Part shown: piece by piece, positions 1 to 64,000 of the stretch
Layout of the letters: every line of letters begins with the position of its first letter
How positions within the stretch are numbered: the stretch's first letter is position 1
Origin: Chloroflexota bacterium
GTDB lineage: Bacteria; Chloroflexota; Anaerolineae; Aggregatilineales; J027
Length of the DNA stretch: 64,000 bases
Assembly: GCA_024434115.1 (NCBI GenBank)
Contig: QMIT01000010.1
Coordinates: forward strand, 124,001-188,000
Direction: 5' to 3'
Program-made: the position numbers and the translations under genes
The notes under the pieces: model-generated
Databases searched by the model: none
Told to the model about the DNA's origin: nothing
The model's input: only the letters and a program-made list of their open reading frames with translations

Positions 1-174
1 ACAACGGTGGATGTCACCGACCCGGCTTATCCCGGCGACCCAATTGGCCCGGCCATTCATGAAATTGCCGAACTCGCCCCCACACTAGGAGATTTTCTGA
101 ATATCATGCGCGATGTCACCACGCGGCAGGAGTTGATTGACATCCTGCTTGAATCACGCGCCCGTTGGCAATAG
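1..174 (+). CDS. C-terminal fragment of an unknown protein
   Basis: An open frame enters from the left edge and runs 57 codons to a TAG stop at 172-174. The visible part reads TTVDVTDPAYPGDP at its start and ends in ESRARWQ, with a mildly amphipathic helical second half. I do not recognise the family. It converges on the AAA+ ATPase with 10 bases between the two stop codons, so the two are not co-transcribed. The fragment is called because the frame has no stops, its codon use resembles the neighbours and it ends tightly against the next gene. Confidence 0.6.
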   Translation, partial: TTVDVTDPAYPGDPIGPAIHEIAELAPTLGDFLNIMRDVTTRQELIDILLESRARWQ

Positions 175-184
175 ACCAATAGGC

Positions 185-2341
185 TTAAAATTCTGCCTCC
201 TCGTTCAGCAGTTTGCCCATTTTTTGGTGTTCACGGCGGATGGCGTGGGTGACGTGCGACATGCGGATATAAGTTGAATCTTCGGATGCCGCCAAAAACG
301 CCGACGCAATGGCCGCATTACGAATATTGCCACCTGCCATACGATAACGCCGTGCCACAAAGCCGAGGTCTACATCCTTGCCGATGGGTGCTCCAGTGGG
401 AAAGCTGATTTGCCAAATTTTCAGGCGGTCTTCTTCTTCGGGGAAGGGAAAATCCACCAAGAAATCGAGACGGCGGGTAAAGGCTTCGTCCAAATTTTGA
501 CGCAGGTTGGTCGCCAAAATCGCAATACCGTCATAACTTTCCATGCGCTGCAAGAGATAGCCGATTTCGATATTGGCATAGCGGTCATGGCTGTCTTTGA
601 CCTCCGAACGTTTGCCAAAGAGGGCATCGGCTTCGTCAAAAAACAGAATCGCCCCACTGTGTTCAGCGGCTTCAAACAACCGAGACAGATTTTTCTCCGT
701 TTCGCCAATATATTTACTGACGACGCTGGCAAGGTCAATTTTGTAGAGTTCAAGGCCGAGTTCTTTGGCGATGATTTCAGCCGCCATCGTTTTGCCTGTA
801 CCACTCTGGCCTGCAAACAAGGCCGAAAGCCCACGTGAATTGGCGACACGTCCGCCAAAACCCCATTTTTCATAGACCTGTACCGCATAACGCAGTTGGT
901 TGCATATTTCTTGTAGCTGCTGCACGCGGTCTTGGGGCAAGACAATATGCTCCCATGCGTAACGCGGCTGGATTTTGACGGCGAGGTCGGTCAGCTTGCG
1001 ATTATTTTGTTCACGACTGGCGGTATATAAATCATCTAGCGTCGGCTGATCATCCCCGCGCCATGCCGCCATGTCGTAGGCCATCGAAACAGCGTCTCGG
1101 ATTTGACCGCCTGTCAGCTTGAACTTATAAGCGAGTTCATCAATATCGAGGGTGCTACCATTGAGATACTGCCGCCACTGCTGGACACGTTCATCATATT
1201 CAGGCACGCCCATTTCCAGTCGCAATACAGAACGCTGACGGGCCACCCCACGCGGCTCCCATGTTTCCCGTCCACTGAGGATGACGGCATGGGAATAACG
1301 CAAAATTTCCTCCCACATCCAGCGCGGTGGGTCTTGATTGGTATCTAACATCACTTCCCAGCGGGAAATGAGCAAGGCTGCATCACGCAACAACCCCTCC
1401 CGGACGCCAAAACGAAAGACTTGGGCCGCGGAAACGCTGGGGGAATCTTGTTGCAATTGCTTCAATGCCTGCAAATCAATTTCAATCAACGAGCGCCCCT
1501 GTTCCGACGCCAGTGCATTGGCTACCGCGCGTTTGCCGCTGCCATAGCTGCCATAAAAATGAAAAATGGGGGCTTCTTGGCGATTGGCATTCCGAAGGGC
1601 TTGCCGAAAATCCTCTTTAAGTACCAGCGATTCCAAATCCGTCGCTTGGTCGGTGACGGGGCGGATAACATTTTGCCATTGGGCTGGAATGGTATCCAAG
1701 CCCTGTACATATTGGGCAAGGCGAGTATCCACTTTGAGAAAATAGTTGATAAAAGGCATGTGCTGTCCACCCGATTCGGTGAACGGAATCACAACAGCAT
1801 AGCGGATTAACGTAGAGGTGTCGGTGAGATAACCCAGTAGCCGTGTGCGCTGTTCCCAATTGCCACCCAATAAATTAATCACGACGTTGACCGTCGGTTG
1901 GCGTTTGGTGACGTCATCCTGTAGATAACCATAGATGCGCTCATAACGACGGTCAATGGCGGGGGCAAGGCATACCAAAAAAATATCAAATTCTTCTTCG
2001 CTCAGTTCCAACGCCTCAATGAGATGAAGCAGGCGCAGCGGAGTATTGGTTTTCTTGGCATCGAGTTCAAGGGCGGTGATGCGATCCACCGCTCGACTGT
2101 ACTGCTGCTGCAATACCGCACTTGATTCTGGCGGCGGGGTAATGCTGTCCCATAGCCCAGCCCCCGGTGCAAGCCCCAGATGTCGCTGCATTTCTTCATC
2201 TGAAATATATAATCCCTGAAATTCATTGTTGGGGTCGAATCCGGCGGCCTGTGCCCGTTCAACGGCGAAACGCAGCAGCAGGTCAATCCGAATGAGGTGA
2301 GCCTGTAAATAGGCAAGATTTAATGGGAGTGTTGTTTGCAT
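185..2341 (-). CDS. Two-module AAA+ ATPase, contractile-injection-system type
   Basis: 718 residues. The C-terminal AAA+ module has Walker A GQSGTGKT near residue 510, Walker B ILFFDEADALFG near 570, a sensor-1 ATN and an arginine pair FTRRLD. The N-terminal half carries a second, degenerate P-loop (GSYGSGKR, about 267-275) without a clear Walker B, preceded by a helical N-terminal region. This arrangement is known from ATPases encoded with extracellular contractile injection systems (the Afp15/Pvc15 class), where they are thought to act in assembly. No sheath, tube or baseplate gene is visible here, so the link to such a system is inference. No Shine-Dalgarno precedes the ATG; a TAGAAT box lies only 5 bases upstream, so the mRNA may be leaderless. 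Confidence 0.85.
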   Translation of the reverse strand: MQTTLPLNLAYLQAHLIRIDLLLRFAVERAQAAGFDPNNEFQGLYISDEEMQRHLGLAPGAGLWDSITPPPESSAVLQQQYSRAVDRITALELDAKKTNTPLRLLHLIEALELSEEEFDIFLVCLAPAIDRRYERIYGYLQDDVTKRQPTVNVVINLLGGNWEQRTRLLGYLTDTSTLIRYAVVIPFTESGGQHMPFINYFLKVDTRLAQYVQGLDTIPAQWQNVIRPVTDQATDLESLVLKEDFRQALRNANRQEAPIFHFYGSYGSGKRAVANALASEQGRSLIEIDLQALKQLQQDSPSVSAAQVFRFGVREGLLRDAALLISRWEVMLDTNQDPPRWMWEEILRYSHAVILSGRETWEPRGVARQRSVLRLEMGVPEYDERVQQWRQYLNGSTLDIDELAYKFKLTGGQIRDAVSMAYDMAAWRGDDQPTLDDLYTASREQNNRKLTDLAVKIQPRYAWEHIVLPQDRVQQLQEICNQLRYAVQVYEKWGFGGRVANSRGLSALFAGQSGTGKTMAAEIIAKELGLELYKIDLASVVSKYIGETEKNLSRLFEAAEHSGAILFFDEADALFGKRSEVKDSHDRYANIEIGYLLQRMESYDGIAILATNLRQNLDEAFTRRLDFLVDFPFPEEEDRLKIWQISFPTGAPIGKDVDLGFVARRYRMAGGNIRNAAIASAFLAASEDSTYIRMSHVTHAIRREHQKMGKLLNEEAEF

Positions 2342-2424
2342 GGAGAATTCTAGCCTGCCAATAAGATAAGCATTAAGAATCGGATTCTGACAACTTCTAT
2401 TCTAAATCCAACCCTAGCTTGCGC

Positions 2425-2430
2425 TATAAT
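2425..2430 (+). promoter_or_regulatory. -10 box TATAAT upstream of the beta-helix gene
   Basis: A perfect TATAAT lies 48 bases before the ATG at 2478, in the divergent gap between the ATPase and the beta-helix gene. I see no good -35 at 16-18 bases, so the call rests on the -10 alone. Confidence 0.45.
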
Positions 2431-2477
2431 CAAACTTAAGTATACGACTTTATCCCCATGGGTTGGAAAACAACAAC

Positions 2478-3899
2478 ATGCGTAACTTCGTGATTGTAGA
2501 TAATCGCCTGCTGACGCCCTTTAATGAACCGGCCCGTAATTTATCAGTGGTCAGTTCCAATATTATGCCTAATTTTTTTGGGACTCCGACGCAGCTAAAA
2601 ATTCACCAAAAAGAAGTGATGGCCCGCGTATTGGGGTCGTCTGCCGTCGAAGAAGATCTGCATCATATCAATGATTTGTTGCAAGCGCTCCAAAAACCCC
2701 GCCTAGACGCCAACCCGAATGATGAGATTTTTGTTTATCGAGATAATATCTATTTTGATCAAGAATTTTTGGATTATTTTCTGAAGGTGGCGCGGAAACT
2801 GGGCAAGCCCTGTCAGGCGGTGCTGCCGCTTGATGATCCGGCGTGGGCCAAGTATACCTTGCCCCTTAGCAGTTTACAGCGGATGTATCCGATGGAAGGC
2901 CCGCCCTACTGCCCGATTGATATGTGGTATTTCCCCAAAGGCTGGGCGAATCCAGACGAATGGGTACCCATTGCCGTGCCATCCGGGGCGATTGAAAAGG
3001 GCTACTACAACATCCCCGACAGCATGGCGAATATCAAGATTGACCCCGACAACGCCACCCAGTTGCGTGAACAAGATTTGACGCATTGGCTTTCGGAGCG
3101 CACCTGTATCGTCATTGAAAGTTGGGTACACCTATGGAATGCCACCATCCCATTGGGGACGTTTTCGCAAGGTAGCCGTTTTGAAGAATATGTTGCCAAG
3201 CACAATATTTTTGCCATGCGCTTGTTGATGCAGGCCGTGATGGAACAGAAACAAATGCTGTCCAGTTCGCGGGTGGTCAAGGTCGGGGCGGGTACGGAAA
3301 TCCATCCCTCGGCGGTGATTTTGGGGCCAACCAGCATCGGCAAAAACTGCGCGATTGGGCCGGGGGTGGTCTTGGACAACTGTGTCATTGGCGATAACGT
3401 CAATATTGCACAGGGCTGTCAATTGATGTTAAGCGTGGTGGGGCATAACTGCTTTTTACCCTTCCGGGCTGCCCTGTTTATGACCACACTCATGGATAAT
3501 ACCATCGTCGCGCAGAATACCTGTTTGCAAATGTGCGTGGTAGGCCGCAACAGCTTTGTTGGGGCGGGTACGACCTTTACCGATTTTAATCTTATCCCCA
3601 CCCCCATCAAGGCGCTCAATTTTGAGGGCGAGTTGGAAGATATTCGACAGCCTGTGATTGGGGGGTGTATTGGGCATAACTGCCGGATTGGGGCGGGTAT
3701 GGTGGTTTATCCGGCCCGCACGATTGAATCCGACTCGGTGTTGATTGCCTCCCCGGATCGCCGTGTGATTATGAAAAACATCACGTATGAACAAAGTGAT
3801 CATCACCGATTGAATCCCGAAGCCGCCAAGCAGCAAAGACGGCTGTATCGGCGTGGGGAACTGGCGGATGAGCAGCAGTTGTTGGAAGAATGGACGTAA
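2478..3899 (+). CDS. Left-handed beta-helix (hexapeptide-repeat) protein
   Basis: 473 residues from the ATG at 2478; a TTG at 2463 would add five residues and neither start has a clear ribosome-binding site. Roughly the last 200 residues carry hexapeptide repeats (IGKNCAIGPGVVLDN, VIGDNVNIAQG, IGHNCRIGAG), the left-handed beta-helix fold of GlmU-type nucleotidyl/acyltransferases. The first 260 residues resemble no nucleotidyltransferase signature I can name; no GxGTRxxP motif is present. It may be an acyltransferase or a structural helix protein. The next gene begins 38 bases downstream on the same strand, so the two are probably co-transcribed, which could place this protein in lipid or envelope metabolism. 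Confidence 0.75.
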   Translation: MRNFVIVDNRLLTPFNEPARNLSVVSSNIMPNFFGTPTQLKIHQKEVMARVLGSSAVEEDLHHINDLLQALQKPRLDANPNDEIFVYRDNIYFDQEFLDYFLKVARKLGKPCQAVLPLDDPAWAKYTLPLSSLQRMYPMEGPPYCPIDMWYFPKGWANPDEWVPIAVPSGAIEKGYYNIPDSMANIKIDPDNATQLREQDLTHWLSERTCIVIESWVHLWNATIPLGTFSQGSRFEEYVAKHNIFAMRLLMQAVMEQKQMLSSSRVVKVGAGTEIHPSAVILGPTSIGKNCAIGPGVVLDNCVIGDNVNIAQGCQLMLSVVGHNCFLPFRAALFMTTLMDNTIVAQNTCLQMCVVGRNSFVGAGTTFTDFNLIPTPIKALNFEGELEDIRQPVIGGCIGHNCRIGAGMVVYPARTIESDSVLIASPDRRVIMKNITYEQSDHHRLNPEAAKQQRRLYRRGELADEQQLLEEWT

Positions 3900-3937
3900 T
3901 TCGTCTTGAATGGGCAAATTTCAGAGGGAATTCATAA

Positions 3938-5062
3938 ATGACCGACGACACCTTTTGTTTCATCATTCATCCCATCACCATCAAAAAAGATGTGTCGCGT
4001 AAATACCCCATTCTCGGCAAGATTTTGACAGAGGGGCAGATCAACTTTTTCTCGCAATTTTTTCCACCCGTCTACATCAGCGAGATTCATGGGGTGGTAT
4101 CACAAGATAATGGCAAAGAGGCGACGGGCTGGTTTATTGCCTGTCCCTTTACCCCGCCGACAATGATGCGCCTGCCCGTCGAGAAGGTCTATCGCAAGAT
4201 TGTCGCGTGTGGGCATATGGCCGAGGAACTTGGCGCGAAGGTGCTTGGTTTGGGGGCGTATACCTCGGTGGTTGGTGATGCGGGGGCGGAAATTGCCAAG
4301 CGGTTAGACATCCCCGTCACCAATGGGGACAGCTATACGGTTTACATCGCAGTCGAGGCCGTGCGTGAAGCCGCCCGTGTCATGGACATCCCCCTTGAGC
4401 AGTCTCGTGCCGCCGTCGTCGGAGCAACGGGCACAATTGGCAGTACCTGTGCGGAAATCTTGGCGGGGGATGTGGCGGAATTGATTTTGATAGGCCGCCG
4501 CGAAGAAGCCTTGAAGGATGTGTATGAACGCTGTCGCGGTAAAAAGGCCAAAGTGCGCTATAGTACCGACATTGAGGCGATTTATAATTCTGATGTGATT
4601 CTGACTGTGACCAGTGCTACCCATGCCATCATTGAGCCGGAACATATCAAACCCGGCGCAGTAGTGTGTGACGTGGCCCGTCCGCGTGATGTCAGTTGGC
4701 GGGTGCATCAACAGCGCGATGATGTACTGGTGATTGAGGGTGGAATGGTCGAAGTCCCCGGCCCAGTGGATTTTGGGTTTGATTTTGGCTTCCCCCCCGG
4801 CAAGGCCTTTGCGTGCATGGCGGAGACAATGGCGCTGGCGCTTGAGGGGCGCTATGAAGATTACAGCGTGGGGAAATATATCTCAATTGACCAAGCGCTT
4901 GAAATCGGGGATATTTGTGCGCGGCATGGCTTCAAACTCAGCGGTTTTCGTAGCTTTGAAAAAGCCGTGACGCCGGAACAAATTGATCGCGTGCGTGAGA
5001 AAGCGCAACACAATCGCCGTACATGGACGCCCTATCGAGAACAGGCCATCCTTGTGCCATGA
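3938..5062 (+). CDS. Acyl-ACP-reductase-like dehydrogenase (COG5322 type)
   Basis: 374 residues. The layout matches the cyanobacterial long-chain acyl-ACP reductase (AAR): a GLGAYTSVVGDAG stretch near residue 106, a Rossmann nucleotide-binding loop VVGATGTIGS near 164-173, and FACMAETMALALEG followed by a RHGF motif. Cys293 in FACMAE aligns by eye with the acyl-accepting cysteine of AAR, so reduction of acyl thioesters to aldehydes is possible. The partner aldehyde-deformylating oxygenase found in cyanobacteria is not in this window. The ATG follows an AGAGGGA ribosome-binding site. It is probably co-transcribed with the beta-helix gene. Another member of the amino-acid-dehydrogenase-like superfamily cannot be excluded. 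Confidence 0.75.
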   Translation: MTDDTFCFIIHPITIKKDVSRKYPILGKILTEGQINFFSQFFPPVYISEIHGVVSQDNGKEATGWFIACPFTPPTMMRLPVEKVYRKIVACGHMAEELGAKVLGLGAYTSVVGDAGAEIAKRLDIPVTNGDSYTVYIAVEAVREAARVMDIPLEQSRAAVVGATGTIGSTCAEILAGDVAELILIGRREEALKDVYERCRGKKAKVRYSTDIEAIYNSDVILTVTSATHAIIEPEHIKPGAVVCDVARPRDVSWRVHQQRDDVLVIEGGMVEVPGPVDFGFDFGFPPGKAFACMAETMALALEGRYEDYSVGKYISIDQALEIGDICARHGFKLSGFRSFEKAVTPEQIDRVREKAQHNRRTWTPYREQAILVP

Positions 5063-5115
5063 GTTATCCTACGGAATGGATATAAAACCATTAGGGAAAA
5101 GTTGAGGCGCGGTAG

Positions 5116-5254
5116 TTGGTAAGCATTCAGGCTTCATGATATGATTAACTTCTATAGGCACGCTTCATTTATCCAATAAATAGTAAGAGAGGAGGACGGC
5201 GCATCGCACCGTCGCCGCAATCGGGGCGAACGTCACCTGCGCTAAATTGATTTT
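5116..5254 (+). promoter_or_regulatory. Probable promoter and long leader of the signalling operon
   Basis: TTGGTA (5116-5121) and TATGAT (5140-5145) are 18 bases apart and form a moderate promoter. The leader that follows contains GAGGAGG at about 5188-5194, which is 60 bases from the ATG at 5255 and so cannot serve it, and a small inverted repeat GACGG/CCGTC. The coding frame has a TAA just before the ATG, so the start cannot be moved upstream. I recognise no riboswitch class. Confidence 0.4.
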
Positions 5255-6163
5255 ATGAGCAAAGGCCGCATTCTTGTTGTCGAAGACGATTTTGACATCT
5301 CCAATATGCTCCGGATTTATTTTAGTGGGCAAGGCTATGATGTACAGGTGGCTCCGCGAGGTGGAGACGCGCTGGCCTTGACGCGCAAACAGCTTCCCCA
5401 GTTGATTGTGCTGGATATTATGCTGCCCGACATGAATGGGTATGATGTGTGCCGCGAATTACGTCAAACCACCCGCACCAGCCATATTCCGATTATCTTC
5501 CTCACCCAAAAGGATGAGCGCTCGGACAAAATTGCCGGGTTGGAATTGGGCGCGGACGATTATATCACCAAGCCGTTTGACATTGAAGAATTGAAACTGC
5601 GGGTCAAGAACCAGATTGACCGGGCCGAACGCGAAAATTACACTGATCCCAATAGCGGCCTCCCCAGCAGTGCAATTATCGAAGATCGGCTCCGTGAATT
5701 GATGCGTTCCAGCGGCACATGGACGTATCTGGATTGCAAGGTTTTAAACTTTGATGATTTTAAGGAAGTCTATGGATTTGTAGCAGGCACTGAGGTCATG
5801 CGATTTATGGCTCTGTTAATGGGCGAAATCGTGGATAACTTTGGCACGCCGAATGACTTTTTGGGACATCCCGGTAGCGATAATTTTGTCATCATTACCT
5901 ATTCAGATCGCGCCGAGACGTTTGAGAGCAAGTTGAGCGAACGCTTTAATGAAGAGGTGCAGCAGCACTATTCCTTTATTGATCGTGAGCGTGGACATAT
6001 GTTAAAAGAAGGCAAAGAAGTATCCTTGATGAAATTGGCGGTGGGGTCAGTCTCTAACGCTAAAAATCAATTTGCCGATATTCGTGAAATTACGGAACGG
6101 GCCGCCGAAGATCGCCGCCGAGGTGATAACGACACCTTTGAGGAAATTGAAACCTCTTGGTAA
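5255..6163 (+). CDS. Response regulator with degenerate GGDEF domain
   Basis: 302 residues. Residues 1-125 form a receiver domain with acidic pocket E10-D11-D12, phospho-acceptor D54 (VLDIMLP) and the TKPF lysine near 104. Residues 135-295 have the fold pattern of a GGDEF domain, but the signature reads GHPGSDNF instead of GGDEF, so diguanylate cyclase activity is unlikely; it may be a sensing or protein-interaction domain. It stands 38 bases upstream of the giant histidine kinase and is a likely phosphorylation partner. No good ribosome-binding site lies next to the ATG. Confidence 0.85.
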   Translation: MSKGRILVVEDDFDISNMLRIYFSGQGYDVQVAPRGGDALALTRKQLPQLIVLDIMLPDMNGYDVCRELRQTTRTSHIPIIFLTQKDERSDKIAGLELGADDYITKPFDIEELKLRVKNQIDRAERENYTDPNSGLPSSAIIEDRLRELMRSSGTWTYLDCKVLNFDDFKEVYGFVAGTEVMRFMALLMGEIVDNFGTPNDFLGHPGSDNFVIITYSDRAETFESKLSERFNEEVQQHYSFIDRERGHMLKEGKEVSLMKLAVGSVSNAKNQFADIREITERAAEDRRRGDNDTFEEIETSW

Positions 6164-6201
6164 TCATTTCAGAGTAGCGCAGGCCGTGAGGGTGGAAGGC
6201 C

Positions 6202-9200
6202 ATGTTGGTTGAGATATTTTTTGTCATAATTGGCCTTGCCTTTATACTGTGGCTATGGGGGTTTACCTATCAACTTCTCCGCAGCCGCCGTTATGAACCG
6301 CAGGTCGAAGAAAAACCAATCCTCCCTGTCAATTTGCTAGACAATAATGATGGGGTGATTGTAGCTGAGGGACGTGGGCATTTGGTGTATATCAACCAAA
6401 ATGCCCGCAGTTTGTTTGGCTTAAATGGAGGCGACCCCAACCTAACCTCGCTTTCATCGCGGGTCGAACCCTCAGATGTATTCCAAGATTTGTTCGCCGA
6501 TGAAGGTCGGGCCTCATTCCGTTTGGGGATGAAGCGCATCCAAGCGGCCTCCCACGCCATCCCAACCACAGAGGGTCGGCGCATGGTGGTGGTACTGCGG
6601 GACGCCTCACGTGAAGCTGCCGATGATGAAGAACTGCTTGACCCCGAACGCGCCTTGATGGTAGTGCAAGAAGTTAGCCAAACCATTTCAGGCGGCCTTG
6701 ATCTGCGACAAACCCTTAATACTATCCTGACCAGCCTCTCACGTGTCCTCCAATTCGACGCGGGGGAAATTACCCTGTGGGATAACAATCTCAATGCCCT
6801 CCGTCCAGTAGGGCGGATTGGGGATCGGGTATATGCCAATCTGCTGGATGAAATGGGCGGGTTGTATGAGATTGATGAGGGTTTTACAGGCTGGATTGCA
6901 CGCTATCGCCAACCCTTGATGTTGGGGGACGTGAGTGTGCGTTCGGATGTGCGTCCCAAACTCGAAACCTTTCCTTTCAAGAGTTATGCGGGGCTACCCC
7001 TGCTGATTAGCAATCGGTTTATTGGCACACTCGAACTAACCAGCTATCAGCGTCACGCCTTTGACCATGAAGACCTTGCCCTGCTCCAATCAGTGGCAGG
7101 TCAAGCGGCAATTGCGATTGAGAATGCCCGCCTGTCGGGTGAACAAGCCAGCCGCCTAACCCAACTCTCCGGTCTGCAAGATATTGTTCAAACGATGGGT
7201 GAAATGAGTAGCCCACGTGAATTATTTGAACAATTAAGTATGCGAATCGCCGACTTGATGAATGTGGAAGTCTGCGGCCTGCTCCTCTTTGAAGATGACA
7301 GTGAATCGCTGGTCAGTCAGTTACCCTTCTTTGGCGTACCGGATTCGGTGATTTCGCTTTACCGCATTCCCGCTCCCCCCAACAGCGCGGGTTATAACAT
7401 CTGGCAAAATTCGCCGTGGTGGTTTAGCAACGACCTGCTCAATAATGAACTGGTTGGGGCGCTGAATATGCGGAATATGGCGGAGGTCATTGGCCTCCGT
7501 TCGGCGGCCCTTGTCCCGCTGTCCATTGGCAACAATCGCATCGGCCTTGTACAAGTCTCCAACAAGCGCGATGGCGGCGGTTTTAGCGAAGACGACATGC
7601 GGCTGTTGAGCATCTTTGCGGCACAGGCTACCATCGTTATTGAGAACGCTAACTTGTATGAGCGTGAACGGCGCTATGTCGCGGAGTTAGCTGGCCTGCA
7701 ACAAATGACGCAGGTTATGAACGTCGCTGACCAAAGCGAACTGCTCAAAGAGGTGACTCAGCGTATTTCGGGCATGATGCGGGCTGAAATGTGCGGCCTG
7801 TTATTCTTTGAAAAAAATACGGTTCAGGGTGATGAACAAGAACATATTCTGGTCGCCCAAAAGCCGTTTTTTGGTATTGATGAGGACGGTATCCAGTTTT
7901 ATCAAGTGCCCGTCGCGTTGGGGTCGGTTTTTGACCAACTGTATGCCGGACGGGATTATTGGTTTACCAATGATTTGAAGATGGAGGTATGGGCCGGGGC
8001 GATGAATTTCGCTCAATTGGCCTCTATGCTCGGTTTCGAGCGCACACTGATGGTCCCGCTGGTCATTGGTGGACAGCGTATTGGCCTCCTGCAAGTTTCG
8101 AATAAGCTGAATGGCGAAGATTTCACCGATTCCGATGCCCGTTTGATGATGATTGCGTCTGGACAAGCGGCGGTGTTAATTGAGAATGCCCGCCTTTTCC
8201 GCGAGGTGGAACGCCTAACGCTTGAAACCGACACGATGCGGACAATCAGTGAAGCCGCAGCGACCCAAACCGACATTAGTAAGATTTTGGAAGAGTCATT
8301 GGGTCGGATTGCGCGGTTGTTTGGTGTGCAAGTGGTGGCCGTTGGTTTCTTGGATACGCAGACGGGTGATTTGAATTATGAAACCACTGCGATTTTTGGT
8401 ACGAAACTGGCCTCCTCGATTGTGATGGATGCGTATAGCGCCGGATTTGCCAATAGTCCGGTTATCTCACGTCGCCCCTTCCGTACCGAAGATATGGTAC
8501 GCGATAAACGAGTCTTAACGCCCTACCGCCAAATCGCCAACCGCCTGAATTTGAAAAACTGCTTGATTGTGCCATTGGTGATTAACCAGCGTTCATTAGG
8601 AGAAATCATCGTTGCCAATCGGCTGGCAGGTGAATTTACTGAGAGCGATGAACAACTGCTGCTGACGATTGGGGCACAAATTGCCGCCGCTGTCGAACGT
8701 GGTCGTCTCACCGCCACCTCCGACGCTGAATTACGGGCACGTTTAGAAGAACAAGAGTCTATTGAACGCCTTAGCCGCGAACTCGGTGAAACCCTCATTC
8801 TGGATCGCCTCTTAGATGTCATCCGTAATGAGGTGCTGCGCAGCACCCCTGCCCAAGAGGTATCGGTTGTCCTGTTTAAACCTTCGTCCGAATGGATGAC
8901 AGCAGATAAACCGGAAATTGAAAGCCGCATGGGGCTGACCCAATTGTTCACCGTCGAGACCGTCGGGGCCGATGATGTCCCGATTTTGCCGATTGAGCAA
9001 CAGGTCTTGCAAACGGGGGACGCTGTCACAATTGAAGATTTTGCAGCGGCTTCGATTGCCGCCGGTGTCGCCACCGCCCGTTCCGCGATTGCCCAACCTG
9101 TCCGCTTGGGGAATGAGGTCGCCGGGATTATTTCCGTCTTTAGTGACCAACCCTCTGGCTTGCCCGACCAAACCCGTGTCCTGCTTTCACGCCTAAGCCG

Positions 9201-12200
9201 CCCGGCCTCCTTAGCGGTACGGAATGCACGGCAATACAGCGAACAACTGCAACTGAATGAACGGTTGACCCGTCGCGCTGTGCAATTGCAGCATATTTCC
9301 TATCTGGGGCAGTTGCTGCGTGAAGGTGCTGATCTGGCCCAATTAATGCAAGAAGTCGCTCGCGCCATTAGCGCAACCATTGGTTTCCGTGTGGTGGCGA
9401 TGAATGTGTTGGACGACAAAGTGCAGTCCTATCGCATGATTGCGGTAGTGGGGACGGAAATAGCCAAAGAGGAACAGGACAAAACGATTATCCCGGTTGA
9501 ATATATCGCTGGGATGATGCAGCCGCGCTGGAAGATTGGCGACTCCTATTTCATGCCTGCCGAACTCAAGAGCGAATGGCTGCCCGACCAAAAAGATTTA
9601 AGTATCCGCTCCGACCCTGAATTTGCCAAGAAGACTGGCCCACGCGGGTGGCGCAATGAAGATGAATTGTTGGTGCCCATTCGCGGCTCAACGGGCAATA
9701 TGCTCGGTTTCATCTCGGTGGACGATCCACGCGATGGCCTCCGCCCCGATGCTGAAGAAGTAGAGTCTCTTGAAGTATTCGCGGCACAGGTTGGCTCGAT
9801 TATTGAAAACTTCCGTTTGGTCGAAAGTGTGCAGCAAGAAGCGGAATCGGCCCGCCGCGAACGTGACCGTTTAGCACAGTTGCATCTAGTCTCCAGCGAA
9901 ATCCAACGTGCCAGTGACATGAGCGCCCGCCTGCAAGCCGTTGCCGATGGTATTGTTTCGGCAGGTTGGCAGCGGGTGCAGATTACGCTGCGTGATGAAA
10001 AACTGGAACCCTCCCTGCTGATTTATTCGGGTTATGACCCCGAAGAGGCCAGCAATCTGTATGGCAAACTGCTACCCGGCAAGATTTGGCGCGAACGCTT
10101 TAACGACCTTGCATTCCATGATCTGCGGGTCGGGCGAGCCTATTATCTGCGTTATAACCATCCTTGGGTGCAAAAGAATATTTTCCGAGGGCGTCCCCCA
10201 ACCCCGCGCGAAGTGAGTGAGGACGACTGGCATCCGCAGGACGTTTTGTACCTTCCGTTGTATGGACAAGACCAGAAGCGTATTATCGGTCTGATTCGCA
10301 TGGGGATGCCCATTGATGGCAAGCGCCCCACCGAAGACAGCCTGCAACCCATTGAATTGTTCGCGCTGCAAGCATCTGCGGCAATTGAAAACACGCGGTT
10401 GTATCAAGAAACCGCCCGCCAAGCCGAAACCGAACAGCGCCTGAATGAATTGATGGAAGCGATGGCTTCTACACTTGACCAGACCGAAATTGTACGGGCG
10501 CTGGCAGGTGGGTTGAAGCCGTTTGTGGTGTTTACTCGTATGCACCTTGCTTTGCCTGCGGGTGAAAATGCCGCCAACTTTGAAATGACCCGCGTTGAGT
10601 TGACACCGGATGGTCGCGTCCATATCTTCCCCGACAATCCCATCCCAACCAGCGGCACGGCATTGGGTATTGTGTTTGCTACGGGCCGTTCTCAAACTTT
10701 TGAAACAAGCCTCGGCTCATCTTTTGAAGCCTATGAAGACCTGCCGATTTGGGCCGCTGAAGGCGAACGCATGATGTTGATGGTGCCGATGATCGCGGGT
10801 GGTAAAACACTCGGCGTCTTGCGGCTCGGCAGTGAGTTAGGTGGGACGTTTGGATTAACCGACTCAGACAGCATGACACTGGTTCAACGTATGGCGAACC
10901 TGTCGGCTGTGTCTATCCAAAACTCGCGCTTGTTTGGCTCGTTGGAAGAAAGCACCTCGTTTAACGAAGCGGTGGTGCAGTCCATTCAACAGGGTATTGT
11001 CGTGTTGGATGCCGAACTGCGAATTCAACTGGCAAATGCCTTCATGATTAGCCACTATGGTTGGAGTCCGGATGTGGTGGGCCGCCAGTTGTTTGACTAT
11101 CGGCCTGAATTCCGTGATTTCCTAGAAGACCCATTGCGTGAAGCCCTGACCACCGGGCGCGAATATCATCAGTTTGACCTGCAAGATATTGACTCCGATG
11201 GCCGCCTTGTCATTCGCAACTTCTATACCTACCCGCTGCGCCAGCGCGAACGTGTTACGGGTATCGTACTTTTGGTCGAAGACATTACGCAGCGTGCAGT
11301 GTTGGAAGCCAACCTTGCCACCCAAGCCGAACAACTAGCGACCTTGACCGCCGTGTCGAGCCAGATGACGGGCACGCTCAAACCCGACGAAGTGGTTGAG
11401 GTCGTGTTGGATGCGTTGGATAATGTGATTCCGTATGACGGCGCGGTGGTATGGCTACTTGATCCCAAATATCCAGACCGTTTGCAGATTGCGGCGGCGC
11501 GTGGGTTCTATGACCCCGGTACAGCCTCATCGCGCGAACTGATTGGCCTGTGGGTTGAGATTGACAGTAGCGAACTGTTCCGCGATATGTCGGCCAACCG
11601 TAGCGTGATTAATGTAGGCGATACCACCAGCGGCGATCCTCGATTCCCGTATGGTGAGGCGCGGGTGTATAAAAATTGGCTGGGTGTGCCGCTGATTTCC
11701 AAGAGTGAAATCATCGGTGTGCTGCAATTGGAAAAGAAGCAGGCCAGTTTCTACACCAGCCAGCATGAGCAACTACTCCTAACGTTTGCTAACCAGTCGG
11801 CAGTCGCGTTGAGCAATGCCCAGTTGTTTGCGGAAACCCAAGATCGTGCCGAAGAACTCAATCGTCAGGCCGAGCGTTTGGCCCTGCTGAACCGTGTGTC
11901 GGTCTCCCTATCGCAATCCCTCGATATTGAAAACGTCTTTGAAATCACCCTGCGTGAGACCGCCATTGCCCTGAATGTGCCTGAAGCCGCTGCAATCAAG
12001 GTGGATCAGGAAACTGGCATTTGTAAGGTGTTGATTGAACACCCGCGTGGCGACGAAGAACCCTCGCTGGTTTTCACAATGGGGGATAACGCCCTGATGC
12101 AGCGTATCCGTGAGGCTCTGCTACCGCAGGTGATTGAAAATGTGCAGGCCGATACTCCGATTACTCGCGCTGCCCGTGAAATCATGCGTCGCAAGGATGA

Positions 12201-15135
12201 CGTACAGACGACCTTGATTGTGCCGCTGGTGATTAGTGGTTCGATTATCGGGGCGATGCGTTTTGATATTTTGGAACCGAGCGCTCGGTTTACCAGCGAA
12301 CAAATTGACCTTGCTCAGACGCTTGCCAGCCAAGCCGCCATCGCCGTGCAAAACGCGGGCTTGTATGAACAATCGGTTCAACGTACCTATCAACTGGAAA
12401 CCTTGTTCGAGGCGGCCCAATCTACGGCGGTCACGCTCGACCTCGAAGACGCGATGCGTCGTGTCGTGACGCAAATGTTGATCGCCCTGCGGGCCGATAC
12501 CTGTTCGGTGATGACATGGGACAACATTGAAAATAACCTAGTTTTGAGCGAATCAGCGAGTACATGGGTCGAGGAAGTGCCCCACGACCCCAAAGGCACA
12601 GTTTACGATTTAGCCAAGTACCCGGTACGTATGAGCGTCCTGAATGACCGCCGCGTGATCAGTATTCGTGTTGATGACCCGAACGCGGATGAGGCCGAAG
12701 TTGCTTCGATGCAAGGTGCCAGCGTGAGTTCACGGGTGTTGGTGCCCCTCATTGTGAATGAGGTGTCCATCGGGATTGCCCAACTCGATTTGCGCGAAAA
12801 AGGCCGCTATGTTGAACCTAGCCAAATTCGACTGCTGCGCACCCTTGCCAGCCAAGCCGCGATTGCTATTGAAAATGCTCGTTTGCAGACCGAGACACGT
12901 AGCCAAATTGAGGAACTTTACCTCATCAATGATCTCTCGATGGCGGTATCTGGCACGGTAGACTTTGACCAAATTTTGGAAAAAATCCGCGATCAACTGC
13001 CCATGCTAACCGATGCTCAATTTGTGTATGTGGCGTTGTATGACCGCGAAAAGAACGAAATTCAATTCCCGGTGGCTATTGACCAACTCGGCGACGATGC
13101 GCCTATTTCAAACTATGCCCCTACACCCAAAGATGAATTTGGATATATCATCCAGCGGCGTGCGCCTTTGCTCATGGCGGGCTTGAGCCTAAGCCAAATC
13201 CGCGCCAATTTGGGCATGACCGAGACTTTGTTCCCGACAGCCATGTGTTTCCTCGGCGTGCCGATGTTTGCCGGGGATGAATTGACGGGTATTTTGGCAG
13301 TGCGGGACGATGAAAATGCCCGTAAGTTCAGTCTAAACGACCAGCGTATTTTGAATACAGTCGGCGCTCAATTGGCGGTGGCCCTACAAAATGCCCGCTT
13401 GTTCAAGCAGATGGCCGCCTTTACCGAGACACTGGAACGGCGTGTGTTGGAACGTACTTCGCAGTTGGAGCAGGAACGTCAGCGTCTCAGCACTCTCTAT
13501 AACATCACATCAGAAATCGCGGCGGCCACACTCGACCTTGACCGTATTTTGAATAGCACCCTTGAAGCAGTGTCGGAGGCGATTGGATCCACGAGTTCGG
13601 TGGTATTGGCAATTGATGATATTTCAGATCGGCTGTATGTCTTGACCCATCGTGGGTTGGACGTGGACGACGAATCCGACCGTTTGCAGCTTCGCCAGAA
13701 TGAAGGCTTGGCGGGATGGGTGATTCAAAATCGGCAGGGGTTGGTGTTGTCGGATGTGCAAAAAGACCCACGCTGGTTGTCTATCACGGATCGTGACCGT
13801 CAACCCCGTGCGTGTGTGGCGGCTCTGTTGGAAAGCGCCGAAGATATTCGCGGGGTGATTATGTTCTTTAACGAAGCGACGGGTGTGTTTAACGATGAAC
13901 ACCTGCGTCTCGTAGTTGCCGCCGCGACACAGCTTGCCAATGCCATGAACAACAGCGAGTTGTACGTCCTTATCCGTGATCAGGCCGAACGTCTAGGCGC
14001 GATTCTGCGGCAGGAACAAGTTGAATCTACCAAGAACACCGCCACCTTGAACTCCATCGCGGACGGTGTGATGTATGCAAATGAAAAAGGCATCATCCGC
14101 GTGTTTAACAATACAGCGGAACGCATTCTGGGCCTTTCCGGTGACCAAGTGCTCAATCGCCATATCCGCGAATTGACCGGGATTTACGGTGGACGTGCGA
14201 CGGGTTGGGCCGAGACGTTGGAAAACTGGATGCAGAACCCAACCCATCATCTCGATAAAGCCGAGCAGTTTGTTGAAGAACTGCTGACATTGGAAGATGA
14301 GCGTGTGGTTAGTGTGCGTTTGACCCCCGTGAACATGGGGGATCAATTCCTCGGTACGGTGTCGGTCTTCCGTGATATTACGCGCGAAGTTGAAGTGGAT
14401 CGTCTCAAGAGCGAGTTTGTGGCGACGGTATCTCACGAACTGCGTACCCCGATGACCAGCATCAAAGGGTATGCGGACTTGCTGTTGTTAGGGGCGGCGG
14501 GTGAAATTACCGAAGCCCAACAGCGCTTTTTGCAGACCATTAAACAAAACGCTGACCGCCTTAGTATTTTGGTGAATGATTTGCTCGAAGTGTCCCGTAT
14601 TGATCAGGGCCGGATGCCGCTGCGATTCGCTCCGGTGGAGGTAGGTGAAGTTCTACAAACCGTGCGGACACACCTCGAAGGGCGTATCAAAGATCAAGAC
14701 AAGTCCATGATACTAGAGACGGATGTTCCGAATGACATGCCGCGTGTTCGCGCAGATTATGATAAAATCATTCAAGTCATCCAGAATATTGCGGATAACG
14801 CCTTCAACTATACACCAGAAGGAGGCACGATCCGCCTAAGCGCCCAATATGTGCCAGACGACGAGGCGGTTATTTTTGTTGTCCGTGATAGTGGGATTGG
14901 CATACCACCGGAGGTGCAAAGTCGCGTCTTTGAGCGTTTCTTCCGGGGTGACGAATATAGTGAAGTCGTGATGGATACTCCCGGTACAGGCCTCGGGTTA
15001 GCCATCGTGAAGGAATTGGTCGGGATGCACAACGGTACCATCTGGTTAGAAAGTGTCGTTGGCAAGGGCACCACCTTCTATGTCAAACTTCCGGTAGCGG
15101 TAGATACGCTAGAGACAGAAGATAATCAGAATTAG
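6202..15135 (+). CDS. Giant multi-GAF hybrid-type sensor histidine kinase
   Basis: 2977 residues, several times the usual size of a histidine kinase. Order: one N-terminal membrane segment (about 2-25), PAS (about 45-135), eight GAF domains (about 150-1582), a second PAS (about 1589-1700), five more GAF domains (about 1713-2590, with a short coiled coil near 2411-2428), a third PAS (about 2614-2730), HisKA with phospho-acceptor His2745 (SHELRTP), and HATPase with G boxes DSGIGI and GTGLGL up to about 2967. Most GAF units end in a recognisable IENARLY-like helix. GAF2 and GAF3 are especially alike and look like a tandem duplicate. Response-regulator genes lie directly before and after it. Its ligands cannot be told from the sequence. 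Confidence 0.95.
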   Translation: MLVEIFFVIIGLAFILWLWGFTYQLLRSRRYEPQVEEKPILPVNLLDNNDGVIVAEGRGHLVYINQNARSLFGLNGGDPNLTSLSSRVEPSDVFQDLFADEGRASFRLGMKRIQAASHAIPTTEGRRMVVVLRDASREAADDEELLDPERALMVVQEVSQTISGGLDLRQTLNTILTSLSRVLQFDAGEITLWDNNLNALRPVGRIGDRVYANLLDEMGGLYEIDEGFTGWIARYRQPLMLGDVSVRSDVRPKLETFPFKSYAGLPLLISNRFIGTLELTSYQRHAFDHEDLALLQSVAGQAAIAIENARLSGEQASRLTQLSGLQDIVQTMGEMSSPRELFEQLSMRIADLMNVEVCGLLLFEDDSESLVSQLPFFGVPDSVISLYRIPAPPNSAGYNIWQNSPWWFSNDLLNNELVGALNMRNMAEVIGLRSAALVPLSIGNNRIGLVQVSNKRDGGGFSEDDMRLLSIFAAQATIVIENANLYERERRYVAELAGLQQMTQVMNVADQSELLKEVTQRISGMMRAEMCGLLFFEKNTVQGDEQEHILVAQKPFFGIDEDGIQFYQVPVALGSVFDQLYAGRDYWFTNDLKMEVWAGAMNFAQLASMLGFERTLMVPLVIGGQRIGLLQVSNKLNGEDFTDSDARLMMIASGQAAVLIENARLFREVERLTLETDTMRTISEAAATQTDISKILEESLGRIARLFGVQVVAVGFLDTQTGDLNYETTAIFGTKLASSIVMDAYSAGFANSPVISRRPFRTEDMVRDKRVLTPYRQIANRLNLKNCLIVPLVINQRSLGEIIVANRLAGEFTESDEQLLLTIGAQIAAAVERGRLTATSDAELRARLEEQESIERLSRELGETLILDRLLDVIRNEVLRSTPAQEVSVVLFKPSSEWMTADKPEIESRMGLTQLFTVETVGADDVPILPIEQQVLQTGDAVTIEDFAAASIAAGVATARSAIAQPVRLGNEVAGIISVFSDQPSGLPDQTRVLLSRLSRPASLAVRNARQYSEQLQLNERLTRRAVQLQHISYLGQLLREGADLAQLMQEVARAISATIGFRVVAMNVLDDKVQSYRMIAVVGTEIAKEEQDKTIIPVEYIAGMMQPRWKIGDSYFMPAELKSEWLPDQKDLSIRSDPEFAKKTGPRGWRNEDELLVPIRGSTGNMLGFISVDDPRDGLRPDAEEVESLEVFAAQVGSIIENFRLVESVQQEAESARRERDRLAQLHLVSSEIQRASDMSARLQAVADGIVSAGWQRVQITLRDEKLEPSLLIYSGYDPEEASNLYGKLLPGKIWRERFNDLAFHDLRVGRAYYLRYNHPWVQKNIFRGRPPTPREVSEDDWHPQDVLYLPLYGQDQKRIIGLIRMGMPIDGKRPTEDSLQPIELFALQASAAIENTRLYQETARQAETEQRLNELMEAMASTLDQTEIVRALAGGLKPFVVFTRMHLALPAGENAANFEMTRVELTPDGRVHIFPDNPIPTSGTALGIVFATGRSQTFETSLGSSFEAYEDLPIWAAEGERMMLMVPMIAGGKTLGVLRLGSELGGTFGLTDSDSMTLVQRMANLSAVSIQNSRLFGSLEESTSFNEAVVQSIQQGIVVLDAELRIQLANAFMISHYGWSPDVVGRQLFDYRPEFRDFLEDPLREALTTGREYHQFDLQDIDSDGRLVIRNFYTYPLRQRERVTGIVLLVEDITQRAVLEANLATQAEQLATLTAVSSQMTGTLKPDEVVEVVLDALDNVIPYDGAVVWLLDPKYPDRLQIAAARGFYDPGTASSRELIGLWVEIDSSELFRDMSANRSVINVGDTTSGDPRFPYGEARVYKNWLGVPLISKSEIIGVLQLEKKQASFYTSQHEQLLLTFANQSAVALSNAQLFAETQDRAEELNRQAERLALLNRVSVSLSQSLDIENVFEITLRETAIALNVPEAAAIKVDQETGICKVLIEHPRGDEEPSLVFTMGDNALMQRIREALLPQVIENVQADTPITRAAREIMRRKDDVQTTLIVPLVISGSIIGAMRFDILEPSARFTSEQIDLAQTLASQAAIAVQNAGLYEQSVQRTYQLETLFEAAQSTAVTLDLEDAMRRVVTQMLIALRADTCSVMTWDNIENNLVLSESASTWVEEVPHDPKGTVYDLAKYPVRMSVLNDRRVISIRVDDPNADEAEVASMQGASVSSRVLVPLIVNEVSIGIAQLDLREKGRYVEPSQIRLLRTLASQAAIAIENARLQTETRSQIEELYLINDLSMAVSGTVDFDQILEKIRDQLPMLTDAQFVYVALYDREKNEIQFPVAIDQLGDDAPISNYAPTPKDEFGYIIQRRAPLLMAGLSLSQIRANLGMTETLFPTAMCFLGVPMFAGDELTGILAVRDDENARKFSLNDQRILNTVGAQLAVALQNARLFKQMAAFTETLERRVLERTSQLEQERQRLSTLYNITSEIAAATLDLDRILNSTLEAVSEAIGSTSSVVLAIDDISDRLYVLTHRGLDVDDESDRLQLRQNEGLAGWVIQNRQGLVLSDVQKDPRWLSITDRDRQPRACVAALLESAEDIRGVIMFFNEATGVFNDEHLRLVVAAATQLANAMNNSELYVLIRDQAERLGAILRQEQVESTKNTATLNSIADGVMYANEKGIIRVFNNTAERILGLSGDQVLNRHIRELTGIYGGRATGWAETLENWMQNPTHHLDKAEQFVEELLTLEDERVVSVRLTPVNMGDQFLGTVSVFRDITREVEVDRLKSEFVATVSHELRTPMTSIKGYADLLLLGAAGEITEAQQRFLQTIKQNADRLSILVNDLLEVSRIDQGRMPLRFAPVEVGEVLQTVRTHLEGRIKDQDKSMILETDVPNDMPRVRADYDKIIQVIQNIADNAFNYTPEGGTIRLSAQYVPDDEAVIFVVRDSGIGIPPEVQSRVFERFFRGDEYSEVVMDTPGTGLGLAIVKELVGMHNGTIWLESVVGKGTTFYVKLPVAVDTLETEDNQN

Positions 15136-15180
15136 GATTATTCAGGCAAATAATCTAGGAAGTGAGTTGCAGGAAAGCGT

Positions 15181-15558
15181 ATGGCTAAAATTTTGATAGC
15201 TGAGGATGAGCGCGACATCCGCGACCTGATTGAGTTTACACTCAAGTTTGCGGGTCATGAAGTCGTCAAAGCTGCCAATGGGGCGGAGGCAGTCGAGCTT
15301 GCCCCAACGGTCATGCCCGACTTAATCATGATGGACGTGCGGATGCCCAAGATGACCGGGTATGAAGCCTGCAAAGCGATCAAAGAAATTGAATCGGTCA
15401 AACATGTCCCAGTGGTTTTTCTTTCCGCCAAAGGTCAGGAATCAGAAATTGATACGGGCCTTGAAGCTGGGGCATTTGAGTATATCCTCAAACCCTTTTC
15501 GCCAGAACTGCTTACACGCCGTATAGCGGAGATTCTGGCCCAGTTTAATATTAAATAG
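15181..15558 (+). CDS. CheY-like single-domain response regulator
   Basis: 125 residues, a receiver domain and nothing else. Acidic residues E8-D9, phospho-acceptor D52 (MMDVRMP), a conserved Ser in FLSAKG and the LKPF lysine are all present, so it should be phosphorylatable. It starts 45 bases after the giant kinase and is its most obvious output partner. With no effector domain it must act by protein contact, for example on the hydrolase-like protein encoded 29 bases downstream; that pairing is inference from position. Confidence 0.9.
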   Translation: MAKILIAEDERDIRDLIEFTLKFAGHEVVKAANGAEAVELAPTVMPDLIMMDVRMPKMTGYEACKAIKEIESVKHVPVVFLSAKGQESEIDTGLEAGAFEYILKPFSPELLTRRIAEILAQFNIK

Positions 15559-15587
15559 CGGGTCACGGAAGGCAGATTTAGCCACGC

Positions 15588-16772
15588 ATGAGCGCCATTT
15601 CAATCGGCAGCGACCTTGTACATTATGAAGTGCTCGGCAGGGGTAAACCAGTGGTGTTGCTCCATAGCTGGTTGGGGTCATGGCGGTATTGGATTCCGAC
15701 CATGCAGCAACTCAGCGTGAAATATCGCACCTATGCCCTTGACTTATGGGGATTTGGGGATTCTGGTAAAAACTATCCCCAATATAGTCTTGAGGGACAA
15801 ACCGAGCTTTTGCGCGATTTTGTGAACAAGATGGGGATTCCCAAAGCAGTGTTTATTGGACACGGGTTAGGGGCTGCTGTTGTTACCCATTTTGCCAATG
15901 ATCCGGAGTGCCGTTCGATTGTCCATCGGTTGATGGCGATTGCGCCACCGTTGTTTGATATGGCCCCCCGCCCCTTGACGGCTAATACAGCCCAACAAAA
16001 GTCCCCGCTACCTGCCATCGCGCCTGTCGCTTCCAATGAGGCAGTTGTCGCTGGAATGAGCAGCAGTGGTGCGGCAGATGCCCCTACCCTAATTCGGCCC
16101 ACCAGCGACATTGACCGGGAAAAATTGCGCCAAGCTGCCCTCGCCGCAGGGCTAGATGGATTGGCCTCGCGCATCAAAACCAATACGACTGCCAATCCTG
16201 CACCTACGACGACCCCAACCACCCCAACTCCGCCAGAAACTCCCAGTAGCCCAGCACCTGTTGCCCCAACTCCGCCCGCCGCCGCTGTTGAGGAGACACG
16301 TCTGAGTGGTCAGCCGACACCCGCCAAAGGGACACAGGCCTTGCTTAATAATCCAATCGCAGGGCTGATGGGAGACATGAACCCATTAAATATATTAAAG
16401 GCGCATGTGGATAACTCGTCCAGCGATTTTGAAAAATTAAAGGCAGAAGTAGCGAAGGTTAAATCGGATGTGATTGCCGCCAGCACCGATTCATTTAAAC
16501 ACATCAACACCTTCCGCGAATTATTGCAGATGGCTGCCCCAACGGTTGTACTATTGGGTGAAGCTGACACTTTTATGAAGATACCCGAAGAGACTGTCTT
16601 ATCTCAGCTTTCGGCCCGTCAGCAGTTCAACTTGACAGTCATGGAGGGGATTCGGCACTTTCCAATGCTAGAAGACCCCGCCAAATTTACCCGTTTCCTG
16701 CGCGACTTTTTGGAAACACCGGACGTGACCGATTTGGCGATGAAAGAGGAATGGCGACGACGCACGCGATAA
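15588..16772 (+). CDS. Alpha/beta-hydrolase-fold protein lacking the catalytic serine
   Basis: 394 residues. The N-terminal part follows the alpha/beta-hydrolase pattern (VVLLHSWLGSWRYW, ALDLWGFGDSG), and the C-terminal part has the acid strand VLLGEADTF and the histidine segment GIRHFPML. At the nucleophile elbow the sequence is GHGLG, with Gly93 where GxSxG should have Ser. The middle, about residues 140-250, is an Ala/Pro/Thr-rich low-complexity insert (TTPTTPTPPETPSSP). The protein is therefore probably not an active serine hydrolase and may be a binding or signalling protein. It is the last gene of the signalling locus. Confidence 0.8.
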   Translation: MSAISIGSDLVHYEVLGRGKPVVLLHSWLGSWRYWIPTMQQLSVKYRTYALDLWGFGDSGKNYPQYSLEGQTELLRDFVNKMGIPKAVFIGHGLGAAVVTHFANDPECRSIVHRLMAIAPPLFDMAPRPLTANTAQQKSPLPAIAPVASNEAVVAGMSSSGAADAPTLIRPTSDIDREKLRQAALAAGLDGLASRIKTNTTANPAPTTTPTTPTPPETPSSPAPVAPTPPAAAVEETRLSGQPTPAKGTQALLNNPIAGLMGDMNPLNILKAHVDNSSSDFEKLKAEVAKVKSDVIAASTDSFKHINTFRELLQMAAPTVVLLGEADTFMKIPEETVLSQLSARQQFNLTVMEGIRHFPMLEDPAKFTRFLRDFLETPDVTDLAMKEEWRRRTR

Positions 16773-16795
16773 GGGTCTGGGCAATAAGAATACGG

Positions 16796-16824
16796 TTGAC
16801 AGGCCGCTTGTGTTCCGCTACGAT
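16796..16824 (+). promoter_or_regulatory. Sigma-70 promoter of the SRP RNA gene
   Basis: TTGACA at 16796-16801 and TACGAT at 16819-16824 are separated by exactly 17 bases. Transcription should begin near 16831, just ahead of the first predicted helix of the SRP RNA. Confidence 0.8.
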
Positions 16825-16831
16825 GTTCAAG

Positions 16832-16986
16832 CGATACTGAAAGCGGTTGTTTTCAGTAAGCTCGGACTTGGCCCTGCGCGGCAGAGCCTTCGAATTTGGT
16901 CAGGCCTGAGAGGGAGCAGCCATAAGGAGTCCCCTCTGGGTGTCGTAGGATCACCGGGTCTGAGCTTACTGCGGATAACTGCTTTT
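16832..16986 (+). ncRNA. ffs: Signal recognition particle RNA
   Basis: The conserved SRP helix-8 core is readable: GGTCAGG, the stem CCT with GAGA tetraloop and GGG, then AGCAGCC (about 16898-16921). The flanks fold back on each other: CAGTAAGCTCGGAC near 16854 pairs with GTCTGAGCTTACTG near 16958-16971, and AGCGGTTGT pairs with ATAACTGCT at the 3' side. The RNA binds Ffh and targets nascent membrane proteins. The 5' end is set from the promoter and the 3' end from the closing helix, so both are approximate by several bases. The length, about 150, lies between the small 4.5S and the large Alu-bearing bacterial forms. Confidence 0.85.
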
Positions 16987-17002
16987 CATAACGGTCAACA
17001 TT

Positions 17003-18100
17003 ATGTCCCGGCAAATCAAACTCAGCCCCACGCTTCTCCCCGATTCTCCATCTCTGTTGGCACGCCGCTGGGTTAGATTATCGCTGTTAGGGATGATTCT
17101 CATGGTTATAGCGATTGCGGTATTTATCGCTGAGACTTTCTTTGCTCGCACCACCATCACCATTGATGTCAACGGCAATGTTCGTGAAGTGCGAACTGAT
17201 GCCCGTACCGTGCAGGAAGCCCTCCAAGATGCCAATGTTTTGATTGATGAGGCGGATAGAGTCACCCCTCCCCTGCAAACGCGCTTGAATGGCAATATGA
17301 CCATTACGATCGTCAAAGCCCATCAATTGGTATTGGAAATGGGTGGGGACGTGCGGCGCGTCTATACCCATTCGAGTGATCCCCTCGTGATTCTCACCGA
17401 ACAGAGTATTCAATTGGGGCCAAATGATGTTTTATATGTTGACCATCGGCCCTATCAACCAGATCAATCCCTTTCAAACATTCCACCACGCTATTTGCAG
17501 GTCATCCTCGCCAAAAATTACACCCTGATTGATGGCGAACAGAAACAACCCCTCTATGGACAGTCCGTAATGCATACTGTTGGCGAAGTTTTGGAAGAAA
17601 ATGGCGTGACGCTTTATCTTGCCGACCAAATTTCACCTGCACCAAATACCTCTTTAACCGATGGCCTTGCGATTGTCATTACGCGCTCGACGCCGGTTCA
17701 GATTTCAGTGGATGGGCAGCAGCTACAAACGCGGGCCATTGGCGCTACCGTGCATGATGTTCTCAATATGCTAGGATTTCCGTTGTTGGGTTTTGATTAC
17801 ACCATTCCAGCCGAGGATACCCCGTTTTCACCCGATATGGAGATTCAGGTCGTCCGCGTGATTGAAGATTTTGAGGTTGAACAGACACCGATTCCCTTTG
17901 AAGTGGTCATGGTCAGTGCCGAGGATTTAGGGCCGGATGAACAGCGTATTATCCAAGAGGGTGTGCCGGGGGTGCAGGAAAGACGGGTGCGCGTGCGCCG
18001 TGAAAATGACCAGATTGTCAGTCGGGTGGTTCAAGAAACGTGGACAGTGATTGATCCCATCCCACAAATTGTGGCGTATGGGGGTACTCCTCCCCAGTAG
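17003..18100 (+). CDS. YabE-like envelope protein with DUF348 repeats and a G5 domain
   Basis: 365 residues. A basic N-terminus is followed by one membrane segment (about 31-48), three DUF348 (ubiquitin-like) repeats beginning near residues 52, 165 and 232, and a C-terminal G5 domain (about 290-355; VVMVSAEDLGPDE, VVQETWTV). The family, with RpfB and YabE, acts at the cell wall. Here the usual catalytic 3D or lysozyme-like domain is missing, so only the wall-binding part remains. Its place directly before rsmA repeats the Bacillus yabE-rnmV-ksgA order. The ATG has no clear ribosome-binding site and lies 16 bases after the SRP RNA. Confidence 0.85.
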   Translation: MSRQIKLSPTLLPDSPSLLARRWVRLSLLGMILMVIAIAVFIAETFFARTTITIDVNGNVREVRTDARTVQEALQDANVLIDEADRVTPPLQTRLNGNMTITIVKAHQLVLEMGGDVRRVYTHSSDPLVILTEQSIQLGPNDVLYVDHRPYQPDQSLSNIPPRYLQVILAKNYTLIDGEQKQPLYGQSVMHTVGEVLEENGVTLYLADQISPAPNTSLTDGLAIVITRSTPVQISVDGQQLQTRAIGATVHDVLNMLGFPLLGFDYTIPAEDTPFSPDMEIQVVRVIEDFEVEQTPIPFEVVMVSAEDLGPDEQRIIQEGVPGVQERRVRVRRENDQIVSRVVQETWTVIDPIPQIVAYGGTPPQ

Positions 18101-18138
18101 TGATATAAGGATGGCTTGTCATTAGTAATCCCAAAAAT

Positions 18139-18951
18139 TTGCTTGAGTCGTTGAATATTCTCCCCAAAAAAAGTTTAGGCCAAAATTTTTTGCATGACCC
18201 CAACGCATTGGAAAAAATCGTGCAATCGGCGGAACTCCCCCCCGATGCGCTTGTGTTAGAAATTGGGCCGGGCACAGGCGCGTTGACCGCTCGGTTGGCT
18301 CAGGTGGCGCCACGGGTGGTGGCTTTTGAAACCGATGTACGGCTGCGTCCAGTTTTGGAAGCCATGCAGCAGCAGCATCCCAATCTCAAAATCGTTTGGG
18401 GCGATTTTTTGGAAGTGGATTTAGAGGGAGTTGTGGGGGACGATCCGTATTATGTGGTCGCCAATTTACCCTACTACATCACCAGTGCCATTTTGCGGAA
18501 ACTGTTGGAACATGCTAATCATCCCAAACGGATGGTCGTTACAGTTCAGCGTGAAGTGGCGGATCGCATTACGGCGAAGTCGGGTGAGATGAGCCTATTG
18601 AGTGTCAGTGTGCAGTTTTATGGCAAGCCCGAACTGGTGATGCGCCTCAATCCAGCGGTCTTTTGGCCCCGCCCCGATGTTGAATCAGCCGTTGTGCGGA
18701 TTGATACCTTTGCTCAACCACCCATAGATGTCCCCAATGATGTAACCTTTTTTAAGGTGGTGCGGGCTGGATTCGGACAAAAACGCAAGCAGTTGAAAAA
18801 TTCGCTGGCAAATGGTTTGGCACTGACCAGTGAGCAGGCCGATCAAGTGCTGGCAGGAGCGGGGATAGATGGTCGGCGGCGGGCTGAAACGCTGAATTTG
18901 GAAGAATGGGCGATTCTCACGCGCAGTTATGCTAGATTGCCTAAAAATTAG
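18139..18951 (+). CDS. rsmA: 16S rRNA dimethyladenosine methyltransferase RsmA (KsgA)
   Basis: 270 residues, normal for the family. It dimethylates two adjacent adenines near the 3' end of 16S rRNA using S-adenosylmethionine. KKSLGQNFLHD opens the protein, the SAM loop is EIGPGTGALT, and the catalytic motif IV is NLPYYIT. There is no ATG: the frame is open from 18109, with a TTG at 18139 used here and an ATT at 18121 that has the better-placed AAGGATGG ribosome-binding site. The true start is thus uncertain by six codons. Confidence 0.95.
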   Translation: MLESLNILPKKSLGQNFLHDPNALEKIVQSAELPPDALVLEIGPGTGALTARLAQVAPRVVAFETDVRLRPVLEAMQQQHPNLKIVWGDFLEVDLEGVVGDDPYYVVANLPYYITSAILRKLLEHANHPKRMVVTVQREVADRITAKSGEMSLLSVSVQFYGKPELVMRLNPAVFWPRPDVESAVVRIDTFAQPPIDVPNDVTFFKVVRAGFGQKRKQLKNSLANGLALTSEQADQVLAGAGIDGRRRAETLNLEEWAILTRSYARLPKN

Positions 18952-19754
18952 CGACTGACATAGCCCTGTGCCATAACCTCGACCTGATCTGGCTGGCCCG
19001 TCAGTGGAGTGGCTCGGATCGAAAATGAGACCTTCCCCGTGTCTGGGTCAGTTAGGGTAATTTCCTGTGAACGGAATCCACTTAATTGCCCCGACGCGGT
19101 GGTAAAAGCGGCAAGAGCGCGGATACTCTCCAACGGTTGCCCCATATCATTCACAATCTCCCCTTCAATCAAGTATTCACTGCCATTCCACGTCGTTTCA
19201 ACATTGATAACACTCAACGGCACAATCGAAGGGGGGGAATCAATGACCAATGCCTCAATGCCACGTACATCAGCATAGGTCGCCCATGATTCGGTGGGGA
19301 TTTCCGAAAAGATCACTCGATACGGTAGGCTGGTATGTCCATATAAAAGCGATAAAGCGGTTGTGGTGTCGGTGATTTGGATGGGTTGGCCTTGAGGGGT
19401 AAGCAGGTAGACGGTAATCAGGGGATTGAGCAGGGGATCATCACCCGTATTGCGAATCCAGCCGATGCAAACCAAACTTTGCACCGCCGATTCATAACAG
19501 GCCGGGGCATCAACGCCAATAAATGATGATAATTGCTGGGAAGCTCGGCGGGTAGCTACGTTCCCAAAAGGGGTCAAGGTATAGATAGGCCGAACAGGAA
19601 GTGTCGGCGGGGCAGTCGCTTGGGGAGTAAAGCCCTGCAAGGAAGGTGTGCGCGTTTGGGGTTTGGGAGTGGGAGTAGTAGATGAAAGCTGGGCACAAGC
19701 GGTTACGAGTACGCTTAACCAGCAGAACAGCCAACGCCAACCCCAGCGCCTCAT
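18948..19754 (-). CDS. Predicted lipoprotein, FxLYD-like
   Basis: 268 residues from the ATG at 19754, chosen because it starts the signal sequence MRRWGWRWLFCWLSVLVTAC, which ends in a lipobox-like VTAC. A Thr/Pro-rich stretch (TTPTPKPQTRTPS) follows, then two beta-rich parts of which the last, with NVETTWNGSEYLIEGEIVND, resembles an FxLYD-type domain. No enzyme motif is visible. It should be anchored to the outer face of the membrane. Its stop overlaps that of rsmA by 4 bases in convergent orientation. Confidence 0.7.
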   Translation of the reverse strand: MRRWGWRWLFCWLSVLVTACAQLSSTTPTPKPQTRTPSLQGFTPQATAPPTLPVRPIYTLTPFGNVATRRASQQLSSFIGVDAPACYESAVQSLVCIGWIRNTGDDPLLNPLITVYLLTPQGQPIQITDTTTALSLLYGHTSLPYRVIFSEIPTESWATYADVRGIEALVIDSPPSIVPLSVINVETTWNGSEYLIEGEIVNDMGQPLESIRALAAFTTASGQLSGFRSQEITLTDPDTGKVSFSIRATPLTGQPDQVEVMAQGYVSR

Positions 19755-19879
19755 GCTGAGACTCGCCTTTCCGAAATACAATCAACAATATGAGTTCCAC
19801 TTTTATTATAGCCCATTATGCTATGGGCGAAAGTCTGAATCACCCCATATCTGGCCCTGAATTTAGCACTCGGCTGTGC

Positions 19880-19885
19880 TACAAT
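19880..19885 (+). promoter_or_regulatory. -10 box of the RNase P RNA gene
   Basis: TACAAT lies 10 bases before the first paired base of RNase P RNA. A weak -35 (CTGAAT, 19857-19862) is 17 bases upstream. Confidence 0.55.
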
Positions 19886-19894
19886 GAATTCAAT

Positions 19895-20251
<357 letters not shown>

Positions 20252-20282
20252 ATAGCCCTTATTTTTTGAGATTTTCAGCGCA

Positions 20283-20879
20283 ATGGCCCACCCCAAATAT
20301 CGTATTCTCCGCTTTTATAAACCCTATGGCGTCCTGACGAAATTTACCGACGCTGAGGGTCGCCCTACCCTTGCCGATTATGTGGATGTACCCAACGTGT
20401 ACCCAGTAGGTCGGCTGGATATGGACAGCGAGGGCCTGCTCATCCTAACTGATTTTGGCCTGTTGAATCAGCGGCTCACTGACCCGGCCTATCGTCATCC
20501 ACGCACCTATCTGGTACAGGTGGAACGGATTCCCGATGAGGCGGTATTGGAAAAATTACGGGCGGGGGTGGTCATTGAAGGGAAAAAGACGCTGACTGCC
20601 CTTGTCGAATTATTAGACCATGAACCCGATTTACCCCCGCGTGATCCCCCTGTGCGTTATCGTAAATCCGTGCCGACAGCCTTCCTAAAAATGACGTTAT
20701 ATGAAGGGCGTAATCGGCAGGTGCGTAAGATGACAGCGGCGGTGGGGCATCCAACCCTGCGCCTCATGCGGATGAGTAGTGGGCCAATCAAATTGGAGGG
20801 ATTACAGCCGGGAGAATGGCGTGATTTGACTGAGGAAGAACGGGCAGGATTATTAAAAAGTGTGAAGTTGAAGGGATAG
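20283..20879 (+). CDS. rluE: RsuA/RluE-family rRNA pseudouridine synthase
   Basis: 198 residues, the short form without an S4 domain. It carries the family signature GRLDMDSEGLLILT with catalytic Asp46, and later GRNRQVRKM. RluE modifies 23S rRNA in the peptidyl-transferase region; the exact target uridine here is assumed from the family. It lies 31 bases after RNase P RNA and may be read from the same promoter. Its stop is 9 bases from that of the convergent WD40 gene. Confidence 0.85.
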   Translation: MAHPKYRILRFYKPYGVLTKFTDAEGRPTLADYVDVPNVYPVGRLDMDSEGLLILTDFGLLNQRLTDPAYRHPRTYLVQVERIPDEAVLEKLRAGVVIEGKKTLTALVELLDHEPDLPPRDPPVRYRKSVPTAFLKMTLYEGRNRQVRKMTAAVGHPTLRLMRMSSGPIKLEGLQPGEWRDLTEEERAGLLKSVKLKG

Positions 20880-20888
20880 GTATTCGAT

Positions 20889-22718
20889 TTATTTTGGGAC
20901 GCCCCACAACAGGATTTCCCCACTGCTATGAACCAGTTCAATGAGGAGTGTCCCTTGTGGGTTAAAGACAACGGAAGGATAGGCAGCACAGCAATAGTAT
21001 GTCCATTTCGGTTGAGGGAAATGGGCCAATTGTATCCGGCTGGCGGTGTCCCAAATGTAAATCCCATCCACTGCGTATGCCCCTGCCACTAAACGACCAT
21101 CCGGCGAAAAGGCCACCCCGGTTGCATCAATGGTATGTTGACCATCTTCAATTTGTGCCATCAGATGTTCAGGCGCATTCTCATATCGTGCAGCTTCAAA
21201 ATCCCAAAGGCGGATTGTGCCATCATCACTTGCACTTGCTAGATATTGCCCATTTGGTGAAATATCTACTGCCCCAACCGCTTTACTATAATCCCAATTC
21301 ACATAGCTCATATGGCCGAGTTCCCAATCCCATACCCGTACTGTGTTGTCAAGGCTTGCCGATACCAATAATTTTCCATCGACGCTGAAGGCTAAATCCA
21401 ATACTGCACCGCCATGCCCAGCGAAAATACGGTCAGGTCGCGTAAAGTCATTATTTTCGCCATTTGCCAGCAAGGTATCAATTTCCCAAAACCGAATTGT
21501 GCCATCTTCTATGCCAATCGCTAGAAGCGGCTCAGTGGGATGAAATACAAGGCTAGTCGCAAAATTCTGTGACACCGCTATCGAAGCCCGTTCAATATCA
21601 GTTGTAGCATCCCATAAATTGCAGATTGACCAATGCCCTATACTGTTCCGACAGTCTGCCAGCCATTTGCCGTCAGTGCTATAGGCCAACTTTGTTACCC
21701 ACGCCTCGCCCCATTCGTTGGGGGGATTGTCTTCTATAAAAGTTTGACCTAGATCAGATAAATTCCAGCGCCGAATATTATAATTACTGCCCCCCACCGC
21801 AATTTCTTGCCCGTTGGGATGAATGGCAAAACCACCCCAAGCATCAAAACCCACAAATGTTCGCTCTGCTAAAAGTATGGCCTCTGCTCCGCTAATATCC
21901 CAGATCGCAAATGGGGATTGAATGCTAGGGCTAGACGGTAGACGATAAAGGGCAATATTATGCCCGTCTGGGCTAATTGTATTGTCCTCTATATGCTCAA
22001 TAAGCAGTTCCTCTTGACCTGTTAAGGGATTCCATCGCCACAGGGTATTGTCCGATTTGATATACAAAAAGCCGCTGTCCACAAAACGTGGGACAAAAGG
22101 ATTCATTGAATAGGAAAAAGGCGAAAAGCGATCAATACCTATCACCTCCGCTACTACCGACGAAGTGGTCGTTTCGACAATTTGGTAGGTAATATTGCAT
22201 TGATAGCATTTATCCTCATATTTGGTGGGGCTTGGGGGGATTTCATTGACCCGATAGCCTCCATCAGGGCTAGTGGTCGTCCATTCTCCTAGAGGAGGTG
22301 GCTCTGGTGTGGGAGGATTGGTAGGTGAGGGAACAGGATAGGTACATTGTAAGGTTTCTAAATCTACCAGCGAGGTTTCGCCCAAAACATTATTGGCAAA
22401 AAAAGCGGTGCCATCGCTGGTAAACCCTAAAACATGGCTGAGGTCTGGTTGATAGATTGGGGCAGGCAAATTCCGCAAATCATAAATCCATAACCCTGCG
22501 GTGGTTCCCACAATGACTGTTTGACTGTCTAGCGACCACATAGGCCACGGGAATGAGCCATCACCCAGACTTCCAAGATATTCAATCCGACTAATATTTT
22601 CAGGTGTGATCACTTCTAAATCTGGTAATGTCCAGTTGGTTGAATTGTCTTGCCCATGAATGGATGTACCAGAGAGCAGGGTAAACAAGAGCACACCGAA
22701 GCAAACGATCCGTCGCAT
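20889..22718 (-). CDS. Exported WD40-repeat protein
   Basis: 609 residues. It starts with a signal sequence (MRRIVCFGVLLFTLLSGTS) and then consists of WD40 blades; clear ones are VLDLAFSVDGKLLVSASLDN followed by TVRVWDWE, then AVDISPNGQYLASASDDG, TIRLWDFE and GVAFSPDGRLVAGAY. At least seven are plausible, enough for one or two propellers. Cysteines near CYQCNITYQ may pair after export. No catalytic domain is fused, so it is probably a binding platform outside the membrane. A ribosome-binding site AGGGT lies upstream of the ATG. Confidence 0.85.
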   Translation of the reverse strand: MRRIVCFGVLLFTLLSGTSIHGQDNSTNWTLPDLEVITPENISRIEYLGSLGDGSFPWPMWSLDSQTVIVGTTAGLWIYDLRNLPAPIYQPDLSHVLGFTSDGTAFFANNVLGETSLVDLETLQCTYPVPSPTNPPTPEPPPLGEWTTTSPDGGYRVNEIPPSPTKYEDKCYQCNITYQIVETTTSSVVAEVIGIDRFSPFSYSMNPFVPRFVDSGFLYIKSDNTLWRWNPLTGQEELLIEHIEDNTISPDGHNIALYRLPSSPSIQSPFAIWDISGAEAILLAERTFVGFDAWGGFAIHPNGQEIAVGGSNYNIRRWNLSDLGQTFIEDNPPNEWGEAWVTKLAYSTDGKWLADCRNSIGHWSICNLWDATTDIERASIAVSQNFATSLVFHPTEPLLAIGIEDGTIRFWEIDTLLANGENNDFTRPDRIFAGHGGAVLDLAFSVDGKLLVSASLDNTVRVWDWELGHMSYVNWDYSKAVGAVDISPNGQYLASASDDGTIRLWDFEAARYENAPEHLMAQIEDGQHTIDATGVAFSPDGRLVAGAYAVDGIYIWDTASRIQLAHFPQPKWTYYCCAAYPSVVFNPQGTLLIELVHSSGEILLWGVPK

Positions 22719-22749
22719 TTTTATTCACCCTACCCTTTTAGTTACTCAT

Positions 22750-24609
22750 TTATTCCGCCGCCCATGTCCATTCTTGCAGAGTACGGAAACGATCTGCGGG
22801 AGTGGTAATGAAACCAACCTGTACATTTTCGAGGCGGTCATCAGTCACATAGCTGTAGACCGGATAGTATAGGGTCAGGGCCGGAGCACGTTCCACAAAT
22901 AAGCGCTGAAATTCCTTGTACAGATACACCCGATTGATGCCGACTGTTTCGCGGCGGGCTTGTTGCAGCAATTCGCTCAAGCGTAAATCGCGCATCGCCC
23001 CATAATTTTGTCCATCCTCGGCCTGTCCCACATGCCAAAAGGTATAGGGGTCGGGGTCGGCATAGGGCGCAAAACTGAATTCGACAATCGCTGTATCAAA
23101 GTCTCCATCCTCCAACCGTTGGCGCAAGGTAGCCCGATCAACAGCCTCAACTGTCACCGTAAAATTGAGAGCAGCCCATTGGGTCGCTAAATCTTGGGCT
23201 AGAGCCGTCAGCACGGGGTCGTCGAATACCAAAATGGTGAAACTACGCCGCACAGGTTCAGGCGTTGCCGAGGGTTCAGGTGTGGCGCTTGGCGTGGCAT
23301 CAGGCGGGGCAGTTTCTGGTGTGGGTTCTGCGCCTGTTTCGGTGGGGGTTGGTTCGGGCGTGCTAGGTGATTCAAAGGATACGGTATCCAGCAAAGCATT
23401 GGCAGCATTGACATCGGGAGAGGGATAAACGGCATTGGGGTCATAGGCCCACGAACCCGGTATCAATGGGCTATTGGCAGGAATGACCTTAATACCCAAG
23501 GTGCGCTGTACGGCCCCCATGCGATCAATGCCATAGGCGAAGGCTTGGCGCAGACGTTGGTCACGAACATAGCGGATGCCGTCCCGATTCCAGTTGTAAA
23601 TCAACACCCCTACTGCTGGCAGCGTTGTGTTATAGACGGCGAGATGGGGCAGGCCGCGCAAGCTGGCGAGTTTATCCGTATCCATTTGCCCAATACTATT
23701 GACTTCGCCCTGCACATAGGCCGCAATCGCCTGATCTATGGTGTCGTAGGTATAAAATACAATCCGGTCAATCGAGTAGCCCGTTTGACCTTCGGGGCGT
23801 TGGCGGTAAGTTGGCGCGACTCGCAAGCTGATCCCGGCAATCTGCCCATTAATGGAATAGAACGTTTCCAATTGATAGGGGCCTGTGCCAATCGGGTTTA
23901 TTTGATTGATGGGGTGTTTGTCCAAATCTTTGATGGGATAGCCTTGTAGAGCATGGAATGGCAGAATCCCCATGCGAAGTTGTTCGGGGAAGGACGCCAG
24001 TGGTTGTACCAAGCGGAATCGCATGGTGTAATCGTCAATCACCGCGACCTCAACCGTTTTCCAAAATTCGGCAAGGCTGGCGTTGCCCTGAAAGTCGGGG
24101 TCACGGATGGCATCAATCGTATAGCGCACATCAGCACTGGTGAATGGAACCCCATCCTGCCACAGCACGTCCCGCCGAATTGCGACGATATATTCCAAGC
24201 CATCTTTGGAGACTTCCCATCGTTCGGCTAAATCTGGCACAACTTCCCCATATTGATTGATGGTCGTCAGTCCTTCAAAAATCAGCGAGGTGATGTCGCG
24301 GTCAACAGGGTTAAATTCAGCATACAGCGGATTAATCTTGCTGATTCTGCCAACGAGTGCCTCCGTTAATTGACCGGGGACAGGCTTTGGCAAGGTTTCC
24401 CCCGGCTGGATTTCCACGGTTGGGATAGCCGTCGGTTCAACAATTTCTAGGGTTGGGCTGGGAGTGATTTGGGGTAGTTGACTGACAGGGGTTTCGTCAG
24501 TGGAATCATCCGTAGTGTCATCGCTGGCAAGTTGGGTATAGAGAGCCGCCATCAAGAGCATAACGGCAAAGAGCAGGGCAAGCAAAGGCCAGCGTAAGGC
24601 TTTCCACAT
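22750..24609 (-). CDS. ABC transporter substrate-binding protein, family 5
   Basis: 619 residues with an N-terminal signal or anchor (about 5-28) and a short Thr/Pro spacer. The SBP_bac_5 (peptide/nickel/oligopeptide) fold is shown by YAEFNPVDRDITSLIFEGLT, YIVAIRRDVLWQDG, and LRQAFAYGIDR. A Pro/Thr/Glu-rich insert (TPEPTPTETG and following) interrupts the second lobe around residues 405-440, which is unusual for the family. No permease or ATPase gene adjoins it, so it must share a transporter encoded elsewhere. AAGGA precedes the ATG at normal spacing. It follows secG, with a terminator in between. Confidence 0.88.
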   Translation of the reverse strand: MWKALRWPLLALLFAVMLLMAALYTQLASDDTTDDSTDETPVSQLPQITPSPTLEIVEPTAIPTVEIQPGETLPKPVPGQLTEALVGRISKINPLYAEFNPVDRDITSLIFEGLTTINQYGEVVPDLAERWEVSKDGLEYIVAIRRDVLWQDGVPFTSADVRYTIDAIRDPDFQGNASLAEFWKTVEVAVIDDYTMRFRLVQPLASFPEQLRMGILPFHALQGYPIKDLDKHPINQINPIGTGPYQLETFYSINGQIAGISLRVAPTYRQRPEGQTGYSIDRIVFYTYDTIDQAIAAYVQGEVNSIGQMDTDKLASLRGLPHLAVYNTTLPAVGVLIYNWNRDGIRYVRDQRLRQAFAYGIDRMGAVQRTLGIKVIPANSPLIPGSWAYDPNAVYPSPDVNAANALLDTVSFESPSTPEPTPTETGAEPTPETAPPDATPSATPEPSATPEPVRRSFTILVFDDPVLTALAQDLATQWAALNFTVTVEAVDRATLRQRLEDGDFDTAIVEFSFAPYADPDPYTFWHVGQAEDGQNYGAMRDLRLSELLQQARRETVGINRVYLYKEFQRLFVERAPALTLYYPVYSYVTDDRLENVQVGFITTPADRFRTLQEWTWAAE

Positions 24610-24634
24610 AGGTGTAATCCTTTTTTACAAACAC

Positions 24635-24668
24635 AAAAGGGGCAGTCTTGCACCATGCAAAACGCCCC
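24635..24668 (-). terminator. Probable terminator after secG
   Basis: Read on the minus strand, a GGGGC/GCCCC stem with an internal loop and an inner TTGCA/TGCAA stem is followed by CCTTTTGTGTTTG. The U-tract is imperfect. Confidence 0.55.
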
Positions 24669-24708
24669 CGCTATTCAATACATAGGCTTAAGCTGCGTCT
24701 CCGCAGAT

Positions 24709-24942
24709 TTATTGCACCAGTAGTTGTAGGATGGAATTTACAATAAACAGAATGGACAGGACGACGGTCAGACGGAACAGCGTCAGTTCCAAACCGCGTC
24801 GAGTCTTGGTAATCGCGCCGCCAGTGTTGCCACCAAACAAACTACCGAGGCCACCTGTACCACGTGCCTGCAACAGAATCACCGCCACCAGTCCAACTGC
24901 GATGAGGACTTGAATAAATTGGAGTGCGTCTTCAATAACCAT
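24709..24942 (-). CDS. secG: Preprotein translocase subunit SecG
   Basis: 77 residues, the usual SecG size. Two hydrophobic spans (about 7-24 and 53-75) flank the conserved loop QARGTGGLGSLFGG. SecG is the small accessory subunit of the SecYEG channel and helps SecA-driven export. It is transcribed alone from a strong promoter just upstream and is followed by a terminator. Confidence 0.93.
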   Translation of the reverse strand: MVIEDALQFIQVLIAVGLVAVILLQARGTGGLGSLFGGNTGGAITKTRRGLELTLFRLTVVLSILFIVNSILQLLVQ

Positions 24943-25008
24943 GCGTGTTTTTTACCCGCTTTAATTGCTATTTCCGAAACTGCGTGGTCTTCGAACCACA
25001 GGGGGCAC

Positions 25009-25037
25009 ATTATACATCTCGCGTCGGGTTGTGTCGA
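25009..25037 (-). promoter_or_regulatory. Strong promoter of secG
   Basis: On the minus strand TCGACA (25037-25032) and a perfect TATAAT (25014-25009) are 17 bases apart. Transcription would begin near 25002, about 60 bases before the secG ATG. The leader contains a GTGGTC/GACCAC hairpin at 24984-24999. Confidence 0.75.
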
Positions 25038-25080
25038 GAGACATTCCAGTGAAAGAGAGGATGTCAGGCAAGCGTGGCAC

Positions 25081-25123
25081 AAAAAAAGGGCGGTGAATCT
25101 TATTGTTGATTTACCACCCTTTG
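25081..25123 (-). terminator. Intrinsic terminator of the CAP-domain gene
   Basis: Minus-strand reading gives AAAGGGTGGT, a loop of about 16 bases, ACCGCCCTTT and then a run of T. The ten-base stem has one G-U pair. It lies directly after the stop of the CAP-domain gene. Confidence 0.85.
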
Positions 25124-25130
25124 GGTGAAA

Positions 25131-26585
25131 CTAGTCAGATGGGCCACCGGGGACGTTATAGGGGATAAAGTCCAGTTTGCCGCGCTGTATTAAGTCGAGA
25201 TAACTTGCTACGGAAATGAGCGCCTTGCCCTGATAACTGGCGGATATATAGAAGGCATTGACCCAACATTTCAAATATGTTCCTTCGGGCATTTGCCACC
25301 CTATATGCAACCACAGTTCGTTTAGTTCGACCCCCTCACCCAATCGCGCGGCGGCATAATCTGGAATTTCGATTACTATCCCGTCTGGGAAACCAACCCG
25401 CTCATCACGTGCCCCCGGCAGACCCAAGACTGTTATAGTCGAGCCGCTAGGGATCAAGCCGAGTGAAAAGGCGGCGCTTGATGGATATTCGCGGCATTGT
25501 AGATTGCTGCTTCGATTCACGTTTACTAAGCCTGATACTTCGGTTGTCGCGGGATTAAGGCCAGAGGCATTATTGACCGTTTCTATCTTGACTTCGGGAG
25601 TAGAGGTCGGTGGGATATTGGCCTGAACGGTAGGCTGAGGCGGTGCAGGGGTGGTGGCCTCAACAACGACCACTGGTTCGGTGGGTACTAGCGTGGGGAC
25701 TTCAGCTATGGCAGGATCAGCCTCAACAACCGTGGGCGTATTGGTAACACACTCGGTTGTGATTTCTCCCGTTTCCAACATGGGGAGGGTATTGGGAATA
25801 ACAACCGTATTGGCTACAGCTTCTAGATCAACCTGCTCTACAATTTCATGGTTGTCCTCCCGCAGTACCACCGAAAACTGATAACCGATAGAGGCTGGAA
25901 TGAGTATATGGGGCTGCCACGTTTGGGGTTCAGTAATGGGCGTTCCATCCAAACTCAGCAATTGGACAGTTTCTACCGATTGTATCCACTGGCCCTTGCC
26001 ACTGGTATGGTGTTCGTTAGCTGTAAATAGGAGGCAGCGTTCGGGATCAAAAAGGGGCGGAAAAGCGTTTGGGCGGGAGCCAAATACCAAAATGATGAAA
26101 TAGCCGTATTCATGGGGTACAACGCCAACGCCAACCTCACGATAGACTGGATTTTCCATTGTAGTGCGGTGTAGATTGGATTTGCGCCAATAGTCCATGA
26201 CAAATTGGACACCACCCAGACCCGCATTTTCCCCCACCTCAATTTGTCTTGGATCAGGGCCAAAGGTGGGCCAGTTGTAGCGTAATGCCCGTTGACGCGG
26301 ATATTCACCACGAGCATCTTTGTGGAAATCATAGTTCTCCGGACGGAAGCTGAGTGATTGGATGTAATTTGCCTGATCTTCAGCCATTTTGTTAAGCGTT
26401 GCATTTAGAGCCAATGGGCTTAGGCCTAAACTCATGCGATGGGTATTCACCTCGGCCACAATTTCAAGGGCAGCCGAAGCCACATTATCGTTTGCCTGAG
26501 CTTGTATGACCGGATGTAATGGCAAAAAAACGCTTTGGCAGCTACCGACGAGGATGAGAATGAGAATAAGGCGACGCGATAGCAT
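25131..26585 (-). CDS. Exported CAP (SCP/PR1)-domain protein
   Basis: 484 residues. A signal sequence occupies about residues 1-30. A CAP domain follows (about 38-180): EIVAEVNTHRMSLGLSPL, LNKMAEDQANYIQS, GENAGLGGVQFVMDYWRKS and REVGVGVVPHEYGYFIILVFG. Bacterial CAP proteins are secreted and often of unknown activity. The middle is a Thr/Pro-rich linker (VPTLVPTEPVVVVEATTP), and the C-terminal 130 residues look like an SH3-like beta domain with paired cysteines (LQCREYPSS, YLKCWVN). GGAG lies 8 bases before the ATG. It is read with its own terminator. Confidence 0.87.
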   Translation of the reverse strand: MLSRRLILILILVGSCQSVFLPLHPVIQAQANDNVASAALEIVAEVNTHRMSLGLSPLALNATLNKMAEDQANYIQSLSFRPENYDFHKDARGEYPRQRALRYNWPTFGPDPRQIEVGENAGLGGVQFVMDYWRKSNLHRTTMENPVYREVGVGVVPHEYGYFIILVFGSRPNAFPPLFDPERCLLFTANEHHTSGKGQWIQSVETVQLLSLDGTPITEPQTWQPHILIPASIGYQFSVVLREDNHEIVEQVDLEAVANTVVIPNTLPMLETGEITTECVTNTPTVVEADPAIAEVPTLVPTEPVVVVEATTPAPPQPTVQANIPPTSTPEVKIETVNNASGLNPATTEVSGLVNVNRSSNLQCREYPSSAAFSLGLIPSGSTITVLGLPGARDERVGFPDGIVIEIPDYAAARLGEGVELNELWLHIGWQMPEGTYLKCWVNAFYISASYQGKALISVASYLDLIQRGKLDFIPYNVPGGPSD

Positions 26586-26713
26586 GACGGATGCTCCAAT
26601 AAGTTGTCAGTATCTCGTCAGTATATGAAAAATCTCTTGACTTGTCCGTGAAGAGTTTATGAAAAATGTGCGATTTTAGTATGAATACAATAGGAGTTTG
26701 GTTAGTAAATCGT

Positions 26714-27316
26714 TTACATTTCGCCCCGCCCTTGTAATGCCCGCAGGAGGGTCACAGTATCCACATATTCCAAATCGCCACCCGAAGGCAAACCCCGTGC
26801 TAGGCGGGTAATCTTGATACCCAGTGGTGCCAGTTTTTGTTTGATATACATCGCCGTCGCCTCGCCTTCCATATTGGGATTGGTGGCGATGATGACTTCC
26901 ACGATGCCCTGTGTTTGGACACGGACGACCAGTTCTTTAATCCGCAAATCATCCGGGCCGATGCCTTCTACTGGGGAAATCGCGCCATGCAGCACATGAT
27001 AGAGACCATTAAAACTGCCGGTGCGTTCGACGGCCACCACGTCGAGAGGGTCTTCAACGACAACGACGGTGGCCCGATCCCGTTTTTCGTTTTTGCAGAC
27101 CACACATGGGTCGTCTTCGGTGATGTTGTGGCAGATGGCGCAGTAGCGTGTTTTGCTTTTCAGGTCATTTAGGGCCTCGGCCAACGATAAAGTAAGGTTG
27201 TCCGGCGCACGCAGCAGATAATAAGTGAGGCGTGAGGCGGTTTTTGGTCCAATCCCCGGTAGGCGTGAAAAGGCTTCGATCAATTTGGTGACAGATGGTG
27301 GCAGAACTTGGCTCAT
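26714..27316 (-). CDS. recR: Recombination mediator RecR
   Basis: 200 residues from the ATG at 27316, the family-typical start (MSQVLPPSVTKLIEAFSRLP); an upstream ATG would add six residues. It has a helix-hairpin-helix LPGIGPKTASRL, a four-cysteine zinc site (Cys59, 62, 71, 74) and a Toprim domain with VVVEDPLDV. RecR works with RecF/RecO to load RecA on gapped DNA. dnaX and the YbaB-family gene, its frequent neighbours, are not nearby. Confidence 0.97.
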   Translation of the reverse strand: MSQVLPPSVTKLIEAFSRLPGIGPKTASRLTYYLLRAPDNLTLSLAEALNDLKSKTRYCAICHNITEDDPCVVCKNEKRDRATVVVVEDPLDVVAVERTGSFNGLYHVLHGAISPVEGIGPDDLRIKELVVRVQTQGIVEVIIATNPNMEGEATAMYIKQKLAPLGIKITRLARGLPSGGDLEYVDTVTLLRALQGRGEM

Positions 27317-27444
27317 GGTGAATTTACATTCCAAAAAGTGACGATTGTATGCTCGATTTTACCCTTGAGCCGCTAAAATCACCTTAACTTTTTCGTATTA
27401 TTTTCATCAAAATCAATCGAACAGGGTGATATGGGAGAATGCTT

Positions 27445-28353
27445 ATGTATCGGAAATTACACAGTATGTTTCTCAGCGTATGCCTCCTAGCAGTCGTCGT
27501 GACCTATTCCCAGCCAGCCTACGCCAATCCACCTCTCCAAGACCTCCCAAATTTGGCGGCAGTCCTTGAAGTCACCACCGATGGGGTTGAGATTTTGCCC
27601 AATGGCACAACCCAATGGATTGCCGTTAGTGGACGCTCAGGTGTATCAGCAGGCGATTCGATCCGCACGGATAATACTGGCTCGGCTTTTTTGGTCTGGT
27701 TTGAAGATGGCACACTGATCGAGATTGAGCCGAATTCATGGCTTTATATCAATGAGTTTAAGGGAACTGGGCCGGGTGGATTATTCTCGATTGACATCAC
27801 GCTGGTGGTGGGGCGTATTTTTAACAACGTCAACACCCTTGTTGACCCCAATTCACGCTATACGGTCAAAACCCCTACCATGCAAACTTCGGTGCGTGGC
27901 ACGATTTTTGGGGTGGATGTCAGCCCACGTTTGGAAACCACGTTGGTGGTCAATGATGGGTCTGTAGCGGGGACACAAGGCATACCTGCCTCGGTGTTAT
28001 TGGAGCTAAATGCGGGGTTCTGGGTACGTTCCGGATTACAAGAGCCATTTGGCAGTCCCTTAACGTTTGCAGAGGCTGGCAATGATCCGGTGGTCTTGGC
28101 ATTAATTGCGGGTGGGCAAAATTTGCAAAGTGGTGGCACGCCACTCAGCACGCCTGAACCAGCGGATGATACACCCCCTCCTGCCGCAACTGCCGAACCT
28201 GTCGGTGGGACAGGCCCTATGGCAACTGCTGAACCCAGCAATGACAATTCGAATGACGATCACGGGGGCGATTCTAACGACAACAACGATTCTAATGACA
28301 ACAGCAACGACAATCATGGTGGGGATGGCAACGACAATGGCGATGATGATTAG
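27445..28353 (+). CDS. Exported FecR-domain protein with Asn/Asp-rich tail
   Basis: 302 residues from the ATG at 27445, which has GGGAG at good spacing; an ATG two codons earlier sits too close to that site. A signal sequence ends near the ANPPLQ segment. The FecR-type domain (about 35-165) shows [30 protein letters not shown] and the family-typical [16 protein letters not shown]. The last 40 residues are a repetitive Ser/Asn/Asp/Gly tail ([14 protein letters not shown]) rich in acidic residues, possibly a calcium-binding or spacer element. FecR proteins often sit with sigma factors; none is adjacent here. Its stop overlaps that of trmD by 4 bases. Confidence 0.82.
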
Positions 28354-29084
28354 TCATTGCCTTTAGCGAGTTCCGCCAGATACCAACGTTCGGCTTCGGT
28401 CAAATCGGCGGTTAACAACATATCCGGGCGGCGCTGCCATGTGCGTTTAAGACTTGCGCGGCGTCGCCATTTTTCCACCTCGGCATGATGTCCGCTGACC
28501 AGTACATCCGGCACACGCAGCCCTCGGAATTCAGCAGGTTTGGTGTAATGTGGATATTCCAATAGCCCCGTTGCGTGGGAATCATCATCCGCCCCCCACT
28601 GCGCTCCTAACACCCCCGGCACAAGCCGAGAAACGGCATCCACAATAATCATTGCCGCCAATTCACCTCCCGTCAGCACATAATCACCAACGCTGATTTC
28701 ATCGGTGGCAACCGTTTGGCGTACCCGTTCATCAAAGCCCTCATAGCGTCCGCACACCAGAATTAGACGGGGATATTGGGCCAGTTCTTGCACGACCTTT
28801 TGATTGAATACCCGACCCTGTGGCGTCATCAAAATCACAGGCGTATGGGTATCCTCGCCCCGCACGGCTTCCACAGCACTCACGAGTGGCTCGACCTTCA
28901 TCACCATGCCTCCCCCACCACCATAAGGCGTATCGTCGGTGGTTTTGTGTTTGTCGGTGGCGTGATCGCGGATATTATGGAGATTGACCTGAATCAGGCC
29001 TTTTTCTTGGGCGCGTTTCAAGATACTTTCCGTCATGGGGCCTTCAAACATCGCAGGGAAAAGGGTCAGGATGTCAAAACGCAT
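28350..29084 (-). CDS. trmD: tRNA (guanine-37-N1)-methyltransferase TrmD
   Basis: 244 residues from the ATG at 29084 ([17 protein letters not shown]), the normal length and start; the frame runs further upstream but without homology. It methylates G37 of tRNAs with CCN, CUN or CGG anticodon contexts using SAM bound in a trefoil knot. Family motifs include [27 protein letters not shown] and [16 protein letters not shown]. The usual rpsP-rimM-trmD-rplS cluster is absent here. GAAGG lies 9 bases before the start. Confidence 0.96.
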
Positions 29085-29089
29085 GGTGA

Positions 29090-29117
29090 TTGGCCTTCTA
29101 TTGAAATATGTTAAGAT
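29090..29117 (+). promoter_or_regulatory. Promoter of the secreted unknown at 29143
   Basis: TTGGCC (29090-29095) and TAAGAT (29112-29117) are 16 bases apart. GAGG follows just before the ATG at 29143. The box region overlaps the divergent trmD leader. Confidence 0.5.
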
Positions 29118-29142
29118 ACCCATCATCGAATGAGGATAAATT

Positions 29143-30015
29143 ATGTTCAAGTTACTGACTATAGCCATTCTTGTTTTATGTATCCTATTTTCAATAGGTG
29201 TTGATGTATCTCCCAAAGCAGTTGGGTACGCCGATCCACCCAGAACGCCTACTTCCACGCCTGAAAATCAGGAACTTGTCAACCTCGTGAATGAGCTAAT
29301 CAGAGACGAAAGTTGTGTTTTGCCATGTTGGTGGGGATGGAATATTGGAGAAGATAATATTGAACAAGTTCAAACTACAGCCGAAAGGATTTGGGGTCAC
29401 AAGTTAACCACTGGTGAGTCAGAAGATTACATTGTCTACTCTCTGACCTTATATGAAAGCATGAATGCCGAAATAGAAGAATCTTTGAATTACTTAGGCG
29501 CTTTTGTGGATTTATGGATTGACTCTAGTAAGGATCAATTGATTGCCAGCCGATTTTATGTTGGATTTCCAAGAGCAAATTACGCTGATTTAGAACCTTA
29601 TATGATTGCTGGCATACTCTCAAAATATGGGGTGCCGGATGAGGTAACAGTAGATTTATTCGCTGTTACAAGTCCAATTGAGTTAATTTTAAGATATGAA
29701 CCGTTGAATTTATATGTGCAATATAATGTTACCTACGATGCTCCTTATTACCCTCCAGAAGATTACGCTATTCGCATATGCAATAATCTCGATAACATCG
29801 TAGAATTTCAAATGCAAGTTTCGATTTCACCAGAGGATGTCAATCTTCCCACAGGTTTTTGGGATAACCCTGCCTCAAGGAATGATTATGAGTTTGATAT
29901 TGAGGAGGCGAGTCACCTCTCTCTTGAGGAATTCACCGAAGTATTTTCACGCCCAAATCAATGTTTTGAAACTCTGCCAATCAGCGTACTTTCTAATCTA
30001 GAATCAACCTCATAG
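29143..30015 (+). CDS. Secreted protein of unknown function
   Basis: 290 residues. A hydrophobic signal or anchor (about 3-20) is followed by a short Pro/Thr linker (RTPTSTPE) and a folded region opening with [14 protein letters not shown], a cysteine/tryptophan motif that I associate with exported Chloroflexota proteins but cannot name. Later parts are rich in Tyr and acidic residues. No enzymatic signature is visible. The gene is clearly more AT-rich than its neighbours, which may mean relaxed selection or recent arrival. GAGG-ATAAATT-ATG gives a good start. Confidence 0.7.
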
Positions 30016-30041
30016 TGCTGCTTGGGTTCAAACTGGGCATA

Positions 30042-30047
30042 AATTAG
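30042..30047 (+). other. No feature call: intergenic stretch 30016-30180
   Basis: The gap before hutI holds only a possible extended -10 box, TGC-TATATT at 30139-30147, with no matching -35. I see no RNA fold or repeat in the rest of it. Confidence 0.3.
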
Positions 30048-30180
30048 CCAATCGCGGTCTTCAACTCATAATCAATTGAAATATGCCTATATGCAAAAAT
30101 TTGCAAAACGCCTGTCACATGCGCGGCAGATGGCAGTGTGCTATATTCTGCCTTCACCAACCAAATTTTGGGAGTGAGAA

Positions 30181-31458
30181 ATGATGAGTCAGGCGGTTGA
30201 CCTTATTATCTATAACGCGCGGCAATTATGTACCATGCCCCTGCAAGACAATGGCCCCCAGCGTGGGCATCAGCTTGGAGATGTGGGGATGATTGAAGAT
30301 GGAGCCATTGCTATTCATGATGGCGAAATTGCGGCGATTGGTACGAGTGACGAGATTTGCCATAGCTATTATTCTGCGACGGTGCTAGATGTCACCAATT
30401 TAGTCGTGACCCCCGGCCTGATTGATCCTCACACCCATGCAGTTTGGGCAGGTGATCGCGCCGCCGAATTTGAACGCCGTATCGCTGGGGTGACCTATCA
30501 ACAATTGATGGCGGAGGGTGGTGGCATTAATTCCACTGTGCGTCAAACTCGCGCTGCTGATCTAGCTACATTGGTTGACCAAACCAAACCCCGCCTTGAG
30601 CGCATGATGCAGCATGGCACAACGACAGTGGAATGCAAAACGGGTTATGGCCTCGAAACGCATACCGAACTTAATATGCTGAATGCGATTGCGATTTTGG
30701 ATGCTGAACTGCCGCTAGATTTAATCCCCACCTTTTTGGGCGCTCATGCCGTGCCCCCTGAATACAAAAACGACCCCGATGTCTATGTGGATTTGCTGGT
30801 TCAGGAAATGATTCCCGCTGTCGCCACATGGAAAGCGGAACACTGGCCCGGTATGTTATTCTGCGATGTATTTTGTGAAAATGGCGCGTTTTCGGTGGAA
30901 CAAAGCCGCCGAATTTTGGAAGCTGGACAGATGGCAGGTTTGGGTCTCAAGATTCACAGCGATGAATTTGAATCGCTCGGTGGGACTCGTTTAGCGATTG
31001 AATTAGGTGCGGCCTCGGCTGACCATTTGGTAGCGACCAGCGATGAGGAAATCGCTCTGCTTGGTCAATCGAATACGGTTGCGGTGTCGCTGCCCTGCAC
31101 ACCATTTGGCTTGGGCCATCATCATTACAGCCGCGCCAAAGACATGTTAGACGCGGGAGTCGCTGTAGCCATCGCAACGGATTGTAATCCGGGGACAGCA
31201 TGGTGCGAAAGTATGCAGTTTGCAATGGCATTGGCGACCCGTTATTTACGCCTCACCCCGGCCCAAGCACTGGTCTGTGCGACGGTCAACGCGGCCTTTG
31301 CGATTGGGCGCGGCGGTGAAGTGGGTACATTGGGGGTCGGCAAACCCGCCGATTTGGTCATCTGGGAAATTGACGATTACCGCCATCTGGGGTATCGCTT
31401 CGGCTCGAATCTCGCCAAGACGGTTATCAAGCGGGGGCGGGTGGTGTTTGAACAGTAG
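30181..31458 (+). CDS. hutI: Imidazolonepropionase HutI
   Basis: 425 residues. It hydrolyses imidazolone-5-propionate to N-formimino-glutamate in histidine breakdown. The amidohydrolase metal site HTHAVWAGDRAAEFE follows TPGLIDP; further family motifs are CKTGYGL, GAHAVPPEY, KIHSDEFE and the acidic ATDCNPGTAWCESMQ. GGGAG lies upstream; ATG at 30181 or 30184 could start it. The other hut genes (hutH, hutU, hutG) are not in the window, so the gene is isolated from its pathway. It converges on rdgB with one base between the stops. Confidence 0.95.
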   Translation: MMSQAVDLIIYNARQLCTMPLQDNGPQRGHQLGDVGMIEDGAIAIHDGEIAAIGTSDEICHSYYSATVLDVTNLVVTPGLIDPHTHAVWAGDRAAEFERRIAGVTYQQLMAEGGGINSTVRQTRAADLATLVDQTKPRLERMMQHGTTTVECKTGYGLETHTELNMLNAIAILDAELPLDLIPTFLGAHAVPPEYKNDPDVYVDLLVQEMIPAVATWKAEHWPGMLFCDVFCENGAFSVEQSRRILEAGQMAGLGLKIHSDEFESLGGTRLAIELGAASADHLVATSDEEIALLGQSNTVAVSLPCTPFGLGHHHYSRAKDMLDAGVAVAIATDCNPGTAWCESMQFAMALATRYLRLTPAQALVCATVNAAFAIGRGGEVGTLGVGKPADLVIWEIDDYRHLGYRFGSNLAKTVIKRGRVVFEQ

Positions 31459-31459
31459 A

Positions 31460-32071
31460 TTACTGCCCCGCCAAGTAGCTTTTTAAGATCGGCAGTGAGG
31501 CTTTTAAGGCACGCCCGCGATGGCTGATGAGGTTCTTTTCATCAGAGGGTAATTCGGCCAACATCCGACCATCTGGCAGCAAAAACACGGGATCATAACC
31601 AAAGCCATTGTTGCCACGTGGCTCAAACCCGATATGCCCTTCGACCCGCCCCTCGGCAAATTTGGGTGACTGATTGGGTAAGGCTATCCCGATGACACAA
31701 GCAAAATGGGCGGTGCGCTGTGGCATCTCAACATGGGCCAGATTCTTGAGCAGCAGTTGATACCGGTCTACATCAGAGACGGCTTCGGGAGCACCATAGC
31801 GGGCCGAGTAGACCCCCGGCGCACCATTGAGGGCATCTACGACTAAACCGGAATCATCGGCAAGGGTGAGCATCCCGGCGGCGTTGGCATAGGCTTCAGC
31901 TTTGAGGCCAGCATTCTCTTCAAAAGTCGCGCCCGTTTCCTCCACCTCCATATGACCCAGCCCCACATCCCACAAGGACAGCCATTGAATATCACCGAGG
32001 TCATCCAAGATTTCTTGATATTCCTTGAGTTTGCCGGGATTTTTGGTCGCCACCAACAATTTTTGTGCCAT
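31460..32071 (-). CDS. rdgB: dITP/XTP pyrophosphatase (RdgB/HAM1)
   Basis: 203 residues. The N-terminal LLVATKNPGKLKEYQEIL, then ENAGLKAEAYA, LTLADDSGLVVDALNGAPGVYSARY and NGFGYDPVFLLPDGRMLAELP are the full set of Ham1 motifs. The enzyme removes deaminated purine nucleoside triphosphates from the pool. AAGGG lies 8 bases before the ATG. The Ham1 C-terminal SHRGRAL is present, so the protein is complete. Confidence 0.96.
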   Translation of the reverse strand: MAQKLLVATKNPGKLKEYQEILDDLGDIQWLSLWDVGLGHMEVEETGATFEENAGLKAEAYANAAGMLTLADDSGLVVDALNGAPGVYSARYGAPEAVSDVDRYQLLLKNLAHVEMPQRTAHFACVIGIALPNQSPKFAEGRVEGHIGFEPRGNNGFGYDPVFLLPDGRMLAELPSDEKNLISHRGRALKASLPILKSYLAGQ

Positions 32072-32130
32072 GTTTTCTACCCTTGACTGTACACTATAGA
32101 GAGGGGGATTTTAGCAGAGGGGAAGGGCAA

Positions 32131-32790
32131 ATGATCTGGGTAATTTGGGGTCTTGTCGGGCTGTTGGTCGGCGGATTTTTATTTATTTTGATGACCGACG
32201 GGCGTTATTTTGGCAAAACATTGATGTATTGGGTCTATAATCGGATTGGCCCTGCCGCCTTTGGATCGCGCAGTGAGGCGAGGGATTGGCAGAATCTATT
32301 AGCCAGCTTGCATCTGCGAGGGGATGAACAGGTTTTGGATGTCGGTACGGCGGTGGGTGATTTACCACTGACGATTGCCGCTCAAGCTGATTTTCATGGA
32401 CATACCATCGGAATTGATTGGTCGCCGCGTATGATGGAGGCTGCCAACGCTGAGGCTGAGAAACGTGGATTATCAGCGCGGGTGGATTTTCGGGTCGTAG
32501 ATGTGCGCCAACCCTTGCCATTTAATGACATCTCATTTGATGTCATTTTCTGCTTCGGCTTGATCGAAACACTGCCTAATGCTCAAGCTGTGTTACAGGA
32601 ATTCTCGCGCCTACTGAAACCTCATGGGATACTTGCCTTGAGTCTCTATAAGGGACGGTCATCGTGGAGCGCCGCGCTGGATTTGAAGTGGTATCAAACC
32701 CATTTGGCAAATTTGGGCCGACCTTTGCAAGAAATTCAAACCCTGCCGTTTAGAAATAGCCAAGATGTCGTGGTTGCCAAATTCGGGTAA
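32131..32790 (+). CDS. Membrane-anchored class I SAM methyltransferase
   Basis: 219 residues from the ATG at 32131, which has GGAAGGG upstream; the longer open frame to 32065 overlaps rdgB and lacks a site. One N-terminal hydrophobic span (about 2-22) is followed by a Rossmann methyltransferase with motif I VLDVGTAVGDLPL, motif II GIDWSPRMM and FDVIFCFGLIETLP. The substrate is unknown; the anchor suggests a membrane-bound or lipid acceptor, by inference. It is a Methyltransf_11-type protein, not a specific UbiE. Confidence 0.8.
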   Translation: MIWVIWGLVGLLVGGFLFILMTDGRYFGKTLMYWVYNRIGPAAFGSRSEARDWQNLLASLHLRGDEQVLDVGTAVGDLPLTIAAQADFHGHTIGIDWSPRMMEAANAEAEKRGLSARVDFRVVDVRQPLPFNDISFDVIFCFGLIETLPNAQAVLQEFSRLLKPHGILALSLYKGRSSWSAALDLKWYQTHLANLGRPLQEIQTLPFRNSQDVVVAKFG

Positions 32791-32840
32791 TCATGACTAT
32801 CCTCAAACCCTAATGCAAAACGATTGAAAGGTGATTCGGC

Positions 32841-33953
32841 ATGAAATCAACACGTCTCTGGTTTGGCATTTTTACCGTATTTCTGCTGGGGTTAACGGGT
32901 ATTGGCCTCGTCAGTTCCGCCCCAAACACCAGCCGATTAGCGGATGTTGCCACGCCCACCCCTGCCAGTGCCACCGCCACACCAATACCCAGTGCAATTG
33001 GCCCGACCTTCGCCGCGAATGTCAATCCATTAACGGGGCTGACCGTCGCTGACCCGTCGGTATTAGACCGCCGCCCCATTGCCGTCAAGGTGAGTAACGC
33101 CCCGGCCTCGGTGCGCCCCCAAGCGGGTTTGGCGTATGCCGATATTGTGTTTGAGCATTACCTTGAAGCCAATTATACGCGCTATACGGCACTGTTTTAT
33201 GGTAATACTGTCGAACGGGTGGGGTCGGTTCGCAGTGCCCGATTGATTGATCTGCAAATTCCGCGCATGTACCAAGCAATTTTGGCCTTTGCCGGGGCGA
33301 GTGGGCCTGTGCGTGAACGTATTTTGAACAGTGCCTTTGCCGATCGTGCCCTTGAAGGCGTTACCACAGGACAACCGCGCTTTTTCCGTGACCCGCTGAT
33401 CCCCGTGCCCGATAACCTCTTTGCAAATCCAGCCAAAATCTGGGAACGGGCTGCCCGCGATGGACAAAACGTTCGGCCTAATCTGGATGGCATGGTCTTT
33501 TTGCAGGATGTTCCGCCAAATCCCGATGGCACGGCGAATGACATCACCATTGCCTATGGGCCGGACACGGTACGCTGGCACTATGATGCCGAGGCAGGGG
33601 TATACTACCGCTTTGTAGACGATGAACTGCATGTGGATGCGCTGGATCAGACTCCTATCACCGCCGCCAATGTGGTCGTCTTAGGCGTTAATCATGTGAC
33701 CGATTACACCATTATCGAGCATCAGGTGGGGGACGCCAAAAACTACTCCATCGAGATTCAACTTTGGACATTGGGGCCAGCGACGATTTTCCGGGATGGG
33801 CAGCGTTATGAAGGGCGTTGGCATCGCTGGCAGGATGAGGTGGTGCTGACCTTTTGGCGCGATGATTCAATGGTGGAACGGATGTATCTCAAGCCGGGGG
33901 TCACATGGTTTCAAGTCATCCCGTTGGATTTTCAGGGCATGACCATCGAATAA
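32841..33953 (+). CDS. DUF3048-domain (YerB-like) exported protein
   Basis: 370 residues with a signal or anchor (about 5-27), a Thr/Pro/Ala linker (TPTPASATATPIPSA), and a DUF3048 domain opening with NPLTGLTVADPSVLDRRP and IAVKVSNAPASVRPQAGLAYADIV. Other conserved points are RVGSVRSARLIDLQI and a C-terminal MYLKPGVTWFQVIP. YerB of Bacillus is a lipoprotein of unknown function; here no lipobox is evident. The next gene begins 31 bases later on the same strand. Confidence 0.88.
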   Translation: MKSTRLWFGIFTVFLLGLTGIGLVSSAPNTSRLADVATPTPASATATPIPSAIGPTFAANVNPLTGLTVADPSVLDRRPIAVKVSNAPASVRPQAGLAYADIVFEHYLEANYTRYTALFYGNTVERVGSVRSARLIDLQIPRMYQAILAFAGASGPVRERILNSAFADRALEGVTTGQPRFFRDPLIPVPDNLFANPAKIWERAARDGQNVRPNLDGMVFLQDVPPNPDGTANDITIAYGPDTVRWHYDAEAGVYYRFVDDELHVDALDQTPITAANVVVLGVNHVTDYTIIEHQVGDAKNYSIEIQLWTLGPATIFRDGQRYEGRWHRWQDEVVLTFWRDDSMVERMYLKPGVTWFQVIPLDFQGMTIE

Positions 33954-33984
33954 GCGTTTGAGGTAGTCAAGGTGTAGAGGGAAT

Positions 33985-34794
33985 ATGAAAAAAACGGCCT
34001 GCTTCATTGGGTTCATCATGTTACTAAGCAGTGGTCAGGTGGTGGCCCAGACAGATGAACCTCCCGTAATCTGGCAGCCTACTCCCGGCACGACATGGCA
34101 GTGGCAGCTAACAGGGGACATCAACACCGCATGGGATGTTGAGATGTATGACATTGACCTGTTTGATGCCCCGCCGGAAACCATTAACGAACTCCATGAA
34201 GCAGGCCGAATCGTGATTTGTTATTTCAGTGCGGGCAGCTTTGAAGATTGGCGACCCGATGCCGACCAATTCCCCAAAAAGGTCTTAGGCAAGGCCCTCG
34301 ATGATTGGCCCGGTGAACGCTGGTTGGATATTCGGCGTATCGGGGATTTAGCGCCTATCATGACCGCCCGTCTTGACTTAGCGGTGGAGAAAAAATGTGA
34401 TGGGGTCGAGCCGGATAATGTGGATGGGTATACTAACCAGACAGGCTTCTCATTGGACAGCGATGACCAATTGGCTTATAACCTGTGGTTGGCGGAAGAA
34501 GCCCATGAGCGCAATCTTTCCATCGGCCTCAAAAATGACCTCGATCAGGTTAGCTATCTCGTAGAATCTTTCGATTGGGCGCTGAATGAGCAGTGTTTTG
34601 AATATAATGAATGTGAACTGCTGCTGCCCTTTATTGAAGCAAACAAGGCCGTTTTTGGGGTGGAATATGTTGAGGAGGGTGGTGATCCAAAAGATTACTG
34701 CCCCGTCGCTAATGAATTAGGTTTTTCGTGGCTGACCAAAACCCTTGATTTAGCCGATGAGCCGCCGCGTGGATGTTGGGAAGGGAATTTCTAA
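33985..34794 (+). CDS. Exported GH114-type endo-alpha-1,4-polygalactosaminidase-like protein
   Basis: 269 residues with a signal peptide ending near VVAQTDE. The TIM-barrel of the TM1410/GH114 family is shown by TTWQWQLTG, YDIDLFD, ICYFSAGSFEDWRPD, WLDIRR, GVEPDNVDGYTN and LSIGLKNDLDQ. Asp and Glu residues in the D-x-D and EPDN motifs fit the catalytic acids of the family. Predicted substrates are galactosamine-containing exopolysaccharides. The stop codon is directly abutted by the TTG start of the ABC ATPase, so the two are translated from one mRNA. Confidence 0.87.
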   Translation: MKKTACFIGFIMLLSSGQVVAQTDEPPVIWQPTPGTTWQWQLTGDINTAWDVEMYDIDLFDAPPETINELHEAGRIVICYFSAGSFEDWRPDADQFPKKVLGKALDDWPGERWLDIRRIGDLAPIMTARLDLAVEKKCDGVEPDNVDGYTNQTGFSLDSDDQLAYNLWLAEEAHERNLSIGLKNDLDQVSYLVESFDWALNEQCFEYNECELLLPFIEANKAVFGVEYVEEGGDPKDYCPVANELGFSWLTKTLDLADEPPRGCWEGNF

Positions 34795-35502
34795 TTGTCA
34801 GAGACACCCGTTATTCGGACTGAGCATTTATGTAAATCACTGCCTGTTGGAGGGCAGATGTTGGAGATTTTGAAGGACATCACCCTCGATATTTGGCCTC
34901 AAGAGATGGTGGCGATTATCGGGCCATCGGGCAGCGGCAAAAGCACTTTGATGGGACTGATGGGAGGGCTTGATTCAGCGACCAGCGGCAAGATATATCT
35001 GGATGGCGAGGACATTACCATCTTAGGCGAACGTGCTCTGACGCGGATGCGGAATCAAAAAATCGGTTTCGTGTTCCAATATTTTAATCTGGTGCCAACC
35101 CTCAACGCGCTCGAAAATGTCATGCTACCCCTGCAATACGCCCCGAACAGCCCTCGGCGGGGTCACAAAAAACGTGCCCAAGAACTACTTGAAATGCTGA
35201 ATTTGGGTGAACGCATGAATCACAATGCCCGTCAGTTATCGGGTGGGGAACAGCAGCGGGTAGCGATTGCACGGGCGCTGGCGAACAGTCCCTCGATTTT
35301 GCTGTGTGATGAACCCACCGGAAATCTGGATCGCGCATCAACAGCATTGGTTACTGATGCCCTGTTTCAAGTGCGCGAAAATACTGGAACGACGGTGGTC
35401 GTGGTGACACACAATCCTACATTGGCAAAACGCATGAATCGGATTGTTGAACTTGTTGATGGGCAAATCGTACCCTCCCCTGCTACAATTGCTGCCCCAT
35501 AA
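34795..35502 (+). CDS. ABC transporter ATPase, LolD/MacB type, without a permease
   Basis: 235 residues. Walker [10 protein letters not shown] (43-51), Q-loop [21 protein letters not shown], signature [15 protein letters not shown] (about 148), Walker [13 protein letters not shown]. The FQYFNLVP Q-loop places it in the LolD/MacB group, whose members power export of lipoproteins, peptides or drugs by mechanotransmission. The start is a TTG right after the GH114 stop codon. No FtsX-like permease is encoded on either side, which is unusual for this class. Confidence 0.92.
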
Positions 35503-35528
35503 ACTACCCATTATGAAAGACTGGCTGA

Positions 35529-36617
35529 ATGGAAACTGAAATCTCGACAAAACCCACTGTTGAAGTGGATGATAAGAAACTGAAACGTCAAAAACGCGCC
35601 CGCACGGCCCTGCGAATCTTTGGCAGTATCTTTGAAAAACTCCTCACCCGCACGGTGGTGACAGGCCTCGAAAATATTCCCAAGCAAGGGCCCGTCTTGT
35701 TTGGGCCAAATCATTTTTCGACGTATGACGCACTCATTTTGATGATTCACCTGCCCAAAGAAGCCCAATTTGTCGGCCCCGGCGATTTTAAACTGCTGTG
35801 GCCCGCGAATCTGGTAGTCGAAAATTTGGGCCTGATTCTGACGGATCGTGGTTCGGTAGATCGTCATAGCCTTAAGCAGATGGAAGATGTGCTAAAAAAT
35901 GGCGGGATGCTGGGGTTGTTCCCCGAAGGTGGCACATGGGAAAAAGGCATCCATGATGTCAAATCCGGTGCGGCTTATCTTTCGATGGTGACGGGTGCGA
36001 CAATTGTGCCGATGTCGCTGGGGGGAACCTATTGGGCATGGGACAACATTCTACGTTTGAAGCGTCCACGTATCACGATACATTTTGGTGAGCCGATTCC
36101 GCCGATTCAAACCAGCGGCAACCGCAAAACGCGCCAACAAGAATTGCAGCAGGCCAGCGAAGATTTGATGGATCGTGTTTACGCCAAACTACCGCCGGAA
36201 GATCAGAAACTATATGATGACGTGCCGCGCAAACGCTACCGTGCCGAGTTGGAATTTATGCCGGATACGTTTAAGCCAGAAAATGTACCCTCGCTATCGG
36301 GGTTGACCGAACTCATCAGTAAGCCAAATTTGTTCTATCCGATGCACCGCAACGCCAAATTACCCTGCCGTCCGTTTGTCCAGCGCAAAGGCCAATTTAC
36401 CCCCGCCCGTGAATTTCAGGTGGCGGTGTTGGCGCTGCAAGAAGCCTTTAATACGATTTTTAAAGGCTATCTGGAATATCGGCTGGGGGATGAAAAAGCC
36501 GCGCTGATTCGACGCGATTTTGAGGAATTTTTACCCCTGATTGAACAGGCCATTAAAGCCGATGTCGCTATCAAATTTAAACCGATTGAGTGGATGGTTG
36601 AGGACGGACAGCAGTAG
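35529..36617 (+). CDS. PlsC-type 1-acylglycerol-3-phosphate acyltransferase, extended
   Basis: 362 residues, longer than typical PlsC (about 240). The acyltransferase block has the H(X)4D motif HFSTYD (His62-Asp67) and FPEG (131-134), with a third block at TIVPMSLGG. It likely esterifies lysophosphatidate or another lysolipid at the membrane. The last 130 residues form a helical extension with no catalytic motif I know (ELEFMPDTFKPENVPS; YLEYRLGDEKAA). It starts 26 bases after the ABC ATPase on the same strand. Confidence 0.85.
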   Translation: METEISTKPTVEVDDKKLKRQKRARTALRIFGSIFEKLLTRTVVTGLENIPKQGPVLFGPNHFSTYDALILMIHLPKEAQFVGPGDFKLLWPANLVVENLGLILTDRGSVDRHSLKQMEDVLKNGGMLGLFPEGGTWEKGIHDVKSGAAYLSMVTGATIVPMSLGGTYWAWDNILRLKRPRITIHFGEPIPPIQTSGNRKTRQQELQQASEDLMDRVYAKLPPEDQKLYDDVPRKRYRAELEFMPDTFKPENVPSLSGLTELISKPNLFYPMHRNAKLPCRPFVQRKGQFTPAREFQVAVLALQEAFNTIFKGYLEYRLGDEKAALIRRDFEEFLPLIEQAIKADVAIKFKPIEWMVEDGQQ

Positions 36618-36624
36618 CGGGTTC

Positions 36625-36661
36625 AATAAAAAATTAATGGGTGGTCAAAAGCCACCCATTT
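36625..36661 (-). terminator. Terminator between the acyltransferase and STAS genes
   Basis: A perfect AATGGGTGG/CCACCCATT stem with a 7-base loop (36636-36660). On the minus strand it is followed by AATTTTTTATT, ideal for the STAS gene; on the plus strand the T-tract is weak but it probably also stops the convergent acyltransferase transcript. Confidence 0.85.
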
Positions 36662-36664
36662 GAT

Positions 36665-37045
36665 TTATGCCCAAGCATCACGATTATGTGAATTACGGCG
36701 GGTTTGGCTGTTGGCAAGTGCCGACTGCCAAGATTCATAGATGGGAATAACCAGATCGGCACCGTTTAAATAGAGTGCCTCGTAGACATGCGGTTGGGGT
36801 TTTGCCAGCGACATTTGACCGCCCTGACCTGTTACCGTACCACATGCTTCCACTAAACATCCGATGGCATAACTGGAGACAAAATCCACCTCTGCCAAAT
36901 CAATCACGATGTTGAGACCCGGATACTCCTGAATAATGCTCCACAAGATTGGTTCAATGCCCCGACAGCCCTGTGTATCCAGCCGACCATCCATGACAAT
37001 CACCGCACTCATACTGGAAACAGCATAGTGTTTGAGAGTAGCCAT
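36665..37045 (-). CDS. STAS-domain protein (anti-sigma-factor antagonist type)
   Basis: 126 residues, a single STAS domain: AVIVMDGRLDTQGC, NIVIDLAEVDFVSSYAIGCLVEAC and GGQMSLAKPQPHVYEAL. The VSSYAIG segment holds the serine that is phosphorylated in SpoIIAA/RsbV proteins. Such proteins bind anti-sigma kinases and release a sigma factor. No kinase or sigma partner is adjacent. The C-terminal tail (SQTRRNSHNRDAW) is basic. It is transcribed alone, ending at a strong terminator. Confidence 0.85.
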   Translation of the reverse strand: MATLKHYAVSSMSAVIVMDGRLDTQGCRGIEPILWSIIQEYPGLNIVIDLAEVDFVSSYAIGCLVEACGTVTGQGGQMSLAKPQPHVYEALYLNGADLVIPIYESWQSALANSQTRRNSHNRDAWA

Positions 37046-37250
37046 ATACTTTCTGGATAAAGATAATTGCAGGTACCCGATAATAGTACCGTGTACCTAT
37101 ATCATACACGCATTTTTCAAAAATCCATCGGTGTATTACCATAGGACTGTCAGCAAATTGTCTAAAATTACCCTAAAGTCGGTATCTGGTAAGAGTCTGG
37201 CAGGTTTTGGGTGAAAGCCGCCTTACAGATTTTTGGTCTAGGAAAAGCTA

Positions 37251-37259
37251 TGCTATACT
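37251..37259 (+). promoter_or_regulatory. Extended -10 promoter of the membrane-machine cluster
   Basis: TGC-TATACT fits the TGn extended -10 element. The predicted transcription start coincides with the ATG at 37267, and no ribosome-binding site is present, so the first mRNA is probably leaderless. Confidence 0.6.
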
Positions 37260-37266
37260 GACCACC

Positions 37267-37569
37267 ATGAACGACCAACCACTGGATGCTGAGTTCGCCC
37301 AAAACGCCGTTCGCTGGCAGGCATGGTTGCAAAAACATGGCCTTGAGGGATTGGCGGACGCCTTATTAGGAGCAAGTGAACCCCTTGCGCCCATTGGGGC
37401 ACAATTGCTCTATGTGGCACAACCTGCACTCAGTTTGATAGCGCCGCGCGAAGCCATTGGTCGTTGGGCCAGATTACTCGAAACACCGGGGGGACTGGCA
37501 TGGCTGCGTGAACAATTAATTCCCGGTGATGCGTTGACTATGAGAGCAGAAGATTCCGATGGCGAATGA
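37267..37569 (+). CDS. Small protein of unknown function, first gene of the 37-48 kb cluster
   Basis: 100 residues from the ATG at 37267; a GTG at 37207 would add 20 residues but lies upstream of the promoter. The sequence is soluble, largely helical and Ala/Leu-rich (AWLQKHGLEGLADALLGASE, YVAQPALSLIAPREAIGRWA). I do not recognise it. Its end overlaps the start of the DUF6754 gene by 11 bases, which implies coupled translation and a shared role with the membrane proteins downstream. Confidence 0.7.
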   Translation: MNDQPLDAEFAQNAVRWQAWLQKHGLEGLADALLGASEPLAPIGAQLLYVAQPALSLIAPREAIGRWARLLETPGGLAWLREQLIPGDALTMRAEDSDGE

Positions 37570-38308
37570 AAATACCTATTTCTGGCTCATCATTACCCTC
37601 GCATTTGTGATGACCGTTTTAAGCGGGACGATTTCGAATCGCCGCCGCCGATTACCCACGCTGCGCCCTATCCCCGGTTATGAAGCTATGCCCCGCGCGG
37701 TGGATGAGTCTATTGAGAGTGATCGCCGCCTCCATCTCTCGCCGGGTTCAGCCGCGGTGGGTCAAACCAGCACGATTACGGCCATTGCCGCGACCAGCAT
37801 TATCTATGCCCTGACCGAACGCCAATCCTTTCTCAATCGCAGCCCCTTGGTAACGCTGACTGATCCAGTCACAATGGCAATGACCAACGATATTCTGCGT
37901 AAGGCATATATGGCACGCGAAAATCTGACCGCCTATCGCAGTCGTGTCGTGTCGTGGTTTCCACAAGGGCAAAATTCAGTGGCTTTCGGCGCTGGGGCGG
38001 CGATTCGGGCAAAAAGCATGGATACTTCCAGCCATATCATGGTGGGTGAATTTGGCCCAGAATTAGCTTTTATTGGCGAGTCGAGTATGCGCTTTCGGCA
38101 AAACTTTGTCGCGGCGAGTACCAATCTCGAAGGTCAAGCCATCGCCTATGTTCAATCGGATGCACCCCTCATTGGGGAGGAAATTTTTGTCGGCAGCGCC
38201 TATCTTGAACCACAAAGCGCCACATTTGCCGGAGGCGTCGTTGCGCTGGATGCACTCCGTTGGACTATTATAATTGCCATTATTATCGCGGCTATCGTGA
38301 ACGCCTAA
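37559..38308 (+). CDS. DUF6754-type membrane protein
   Basis: 249 residues. An N-terminal span (about 7-24) and a C-terminal span (about 233-248) enclose a domain with HLSPGSAAVGQTSTITAIAA, LTDPVTMAMTNDILRKAYMA, VAFGAGAAIRAKSMDTSSHI and DAPLIGEEIFVGSAYL. I recall this pattern as DUF6754, known mainly from Chloroflexota, with no assigned function. It overlaps the preceding gene by 11 bases and lies 16 bases before the next. The TDP-to-GEE segments could form a nucleotide- or lipid-binding fold, but that is a guess. Confidence 0.75.
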   Translation: MANENTYFWLIITLAFVMTVLSGTISNRRRRLPTLRPIPGYEAMPRAVDESIESDRRLHLSPGSAAVGQTSTITAIAATSIIYALTERQSFLNRSPLVTLTDPVTMAMTNDILRKAYMARENLTAYRSRVVSWFPQGQNSVAFGAGAAIRAKSMDTSSHIMVGEFGPELAFIGESSMRFRQNFVAASTNLEGQAIAYVQSDAPLIGEEIFVGSAYLEPQSATFAGGVVALDALRWTIIIAIIIAAIVNA

Positions 38309-38324
38309 TAAAGGAAAAACCGCT

Positions 38325-39005
38325 GTGCAGGCTGATCGGAAAACACGAAGACGACGGCGTTTGAAATTAGGAAATGCGGTGAATGCCACGCTAGTTTTGG
38401 CGTTGGGATTTACCACGATGGTGGGATTGATCTCTCCCGCTGATTCGACGGTGGGTGTGACTGCCGACATCTTTTTGCAATTGGCAGGGGTGTTGGCGGC
38501 GGTGGCGGTGCTGGTGGGGGTGTCGAATCTGCTGTTTGTCCATCTAGGCCGCCTGCCCCGTGTGCGAAAAGGTGGTTTTTACAGCCTTGTGGTGATTCTT
38601 TCGGCGGCGGTGGTCACGGCGGTGCATGTGCTTGACCGTACCGACGCATGGGGTGGTGATTTGGAGGGCGAAAAAGTTGGCCCCCGTTTGTTTGGTGTAA
38701 TACAGGTCTCACTGGAATCGGCCCTTGCTGGGTTAGTGTTCTTTTTCCTTGTTTATGCCGCTTATCGGTTGATGCGCCATCGTGTGACATGGGCCAATTT
38801 GGTGTTCCTTGCTGCCGTGTTGATTGTGTTAGTTGGCTGGCTACCCCTCAAGGATTGGGAAGGCGCAGGCGATGTGCGAGATTGGTTGATGGAAATTCCG
38901 GTTACAGCGGGGTCACGTGGCCTACTGATCGGGATTGGACTAGGAACAGTGACGGTTGGTGTGCGTGTTTTACTAGGTCGGGAGCGAGCGTACCGTGAGC
39001 CATAA
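38325..39005 (+). CDS. Six-span membrane protein of unknown function
   Basis: 226 residues from a GTG with AAAGGA upstream. Six hydrophobic spans are visible (about 19-39, 46-73, 83-103, 124-145, 151-170, 187-210), with a basic N-terminus (RKTRRRRRLK) that puts it inside the cell. The loop after span 3 (DRTDAWGGDLEGEKVGP) is acidic. No family is recognised. It is one of two six-span proteins flanking the PDW scaffold gene; the scaffold begins 36 bases downstream with GGGAG as its site. Confidence 0.75.
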   Translation: MQADRKTRRRRRLKLGNAVNATLVLALGFTTMVGLISPADSTVGVTADIFLQLAGVLAAVAVLVGVSNLLFVHLGRLPRVRKGGFYSLVVILSAAVVTAVHVLDRTDAWGGDLEGEKVGPRLFGVIQVSLESALAGLVFFFLVYAAYRLMRHRVTWANLVFLAAVLIVLVGWLPLKDWEGAGDVRDWLMEIPVTAGSRGLLIGIGLGTVTVGVRVLLGRERAYREP

Positions 39006-39041
39006 ACCTTATGTGCCACTGGGACGACGGGAGTTATTGTC

Positions 39042-42000
39042 ATGAACGACGACCAAAACTTTAACTTTGATGACATGTTAGAGCCAAACTTTGATACGGG
39101 TTGGCTCGATAGCAACAAGCTGCCACCGCAGGACGAGGACAAAACCACCCTGCCGGATTGGTTAAGTTCTGCTCCATCATTGGAAGAGGAGCCACAATCG
39201 TCTGCCCAAACGCCGTTGGGTACTTCCGTACCTGATTGGCTAAGTCAGACGGAATCGGATGATTTTGGCAGCACATTTGTAGAAGAGCCTGCCCAACGTG
39301 GCCCACTTTCGACTGATGCACTGCCAGATTGGATATCCAGCAGCGAGTCACCGGAAGAACCCAGCTTCGATTTTGAAGAACCACCCCTATTGATTGATGA
39401 AGAGCCTGAAATCGAAGAGAAGCCCGCATCCTCATTAGGGTTAAAGCGGTTGAGTCAGACTACCCCGGCGGTACAGCCACCCGAACAGCCTGCTGCTCCG
39501 CGTCCGGCATCTAGGCCACCGGAGCCACCACCTCCCCAACCCCAGATTCGTAAATTGGGGCAAAAACGCGAATCTCAATCTATTTCACCGGATGAGATGA
39601 CGTTTGACGAGTGGGAACGCCAACAGCATCAAAAAGAATATGAGCAGGTACATGCCGAAGATATTGCCATGACCGAGGCTGTGCCGGATTGGTTTGTGGA
39701 TAATGTCGAAATCGGGACTGCCGACAAAGACATTGCTTCTTTGGTGTTGGATTTGGAAGAAGAGGAAGCACCCTACATCCCTGAAGTACCCCCACCCACC
39801 ACTACCGGGTCGTTGACCAACTACGTACCCGATTGGTTTATGGGGTTGGAGGAACAAAATCTTGAAAACGCGCCGGAGTGGGCACGGACGGTTGGGACAG
39901 ATGACCTAAGTTTTGAAACATTGGTGGATGCCTCGGCTTTTGCACCACCTGAACCCGAACCAGAGCCTCAGCCCGAACTACCCACCGCCCCGACCTTTGA
40001 TGATGATGTACCCGATTGGTTTAAAGGGGTAGCTACTCCCTCTGCCGAAACAGGTGGGGCGGATGATTGGATGTCGGCCCTCGATTCGGCGTTGGCAGCC
40101 TCGGCAGAAGCACAAATGCCGACCATGAACCAAGATGAGACGAATTTTGCCGCTGATATGACATTTGAGCAGCAGCAGGATTGGTTTGAATCGCCTGCCG
40201 AAACATCACCGGATGTTATGCAGACCCCCGTGCCAACAGATTTCGAGCCGAGTTTTGGTGAACCGGATTGGTTTCCAATTGAGCAATCGTCAGAAGCAAT
40301 GCAGACGTTTGTTGAAACACCCGATCAGGAAGAGGGCTTTGAACCGAGTTTCGATGAACCCGATTGGATGGCGGATGTAGCTCCAGTTGGAACGCCGGAA
40401 GCCGAGCACGCCGCGCCTGTCGAAGATTTGTTTGCTGCCGAGCCTGCTCCCGAAGAAGACTTTTTCGCCACGATGATGGGGGCGGAGACCGATACCTTTG
40501 CCGAAATGATGCAGGAGGGTGAAGAAGAATTCGCATGGGATGAAGCCCCAGCGAGTTTGTTCGGGGAGGGCGGCGCTGCGACCAACCTGTTTGCGCAACC
40601 CGCTGTCGAGGACGATAGCCCTGACTGGTTACGGGCATATGAGGCCCCCGATGAACTACCCGTTCTGCAAGTGCCAGAAGAGCCAACAGTCCTGCTGCCA
40701 CGTGAGCAAGAGACTGCCCCGGAATGGCTAGGGGATATTTCAGGGGTAGATTTTGCGGGGGCAGATGATTTATTTGCGGACATGTCCGGCAGCAAGCCCC
40801 CAGCTTTTAGCGACCAAGACCTAAAAGCGGTTTCCAGTGGCACGAGCATTGATGACCTGTTGGGTCTTTCCAGTGAATCGAATTTACCGGTGGTCGCAGG
40901 GCCAAAAGGCCTTGTTCCGGTGCGCGGCAAGACACCTACTGAAGAAATCATGACCAGTGACCTTTTTGAGGGCATTGATGATGAATTGCTCAAGGCGCTG
41001 GATGATGCCTCCCCCAAAGCACCCCCGAAGGCCACGACATCTGAAACTGAAGCCGTCAAAGAGGCCGTCGTCGCGGATCGCCCCGAATGGATCGCAGATT
41101 TGCGGCCAGATGTCCCGGTAACATTGAGCGCTGGTGGTATCAGTATTGCGTTTGAACAGCAGCGTATCAGCGATTTACCGGATGATTTGCGACGGCTGCG
41201 TGAGAAATCCGTTGATGTATTGAAGGCTGAAGTAGGGGCTTCAGCGCAAATCTCCGACAGTGGCCCATTGGCAGGCGTAACAGGCGGACTGGGGATTGCT
41301 CCCCTAGCAACCGCCCCCGGCGAGCTAAATATAGTGACCCAGTTGAGCGTCACGGATTATCAAGCCGAACGGGTTGCGCTGTTGGAAGGTATCTTGGAAC
41401 TGACCGAACAGCGGCGGCGAGCACTGGGTTTGGATGAAGACGAAGAACTGGAAATCGCAGCGGCAGCACCATCCAAGAAACGCAAACGCACCCGCCCGCA
41501 CTTTGACCGCTTCCTAATTTCGATTATTTTGCTGGCAGCGCTGATTGGCCCATTCTTGAGTGATGCCCTACATTTCGCCGAAGAAGCCGACAGCAGCGGA
41601 TTTACAGTGCGCCAATATGCCGTGCCAAAGGCAGTGGATAGTATTCAACCGGGGCAATATGTGTTGATGGCATTTGAATATGGCCCAACCACAGCGGGTG
41701 AATTAAATCCACTAGCTGAGGCTGTGTTGCGTGATATTCTAAGCCATCGTGGGATACCGATTATTCTCAGCACCAATCCACTGGGAGCGATTAATGCACG
41801 AGGTGTGATAGAAGACCTCGCCGATGACCCGGCCCTGCTGGATGCTGTCGAACGTGATGAACCATTGGAAACCCGCGAAGACTATTTTGTTCTGCGTTAC
41901 GTCTCCGGTGGGGCAATCGGGATTCGTGGCCTGACACGTAATGAGCAGGTCGGGGCGACGATTTTTGCCACTGACGCTGAGGGCGAAAAGACAGGTCTGG

Positions 42001-42392
42001 AATTTGATACGCTCGACGCCACTGACTTCGCGTTGGTGGTTGTGATTGGCGAACGGGCGGATGATATTCGTAACTGGGCCGAACAATTTGACGTGCCGGG
42101 ATTGCCCAAATATGCCTTGATGACCGCCGGGGCTGAACCATTGGCAACGGCCTATGTTAATGGTACGGGCTATCAGGGTTATCTGGCAGGGTATCGGGAC
42201 ACCTATCGGTATAATCAACTGCACAATACCCGGACTCGTGAGGCGTTTGAAGCCCCGGATGATATAGATATTCCCGATCCCGAAATCTCACAATGGCATA
42301 GCATGGCGCTGGGGGCGATGGTCGCCAGCGGATTGATTGGATTAGGTGTGGTCTTTAACCTGCTTCGCGGCCTACGGAGGCGGCGTGGATGA
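39042..42392 (+). CDS. Large membrane scaffold with repeated PDW motifs
   Basis: 1116 residues. The first 815 are acidic, Pro/Glu/Ser-rich and largely disordered in appearance, and carry nine PDW motifs (PDWL, PDWI, PDWF, PDWM) and three PEW motifs, each preceded by a small or acidic residue. A basic stretch (KKRKRTRPH) leads to a membrane span (about 825-847), an outside domain (about 850-1085; PGQYVLMAFEYGPTTAGEL, YVSGGAIGIRGL, DFALVVVIGERAD) and a second span before a basic end. The motifs look like docking sites for a repeated partner in the cytoplasm. It overlaps the next gene by 4 bases. No function is known to me. Confidence 0.75.
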   Translation: MNDDQNFNFDDMLEPNFDTGWLDSNKLPPQDEDKTTLPDWLSSAPSLEEEPQSSAQTPLGTSVPDWLSQTESDDFGSTFVEEPAQRGPLSTDALPDWISSSESPEEPSFDFEEPPLLIDEEPEIEEKPASSLGLKRLSQTTPAVQPPEQPAAPRPASRPPEPPPPQPQIRKLGQKRESQSISPDEMTFDEWERQQHQKEYEQVHAEDIAMTEAVPDWFVDNVEIGTADKDIASLVLDLEEEEAPYIPEVPPPTTTGSLTNYVPDWFMGLEEQNLENAPEWARTVGTDDLSFETLVDASAFAPPEPEPEPQPELPTAPTFDDDVPDWFKGVATPSAETGGADDWMSALDSALAASAEAQMPTMNQDETNFAADMTFEQQQDWFESPAETSPDVMQTPVPTDFEPSFGEPDWFPIEQSSEAMQTFVETPDQEEGFEPSFDEPDWMADVAPVGTPEAEHAAPVEDLFAAEPAPEEDFFATMMGAETDTFAEMMQEGEEEFAWDEAPASLFGEGGAATNLFAQPAVEDDSPDWLRAYEAPDELPVLQVPEEPTVLLPREQETAPEWLGDISGVDFAGADDLFADMSGSKPPAFSDQDLKAVSSGTSIDDLLGLSSESNLPVVAGPKGLVPVRGKTPTEEIMTSDLFEGIDDELLKALDDASPKAPPKATTSETEAVKEAVVADRPEWIADLRPDVPVTLSAGGISIAFEQQRISDLPDDLRRLREKSVDVLKAEVGASAQISDSGPLAGVTGGLGIAPLATAPGELNIVTQLSVTDYQAERVALLEGILELTEQRRRALGLDEDEELEIAAAAPSKKRKRTRPHFDRFLISIILLAALIGPFLSDALHFAEEADSSGFTVRQYAVPKAVDSIQPGQYVLMAFEYGPTTAGELNPLAEAVLRDILSHRGIPIILSTNPLGAINARGVIEDLADDPALLDAVERDEPLETREDYFVLRYVSGGAIGIRGLTRNEQVGATIFATDAEGEKTGLEFDTLDATDFALVVVIGERADDIRNWAEQFDVPGLPKYALMTAGAEPLATAYVNGTGYQGYLAGYRDTYRYNQLHNTRTREAFEAPDDIDIPDPEISQWHSMALGAMVASGLIGLGVVFNLLRGLRRRRG

Positions 42393-43060
42393 CGATAGAA
42401 AACCTTGACCTTATTGCAGGATGGGCCGGATTGGTGCTGACGCTAATGGTGTTCAGCTATTTACTGGCAGATAATTTTCTCTATCGGATTGCGGTGCATG
42501 TGTTGATTGGCACGGCGGCGGCGTACATAGCAATTGCAGCGGTGGAAGAGGTACTGCTGCCGTGGCTGCGGGCGACAGTATTTAGCGACGATGCCGAAAC
42601 GTCTGCCAGCATCCGTGCGTTGGGAGTGCTGCCGATTTTCTTGGGGGCGCTGCTGCTGCTCAAAGCTTCACCACGATTTGCCCGGATGGGTAATTTCGGC
42701 ACAGTCTTTATGATTGGAATCGGCACAGGCGTAGCGTTGGTCGGCGCGGTGATTGGCACAGTCCTGCCCCTCGCCCGCGATGCCAGCAACAGCTTTGACC
42801 ATGAATCGGTACTCAATGGTGCGATTCTGTTGGTCGGGACGCTGTGTACGTTGGTTTATTTCCAATATCTCAGCCGCCGTCGCAGCGATGGTGAAACTGT
42901 CAACCGTGTGCATATCCGAACACTGCGTTTTGTCGGACAGGGGTTTGTCACCCTGACCCTCGGCGCGTTATATGCCAGTGCCATTTTGACCAGCCTCTCC
43001 ATCTTTAGCTCGGTCATCCAAGATCAACTCCGATTTATTCTGGATCAACTAGGAGGGTAG
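42389..43060 (+). CDS. Six-span membrane protein of unknown function
   Basis: 223 residues, almost entirely hydrophobic, with about six spans (around 9-27, 31-52, 73-91, 104-128, 146-166, 185-207). It begins inside the end of the scaffold gene (ATG overlapping TGA), a sign of coupled translation. No channel or transporter signature is visible. With the 38325 gene it probably forms the membrane part of the complex encoded here. Confidence 0.75.
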   Translation: MTIENLDLIAGWAGLVLTLMVFSYLLADNFLYRIAVHVLIGTAAAYIAIAAVEEVLLPWLRATVFSDDAETSASIRALGVLPIFLGALLLLKASPRFARMGNFGTVFMIGIGTGVALVGAVIGTVLPLARDASNSFDHESVLNGAILLVGTLCTLVYFQYLSRRRSDGETVNRVHIRTLRFVGQGFVTLTLGALYASAILTSLSIFSSVIQDQLRFILDQLGG

Positions 43061-43065
43061 CCGCT

Positions 43066-45129
43066 GTGATGCTAGGACATACCTCGAACAGCGGGCGATC
43101 TATCCTTGCGATGGATTTTGGTTCCGTCAACACCCGCCTGATGATTATTGATGTCGTTGACGGTCAATATCGCATGGTCACACGCAGTCAGACCCGTACA
43201 ACCATGCGTCCTCCGATTGGCGATGTGACGGTGGGGATGAGTCGCGCGATTGAAAATATTCAAGATGCGACGGGCCGGATTTTGATTGACACTGACGGCT
43301 ATTTGATTCATCCCGAAAATGAAGATGGCGGCATTGACCGCGTCGTAGCGACCAGCAGTGCCAGTCGTCCCCTCCGTGCGGTATTGGCTGGGTTAATTAC
43401 CGAAGTCAGCCTTGCCAGCGCTCGTCATGCTCTCAACGGCACGTATATTGAGGTCGCTGAAATTTTGAGCATCTCGGATGGACGAACCGAAGAAGAACGC
43501 ATTAATGCCATCATGAAAGCCAAACCTGACCTCGTATTTATCAGTGGGGGGACGGATGGCGGTAATCAAGATTCGGTATTGGAATTGACCCGTGCCACTG
43601 CAATGGCCTTGATGCTGCTGCCCGACGATGAACGCCCTAATGTGTTGTATGCAGGTAATGGGCTTTTAGCAGATACTGTCGTTGGAATGCTGCAAGACCA
43701 TGCCAGCGTATTTGTTGCCCCCAACGTGCGCCCTGATGTCCATGAGGAAAAATTGGGTACAGCCCGCATGGAGTTGGCAAACGTCTATAGCAATTTTATG
43801 ACGGCCCAACCTGTGGGTGGATTTGATCAAGTAACTTCACTTGCCAGTGAGTTGAGTGGGATTGGGATTGTCCCCACCGCACAGGGCATTGCCAATATGG
43901 TGCGCTTTTTGGGCGAATTGCTGCAAAAAGGGAGTGCCGGGGTGCTGCATGTAGACATTGGCAGTACCACCAGTACACTTGTCACCAGCCTCGATAAACA
44001 AGTTAATTCCACCATCCGCAGCGATTTGGGTTTGGGCCACAGCCTCTTGACCACCTTAGCGGTTTTGAATATCGAACAAGTGCTGCGTTGGCTGCCTTTC
44101 CCAGCAACCGAAGACGACCTCTGGAACTATGCCTATAACAAAATATTGATGCCCTCCACCATTCCCCAGACCATGCGTGATTTGATGATTGAACAGGCCA
44201 TCGCCCGTGAAATCGTCCGCCATTTGGTCAACGGGGCACGCACAAGCTGGCGTCACGCATCCAAAGATGGCAAACTGCCTGCTTTCCGGCCTATTATCGT
44301 TGCCGGGGCAACCCTGACGGATGCACCCCACCCCGGTATCACTGCCATGTTGATGCTGGATGCCTTCGAGTTAGAAGGGGTGCATAATCTCTATATTGAT
44401 CCCTACGCCATGATCGCGCTGTTGGGGGCAATCGCGTATACCGACCCAACCGTGACCGTCCAAGCGTTTGAACACAATGGCTTGGTAAATCTTGGGACAG
44501 CGTTTTGTGCAACAGGCCGGGTACGTGGACGTAGCCAACGCCCTGCCATGAAAATCCAGATTACGCTGGAAAGTGGTCGCACAGTTGAGAAGAAACTGCT
44601 TCCCGGTGAAATTTGGGCCGCGCCGTTGTCCTCCGGTCAAGAGGTACAGGTCGTGGTTCGTATGGGACGTGGGATGAGGATTAATGGCAAACGTCGTATC
44701 AAACAGATTGTAACTGCCGGGTCTGCCGGGTTGGTTTTTGATGCACGGGGTCGTCCACTCAATTTGCCCGCTCTACGCCGCCGCCCTGCGATGTATGCGG
44801 AATGGTGGACAGGTGTGACCGGACAGGTCTGGACAGGGATGCAGGAATTCTCCGAAGCCGAGCCATTGTCCGAAATGGATAAGGCCGCTCGTGAAACCCG
44901 CCGTGATCGTTTTGCCGAAGAAAAACTGCTGCAAGAGGTCATGTTTGAGGCGGAAGCCGCCGAAGGATTTGACGAGGGTGAAATAATTGGTTCGGGCCGT
45001 GCCGCCACTGGACGGGATCGTAAACGGGGCAAACCTGAAAAAGCCAAGAAGTCGTCGCGGCGTGGTCGCAAACAAGAAGAACCGGAAGAAACTGATGAAG
45101 CGCCGGATATTCTGGAAAGGCTGAGATAG
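43066..45129 (+). CDS. GlmL/MutL-family ASKHA ATPase
   Basis: 687 residues from a GTG after GGAGGG. Phosphate-1 motif LAMDFGSVNTRLMIID (about 17-32) and phosphate-2-like HVDIGSTTSTLVT (about 303-315) place it in the actin/Hsp70/sugar-kinase fold; the overall match is to the MutL protein (GlmL) family that accompanies glutamate mutase, unrelated to mismatch-repair MutL. No coenzyme-B12 mutase gene is present, so another role is likely. Residues 560-687 form a charged tail (RRGRKQEEPEETDEAPD). It lies 5 bases after the membrane protein and 6 bases before the KOW-like protein. Confidence 0.8.
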   Translation: MMLGHTSNSGRSILAMDFGSVNTRLMIIDVVDGQYRMVTRSQTRTTMRPPIGDVTVGMSRAIENIQDATGRILIDTDGYLIHPENEDGGIDRVVATSSASRPLRAVLAGLITEVSLASARHALNGTYIEVAEILSISDGRTEEERINAIMKAKPDLVFISGGTDGGNQDSVLELTRATAMALMLLPDDERPNVLYAGNGLLADTVVGMLQDHASVFVAPNVRPDVHEEKLGTARMELANVYSNFMTAQPVGGFDQVTSLASELSGIGIVPTAQGIANMVRFLGELLQKGSAGVLHVDIGSTTSTLVTSLDKQVNSTIRSDLGLGHSLLTTLAVLNIEQVLRWLPFPATEDDLWNYAYNKILMPSTIPQTMRDLMIEQAIAREIVRHLVNGARTSWRHASKDGKLPAFRPIIVAGATLTDAPHPGITAMLMLDAFELEGVHNLYIDPYAMIALLGAIAYTDPTVTVQAFEHNGLVNLGTAFCATGRVRGRSQRPAMKIQITLESGRTVEKKLLPGEIWAAPLSSGQEVQVVVRMGRGMRINGKRRIKQIVTAGSAGLVFDARGRPLNLPALRRRPAMYAEWWTGVTGQVWTGMQEFSEAEPLSEMDKAARETRRDRFAEEKLLQEVMFEAEAAEGFDEGEIIGSGRAATGRDRKRGKPEKAKKSSRRGRKQEEPEETDEAPDILERLR

Positions 45130-45135
45130 AAGCCG

Positions 45136-46236
45136 ATGAGATACCATCCAGAAGAACGCATTGTGCTGGAATATACCGTCATCAAACGTGACCGGACGTT
45201 GCCGCCGCGTGCCTATGGTGCGGTGCGCGTTTCGCCGGGGGCCAATGTCGAAAGTAATCACATTATTGCCGAAGGAGAACTGCCACAGGATTACCGCATT
45301 ATAGATGTGGCCGGGCCGCTCAATGTTGACCCCAACGATATTGAAATGCTGTCGAGTATCATGACTGTTGCACAAGGTGATTTCATCCATGCTGGACAGC
45401 CATTGGCAGCCGCCCCACGCCGTAAATATCGCAAACGTATTCCGCGTGCGCCCGTCGAAGGTGTCGTGAGCTTGGTTGAACAAGGCAACGTTATTTTGCA
45501 GACCAACCCCCAACCTATTGCGGTTTATGCCCGTATGCAAGGGCGGGTCACGGAGCTGATTGGCAATAAAGGGGCACGAATTGAAACCGTTGGCTCGCTC
45601 ATTCAAGGTGCATGGGGCAACGGACGATTTTTGTTCTCGTCGTTCAGCTTTGAGCCAAAAGATGGATTGCAAAGTTTGGTCAAACAGACTAGCCTCCTAG
45701 AAAACGTGCGGGGTCGGGTCTATGTCTTGGATCGCCCTATCACAGTCGAAGATTTACGGTTGGTGGTCAAGAAAGAATTGGGTGGATTAGTCGCCCCATC
45801 CATGAGCTATCACTTGCGCGAAACGGCGATGGCGCTTAAAGTTCCTATCATATTGACCGAAGGTTTTGGCGAGGCACAGATGACCCGCCGTATTCATGAC
45901 ATGCTGCGGGAATTTGAGAACAAACGCCAAGCCGCCTTTGATGCGATTTTGCCCAATCGCTGGACGAGTGAACGACCTGAAATTGTCATTCCCTATCAGG
46001 CGTCCGGTCAAAATGCGTTTGAGCCGACGTTTGATGCAGTGTTACTAGTCGGGGCAACGGTGCGTCTAAGCCGTGCTCCACATGAAGGGCAGATTGCAAC
46101 CGTAACCGACTTGCCCGATAAGCCCCAAATCATGGAAAATGGCTTACGGGTAGCGGCGGCGCAGGTCAAGCTCCGCAATGGACATGAGGTGTTTGTCCCG
46201 CTTGCCAATATCGAACTGCTGGGTGAGGCGAAATAG
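45136..46236 (+). CDS. Unknown protein with barrel-sandwich and KOW-like parts
   Basis: 366 residues. The middle (about 60-160) has the beta pattern of a barrel-sandwich hybrid (VAQGDFIHAGQPLAAAP, RAPVEGVVSLVEQGNVIL, ARMQGRVTELIGNKGARI), and the last 60 residues read like a KOW/SH3 module (VGATVRLSRAPHEGQIATV, VFVPLANIELLG). No active site is evident. It follows the MutL-like ATPase at 6 bases and is its most likely direct partner. The ATG sits after a weak GAG site. Confidence 0.7.
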   Translation: MRYHPEERIVLEYTVIKRDRTLPPRAYGAVRVSPGANVESNHIIAEGELPQDYRIIDVAGPLNVDPNDIEMLSSIMTVAQGDFIHAGQPLAAAPRRKYRKRIPRAPVEGVVSLVEQGNVILQTNPQPIAVYARMQGRVTELIGNKGARIETVGSLIQGAWGNGRFLFSSFSFEPKDGLQSLVKQTSLLENVRGRVYVLDRPITVEDLRLVVKKELGGLVAPSMSYHLRETAMALKVPIILTEGFGEAQMTRRIHDMLREFENKRQAAFDAILPNRWTSERPEIVIPYQASGQNAFEPTFDAVLLVGATVRLSRAPHEGQIATVTDLPDKPQIMENGLRVAAAQVKLRNGHEVFVPLANIELLGEAK

Positions 46237-46299
46237 ACGGAATGACAGGTAAGCCTCAACGGTTTGGTTGTAGAAGCGTTATCTAGGAGAGATACATCC

Positions 46300-46914
46300 A
46301 TGAACGACTTTCCGTTTGATGACAACGATATTGATTTGTTTGCAACTGAATCGCTTGTTGAGGACGAAGATTTCGATTTCCCGGTGGACGAGAATAGCGC
46401 AGGCATGAGTCGGCAATTTTTGATCGGAAGTGCCGTGTTAGTTATAACGATTGTTTTGGGAGTCTGCGGCATTGTGCTGGCGTTGCGTGATGGAAATTCT
46501 TCTAACATCACTGCTAGAACAAGCATCCCTTTGACCAATGAATCAAGACTAACCGCGTTTGCCGCAACCCAGACGCGCGGTGCAAATTTAGATGCAACAG
46601 GGACGGCGGTCACAGAGCGATTGAACCGCAATGCAACCAATACGGCAATTGCACGGGCTTCTGGCACTGCTTCGGCGGTTAATCATTTATTGGATGGGTC
46701 TAGGACGGCCATTGGGTTTCCAACCACTTCATATCAAGAGACCCAACAGGCGAGTTATATTCAGAGTAAGACAGCGGAACGTCCATCCGTTATGCAAGCG
46801 CAAATTCTGGATTTTAATGGCAATCTCGTAACAGGCATTACCATTCAGCTTTATCAAGATGATGGAGATGGCGTGTTTAATCTACCTAATCCGACTTCTA
46901 CAAAAACTGGCTAG
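46300..46914 (+). CDS. Acidic membrane-anchored protein, truncated paralogue of the next gene
   Basis: 204 residues from the ATG at 46300 with AGGAG upstream. It has an acidic N-terminus (FPFDDNDIDLFATESLVEDE), one membrane span (about 43-64), an Ala/Thr-rich helical stretch with repeated ATxTA units, and the start of a B-type Ig-like domain (QAQILDFNGNLVTGI, QDDGDGVFN), then stops. The next gene has the same order at full length, so this copy ends where the Ig-like domain should continue. Whether it is a working short form or a decaying duplicate is open. Confidence 0.72.
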   Translation: MNDFPFDDNDIDLFATESLVEDEDFDFPVDENSAGMSRQFLIGSAVLVITIVLGVCGIVLALRDGNSSNITARTSIPLTNESRLTAFAATQTRGANLDATGTAVTERLNRNATNTAIARASGTASAVNHLLDGSRTAIGFPTTSYQETQQASYIQSKTAERPSVMQAQILDFNGNLVTGITIQLYQDDGDGVFNLPNPTSTKTG

Positions 46915-47013
46915 GTAGCGAGTGCAAATAAACAGAATAGGATACACTTGTAACCAAGATGCTGTGTAGGCAGCGCCATTTAGAGATATTTTTTGAGGGG
47001 AGAGAAAAAGCCG

Positions 47014-48444
47014 ATGAGTTCTCAAGGCTTTCCGTTTGACGATGATAACGAAATTGACCCCTTTGCCGAGGATTTTGACCCATTTGAAAGCGGGTCGTTG
47101 GTAGAGGAAGAAGATTTTGACCTTCCACCAGACGAGCAAGAGGGCGGAATCAGCCGTACATTCCTTTTTGCGGGTGGGTTTATTATTCTGGCTGTTTTGC
47201 TAGGGATTGTCGGCGTGGTCGTTTTGTTATTAAATGATGACGGTGGCAACGAAAGTGCGTTGCTGGCAACTCAGCGGGCAGGCACCAACCAAGCGATTGA
47301 AACTGCGATTGCCGCAACTACAACCCGTCTCGCTGAAATTGACGCGACGTTGACCGTCACAACCGCACGCCTTTTCCAGGATTCGACCAGTACGGCGATT
47401 GCGGCCTTTGATGGAACCAATACAGCGGTAGCGGCTCAATTGGAGGGCAGTCGAACGGCGATTGCGTTTAATGCCACCCAAACGGGCGCGGCTTTGCAAA
47501 CACAGGGCGCTCAATTTGTCCTGAGTCAGACTCCTCCCACTGCAACACCCCAAACTTTCCAAGCCCAGATTCTGGATCAAAATGGCAATCCAGTGACCGG
47601 TATTGTCATCAATATTTATGCCGATGATGGCGATGGTGAGTTTAATCCTGCCGCCCAAGCAACTGTGGCACCCACGCCTACCCGCACCCCAACAGCCACT
47701 GCGACGGTTCAGCAGTTGCCACCCACCGCAACCGCAACACCTAGTCCATCGGCGACTACGGGGTCATCTGCACCTGCCGCCCCTTCTGGAACAGAAGAAG
47801 CAGGTGATGGTGCGCCTGTTGGAGCGAAGATACAGGACGACGGCCCAAGTGTAGAAATCTTTGCACGCCGTTTGCCAAATGACCCCCAAAGTGGGCCAGT
47901 GCAGGGTGGGCCAACCCCAACTACAGGGGATGGTCAGCCGATTCAAACCATCGTAATTGGACCAGACGGCGCATTTGAGATTCCACCCCTTGGGCCGGGG
48001 AATTACTTCCTTGATGTCGGCCTGCCACCCGGAACCTATACCTTCCGCATTGGTGAAGAACAGGTTGTGATTAATCTGGTGTCAGGAACGCAGCAACAGA
48101 CGTTGAATCTGCCGAATGGGGTGAACCTGACCATCATTGTGCGGGCAGTCAGCGCACCAACCGCAGTCACTTTAACGCCAAGCAACACCCCGACCATAGA
48201 CACGCGCATTCCGGCATTCGACCTGACCGTGACCGCTATTTTTGCGAATCAGACGGCTTCGGCTCAACCGCCTATTTCAGGTGCCAGCCCAACGATTGTT
48301 CTGCCGACGCAAATTGCCCAGACCGGGTTGTTCAGTGATGCGGCGGAAGAAGCGACCCCCGCAGGTTTAACCCTGTTGGCAATTCTAGGTGTAGGGTTGA
48401 TTGCGGTGGTAGTGGTGGTTCGTAGACTGCGCTCATCTATCTAA
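47014..48444 (+). CDS. Acidic membrane-anchored protein with Cna-B-like domain
   Basis: 476 residues from the ATG at 47014 (GAGGGGAGAG upstream). Acidic N-terminus (FPFDDDNEIDPFAEDFDPFE), membrane span (about 52-74), Ala/Thr-rich helical stretch (TTTRLAEIDATLTVTTARLF), a Cna-B/SdrD-like start (QAQILDQNGNPVTGI), a Thr/Pro linker, a second beta part with GPGNYFLDVGLPPGTYTFRI, and a C-terminal span (about 450-470) followed by RRLRSSI. It is a surface protein held at both ends. It closes the 37-48 kb cluster and is followed by a strong terminator. Confidence 0.8.
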   Translation: MSSQGFPFDDDNEIDPFAEDFDPFESGSLVEEEDFDLPPDEQEGGISRTFLFAGGFIILAVLLGIVGVVVLLLNDDGGNESALLATQRAGTNQAIETAIAATTTRLAEIDATLTVTTARLFQDSTSTAIAAFDGTNTAVAAQLEGSRTAIAFNATQTGAALQTQGAQFVLSQTPPTATPQTFQAQILDQNGNPVTGIVINIYADDGDGEFNPAAQATVAPTPTRTPTATATVQQLPPTATATPSPSATTGSSAPAAPSGTEEAGDGAPVGAKIQDDGPSVEIFARRLPNDPQSGPVQGGPTPTTGDGQPIQTIVIGPDGAFEIPPLGPGNYFLDVGLPPGTYTFRIGEEQVVINLVSGTQQQTLNLPNGVNLTIIVRAVSAPTAVTLTPSNTPTIDTRIPAFDLTVTAIFANQTASAQPPISGASPTIVLPTQIAQTGLFSDAAEEATPAGLTLLAILGVGLIAVVVVVRRLRSSI

Positions 48445-48493
48445 AAGCCCCGAATTTGGGGGTACAGGTTAACCTAACAATTGATTATCGTAG

Positions 48494-48520
48494 AAGGTAG
48501 GCAAAGTGCCTGCCTTTTTT
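48494..48520 (+). terminator. Terminator of the 37-48 kb cluster
   Basis: AGGTAGGC and GCCTGCCT form a complete 8-base stem with a 5-base loop, followed by TTTTTT. Confidence 0.92.
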
Positions 48521-48554
48521 ATTGGGTCATATATAAGGTAAAGGATAGACTGTC

Positions 48555-48872
48555 ATGTTGGTGACGACCACTCCAAACATCGAGGGCCATCAAATCACCC
48601 GCTATTTGGGTATTGTATCGGGTGAGACCATTTTGGGCGCAAATATCTTTCGTGACATCAGCGCCTCGATTACCGACATTATCGGGGGTCGTTCTGGGGC
48701 CTATGAAAAATCCGTGATCGAAGCCAAAAATATCGCCTTGCGTGAAATGATGGAGCAGGCGGCTGGATTGGGAGCAAATGCCATCGTCGGCGTTGACCTC
48801 GATTTTGAAACCGTTGGTCAAGGCGGCATGTTGATGGTTAGCGCCAGTGGTACTGCGGTTGTGGTTGAATAA
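48555..48872 (+). CDS. YbjQ/UPF0145-family protein
   Basis: 105 residues, typical for this family of small pentamer-forming proteins of unknown function, annotated as heavy-metal binding by fold. Motifs: [18 protein letters not shown], the helix [17 protein letters not shown] and [13 protein letters not shown]. No metal-resistance gene adjoins. It is separated from the previous cluster by a terminator and therefore uses its own promoter, which I could not pin down. Confidence 0.92.
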
Positions 48873-49063
48873 GGCCGGATAAAAAGCTCAATACAGCCGA
48901 TAATGGCTAAGAATTAGTGGATAAAAGTCACTGCAAGAATGGGTTGTTGAACTGCATTAAATTGCATGGCGAAATCCTCAAAGCATTTTCAATCGGTTTA
49001 GAGAAATCCCGGTGTGCGATCTTGATACCAATACACACTCTTTGCCCATCGCGGACACCGGGC

Positions 49064-49294
49064 CTACCTCAGCCAGTCATACCCATCTTCGATCAAAATG
49101 TCGCTATTCTCGTCTATGTTCTCTTCGGTTGAGTGCTGCCCATCTGAAACAATCCAGATCGGCGCTAGGGTTATCCACGATCTCTTCAGACGCGCATCCG
49201 TTTCGACGCTGTCTGTTTTCTGGTCAGAACTGCGTTGTGAACCGTGTTTACGTGCCATGGTGGGTTTACGATAAGGTTCCCGGTTGGTACTCAT
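49064..49294 (-). CDS. Possible small acidic-tailed protein, accessory cluster
   Basis: 76 residues: a basic first third (RKPTMARKHGSQR) and an acidic end (STEENIDENSDILIEDGYDW). AAGGAT lies about 10 bases before the ATG. The start lies inside the preceding small gene, overlapping it by 29 bases. No family is recognised; the gene is called on its ribosome-binding site and position, with modest confidence. Confidence 0.4.
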   Translation of the reverse strand: MSTNREPYRKPTMARKHGSQRSSDQKTDSVETDARLKRSWITLAPIWIVSDGQHSTEENIDENSDILIEDGYDWLR

Positions 49295-49454
49295 GATTTG
49301 GGTTATCCTTTTGGCTCAAGCTGTCGAGCCATACTCGATTTATTGACTGAAAACAAATTCTCTGCATTTGGGCCGTCAGGTTCATCTGAACCCCCTTGAA
49401 CGAGTGAACTTGAAGCATCGAAGTCCGATAGTGGGCATAGATTTTGTTGAACAT
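49266..49454 (-). CDS. Small protein of unknown function, accessory cluster
   Basis: 62 residues. A textbook AAGGAG stands 6 bases before the ATG, which is the main evidence. The sequence is polar and Gln/Asn-rich (MNLTAQMQRICFQSINRVW) with no recognised domain. It continues the series of small minus-strand genes behind the HTH gene. Confidence 0.55.
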   Translation of the reverse strand: MFNKIYAHYRTSMLQVHSFKGVQMNLTAQMQRICFQSINRVWLDSLSQKDNPNHEYQPGTLS

Positions 49455-49528
49455 GGTTTCTCCTTTGTACTCTTACTGATACGATATTTACGGTTTTAGG
49501 TTTTGATATTGTCCTCGGTGCTTATTCC

Positions 49529-49813
49529 CTACCGTGAACCGTAAAGGCTCAATTGGGCGGGATGGGGCACTTCAAGGGTAGTATCCGATGTTAGAGGGGC
49601 TTCCACCCCCATCTCTTTGAGCGTTTCTTGGGCGGTGTAGATAATATCTTCCAACCAACCCACCACATCTTCAGCGCTCAAATTGCTCACGGCGGCGAGT
49701 GTGTCCGTTGTCGTCGCGTCGTGCAGTCGGTCAAGTGTTGCTAATACTGTTTCGAGATGACACTCCGTCAAGCGATTTTGCAGAACCGTCAGGGATAAAA
49801 TTTTTGTGTTCAT
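49529..49813 (-). CDS. Small helical protein of unknown function, accessory cluster
   Basis: 94 residues from the ATG at 49813 with AGGAAA upstream; an ATG eight codons earlier has no site. It looks all-helical and acidic (LQNRLTECHLETVLATLDRL, VVGWLEDIIYTAQETLKEMG), as in small adaptor or antitoxin-like proteins, but no family is recognised. A large hairpin stands between it and the gene before it. Confidence 0.6.
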   Translation of the reverse strand: MNTKILSLTVLQNRLTECHLETVLATLDRLHDATTTDTLAAVSNLSAEDVVGWLEDIIYTAQETLKEMGVEAPLTSDTTLEVPHPAQLSLYGSR

Positions 49814-49854
49814 AGTCGTTTTTTCCTGCTCTATCAAGGTCGCACCGCAAAATA

Positions 49855-49913
49855 AATACCGGGGTGTAGTGCCTTTGACAATTTCACTGTCTCTGGCCCC
49901 ACACCCCGGTATT
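49855..49913. repeat. Perfect 13-base inverted repeat with 33-base loop
   Basis: AATACCGGGGTGT (49855-49867) is the exact reverse complement of ACACCCCGGTATT (49901-49913). The loop has a further AGTG/CACT pair. It lies between two small genes of the accessory cluster and is not followed by a good T-tract on either strand. Confidence 0.85.
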
Positions 49914-49940
49914 GGGTTGCTTGGCGAAGTTTCGGGTTGA

Positions 49941-50378
49941 CTAGGTTAAGATAGGTATCTTCCTAGGCCGCCTCGAAGTGTCTTCCACAGGACTCAGAGT
50001 CCACAGTGAATCAGAACCGCTGTATTCCGTTGTTAAAATTGCAACTGCTTTATTGCCGTTTTGTAGCCTATTTTGTAGGCCGACACCCATCGGGTTTTCA
50101 CCCTCGGCATCCAACAAACTGGGCAATATCTTCATCCAAGGCGCATCGGACACGACAATCGTTCCGTTCAGGTTCCAGCTAGGATCGCTGGCGAGTGAGG
50201 CCTTGCCATTGAGTGCGGCATTCTGACCGCCAAATACGGCGGCTGGCAGCACACGCACTCCACCCAGTCTGAACTGCCGTCCGCTGCGGCTAATGGTCGC
50301 AGCACGCAGCATATCGCTGGTGATAGCGGCCTCCCGCAGTGTGGCACTCATGACTCGGTCACTAAAATGGCAATACAT
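49941..50378 (-). CDS. Unknown protein, accessory cluster
   Basis: 145 residues with AGGAG 6 bases before the ATG. The sequence mixes beta-like segments (RQFRLGGVRVLPAAVFGG, GTIVVSDAPWMKILPSLL) with a basic end (RRPRKIP). I do not recognise it. It follows the HTH gene by 68 bases on the same strand and is likely under its control. Confidence 0.65.
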   Translation of the reverse strand: MYCHFSDRVMSATLREAAITSDMLRAATISRSGRQFRLGGVRVLPAAVFGGQNAALNGKASLASDPSWNLNGTIVVSDAPWMKILPSLLDAEGENPMGVGLQNRLQNGNKAVAILTTEYSGSDSLWTLSPVEDTSRRPRKIPILT

Positions 50379-50446
50379 CTTCTACTCCTGAATGGGGTTC
50401 GCCTTTGTTTACCCCAATTTATGAATTGGACGATAGAGTTTACAGG

Positions 50447-50716
50447 TTAGATCGCTTTTTTCGACTGCTCCTGAGAGTTTACAACAGTTACTACGGTCTG
50501 GTCAAGCATTTGCAGGATACTGCTACCTTTGATAAAGACCCGGCGCATTCCCGGCGGCTGCGACACTTGGAGGTATCCCTGATCAATTAACTTCTTGAGC
50601 GTGCTTAGACTGACCCCAAGCGCGTCGGCAGCCTCTTTACGAGAATAAACTGCGTTGGGCTGGATGCCAGACTTGTTTTTATTGCTTTGCGTTGGTTTGA
50701 TAATCGCTAACGACAC
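50447..50716 (-). CDS. Excisionase/MerR-like HTH regulator
   Basis: 89 residues from a GTG at 50716 with GGAGG 7 bases upstream; an ATG at 50776 lies upstream of the promoter and is rejected. The helix-turn-helix is YSRKEAADALGVSLSTLKKL followed by a recognition-wing PPGMRRVFI, the pattern of excisionase-family (HTH_17) DNA-binding domains. It probably regulates the small genes downstream and, from the inverted repeats over its promoter, itself. Confidence 0.8.
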   Translation of the reverse strand: MSLAIIKPTQSNKNKSGIQPNAVYSRKEAADALGVSLSTLKKLIDQGYLQVSQPPGMRRVFIKGSSILQMLDQTVVTVVNSQEQSKKAI

Positions 50717-50736
50717 TCTTATACCTCCGACTATCT

Positions 50737-50769
50737 TGTCATTATATGACACTTGACACCACTCGTCAA
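50737..50769 (-). promoter_or_regulatory. Near-consensus promoter with two inverted-repeat operators
   Basis: Minus strand: TTGACG (50769-50764), 17 bases, perfect TATAAT (50746-50741). An inverted repeat TGTCA-N5-TGACA (50737-50751) covers the -10 and another, TTGAC-N7-GTCAA (50753-50769), covers the -35. Binding at either would block polymerase. Confidence 0.8.
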
Positions 50770-50897
50770 CAGGCATTATCCTCTGATAATGGATGATAAA
50801 GTTGATTTTAACCTAAAGAAAGATTTTTAGCCATTACAATAGTTCATAGTAGCTCAAAATTGTCGTCAAATTGTATAGTGCAGGTTAAAATAATCTA

Positions 50898-50938
50898 ATT
50901 GTACAAAGTGGTACAATCGCTTGAAATCGGGTTATAAT
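50898..50938 (+). promoter_or_regulatory. HNH-gene promoter with palindrome
   Basis: TATAAT at 50933-50938, 59 bases before the HNH start. The palindrome ATTGTAC-N6-GTACAAT (50898-50917) overlaps the place of the -35, which itself is weak; this suggests control by a dimeric regulator. Confidence 0.6.
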
Positions 50939-50996
50939 CTACTATAGAACAACATATCGAAAGTTTGTTTAGTGCGAAGATAGGAGTTGTCTGACT

Positions 50997-51542
50997 TTGC
51001 AAGGGCGGGTATTGCTTCTGAATGGAAGCACATGGGAACCTCTCTCGGTGATCAGCATACCGCGAGCCATCAACCTGCTGATTTCCGGTAAAGCGGTAGT
51101 AGTCGAGGAAACGGGTCGTTTTCTCAAAACTGTCCGCAGTCAATTCCAAATCCCATCGGTTATCGCTTTGCGGACTTACATCAATGTGCCACGCCGACAA
51201 GCTCAGTGGAGCCGTAAGGGGGTTTTAGTGCGTGACAATTACACCTGCATTTACTGTGGCATCGTACCCGGTGAGATTTTGCAGGGCAAGATTCTGTCCA
51301 AGAGTGATATGACGGTGGATCACATCCTACCCAAATCGCGGGGTGGTAAAGATGTATGGACGAACACGGCTTGTGCGTGTTATGCCTGCAATCATCGTAA
51401 AGGCGATCGGTTACCCGGTGAAGCAGGTTTAAAGCTGATGTGGGAACCGCGCCGACCACGTACCAACTATCTGGTGATTGAAGTAGGCAATGGGCCAGAT
51501 GCGTGGAAAAAATATATCGAATTTGGCGATACCAGTTCATAA
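50997..51542 (+). CDS. HNH endonuclease-family protein
   Basis: 181 residues from a TTG. The HNH core has the zinc pairs Cys84/Cys87 (CIYC) and Cys128/Cys131 (CYAC), with DHILPKSRGG (Asp108-His109) and NHRKGDR. This form is the solitary chromosomal HNH common in many bacteria, whose role is not settled; the first 60 residues (LLLNGSTWEPLSVISIPRAI) belong to that family. It could be a host nuclease or an anti-invader gene. It stands next to, and divergent from, the small accessory cluster. Confidence 0.88.
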   Translation: MQGRVLLLNGSTWEPLSVISIPRAINLLISGKAVVVEETGRFLKTVRSQFQIPSVIALRTYINVPRRQAQWSRKGVLVRDNYTCIYCGIVPGEILQGKILSKSDMTVDHILPKSRGGKDVWTNTACACYACNHRKGDRLPGEAGLKLMWEPRRPRTNYLVIEVGNGPDAWKKYIEFGDTSS

Positions 51543-51566
51543 GCGCCCTCCCCACTCCGGCGCTTA
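51540..51566. repeat. Eight-base hairpin over the HNH stop codon
   Basis: TAAGCGCC and GGCGCTTA form an exact inverted repeat around an 11-base loop; the first arm includes the last base of the stop codon. There is no T-tract, so it may protect the mRNA end more than terminate. Confidence 0.6.
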
Positions 51567-51638
51567 GTCATGGCCCTTCGCCATTTTTGCATACGATAGT
51601 CAAAGCCCAGAACAGGGAATGGATTTGTTTTTCTCCGC

Positions 51639-51667
51639 TTGATTCACATTCTGTGAACGGCTATACT
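51639..51667 (+). promoter_or_regulatory. Promoter of the metallo-beta-lactamase-fold gene with operator
   Basis: TTGATT (51639-51644) and TATACT (51662-51667) are 17 bases apart. The inverted repeat TTCAC-N5-GTGAA (51643-51657) fills the spacer, a good place for a repressor. Confidence 0.7.
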
Positions 51668-51726
51668 ACGATTGATGTACCAACCACCTATAGCTGCGAC
51701 TTTCCGGTTTAATTAAAGAGAGATTG

Positions 51727-52593
51727 ATGCGACGCGAACGGGTTGCGGACGACATCTACGTATTTACCAGCGAACTCTATGCACAGGTCACAGCGGGGGC
51801 CGTCATCACCCCGGCGGGTGCAATCCTGATTGACGCACTGGTATTTCCCGAAGAAGCGAAGTCCATCCGCCATTTTATCGAGAGCCGCCTGAATACGACG
51901 GTTCGTTATGTCATCAACACCCACTATCATGCCGACCACACCTTTGGAACGTGCTTTTTTGAAAATGCAGTCGTGATTAGCCATGCCCAGTGTCATGAAT
52001 TATTGTTGACTAAAGGGCGTGAAAGTCTCTCGCAGACTCAACAGCAGAATCCACGTATTTTTTCGGAAGTAGACATCCGTCTGCCACAACTGACTTTCGA
52101 AAGTGGTATGATGGAGTTACGGCTTGGGGGTAAAACCTTGCAGATGACGCATTCCCCCGGCCACAGCATGGATTCTATTGTGGTACATATTAAAGAAGAC
52201 CGGGTTTTGTTTGCTGGCGACACCTTGATGCCGATTCCCTATTTTGTAGATGGTGATTTTGATATTTTCAGCGAATCTCTTAGGGGACTGCGCAATGGCG
52301 GTTATGAAAATGTTATTCAGGGGCATGGTGAGGTCATTTTGCGTGGTGAGGTCGAACGCAAAATTGAATCCGATCTAGAATATATGGATTGTATTCAAAA
52401 GCATGTCAAAATAGCTTTGACTCGCTCGAATCCGGAGGCTTATCTTAGGGCGCTGGATGTCGAGCAATGTGGTAAAAGTCGGATTCCGCTGAATGGTGGA
52501 GTTCAAGAACTGCATATTGGAAATTTGATGGCGTTGTTAGAACAATATACGCGCCGCGAAAATGCACTGAAGCAGGCCAATTCGGTAGGTTAG
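51727..52593 (+). CDS. Metallo-beta-lactamase-fold hydrolase
   Basis: 288 residues from the ATG at 51727. The metal motif HYHADH (His66, His68, Asp70, His71) is complete, with HSPGHSMDS, AGDTLMPI and QGHGEV giving the remaining ligands. The family covers thiolesterases, lactonases, phosphodiesterases and beta-lactamases; the substrate cannot be told. It is followed after 3 bases by the Ser/Thr kinase, so both respond to the same promoter. Confidence 0.9.
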   Translation: MRRERVADDIYVFTSELYAQVTAGAVITPAGAILIDALVFPEEAKSIRHFIESRLNTTVRYVINTHYHADHTFGTCFFENAVVISHAQCHELLLTKGRESLSQTQQQNPRIFSEVDIRLPQLTFESGMMELRLGGKTLQMTHSPGHSMDSIVVHIKEDRVLFAGDTLMPIPYFVDGDFDIFSESLRGLRNGGYENVIQGHGEVILRGEVERKIESDLEYMDCIQKHVKIALTRSNPEAYLRALDVEQCGKSRIPLNGGVQELHIGNLMALLEQYTRRENALKQANSVG

Positions 52594-52596
52594 AAG

Positions 52597-53826
52597 ATGG
52601 AACAAGAAAGACTACTCAATGGTCGCTACCGCCTCGTCCAGCAGCATGGATCGGGTGGGATGGCCGTCATTTATAAAGCCACCGACCTCGCTTTAGGCCG
52701 AACTGTCGCTGTCAAAATTCTGCGACCCTCGCTGACCAATGACCAATCTTTTTTGGTACGCTTTCGCCAAGAAGCCCGCAATGTTGCCAACTTGACACAT
52801 CCCAATATTGTCACCGTGCATGATGTGGGGCAGGATGGCAACACCCACTATATCGTGATGGAATTCTTGGATGGGCAAGACCTCAAAAAGCTCATTCGCT
52901 CCAATGCCCCACTGCCGATCGAACGGGCCTTAAATCTCGCCATCCAGATATGTGCTGGGGTAGGCTATGCGCATCGGGCAGGCCTTGTTCACGCCGATGT
53001 GAAACCGCAAAATATCCTAATTCTTGACAGTGACAAAATCAAGGTCACTGACTTTGGTATCGCGCAGGCATTAGCAGCGACGAATCCGCCTGAACGCCAG
53101 AAAATCGTCTGGGGCAGTCCACATTATTTCTCGCCGGAACAGGCACAGGGCGAATATCCCACCCCCGCCTCGGATGTCTACTCCATAGGCGTGGTGATCT
53201 TTGAAATGCTCACAGGCCGTCTCCCCTTCATCGGCGCTGACCAACAAGCCCTTGCAATGGCGCATATTCGAGACACCCCCCCGCGTATTTCCGAACTGAA
53301 TCCCCAAGTGCCTACCTCCCTTGACCATATCATCCAAAAAGTGTTGGCGAAAGAACCCTCCGCCCGTTATCGCACCGCCGATCAGCTAGGGCGCATTTTG
53401 ATCGCCTATAAAGAGCAGGGCCGTGAAGAAACCTCTGGGATGGCCCCCGTTCAAGTGGCGAACCCGGTCATAAATCCGCCGATGGTCAATGAACCACCTC
53501 AAATGCCGAAACCTGTGACCCCCTATCCCCAACCTGTGGCTCCGTATGCCCCGCCTCCGGGAGGCGCGTATACCACCGTGCCGTCGCCCTACCAACAGGG
53601 CCTATCGCAGTTTCCTACCGACGCGAATGGCTGGCCTGCCCCTGCCCCCGACAGCGGTTACTATCAAGCCATCCCTGCCCCCGAAATTATGCGTAGCCCC
53701 GGCTATCGTTCGCCCCAACCACAGTCGTTGGATGTGGTGACGTTGCTGCTGGCTTTTGTGGCCCTCATTGCAATGACCGGGGTGGTCATTTTGTGGATTT
53801 TTGTGTGGGAAGCCTATTTTGGTTAA
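52597..53826 (+). CDS. Membrane-tethered Ser/Thr protein kinase, PknB type
   Basis: 409 residues. Kinase domain about 9-265 with the glycine loop GSGGMA (18-23), Lys40 (VAVKIL), catalytic loop HADVKPQN (132-139) and DFG (152-154). The usual HRD is HAD, so activation-loop control may differ from RD kinases. A Pro-rich segment (PKPVTPYPQPVAPYAPPPGG) leads to one C-terminal membrane span (about 378-403) with almost nothing outside, so unlike PknB it has no PASTA sensor. It starts 3 bases after the MBL-fold gene. A cognate phosphatase is not seen. Confidence 0.92.
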   Translation: MEQERLLNGRYRLVQQHGSGGMAVIYKATDLALGRTVAVKILRPSLTNDQSFLVRFRQEARNVANLTHPNIVTVHDVGQDGNTHYIVMEFLDGQDLKKLIRSNAPLPIERALNLAIQICAGVGYAHRAGLVHADVKPQNILILDSDKIKVTDFGIAQALAATNPPERQKIVWGSPHYFSPEQAQGEYPTPASDVYSIGVVIFEMLTGRLPFIGADQQALAMAHIRDTPPRISELNPQVPTSLDHIIQKVLAKEPSARYRTADQLGRILIAYKEQGREETSGMAPVQVANPVINPPMVNEPPQMPKPVTPYPQPVAPYAPPPGGAYTTVPSPYQQGLSQFPTDANGWPAPAPDSGYYQAIPAPEIMRSPGYRSPQPQSLDVVTLLLAFVALIAMTGVVILWIFVWEAYFG

Positions 53827-53884
53827 ACGTCAGAATTTGCTTAGAAATCGGAGAGGGACTGTGGAGTTTGAGTCCTTCATGACG

Positions 53885-53890
53885 TATAAT
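53885..53890 (+). promoter_or_regulatory. -10 box upstream of ftsH
   Basis: TATAAT lies 128 bases before the ftsH GTG; a poor -35 (TGGAGT, 53862-53867) is 17 bases upstream. The long leader between them shows no RNA motif I can name. Confidence 0.45.
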
Positions 53891-54017
53891 CAAGTAACGT
53901 AAGCACATCAACTCATTTCCAATTGGGAAGCCGCTTGATTTGAACGATTTATAGCCCCCCACTGTATGTCTATAGAATCGCTTCCGCTGTTGGGATGAAA
54001 TTTGGAGGAAAGTTGCG

Positions 54018-55958
54018 GTGAAAAACCCTCGTTATCGGAATTACATTGTCTGGATGTTAGTGATTGGGATGATCTTAGCGATTGTGATTGGGGTGAGTAA
54101 CAACAGTAATCGCCGCAATGAAATCACGTTGACTGATTTGGTCAACGACATCAACAATCCTACGGAACGAACCAGAATTGACTCAATTGAACGCTCGGAA
54201 ACCAAGCTGAAGATCACCTATGAAGACGATACGGTGAAAGAATCACGGGTGGACGCCAACGTAGAGAATCTTCCTCTCTTGTTAGAATCGCACGGCGCTG
54301 ATCCTGACAAAGTAGAGCCTATCAATTTCGAATATAAAGAGGGCAGTGGTCTTGGCCCTTGGTTGACTCTGTTGACTGGCCTGTTACCCCTGATCCTGAT
54401 TGCAGGGTTCCTCTATTTGATGGTACGCCAAGCACAGGGCAGCAACAATCAAGCGATGCAGTTTGGTCGCAGTCGCGCCCGTATGTTTACTGGCGACCAA
54501 TCCAACGTCACCTTTGACGATGTGGCGGGTGAGGATGAAGCCAAAGAGGAACTCAAGGAAGTGGTTGAATTCCTTAAAGAACCTGAAAAATTCATCCAAT
54601 TGGGTGCTCGTATTCCCAAAGGTGTACTGCTGATTGGAAGCCCCGGTACTGGGAAGACCCTTTTGGCGAAGGCCGTCGCGGGTGAAGCGGGTGTGCCCTT
54701 CTTTGGCATCTCCGGTTCAGAATTTGTCGAAATGTTTGTCGGTGTGGGTGCCAGCCGTGTGCGTGACCTGTTCGATCAGGCCAAACGCCACAGTCCGTGC
54801 ATCATCTTCATTGACGAAATTGACGCAGTAGGCCGTCAACGTGGTGCGGGTCTGGGTGGCAGTCACGACGAACGTGAACAAACCCTCAATCAAATCTTGG
54901 TTGAAATGGACGGGTTTGATACCGACACCAACATCATCATTGTCGCCGCGACCAACCGCCCCGACATTCTTGACCCCGCCCTGATGCGTCCGGGCCGTTT
55001 TGACCGTCGGGTGGTGCTGGATCGTCCTGATATGCGTGGCCGCGAAGCGATTCTCAAGGTGCATACTCGTGGCAAGCCATTGGCGGCTGACGTAGACATC
55101 ACGGTTATTGCTAAATCTACCCCCGGCTTTGTCGGCGCGGATATTGCCAATCTAGTCAATGAAGCGGCGATTCTGGCAGCCCGTAAGAACAAGAAATCCA
55201 TCAGCCAGCGCGATTTCGAAGAAGCTACTGAGCGTGTGGTGCTTGGCCCAGAACGCAAGAGCCGCATTATCAGCGAACGCGAAAAGCAAGTGGTGGCCTA
55301 TCATGAAGCGGGTCATGCCGTCGTCGGTCATATGCTGCCCAAATGTGACCCAGTGCGTAAAATTACGATTGTGGCGCGTGGTATGTCCGGCGGTACCACA
55401 TGGTACATGCCCGAAGAAGATTCGATGCTCAATACCCGCACTGAACTGATTCACCGCATTGCATCGGCATTGGGTGGACGGGCGGCTGAGGAATTGGTCT
55501 TTGGGGAAATCACCAACGGCGCGGCGAGTGACCTTGAACACGTCACCCGTATTGCCCGTACCATGATTACCCGCTGGGGCATGAGTGCCAAACTCGGCCC
55601 GCGTGTTTTCGGTCAGCGTGAAGAACTCATCTTCCTCGGACGCGAAATCAGCGAGCAGCGCGATTATGGTGAATCGGTAGCCCAAACGATTGACGAAGAA
55701 GTGCATGAGATTGTGACCGAACAATACCAACTGGCGATGCACGTTCTGCGTGAAAATCGTGCCAAGCTCGACTTGATTGCTAACCGTCTGCTGGAAGTGG
55801 AGACGCTCGGTCAGGAAGAATTTCTCGATTTGATTGGGGAACGGCCCAAGAGCGAACCCAGCATGTCCCTCCCATCGGCCAGTCCGCGTAATGTTCCGAC
55901 ACCCGAACGTGGCTCGGATATTCCGCCCAAGATGGGGCCTGCTCCATCACCCGCCTAA
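54018..55958 (+). CDS. ftsH: ATP-dependent zinc metalloprotease FtsH
   Basis: 646 residues from a GTG with GGAGG upstream. Order: membrane span (about 10-26), periplasmic part, second span (about 115-138), AAA+ domain with Walker A GSPGTGKT (207-214), Walker [12 protein letters not shown] and second region of homology [20 protein letters not shown], then the peptidase with HEAGH (429-433). It degrades membrane and regulatory proteins. The Pro-rich tail ([15 protein letters not shown]) is extra. It stands alone and ends at a strong terminator. Confidence 0.98.
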
Positions 55959-55992
55959 ACCCATCAGGCAACCCCCTGAAGTTTGGTAAAAT

Positions 55993-56026
55993 AAATGCTC
56001 CATCCAGTTTTGGGTGGGGCATTTTT
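55993..56026 (+). terminator. Intrinsic terminator of ftsH
   Basis: AAATGCTCCATCC and GGGTGGGGCATTT form a 13-base stem (two G-U pairs) with a 6-base loop, followed by TTTTT. Confidence 0.92.
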
Positions 56027-56058
56027 AATTGGTATAGTTAGAAGGAGAAAGGTAAATT

Positions 56059-56487
56059 ATGGGATACACAATTCGATACTTCACCACTTCTCCACTTGGC
56101 AGTCTTGTTCCCGTACAGGCCCAAATGATTCAAGCAGAATTTGAGGTACACCCAGCGGGGACGAACCAACTCGATATTTTCTACCACCCGGATCGTGGGC
56201 CATTAACGGTAGATTTGACCGATTCCACCCAAGCAACCACCCAGCGCGAAATCGCCCAATTTATCGAGGCCGTCACCGAGCGGGGTGGCCCCGAACGTGA
56301 CACCGTGCTGTCGGTTTTGGTGCAAACACAGGCATTGGTGGCGATTGGCGTGCCGGATGATATTCAAGAGGTTAATCCCGATGTGCTACCCATCATACTG
56401 GAGATTATCGCCAATTTGGGGGATGGCCTGTTTCATGTGCAGGGTGAGGGTTTTTACGCAGGCAGTGACCTGATTTTTGAGTTGTAG
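56059..56487 (+). CDS. Protein of unknown function
   Basis: 142 residues, with GAAGGAG upstream of the ATG. The sequence has beta-rich N- and C-terminal parts around a helical middle (TQREIAQFIEAVTERGG), no membrane span and no recognised motif. The next gene begins 19 bases after its stop, on the same strand. Confidence 0.65.
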   Translation: MGYTIRYFTTSPLGSLVPVQAQMIQAEFEVHPAGTNQLDIFYHPDRGPLTVDLTDSTQATTQREIAQFIEAVTERGGPERDTVLSVLVQTQALVAIGVPDDIQEVNPDVLPIILEIIANLGDGLFHVQGEGFYAGSDLIFEL

Positions 56488-56506
56488 CAGGAAGGATAAT
56501 AGCAAG

Positions 56507-57220
56507 GTGAGTGAATTTACATCAGGCTATCTCATTCTCAAACATGATGAAGAAAAAATTCGGCAGTTTCCACCACCCAAATTGATTTATCCACAGAATG
56601 ATAATAGGCGTCCACTTAGAGACAAACTTTATGGAAAAATCCCTGATGAAACCCCCCATTTCTTCATCAAAACGCTGAACGAAAAATGGTCAGTGTTGCT
56701 GATTGATGATACTGGTAATGCGACAACAGAGTCTAAAGTACGCTTAGACCAATGGATACTTGAATCCTCAAAGCATTTCCCGTTGTTGTATTTTGATACT
56801 CATGACGAGGGGTGGGATTATTACTTGTTTTCCGGTGGTATTCAGGTTGCTACGGTGGAGGTCAGGGAATTAGAATACTATATGAGGGTTGACTTAGCTC
56901 AAACGCGCTACCCTGATGTAAAAGACATCCACAGGTTCTTCTATGAGAATCCAGAAATTAGCGATACGCTACGAGCAGAAGTTGAAAATTCAGCCGCTTA
57001 TCGTCAGGCCATTCTTGAGCAGTATCAAAACAGAAATGTCGCCGCATTTGAAGTTTTTGACGTTTCTCCTCAAGTCATGGCTGAACTAGAACAAATCCTC
57101 TCGGTTGAATCCTATTTTACTGATAGACTTGGGCAGGTTAAAAAATTCAAGGTAATTCTCGGCTTTCCCGAAGTAAGTTGGGTAAGTTATCACTATGAGA
57201 GCCGAGATTTACGCGAGTGA
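56507..57220 (+). CDS. Protein of unknown function
   Basis: 237 residues from the GTG at 56507, preceded by GGAAGGA at a rather long spacing; the open frame runs a further ten codons upstream into the previous gene without a good start. It is AT-rich, charged and Tyr/Phe-rich (YFDTHDEGWDYYLFSGG; YHYESRDL). The size and acidic character recall immunity or SUKH-like proteins, but I cannot assign a family. It and the 56059 gene may be a pair. Confidence 0.6.
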   Translation: MSEFTSGYLILKHDEEKIRQFPPPKLIYPQNDNRRPLRDKLYGKIPDETPHFFIKTLNEKWSVLLIDDTGNATTESKVRLDQWILESSKHFPLLYFDTHDEGWDYYLFSGGIQVATVEVRELEYYMRVDLAQTRYPDVKDIHRFFYENPEISDTLRAEVENSAAYRQAILEQYQNRNVAAFEVFDVSPQVMAELEQILSVESYFTDRLGQVKKFKVILGFPEVSWVSYHYESRDLRE

Positions 57221-57286
57221 GCCACAGGTTCTCCATAGGTGTACTACAAATGGGTATTGGCCCACTTTATGCAGTGAGGCAAATGA

Positions 57287-58096
57287 ATGACACACAAATT
57301 GTCAGATGACAAAATCGCGCCGGTAGAAGGTGTGCCGGAAACCGTCCTAGAGGAATATGGTCAGGAGTATTTTGAAAGCTACAACTATGCTGACCGCCCG
57401 CTGGGTAAATATAGCATGTATTGGTTCGCGCGGCGCTATTATGCGGCGTTGGTGCGACGTTATGCCCCATCGGGTGGCGGCAAATTGCTCGAACTCGGCT
57501 GTGGCTTAGGCCATCTTATTGGCCTGCTGCAAGATGACTTTGAATGCGTCGGTATTGATTTAGCCGCCTACAGCATCGAACAGACTCGCCAAAATGCCCC
57601 CAAAGCGACGGCGATGATGATGAGCGCCGATGACCTGAGCGCCTTCGGGGATGGTGAATTTTCAGTGGTAGTCGGGTTACATCTGGTTGAACATCTCCCC
57701 GATCCCGCCGACACCATTCGCCAAGTCAATCGCATTTTGAGAGAGGGTGGTTTGTGGTTATTCGCCACGCCGAATCCCGCTTACAGCCTACGCCGTTTTA
57801 AAGACCCCAATACCGATGCGATTGGCAAAGACCCTACCCATATCAATGTGCAGCCGCCCAAACAATGGCGGGCATGGTGTGAGGCCGCGAATTTTAAGAT
57901 GCTGCGTCATTTTGGGGATGGTCTATGGGATGTGCCCTACTTGCCCTATATCCCCGCCAAAATCCAATTTGCCCTATTTGGAGGGCCAGCCTTATTTCAA
58001 GTCATGACCCGCACCACATGGACGCCGCTGACGTTTGGGGTCAATCAAATCGGGATTGCCCGTAAACTCGGCCCCGTGAAAGGAAGTGCGGCATGA
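57287..58096 (+). CDS. Class I SAM-dependent methyltransferase
   Basis: 269 residues. Motif I LLELGCGLGHLIGLL, motif II GIDLAAYSIEQ, post-I motif VVVGLHLVEHLPDP and FATPNPAY mark the Methyltransf_11/UbiE-like class. The substrate is unknown. Its stop overlaps the start of the SDR gene by 4 bases, so the two enzymes are translated together and may act on one pathway. Confidence 0.88.
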   Translation: MTHKLSDDKIAPVEGVPETVLEEYGQEYFESYNYADRPLGKYSMYWFARRYYAALVRRYAPSGGGKLLELGCGLGHLIGLLQDDFECVGIDLAAYSIEQTRQNAPKATAMMMSADDLSAFGDGEFSVVVGLHLVEHLPDPADTIRQVNRILREGGLWLFATPNPAYSLRRFKDPNTDAIGKDPTHINVQPPKQWRAWCEAANFKMLRHFGDGLWDVPYLPYIPAKIQFALFGGPALFQVMTRTTWTPLTFGVNQIGIARKLGPVKGSAA

Positions 58097-58995
58097 ACAT
58101 GATGCGGCGCATGTTTTTTGGTGGCTTTTTAGGCGGGACGATTTATTGGTTTTGGCGTTATTTTGCTCCTGAACACTCAACACTGGTGTTGGGTGATAAA
58201 GTCGTGATCGTCACCGGGGCATCTTCGGGGATTGGACGCGGTCTTGCCATGACCTTTGCCCGACGTGGGGCGAGGGTCGTTTTGGTGGCCCGCCGCGCCG
58301 AAAAATTAGAGGTTGTCCACCGCGAAATCGAGCCGTATGCTGAGGCTGTTTTAGCTATTGCCGGGGATATTTCTGATCCCGCCGTTCAGCTACAAGTCGT
58401 CCAAAAAACTAAGGATGCTTTTGGTCGGATAGACGTTTTGATTAACAATGCGGGTATCACAGGTGGAGGTCTATTTCACGAATTTACCCCCGAAAAGATT
58501 GATGAGATTTTGGCGGTCAATTTGATGGCGGCGGTACAACTCACTCATTTAGTACTCCCAACGATGCTGGCCCAACGGGAGGGCTATATTATCAACGTGG
58601 GGTCGGGTTTTGGACGTGCGCCGACGCCGGGTTTTGTGGCCTATGTCGCCAGCAAATTTGGCCTATCGGGATTTTCGGATGCCCTCTCTCGGGAATTGAT
58701 TGGCTCAGGGGTGCGGGTGCTGCTGGTACAGCCGGGTTGGACACGTACCGAAATGCTGCCACCGGAGGTCGAAGAGGCGGTCTCATCGTATTGGTGGTAT
58801 CGGGTGGAAGACCCCGAAGTGATTGCGGAAAAAATTGCCGAGGGGTTGGTACAGGGCAGACGCGAGATGATTTTTGGCGGACGCATGGTGCAGTTGGGGA
58901 TTTTTGCTGAACGTCATTTCCCATTGTTGATGCGTTTGCTGTGGCGCTGGGAATTAAATTCGCGCTGGCTGAGCCTTATTCGCAAGATAGGCTAA
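58093..58995 (+). CDS. Short-chain dehydrogenase/reductase with N-terminal anchor
   Basis: 300 residues. An N-terminal hydrophobic segment (about 5-24) precedes the SDR core: VTGASSGIG, INNAGITG, and the catalytic Tyr184-x3-Lys188 (YVASK). It uses NAD(P)H to reduce or oxidise an alcohol or ketone; the anchor hints at a lipid substrate, which is inference. It overlaps the methyltransferase by 4 bases and the convergent NUDIX gene by 20 bases. Confidence 0.9.
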   Translation: MNMMRRMFFGGFLGGTIYWFWRYFAPEHSTLVLGDKVVIVTGASSGIGRGLAMTFARRGARVVLVARRAEKLEVVHREIEPYAEAVLAIAGDISDPAVQLQVVQKTKDAFGRIDVLINNAGITGGGLFHEFTPEKIDEILAVNLMAAVQLTHLVLPTMLAQREGYIINVGSGFGRAPTPGFVAYVASKFGLSGFSDALSRELIGSGVRVLLVQPGWTRTEMLPPEVEEAVSSYWWYRVEDPEVIAEKIAEGLVQGRREMIFGGRMVQLGIFAERHFPLLMRLLWRWELNSRWLSLIRKIG

Positions 58996-59485
58996 GACGC
59001 CAACGACTAATTAGAGCGTGAGTGCTGGCAAATGCAAGTTCGGGCAGTTTATCCGCCCCGAACCATGCCACTTCCTCAGCATCATCCGCCGCGCAAAGTG
59101 CCCCACCGATCATCTGCGCCTCAAATGCGATCACAATCGGGGTAGGGCTGCCATTGGGGGATTGGAAATAAAAAACGTCTAGCAATCGGGTGATTATCAC
59201 TTGCAAGCCAGTCTCTTCAGAGGTTTCGCGGATGGCAGCCTCGCGGGGGTCTTCGCCAGCATCCACAAATCCGCCGGGGAGTGACCATTTGCCTTTTTCG
59301 GGGTTTTCGGCACGTTTGACTAACAAGACGCGGTGCTCATCTACAATAAATACAATGGCCGCCACTTTGGGATCGAGAAAATGAATATAGCCGCACCCCG
59401 AACAGATACGGCGTATTTTTCCGAATGCTTCACGATCTTGGAGGGGCTGCCCACAGCGGATACAAAAGTTGACACCCGTGCTCAT
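58976..59485 (-). CDS. NUDIX hydrolase with zinc ribbon
   Basis: 169 residues. A four-cysteine ribbon (Cys8, 11, 28, 31) precedes the Nudix box GGFVDAGEDPREAAIRETSE, followed by ETGL, with all metal-binding glutamates. This layout is that of NudC-like or ADP-ribose/NADH pyrophosphatases, though the substrate is not certain. It is on the minus strand and overlaps the SDR gene by 20 bases at the 3' end. Confidence 0.9.
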   Translation of the reverse strand: MSTGVNFCIRCGQPLQDREAFGKIRRICSGCGYIHFLDPKVAAIVFIVDEHRVLLVKRAENPEKGKWSLPGGFVDAGEDPREAAIRETSEETGLQVIITRLLDVFYFQSPNGSPTPIVIAFEAQMIGGALCAADDAEEVAWFGADKLPELAFASTHALISRWRLSLSCE

Positions 59486-59495
59486 GTGGCCTCGA

Positions 59496-60560
59496 TTAGC
59501 GTCTACGCCATGTGTAGCCCAATGCGAGAATCGAAGCGATTATTCCAACTAGGCCGACTACCAGCAGAACATTGATTTCAAATCCTTCATCCTCATCAGC
59601 CGACTCGTCAAATTCAGCACGCCCAGTTTCGGGTGCTGGTTCCACCGCAGGCTCATTGGAAGGCGGCGTGGTGTCATCTGGCCTAGCTTCTTCAGCCACT
59701 TTTGTTGCCGACGTGCTCGTAGCAGCAAGACTAGGTTGTGCGGTCGCGGTTGGCGCTACGGCGAAAGTCATGGTCTCGGCGGTTGGATTATTCGCCGCTG
59801 ACCCCGCTGCCTGCCCATTTGTCTGAGGAATCGCCGCAGATGGACTTACAGGTGATTGTGCTACTTGGGTCGCTGCGACATACCCTTCGTCTGCCTCGTC
59901 TTCACTGCCTGTCTGACCTAAAAGCCCGGTTGGTTGGCTTGGTGGCGGTACAGGTGCGGGGCCTTCAGCCGAGTCACTACCCTCTACCGCTCCGCTAGGC
60001 TGCTGTGTACCCATGACATCGGATACTCCGGGAGCGCTGGACGCTGAGGTTGTGGTTCCATTTCGCATGGCACTGCTCAAGTCCAGTGCAGGGGTAAAAG
60101 TGGGCTTAGAAATGCCAGATACAACAGCTTCCCCATTAACGTCCGGCACTGAATCTTGGTAGGCTTCGTTTGCATCCATATCTTCGCTGGCCGTATTGTC
60201 AAACCCCGCAAACAAACCGATGAATACCACTAAAATCGAAGCCGCAAGGGTCGCAATACTCGCCACCTGCCAGCGATTAAACCGGGCTAGGCGGATGATT
60301 TTTGGGCTATGTGAAACACTGCTACCTCCACTCGTTTGAGCAAGCATCGCAGGCGTGAGGGTAAAGTCGCGCGGTGCTTTTAGGCGGGGCAGCGATTTAA
60401 CCAAGTTCACAGTGTCGCGCAAACTATCTAATTCAGCACGCAGCAGTGGCTCGGTTGCCAAACGACGTTCGAGGGAAGAACGCTCTGGCGGATCGAGAGC
60501 GCCGTCGAGATAGGCCGACAGCGCCATCAAGTCTTCCGGTGAGATACGATTAACCGACAT
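59496..60560 (-). CDS. Membrane anti-sigma factor
   Basis: 354 residues. The N-terminal helical domain (LMALSAYLDGALDPPERSSL) is that of anti-sigma factors, but it lacks the HxxxCxxC zinc site of the ZAS class. A membrane span (about 96-118) leads to a long outside region rich in Ser, Thr, Ala and Pro, and a second span ends the protein (about 330-350). It sits 67 bases after the ECF sigma gene and should hold that sigma factor at the membrane. GGAG precedes its ATG. Confidence 0.87.
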   Translation of the reverse strand: MSVNRISPEDLMALSAYLDGALDPPERSSLERRLATEPLLRAELDSLRDTVNLVKSLPRLKAPRDFTLTPAMLAQTSGGSSVSHSPKIIRLARFNRWQVASIATLAASILVVFIGLFAGFDNTASEDMDANEAYQDSVPDVNGEAVVSGISKPTFTPALDLSSAMRNGTTTSASSAPGVSDVMGTQQPSGAVEGSDSAEGPAPVPPPSQPTGLLGQTGSEDEADEGYVAATQVAQSPVSPSAAIPQTNGQAAGSAANNPTAETMTFAVAPTATAQPSLAATSTSATKVAEEARPDDTTPPSNEPAVEPAPETGRAEFDESADEDEGFEINVLLVVGLVGIIASILALGYTWRRR

Positions 60561-60627
60561 CTAAATACTCCGGTGCGGGGTGGTTTACCTGACGCAAAAC
60601 TGACATTTTCCCCACACAATCTTTCAA

Positions 60628-61260
60628 TCAGCTATTATCCTGACGATATTGATCTGGTAAAAGTTCCGCTTTTTTCCGCAGACAATCGCGTAAATTCGAG
60701 CGGGCACGGCTGAGGCGAGACTTGACTGTGCCTAATGAAATTCCGCTAATACTTGCCGCTTCCTCATAGCTATAACCTTCGACATCGGCCAATACCACGA
60801 TCACCCGATACGAAGTACTCAGTTGTTGCAGGCAGTTTTCAATGACGGCCTGCAATTCACTGCGTTCGACGACCCGTTCCGGCCCTTCAATGGTTGCCAT
60901 CAATGGGGCATCGTCTTCGGCATCAAAATAGAGGCCGTCACCCTCTCCTTCTATGTCGTCCAAAGAAGCGGTGGGGTGTCGTTTTTTCAGGCGTAGTTCA
61001 TCGTAGCAGGCGTTGGTGACAATCCGCATCAGCCACGACTTAAAGTTATCGCCTCGGAACTGGTCAATTTTGCGATAGGCGGCAATCAAAGCGTTCTGGG
61101 TAACATCCGCCGCCATACCGTCATCTTGCAAAATGCGGTAGGCGACACTAAACGCCATGTCTTGGTATAGCACCACCAACCCATTGAACGCCTCAAGATT
61201 GCCTTGTTGGGCAGTGGCAATCAGTATTTTTTCGTCACTTGGAAAATTAGTCATTGACAA
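60628..61260 (-). CDS. ECF-type RNA polymerase sigma factor
   Basis: 210 residues. Region 2 (FNGLVVLYQDMAFSVAYRIL, ADVTQNALIAAYRKIDQF, KSWLMRIVTNACYDELR) and region 4 (LPDQY at the end preceded by EEAASISGISLGTVKSRLSR) are complete, and the spacer is acidic and longer than usual. It is probably controlled by the anti-sigma factor downstream. Its ATG overlaps the -35 of the divergent tRNA-Leu promoter and has no good ribosome-binding site. Confidence 0.95.
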   Translation of the reverse strand: MSMTNFPSDEKILIATAQQGNLEAFNGLVVLYQDMAFSVAYRILQDDGMAADVTQNALIAAYRKIDQFRGDNFKSWLMRIVTNACYDELRLKKRHPTASLDDIEGEGDGLYFDAEDDAPLMATIEGPERVVERSELQAVIENCLQQLSTSYRVIVVLADVEGYSYEEAASISGISLGTVKSRLSRARSNLRDCLRKKAELLPDQYRQDNS

Positions 61261-61282
61261 TTTTTGCTAAAATGCTTATTAT
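61254..61282 (+). promoter_or_regulatory. Promoter of tRNA-Leu
   Basis: TTGACA (61254-61259), 17 bases, TATTAT (61277-61282). Transcription would begin near 61289, a few bases before the mature tRNA. The -35 overlaps the divergent sigma-gene start codon. Confidence 0.85.
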
Positions 61283-61295
61283 GGCTTAGATAAGC

Positions 61296-61379
61296 GCCGG
61301 AGTGCTGGAACTGGTTTACAGGAACGACTCAAACTCGTTTGCCCTTGCGGGCATGTGGGTTCGACTCCCACCTCCGGCA
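61296..61379 (+). tRNA. tRNA-Leu (anticodon CAA)
   Basis: Acceptor arms GCCGGAG/CTCCGGC pair fully. The anticodon stem AACGA/TCGTT holds the loop CTCAAAC with anticodon CAA, reading UUG. A long variable arm (GCCCTTGCGGGC) gives the class II shape, and the T arm GTGGG-TTCGACT-CCCAC is intact. The discriminator is A and CCA is not encoded. Confidence 0.97.
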
Positions 61380-61384
61380 AAGTG

Positions 61385-61421
61385 AAAGTCAGGTGATCAA
61401 AAAACCTGACTTTTATTTTTT
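61385..61421 (+). terminator. Terminator after tRNA-Leu
   Basis: AAAGTCAGG and CCTGACTTT form a 9-base stem, followed by TATTTTTT. Confidence 0.92.
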
Positions 61422-61487
61422 CCCCTACACACGGCATAATATGGATATGCTCCCGTCATTTTTGTTAAATATCCAGTATAGCGCATT

Positions 61488-62261
61488 ATGACAAGAACTT
61501 ACGAAGAAAAAATACAGATACTTACTTTGCGGGATCAGGGCAAGAATAAATGTGAAATTGAACGTATCACAGGTATTCCCAGATCAACAATCAGAGATTG
61601 TATATCCCAATATATGGATTTGGCTGCGCTAGAAGAAGATGTAAAAGCTCAGGCAATCAAAGCCTTTCCAGCGCTTAAATCTGTTAAGGATTCCCGTCAA
61701 GCAGGAATTCAACAAGCCTATTCTTATCTTTTGGGCATCTATTTAGGTGATGGATGTATTTCCAAAATGGGACGTACCTATAGCCTTCGAGTGTCGTGCG
61801 ATAGTCGTTACCCCAACATTATTGAAGCTATCCGTGAGGCGATTCAAAAAATTTTACCACACAATGTTGTTGATGCGATGAAGCTAAAATACAACTGCGT
61901 CGTGGTGGGTTGTTATTCCAATGAATGGCCTGAACTTTTCCCTCAGCATGGCGAGGGCATGAAGTATCTGCGAAAAATTCAACTCGAACAATGGCAGCAA
62001 GAAATCGTAGATCAGTACCCCCTCGAATTTTTCAAAGGGTTGTATCATAGCGACGGCATACGTAGCCAAAATATCGTCAAGGGCAAGGACTACCGCCGTT
62101 ACAGTTTTACCAATATGTCGGAAGATATACGCCAAATGTTCGTTCACGCCTGCGAATTGTTGGGATTGCATTGGACGACGAAAACCAGCAAACGTGATAT
62201 TATGATTTCGCGCCGTGAAGATGTTGCGTATTTGGACAGCCTGATTGGGCCAAAAAGCTAG
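61488..62261 (+). CDS. HTH protein with LAGLIDADG-type domains
   Basis: 257 residues. An N-terminal helix-turn-helix (NKCEIERITGIPRSTIRDCI) is followed by two LAGLIDADG-like motifs, LLGIYLGDGC (about 81-90) and FFKGLYHSDG (about 181-190), as in homing endonucleases and WhiA-like regulators. The acidic residues of both motifs are kept, so cleavage is possible. It is a free-standing gene, starts 109 bases after tRNA-Leu and is AT-rich compared with the genes around it. Confidence 0.8.
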   Translation: MTRTYEEKIQILTLRDQGKNKCEIERITGIPRSTIRDCISQYMDLAALEEDVKAQAIKAFPALKSVKDSRQAGIQQAYSYLLGIYLGDGCISKMGRTYSLRVSCDSRYPNIIEAIREAIQKILPHNVVDAMKLKYNCVVVGCYSNEWPELFPQHGEGMKYLRKIQLEQWQQEIVDQYPLEFFKGLYHSDGIRSQNIVKGKDYRRYSFTNMSEDIRQMFVHACELLGLHWTTKTSKRDIMISRREDVAYLDSLIGPKS

Positions 62262-62273
62262 GCAAACCGACAG

Positions 62274-62675
62274 ATGCGAAATTACCTGCTCACTGGGATG
62301 ATTACGATTGCTTTGGGGATCGGCGTAGGTGTCTATGTTGGCTGGGTGCAATATCCGGTAGAATATCGCAACAGCTATATGTGCCAGCTTTCCGATAGCT
62401 ATCAAGAAGAATATACCCTGATGGTGGCACGCGGCTATCGTGAAGATGGTGATCTAAATAAGGCGTTGGATCGCCTCCAACCTTTACGTGCAGTCGGTGT
62501 TCCAGAATGTGATGATGGGCGCAGTTATCAAATTGACAATATCCCGGAATGGGTGCAAGTGCTGACCGAACGTTATATCAGTCAAGGGGCGGACCCGGCG
62601 CTGATTCGGGACTTGGTGGCGCTGGCGGAGGGCTTTGGTCGGCTCACCCCCATTATGGAAAGTTTCCGTTCCTAA
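62274..62675 (+). CDS. Small membrane-anchored protein, related to the next gene
   Basis: 133 residues: one N-terminal span (about 6-24), then a helical part (EYTLMVARGYREDGDLNKAL) ending without a further domain. Its first 120 residues resemble the 62700 gene in order (span, Pro-Val-Glu, Tyr-rich helix, GNLDRA-like repeat), suggesting a duplicate. The helical pair could form a small TPR-like unit. No function is known. Confidence 0.65.
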   Translation: MRNYLLTGMITIALGIGVGVYVGWVQYPVEYRNSYMCQLSDSYQEEYTLMVARGYREDGDLNKALDRLQPLRAVGVPECDDGRSYQIDNIPEWVQVLTERYISQGADPALIRDLVALAEGFGRLTPIMESFRS

Positions 62676-62699
62676 ATATCCCCAAATGCGTGAAAGTGC

Positions 62700-63662
62700 A
62701 TGTCTGAAATCAAACCCAACCTCAAAACTGAGCAACCCGATGCTGACGAAGATTTGATTTATGAGCCGGGGGTGCGCCAAAAACCGCATACGGCTGTTTA
62801 TGTGGTCATCAGCATCATCGGTTTGGCGATTGGCTTGGGGGCAGGACTGTTTTATACATGGCAGGTTGATCCCGTCATTGAGCGCAACACTGGCCCAGAC
62901 AAACTCCGCGAAGAAGATCAAATCAATTATGTGATTGCGGTAGGGCTTGATTATGCCTATACCGGAAATTTAGACCGGGCCTATAATTTGCTGGCACAGG
63001 TTAAGCCGGGGAGTGATCCATTCCAAGTGGCGGCTGATACGGTCTGCACCTTGACCCGGCAGGGACGGATACAAACCAGTGCCGATATTCAAGCCATCCG
63101 TAATTTAATCGCCATTTTTCAGGGGCAGCCGGATGTGCAGGCCAACTGCGATATAGGGGTTTTTAATGTTTCCAACACACCAACGCCGACACCACAGGTC
63201 ACATTGCCGACCCCGACGCCAACGACGCCCCCTATCGCAACCAAGACCGCCACACCTGAAGTGCCAATTGTGCAGGAAACCATTCCAGTTGGCCCGAATG
63301 CCACTCAGCCAAGTATCGCAGGCGAGATGGAGGTCGTCGCACAGCGCCAATTTTGTGATGCTGCCAATCCCGGCGTGATAGAGATTTATGTGCAGGAAGA
63401 AACCAGTATCCAAATTCCCGGCGTGGCAATTGAAGTGCGTTGGGCGGGGACAGGCGGTCAACAAAGCCAGATTTTCTATACGGGCCTGAAACCCGAAATT
63501 GGGCTTGGATATGCCGATTTCAAGATGGAACCCGGCGTCGCCTATATCGTGAGCCTGCCTAATTATGGTGCAACAACCGAACGACTGGTGGCGCGTACTG
63601 ATGGGTGTGAAAGCGGTGCGGTCATTTCCTACGAAATTTATTTTAGAGAGACTACCGACTAA
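62700..63662 (+). CDS. Membrane-anchored protein with TPR-like and beta domains
   Basis: 320 residues: span (about 32-52), a helical region (YVIAVGLDYAYTGNLDRAYN), a Thr/Pro linker (TPTPQVTLPTPTPTTPP), and a beta-rich C-terminal part (EIYVQEETSIQIPGVAIEVR, GLGYADFKMEPGVAYIVSLP) that looks like an Ig-like extracellular domain. It follows its shorter relative by 24 bases. No enzyme signature. Confidence 0.7.
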   Translation: MSEIKPNLKTEQPDADEDLIYEPGVRQKPHTAVYVVISIIGLAIGLGAGLFYTWQVDPVIERNTGPDKLREEDQINYVIAVGLDYAYTGNLDRAYNLLAQVKPGSDPFQVAADTVCTLTRQGRIQTSADIQAIRNLIAIFQGQPDVQANCDIGVFNVSNTPTPTPQVTLPTPTPTTPPIATKTATPEVPIVQETIPVGPNATQPSIAGEMEVVAQRQFCDAANPGVIEIYVQEETSIQIPGVAIEVRWAGTGGQQSQIFYTGLKPEIGLGYADFKMEPGVAYIVSLPNYGATTERLVARTDGCESGAVISYEIYFRETTD

Positions 63663-63673
63663 ACGGAGTGTTC

Positions 63674-64000
63674 ATGGCAGACGGCATCTACCGATTTCCC
63701 GAAGGCTTCCTGTGGGGCACAGCCACCGCCGCCCATCATGTGGAGGGCTATATGAACAATAGCTGGTCGCACTGGGAAAACATGGAAACGGGCGCGGTCT
63801 TTAAAAAGCAAAAAAATGGGCGAGCCTGCGAGTGGTGGGATGGGCGCTGGGTTGAAGATTTTGACCGGATGCAGTATTTAGGCCATAACACGCATCGCCT
63901 CTCGGTGGAATGGAGTCGAATTCAGCCCGAACCAGACATATTTGATGAGTCCGCCCTGCAAAAATATCGTGAGATGCTAGAAGGGCTGCAAAAACGCGGG
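63674..64000 (+). CDS. Glycoside hydrolase family 1 beta-glucosidase, 5' part
   Basis: 109 residues visible; the gene runs off the right edge. The opening FPEGFLWGTATAAHHVEGYM, with the HxEG form of the family signature, then DFDRMQYLGHNTHRLSVEWSRIQP, is the typical GH1 start (Trp-Gly-x-Ala, His and WSRI). The catalytic glutamates lie beyond the window. GGAG lies 7 bases before the ATG. Confidence 0.93.
   Translation, partial: MADGIYRFPEGFLWGTATAAHHVEGYMNNSWSHWENMETGAVFKKQKNGRACEWWDGRWVEDFDRMQYLGHNTHRLSVEWSRIQPEPDIFDESALQKYREMLEGLQKRG

Follow-up and report, generated by a model that had tools for sequence, protein, structure and literature searches.

In Bacillus subtilis, the bmrB-bmrCD genes are controlled by ribosome-mediated transcription attenuation, in which efficient translation of the leader is proposed to lead to the terminator and slowed translation to the antiterminator (PMC4191407). 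The leader-peptide attenuators of the trp and ilv type share the principle of a leader ORF that overlaps the antiterminator strand, with mutually exclusive hairpins, and respond through a run of regulatory codons. The papers on leader-peptide attenuation that we found in the open-access literature concern Bacillus, actinobacteria and proteobacteria, and no description from Chloroflexota was found there. Two further systems bear on the locus described here. BldC is a small MerR-like protein whose binding sites are direct repeats, occupied head to tail (PMC5859096), and expression of rtcB in Escherichia coli protects against ribosome-targeting drugs (PMC12606134, PMC5175333).

In this study, we analysed a window of 64,000 nucleotides from a Chloroflexota bacterium, the minus strand of which carries, from 50769 to 49064, a promoter, an HTH_17 gene and four ORFs of 145, 94, 62 and 76 amino acids. 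We propose, with a probability of about 0.8 and from sequence comparison, that the HTH autoregulator gene, a leader ORF, a terminator hairpin and the 94-residue gene P3 (followed here by P2 and P1) form an operon governed by a translation-coupled transcription attenuator. The closest model is bmrB-bmrCD, which likewise has a small upstream ORF devoid of amino-acid-specific codons. The bmrBCD terminator, however, sits inside bmrB and its target is a drug exporter (PMC4191407), whereas here the leader comes after a putative autoregulator gene and is free in sequence over the whole order, the hairpin stands about 30 nt beyond its stop codon, and the putative targets are P3, rtcB or HNH neighbours. 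The overlap of leader ORF and antiterminator strand and the mutually exclusive hairpins recall the trp/ilv attenuators, from which the locus differs in lacking a regulatory codon run and in its leader length of 46–171 codons. As in BldC, the HTH protein is small, has no effector domain and has a candidate direct-repeat operator well upstream of the −35 box; the putative repeats are TGRNCY at 10 bp instead of AATTXXXX(C), and Pfam assigns the protein to HTH_17. The E. coli Rtc RNA-repair system ties rtcB to ribosome and antibiotic stress, but uses the activator RtcR, whereas here the proposed attenuator precedes rtcB, and in some families only.

Promoter, regulator gene and candidate operator

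The genome that contains the window measures 5.28 Mb, and its near relatives are Anaerolineae/Chloroflexi metagenome assemblies. The HTH gene was found in 63 of 101 genomes and P3 in 47 of 101, and with few exceptions the two adjoin. Three further families of the class (f27, f46 and f50) likewise have P3, and one locus named Caldilineales (L146) has the HTH gene, leader, hairpin, P3 and HNH gene in one row.

The near-consensus promoter that an earlier note on this DNA had placed ahead of the HTH gene was confirmed: TTGACG-17-TATAAT at 50741–50769 (minus strand) matches the consensus at 11 of 12 positions and is kept in the congeners, and a TTGAC-type promoter stands at the equivalent position across most of the order. 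Promoter-like sites in the region number 10, against 4.1 in shuffles. Both inverted repeats described in that note are present on the minus strand. The dyad TTGAC-N7-GTCAA (50753–50769) covers the −35 box and is kept in all five congeners, whereas TGTCAT-ATA-ATGACA (50737–50751), over the −10 box, is broken in two of four (G002 and G004); neither dyad is shared by other families.

The HTH gene itself (50447–50716, minus strand; 89 amino acids) begins with a GTG behind GGAGG, an ATG at 50776 lying upstream of the promoter and therefore not being its start. Its product, noted earlier as excisionase-like, is of the excisionase/MerR/BldC type, with a Pfam HTH_17 match at E 3e-7, and is under strong constraint (dN/dS 0–0.11 among congeners and 0–0.12 in other close pairs). 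A candidate operator of two head-to-tail 10-bp repeats, TGAGCTACTA TGAACTATTG (50837–50856, minus strand), precedes the −35 box at a distance of about 87 bp. Pairs of TGRNCY spaced 10 bp apart precede 25 of the 38 HTH genes, against 0.1 in shuffles, while other spacings (6–15 bp) occur at 0–1 loci. Their distance to the −35 box is 47, 57, 67 or 87 (87 in the window), equal to 7 modulo 10 in 17 of 22 loci, and they are absent from the g8 loci, in which the HTH coding region is lost. The HTH protein probably binds these direct repeats, and it is probably from them that it sets transcription of the operon. The self-regulation suspected earlier is plausible, but would act through conserved direct repeats rather than the inverted ones.

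A second HTH_17 paralogue is present in the same genome (L002; G000:C9:203853), as is a second copy in many relatives; no 10-bp repeats were found upstream of L002. The intergenic region between the HTH and HNH genes also holds a dyad, TTGTAC-N6-GTACAA (50895–50925), within a stretch fully conserved in the five congeners, which is a possible operator of the HNH gene. The HNH protein (50997–51542) is a stand-alone protein of 181 amino acids, about 70% identical across the order, which PADLOC matches to PtuB and Cas9 in their HNH domain only; its gene lies close to that of the HTH protein at 18 loci, in changing orientation.

Leader ORF, terminator hairpin and candidate antiterminator element

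In every relative, the 160–730 nt interval between the HTH stop codon and P3 has a terminator-like hairpin at its end. The longest ORF in this interval stops 20–50 nt ahead of the terminator in 33 of 35 loci (the window included, its four congeners left out), against 5.6 expected from dinucleotide shuffles, and five of six separate-leader loci beyond these agree with the layout. In the window this ORF is P4 (49941–50378, minus strand; 145 amino acids), which has the ribosome-binding site CAGGAG at 8 nt and a stop codon 29 nt before the hairpin. Leaders are 46–171 codons long, with a median of 77; families are unlike in leader sequence and the peptide is not conserved. The leader dN/dS is 0.54–1.45 in congeners and 0.39–1.09 in other close pairs; all four indels among the congeners are multiples of 3, and leader dS is 0.02–0.06 among the four closest congeners, compared with 0.10–0.24 in the HTH gene. 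The preserved frame argues that the leader is translated, as do the leaders of family f4, which share the N-terminal pattern M-x-P-G-S...S-E-L-(D/N), encoded with synonymous codon changes. No enriched amino acid or regulatory codon run was found in the leaders. The 145-residue ORF is probably a translated leader rather than the gene of a protein with an independent role. The earlier description of four small unknown genes therefore holds in part, one of the four being a leader: normal protein-level constraint is lacking in the 145-residue ORF, present in those of 94 and 76 residues and moderate in that of 62. Many loci also carry a TTTAACAAC motif about 110–130 nt ahead of the hairpin, in a reading frame that differs between families.

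The terminator hairpin, TACCGGGGTGTGGGGCC-N21-GGCACTACACCCCGGTA followed by TTTATTTT (49857–49911, minus strand), begins about 29–30 nt after the leader stop and is unchanged over about 80 alignment columns in all five species of the genus. Across the order, 15 of 16 stem pairs change on both sides, with 113 double-change stem cells compared with 44 in shuffles. The window hairpin is the best match of the covariance model R1 in its genome (47.7 bits). Similar stems terminate unrelated genes in the class, so that stem sequence alone is not diagnostic; R1 by itself was rejected as a locus marker, as its extra class-wide matches are terminators of unrelated genes. Ahead of rtcB or HNH genes, the loci L063, L064, L069, L085 and L146 have a further conserved element that resembles a hairpin, around GTGTTGGCTC, which may be another attenuator.

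Upstream of the hairpin lies an element, such as GGTCTCACG, CAATCTCA or CAGTCTCAC, that is complementary to the 5′ arm of the terminator of its own locus. When terminator arms were exchanged among 42 loci, the summed pairing of elements with their own arms was −664 kcal/mol, compared with −532 ± 15 for permuted arms (0 of 2000 permutations as strong). None of 5000 permutations reached the observed value after row and column centring, nor did any of 5000 within families; locus counts are inflated by phylogenetic relatedness, and within-family permutation removes part of this effect. At each of the 42 loci the element falls within the leader ORF, 8–23 codons ahead of the stop, and at 35 of them it is in one reading frame. 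A competing antiterminator that overlaps the leader ORF is thus found in the family as a whole. The best candidate in the genus of the window is CGGCCTAGGAAGATACCT (49953–49970, minus strand), within the final codons of the leader. It pairs at −12.1 kcal/mol, and 14% of foreign arms pair with it equally well. In this genus the arm also has a competing fold, with 9 pairs to the nucleotides immediately upstream of the hairpin. By the arm-swap test the antiterminator pairing is strong in other families but weakly supported in the window genus, and a search against shuffled upstream regions gave mixed results, the z values for the window genus being close to 0 or having the wrong sign. The switch is accordingly attributed to the family on its comparative record, and is presumed to extend to the window's own copy.

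Genes downstream of the hairpin and variants in relatives

P3, the putatively attenuated gene (49529–49813, minus strand; 94 amino acids), starts 43 nt after the hairpin. The gap is 29–53 nt in most loci, and f4 and a few other loci have gaps of up to 113 nt; with a start so close behind the hairpin, P3 expression should depend on read-through. P3 is constrained as a protein (dN/dS 0.03–0.18), and no relatives were found in Pfam or PDB. It is predicted to be all-helical with a mean pLDDT of 64 and a pTM of 0.48, a model too weak for a fold search. L078 keeps an intact leader ORF and hairpin, but its P3 seems to be cut short by a premature stop codon. The two remaining ORFs were found in the genus only. 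P2 (49266–49454, minus strand; 62 amino acids) overlaps the start of P1 by 29 nt, and P1 (49064–49294, minus strand; 76 amino acids) has a dN/dS of 0.06–0.26. P2 might be a leader of P1, since its indels are in-frame and its dN/dS (0–0.41) reaches 0.41.

Several relatives depart from this layout. In f46 and f50 it is the HTH ORF, here elongated, that stops 22–35 nt ahead of a terminator; one such locus (L174) has a 12-bp complement to the arm that was equalled by 0 of 100 shuffles, and the same search showed nothing at another (L179). Three g8 genomes (G012, G048 and G055) keep the promoter, leader, element and hairpin, with only the last ~18 HTH codons remaining and no P3 detected. The switch thus appears to outlast both its regulator and its usual target. 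The RNA-repair gene rtcB lies downstream in G012 and the related G025, as it does behind the locus in f5 and in several genomes of f4; the window genome has its own rtcB on another contig.

Proposed mechanism and alternatives

Under the attenuator model, the HTH gene, leader ORF, terminator hairpin and P3 would be transcribed as one operon, which in this genus also takes in P2 and P1. A ribosome close behind RNA polymerase would cover the element, so that the terminator forms and P3 is off; were leader translation slow or failing, the element would pair with the 5′ arm, the terminator would be prevented and P3 would be made. As no amino acid is enriched in the leader, the signal is more likely to be general ribosome progress than the supply of one amino acid. 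The association with rtcB would fit translation stress as the signal. More tentatively, and with rather less than even confidence, the leader may be read as a general sensor of ribosome progress, a long ORF indifferent in sequence with its length, frame and end maintained, at which a lagging ribosome would permit read-through to RNA-repair or other genes. A release-dependent scheme of opposite sign is also possible.

Other explanations account for parts of these observations. Were the hairpin the ordinary terminator of the HTH transcript, the intervening ORF would be a fast-evolving real protein and P3 would have a promoter of its own. The good ribosome-binding site of the 145-residue ORF and the similar stems that end unrelated genes agree with this, but a free terminator would neither coevolve with an upstream coding element nor fix its frame, and the closeness of P3 to the hairpin at most loci, together with a leader dN/dS near 1, also makes it improbable. 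We consider it unlikely, too, that the region is a riboswitch or a protein-bound RNA leader in which the ORF is incidental. An RNA-level function would suit the unusually conserved synonymous sites of the leader, an 87-nt stretch unchanged in the congeners and the recurrent TTTAACAAC motif; an incidental ORF, however, would not hold its stop position and frame, no Rfam family fits beyond chance-level matches, and leaders varying from 46 to 171 codons were seen to have no common fold. A classical amino-acid attenuator of the trp/his/ilv type would supply the leader ORF, terminator and antiterminator that are all present, yet the leaders have neither an enriched residue nor a codon run, the peptide is not conserved and the target genes are not biosynthetic, so that we regard this as very improbable.

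The earlier note had likened the locus to a small integrated element, a defence module or a toxin-antitoxin system, and had proposed examining its presence or absence in relatives. An excisionase-like HTH protein, small ORFs and a nearby HNH gene invite such a reading, but all five genes occupy one shared position in the congeners G001–G004, beside HNH, MBL-fold and protein-kinase genes that are 93–100% identical there. The distribution is wide and vertical, and no integrase or repeats were seen within the interval. Searches of PADLOC and PHROG matched none of the four small proteins to a defence or phage family, and gave only weak generic matches for the HTH protein. The island reading fails: four congeners have the genes at one fixed position, which is the kind of finding that the note had itself named as refuting it, and linkage of the HTH gene with P3 extends throughout the order. 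We consider a mobile, defence or toxin-antitoxin module extremely unlikely. By its gene order and phylogenetic spread, the locus is an ancient, vertically inherited operon of Anaerolineae.

The coevolution of element and arm traces the proposed attenuator through at least three orders, and indicates that a leader can hold its frame while its peptide drifts; it also serves as a warning that annotated 'hypothetical proteins' may be leaders. The locus offers a handle on the P3 protein family and on how rtcB is controlled in a group with few cultured members. If the leader does sense general ribosome progress, it would represent an ancient, class-wide stress switch of Anaerolineae, whose sensor outlives its regulator, as in g8, and its target, as where P3 gives way to rtcB.
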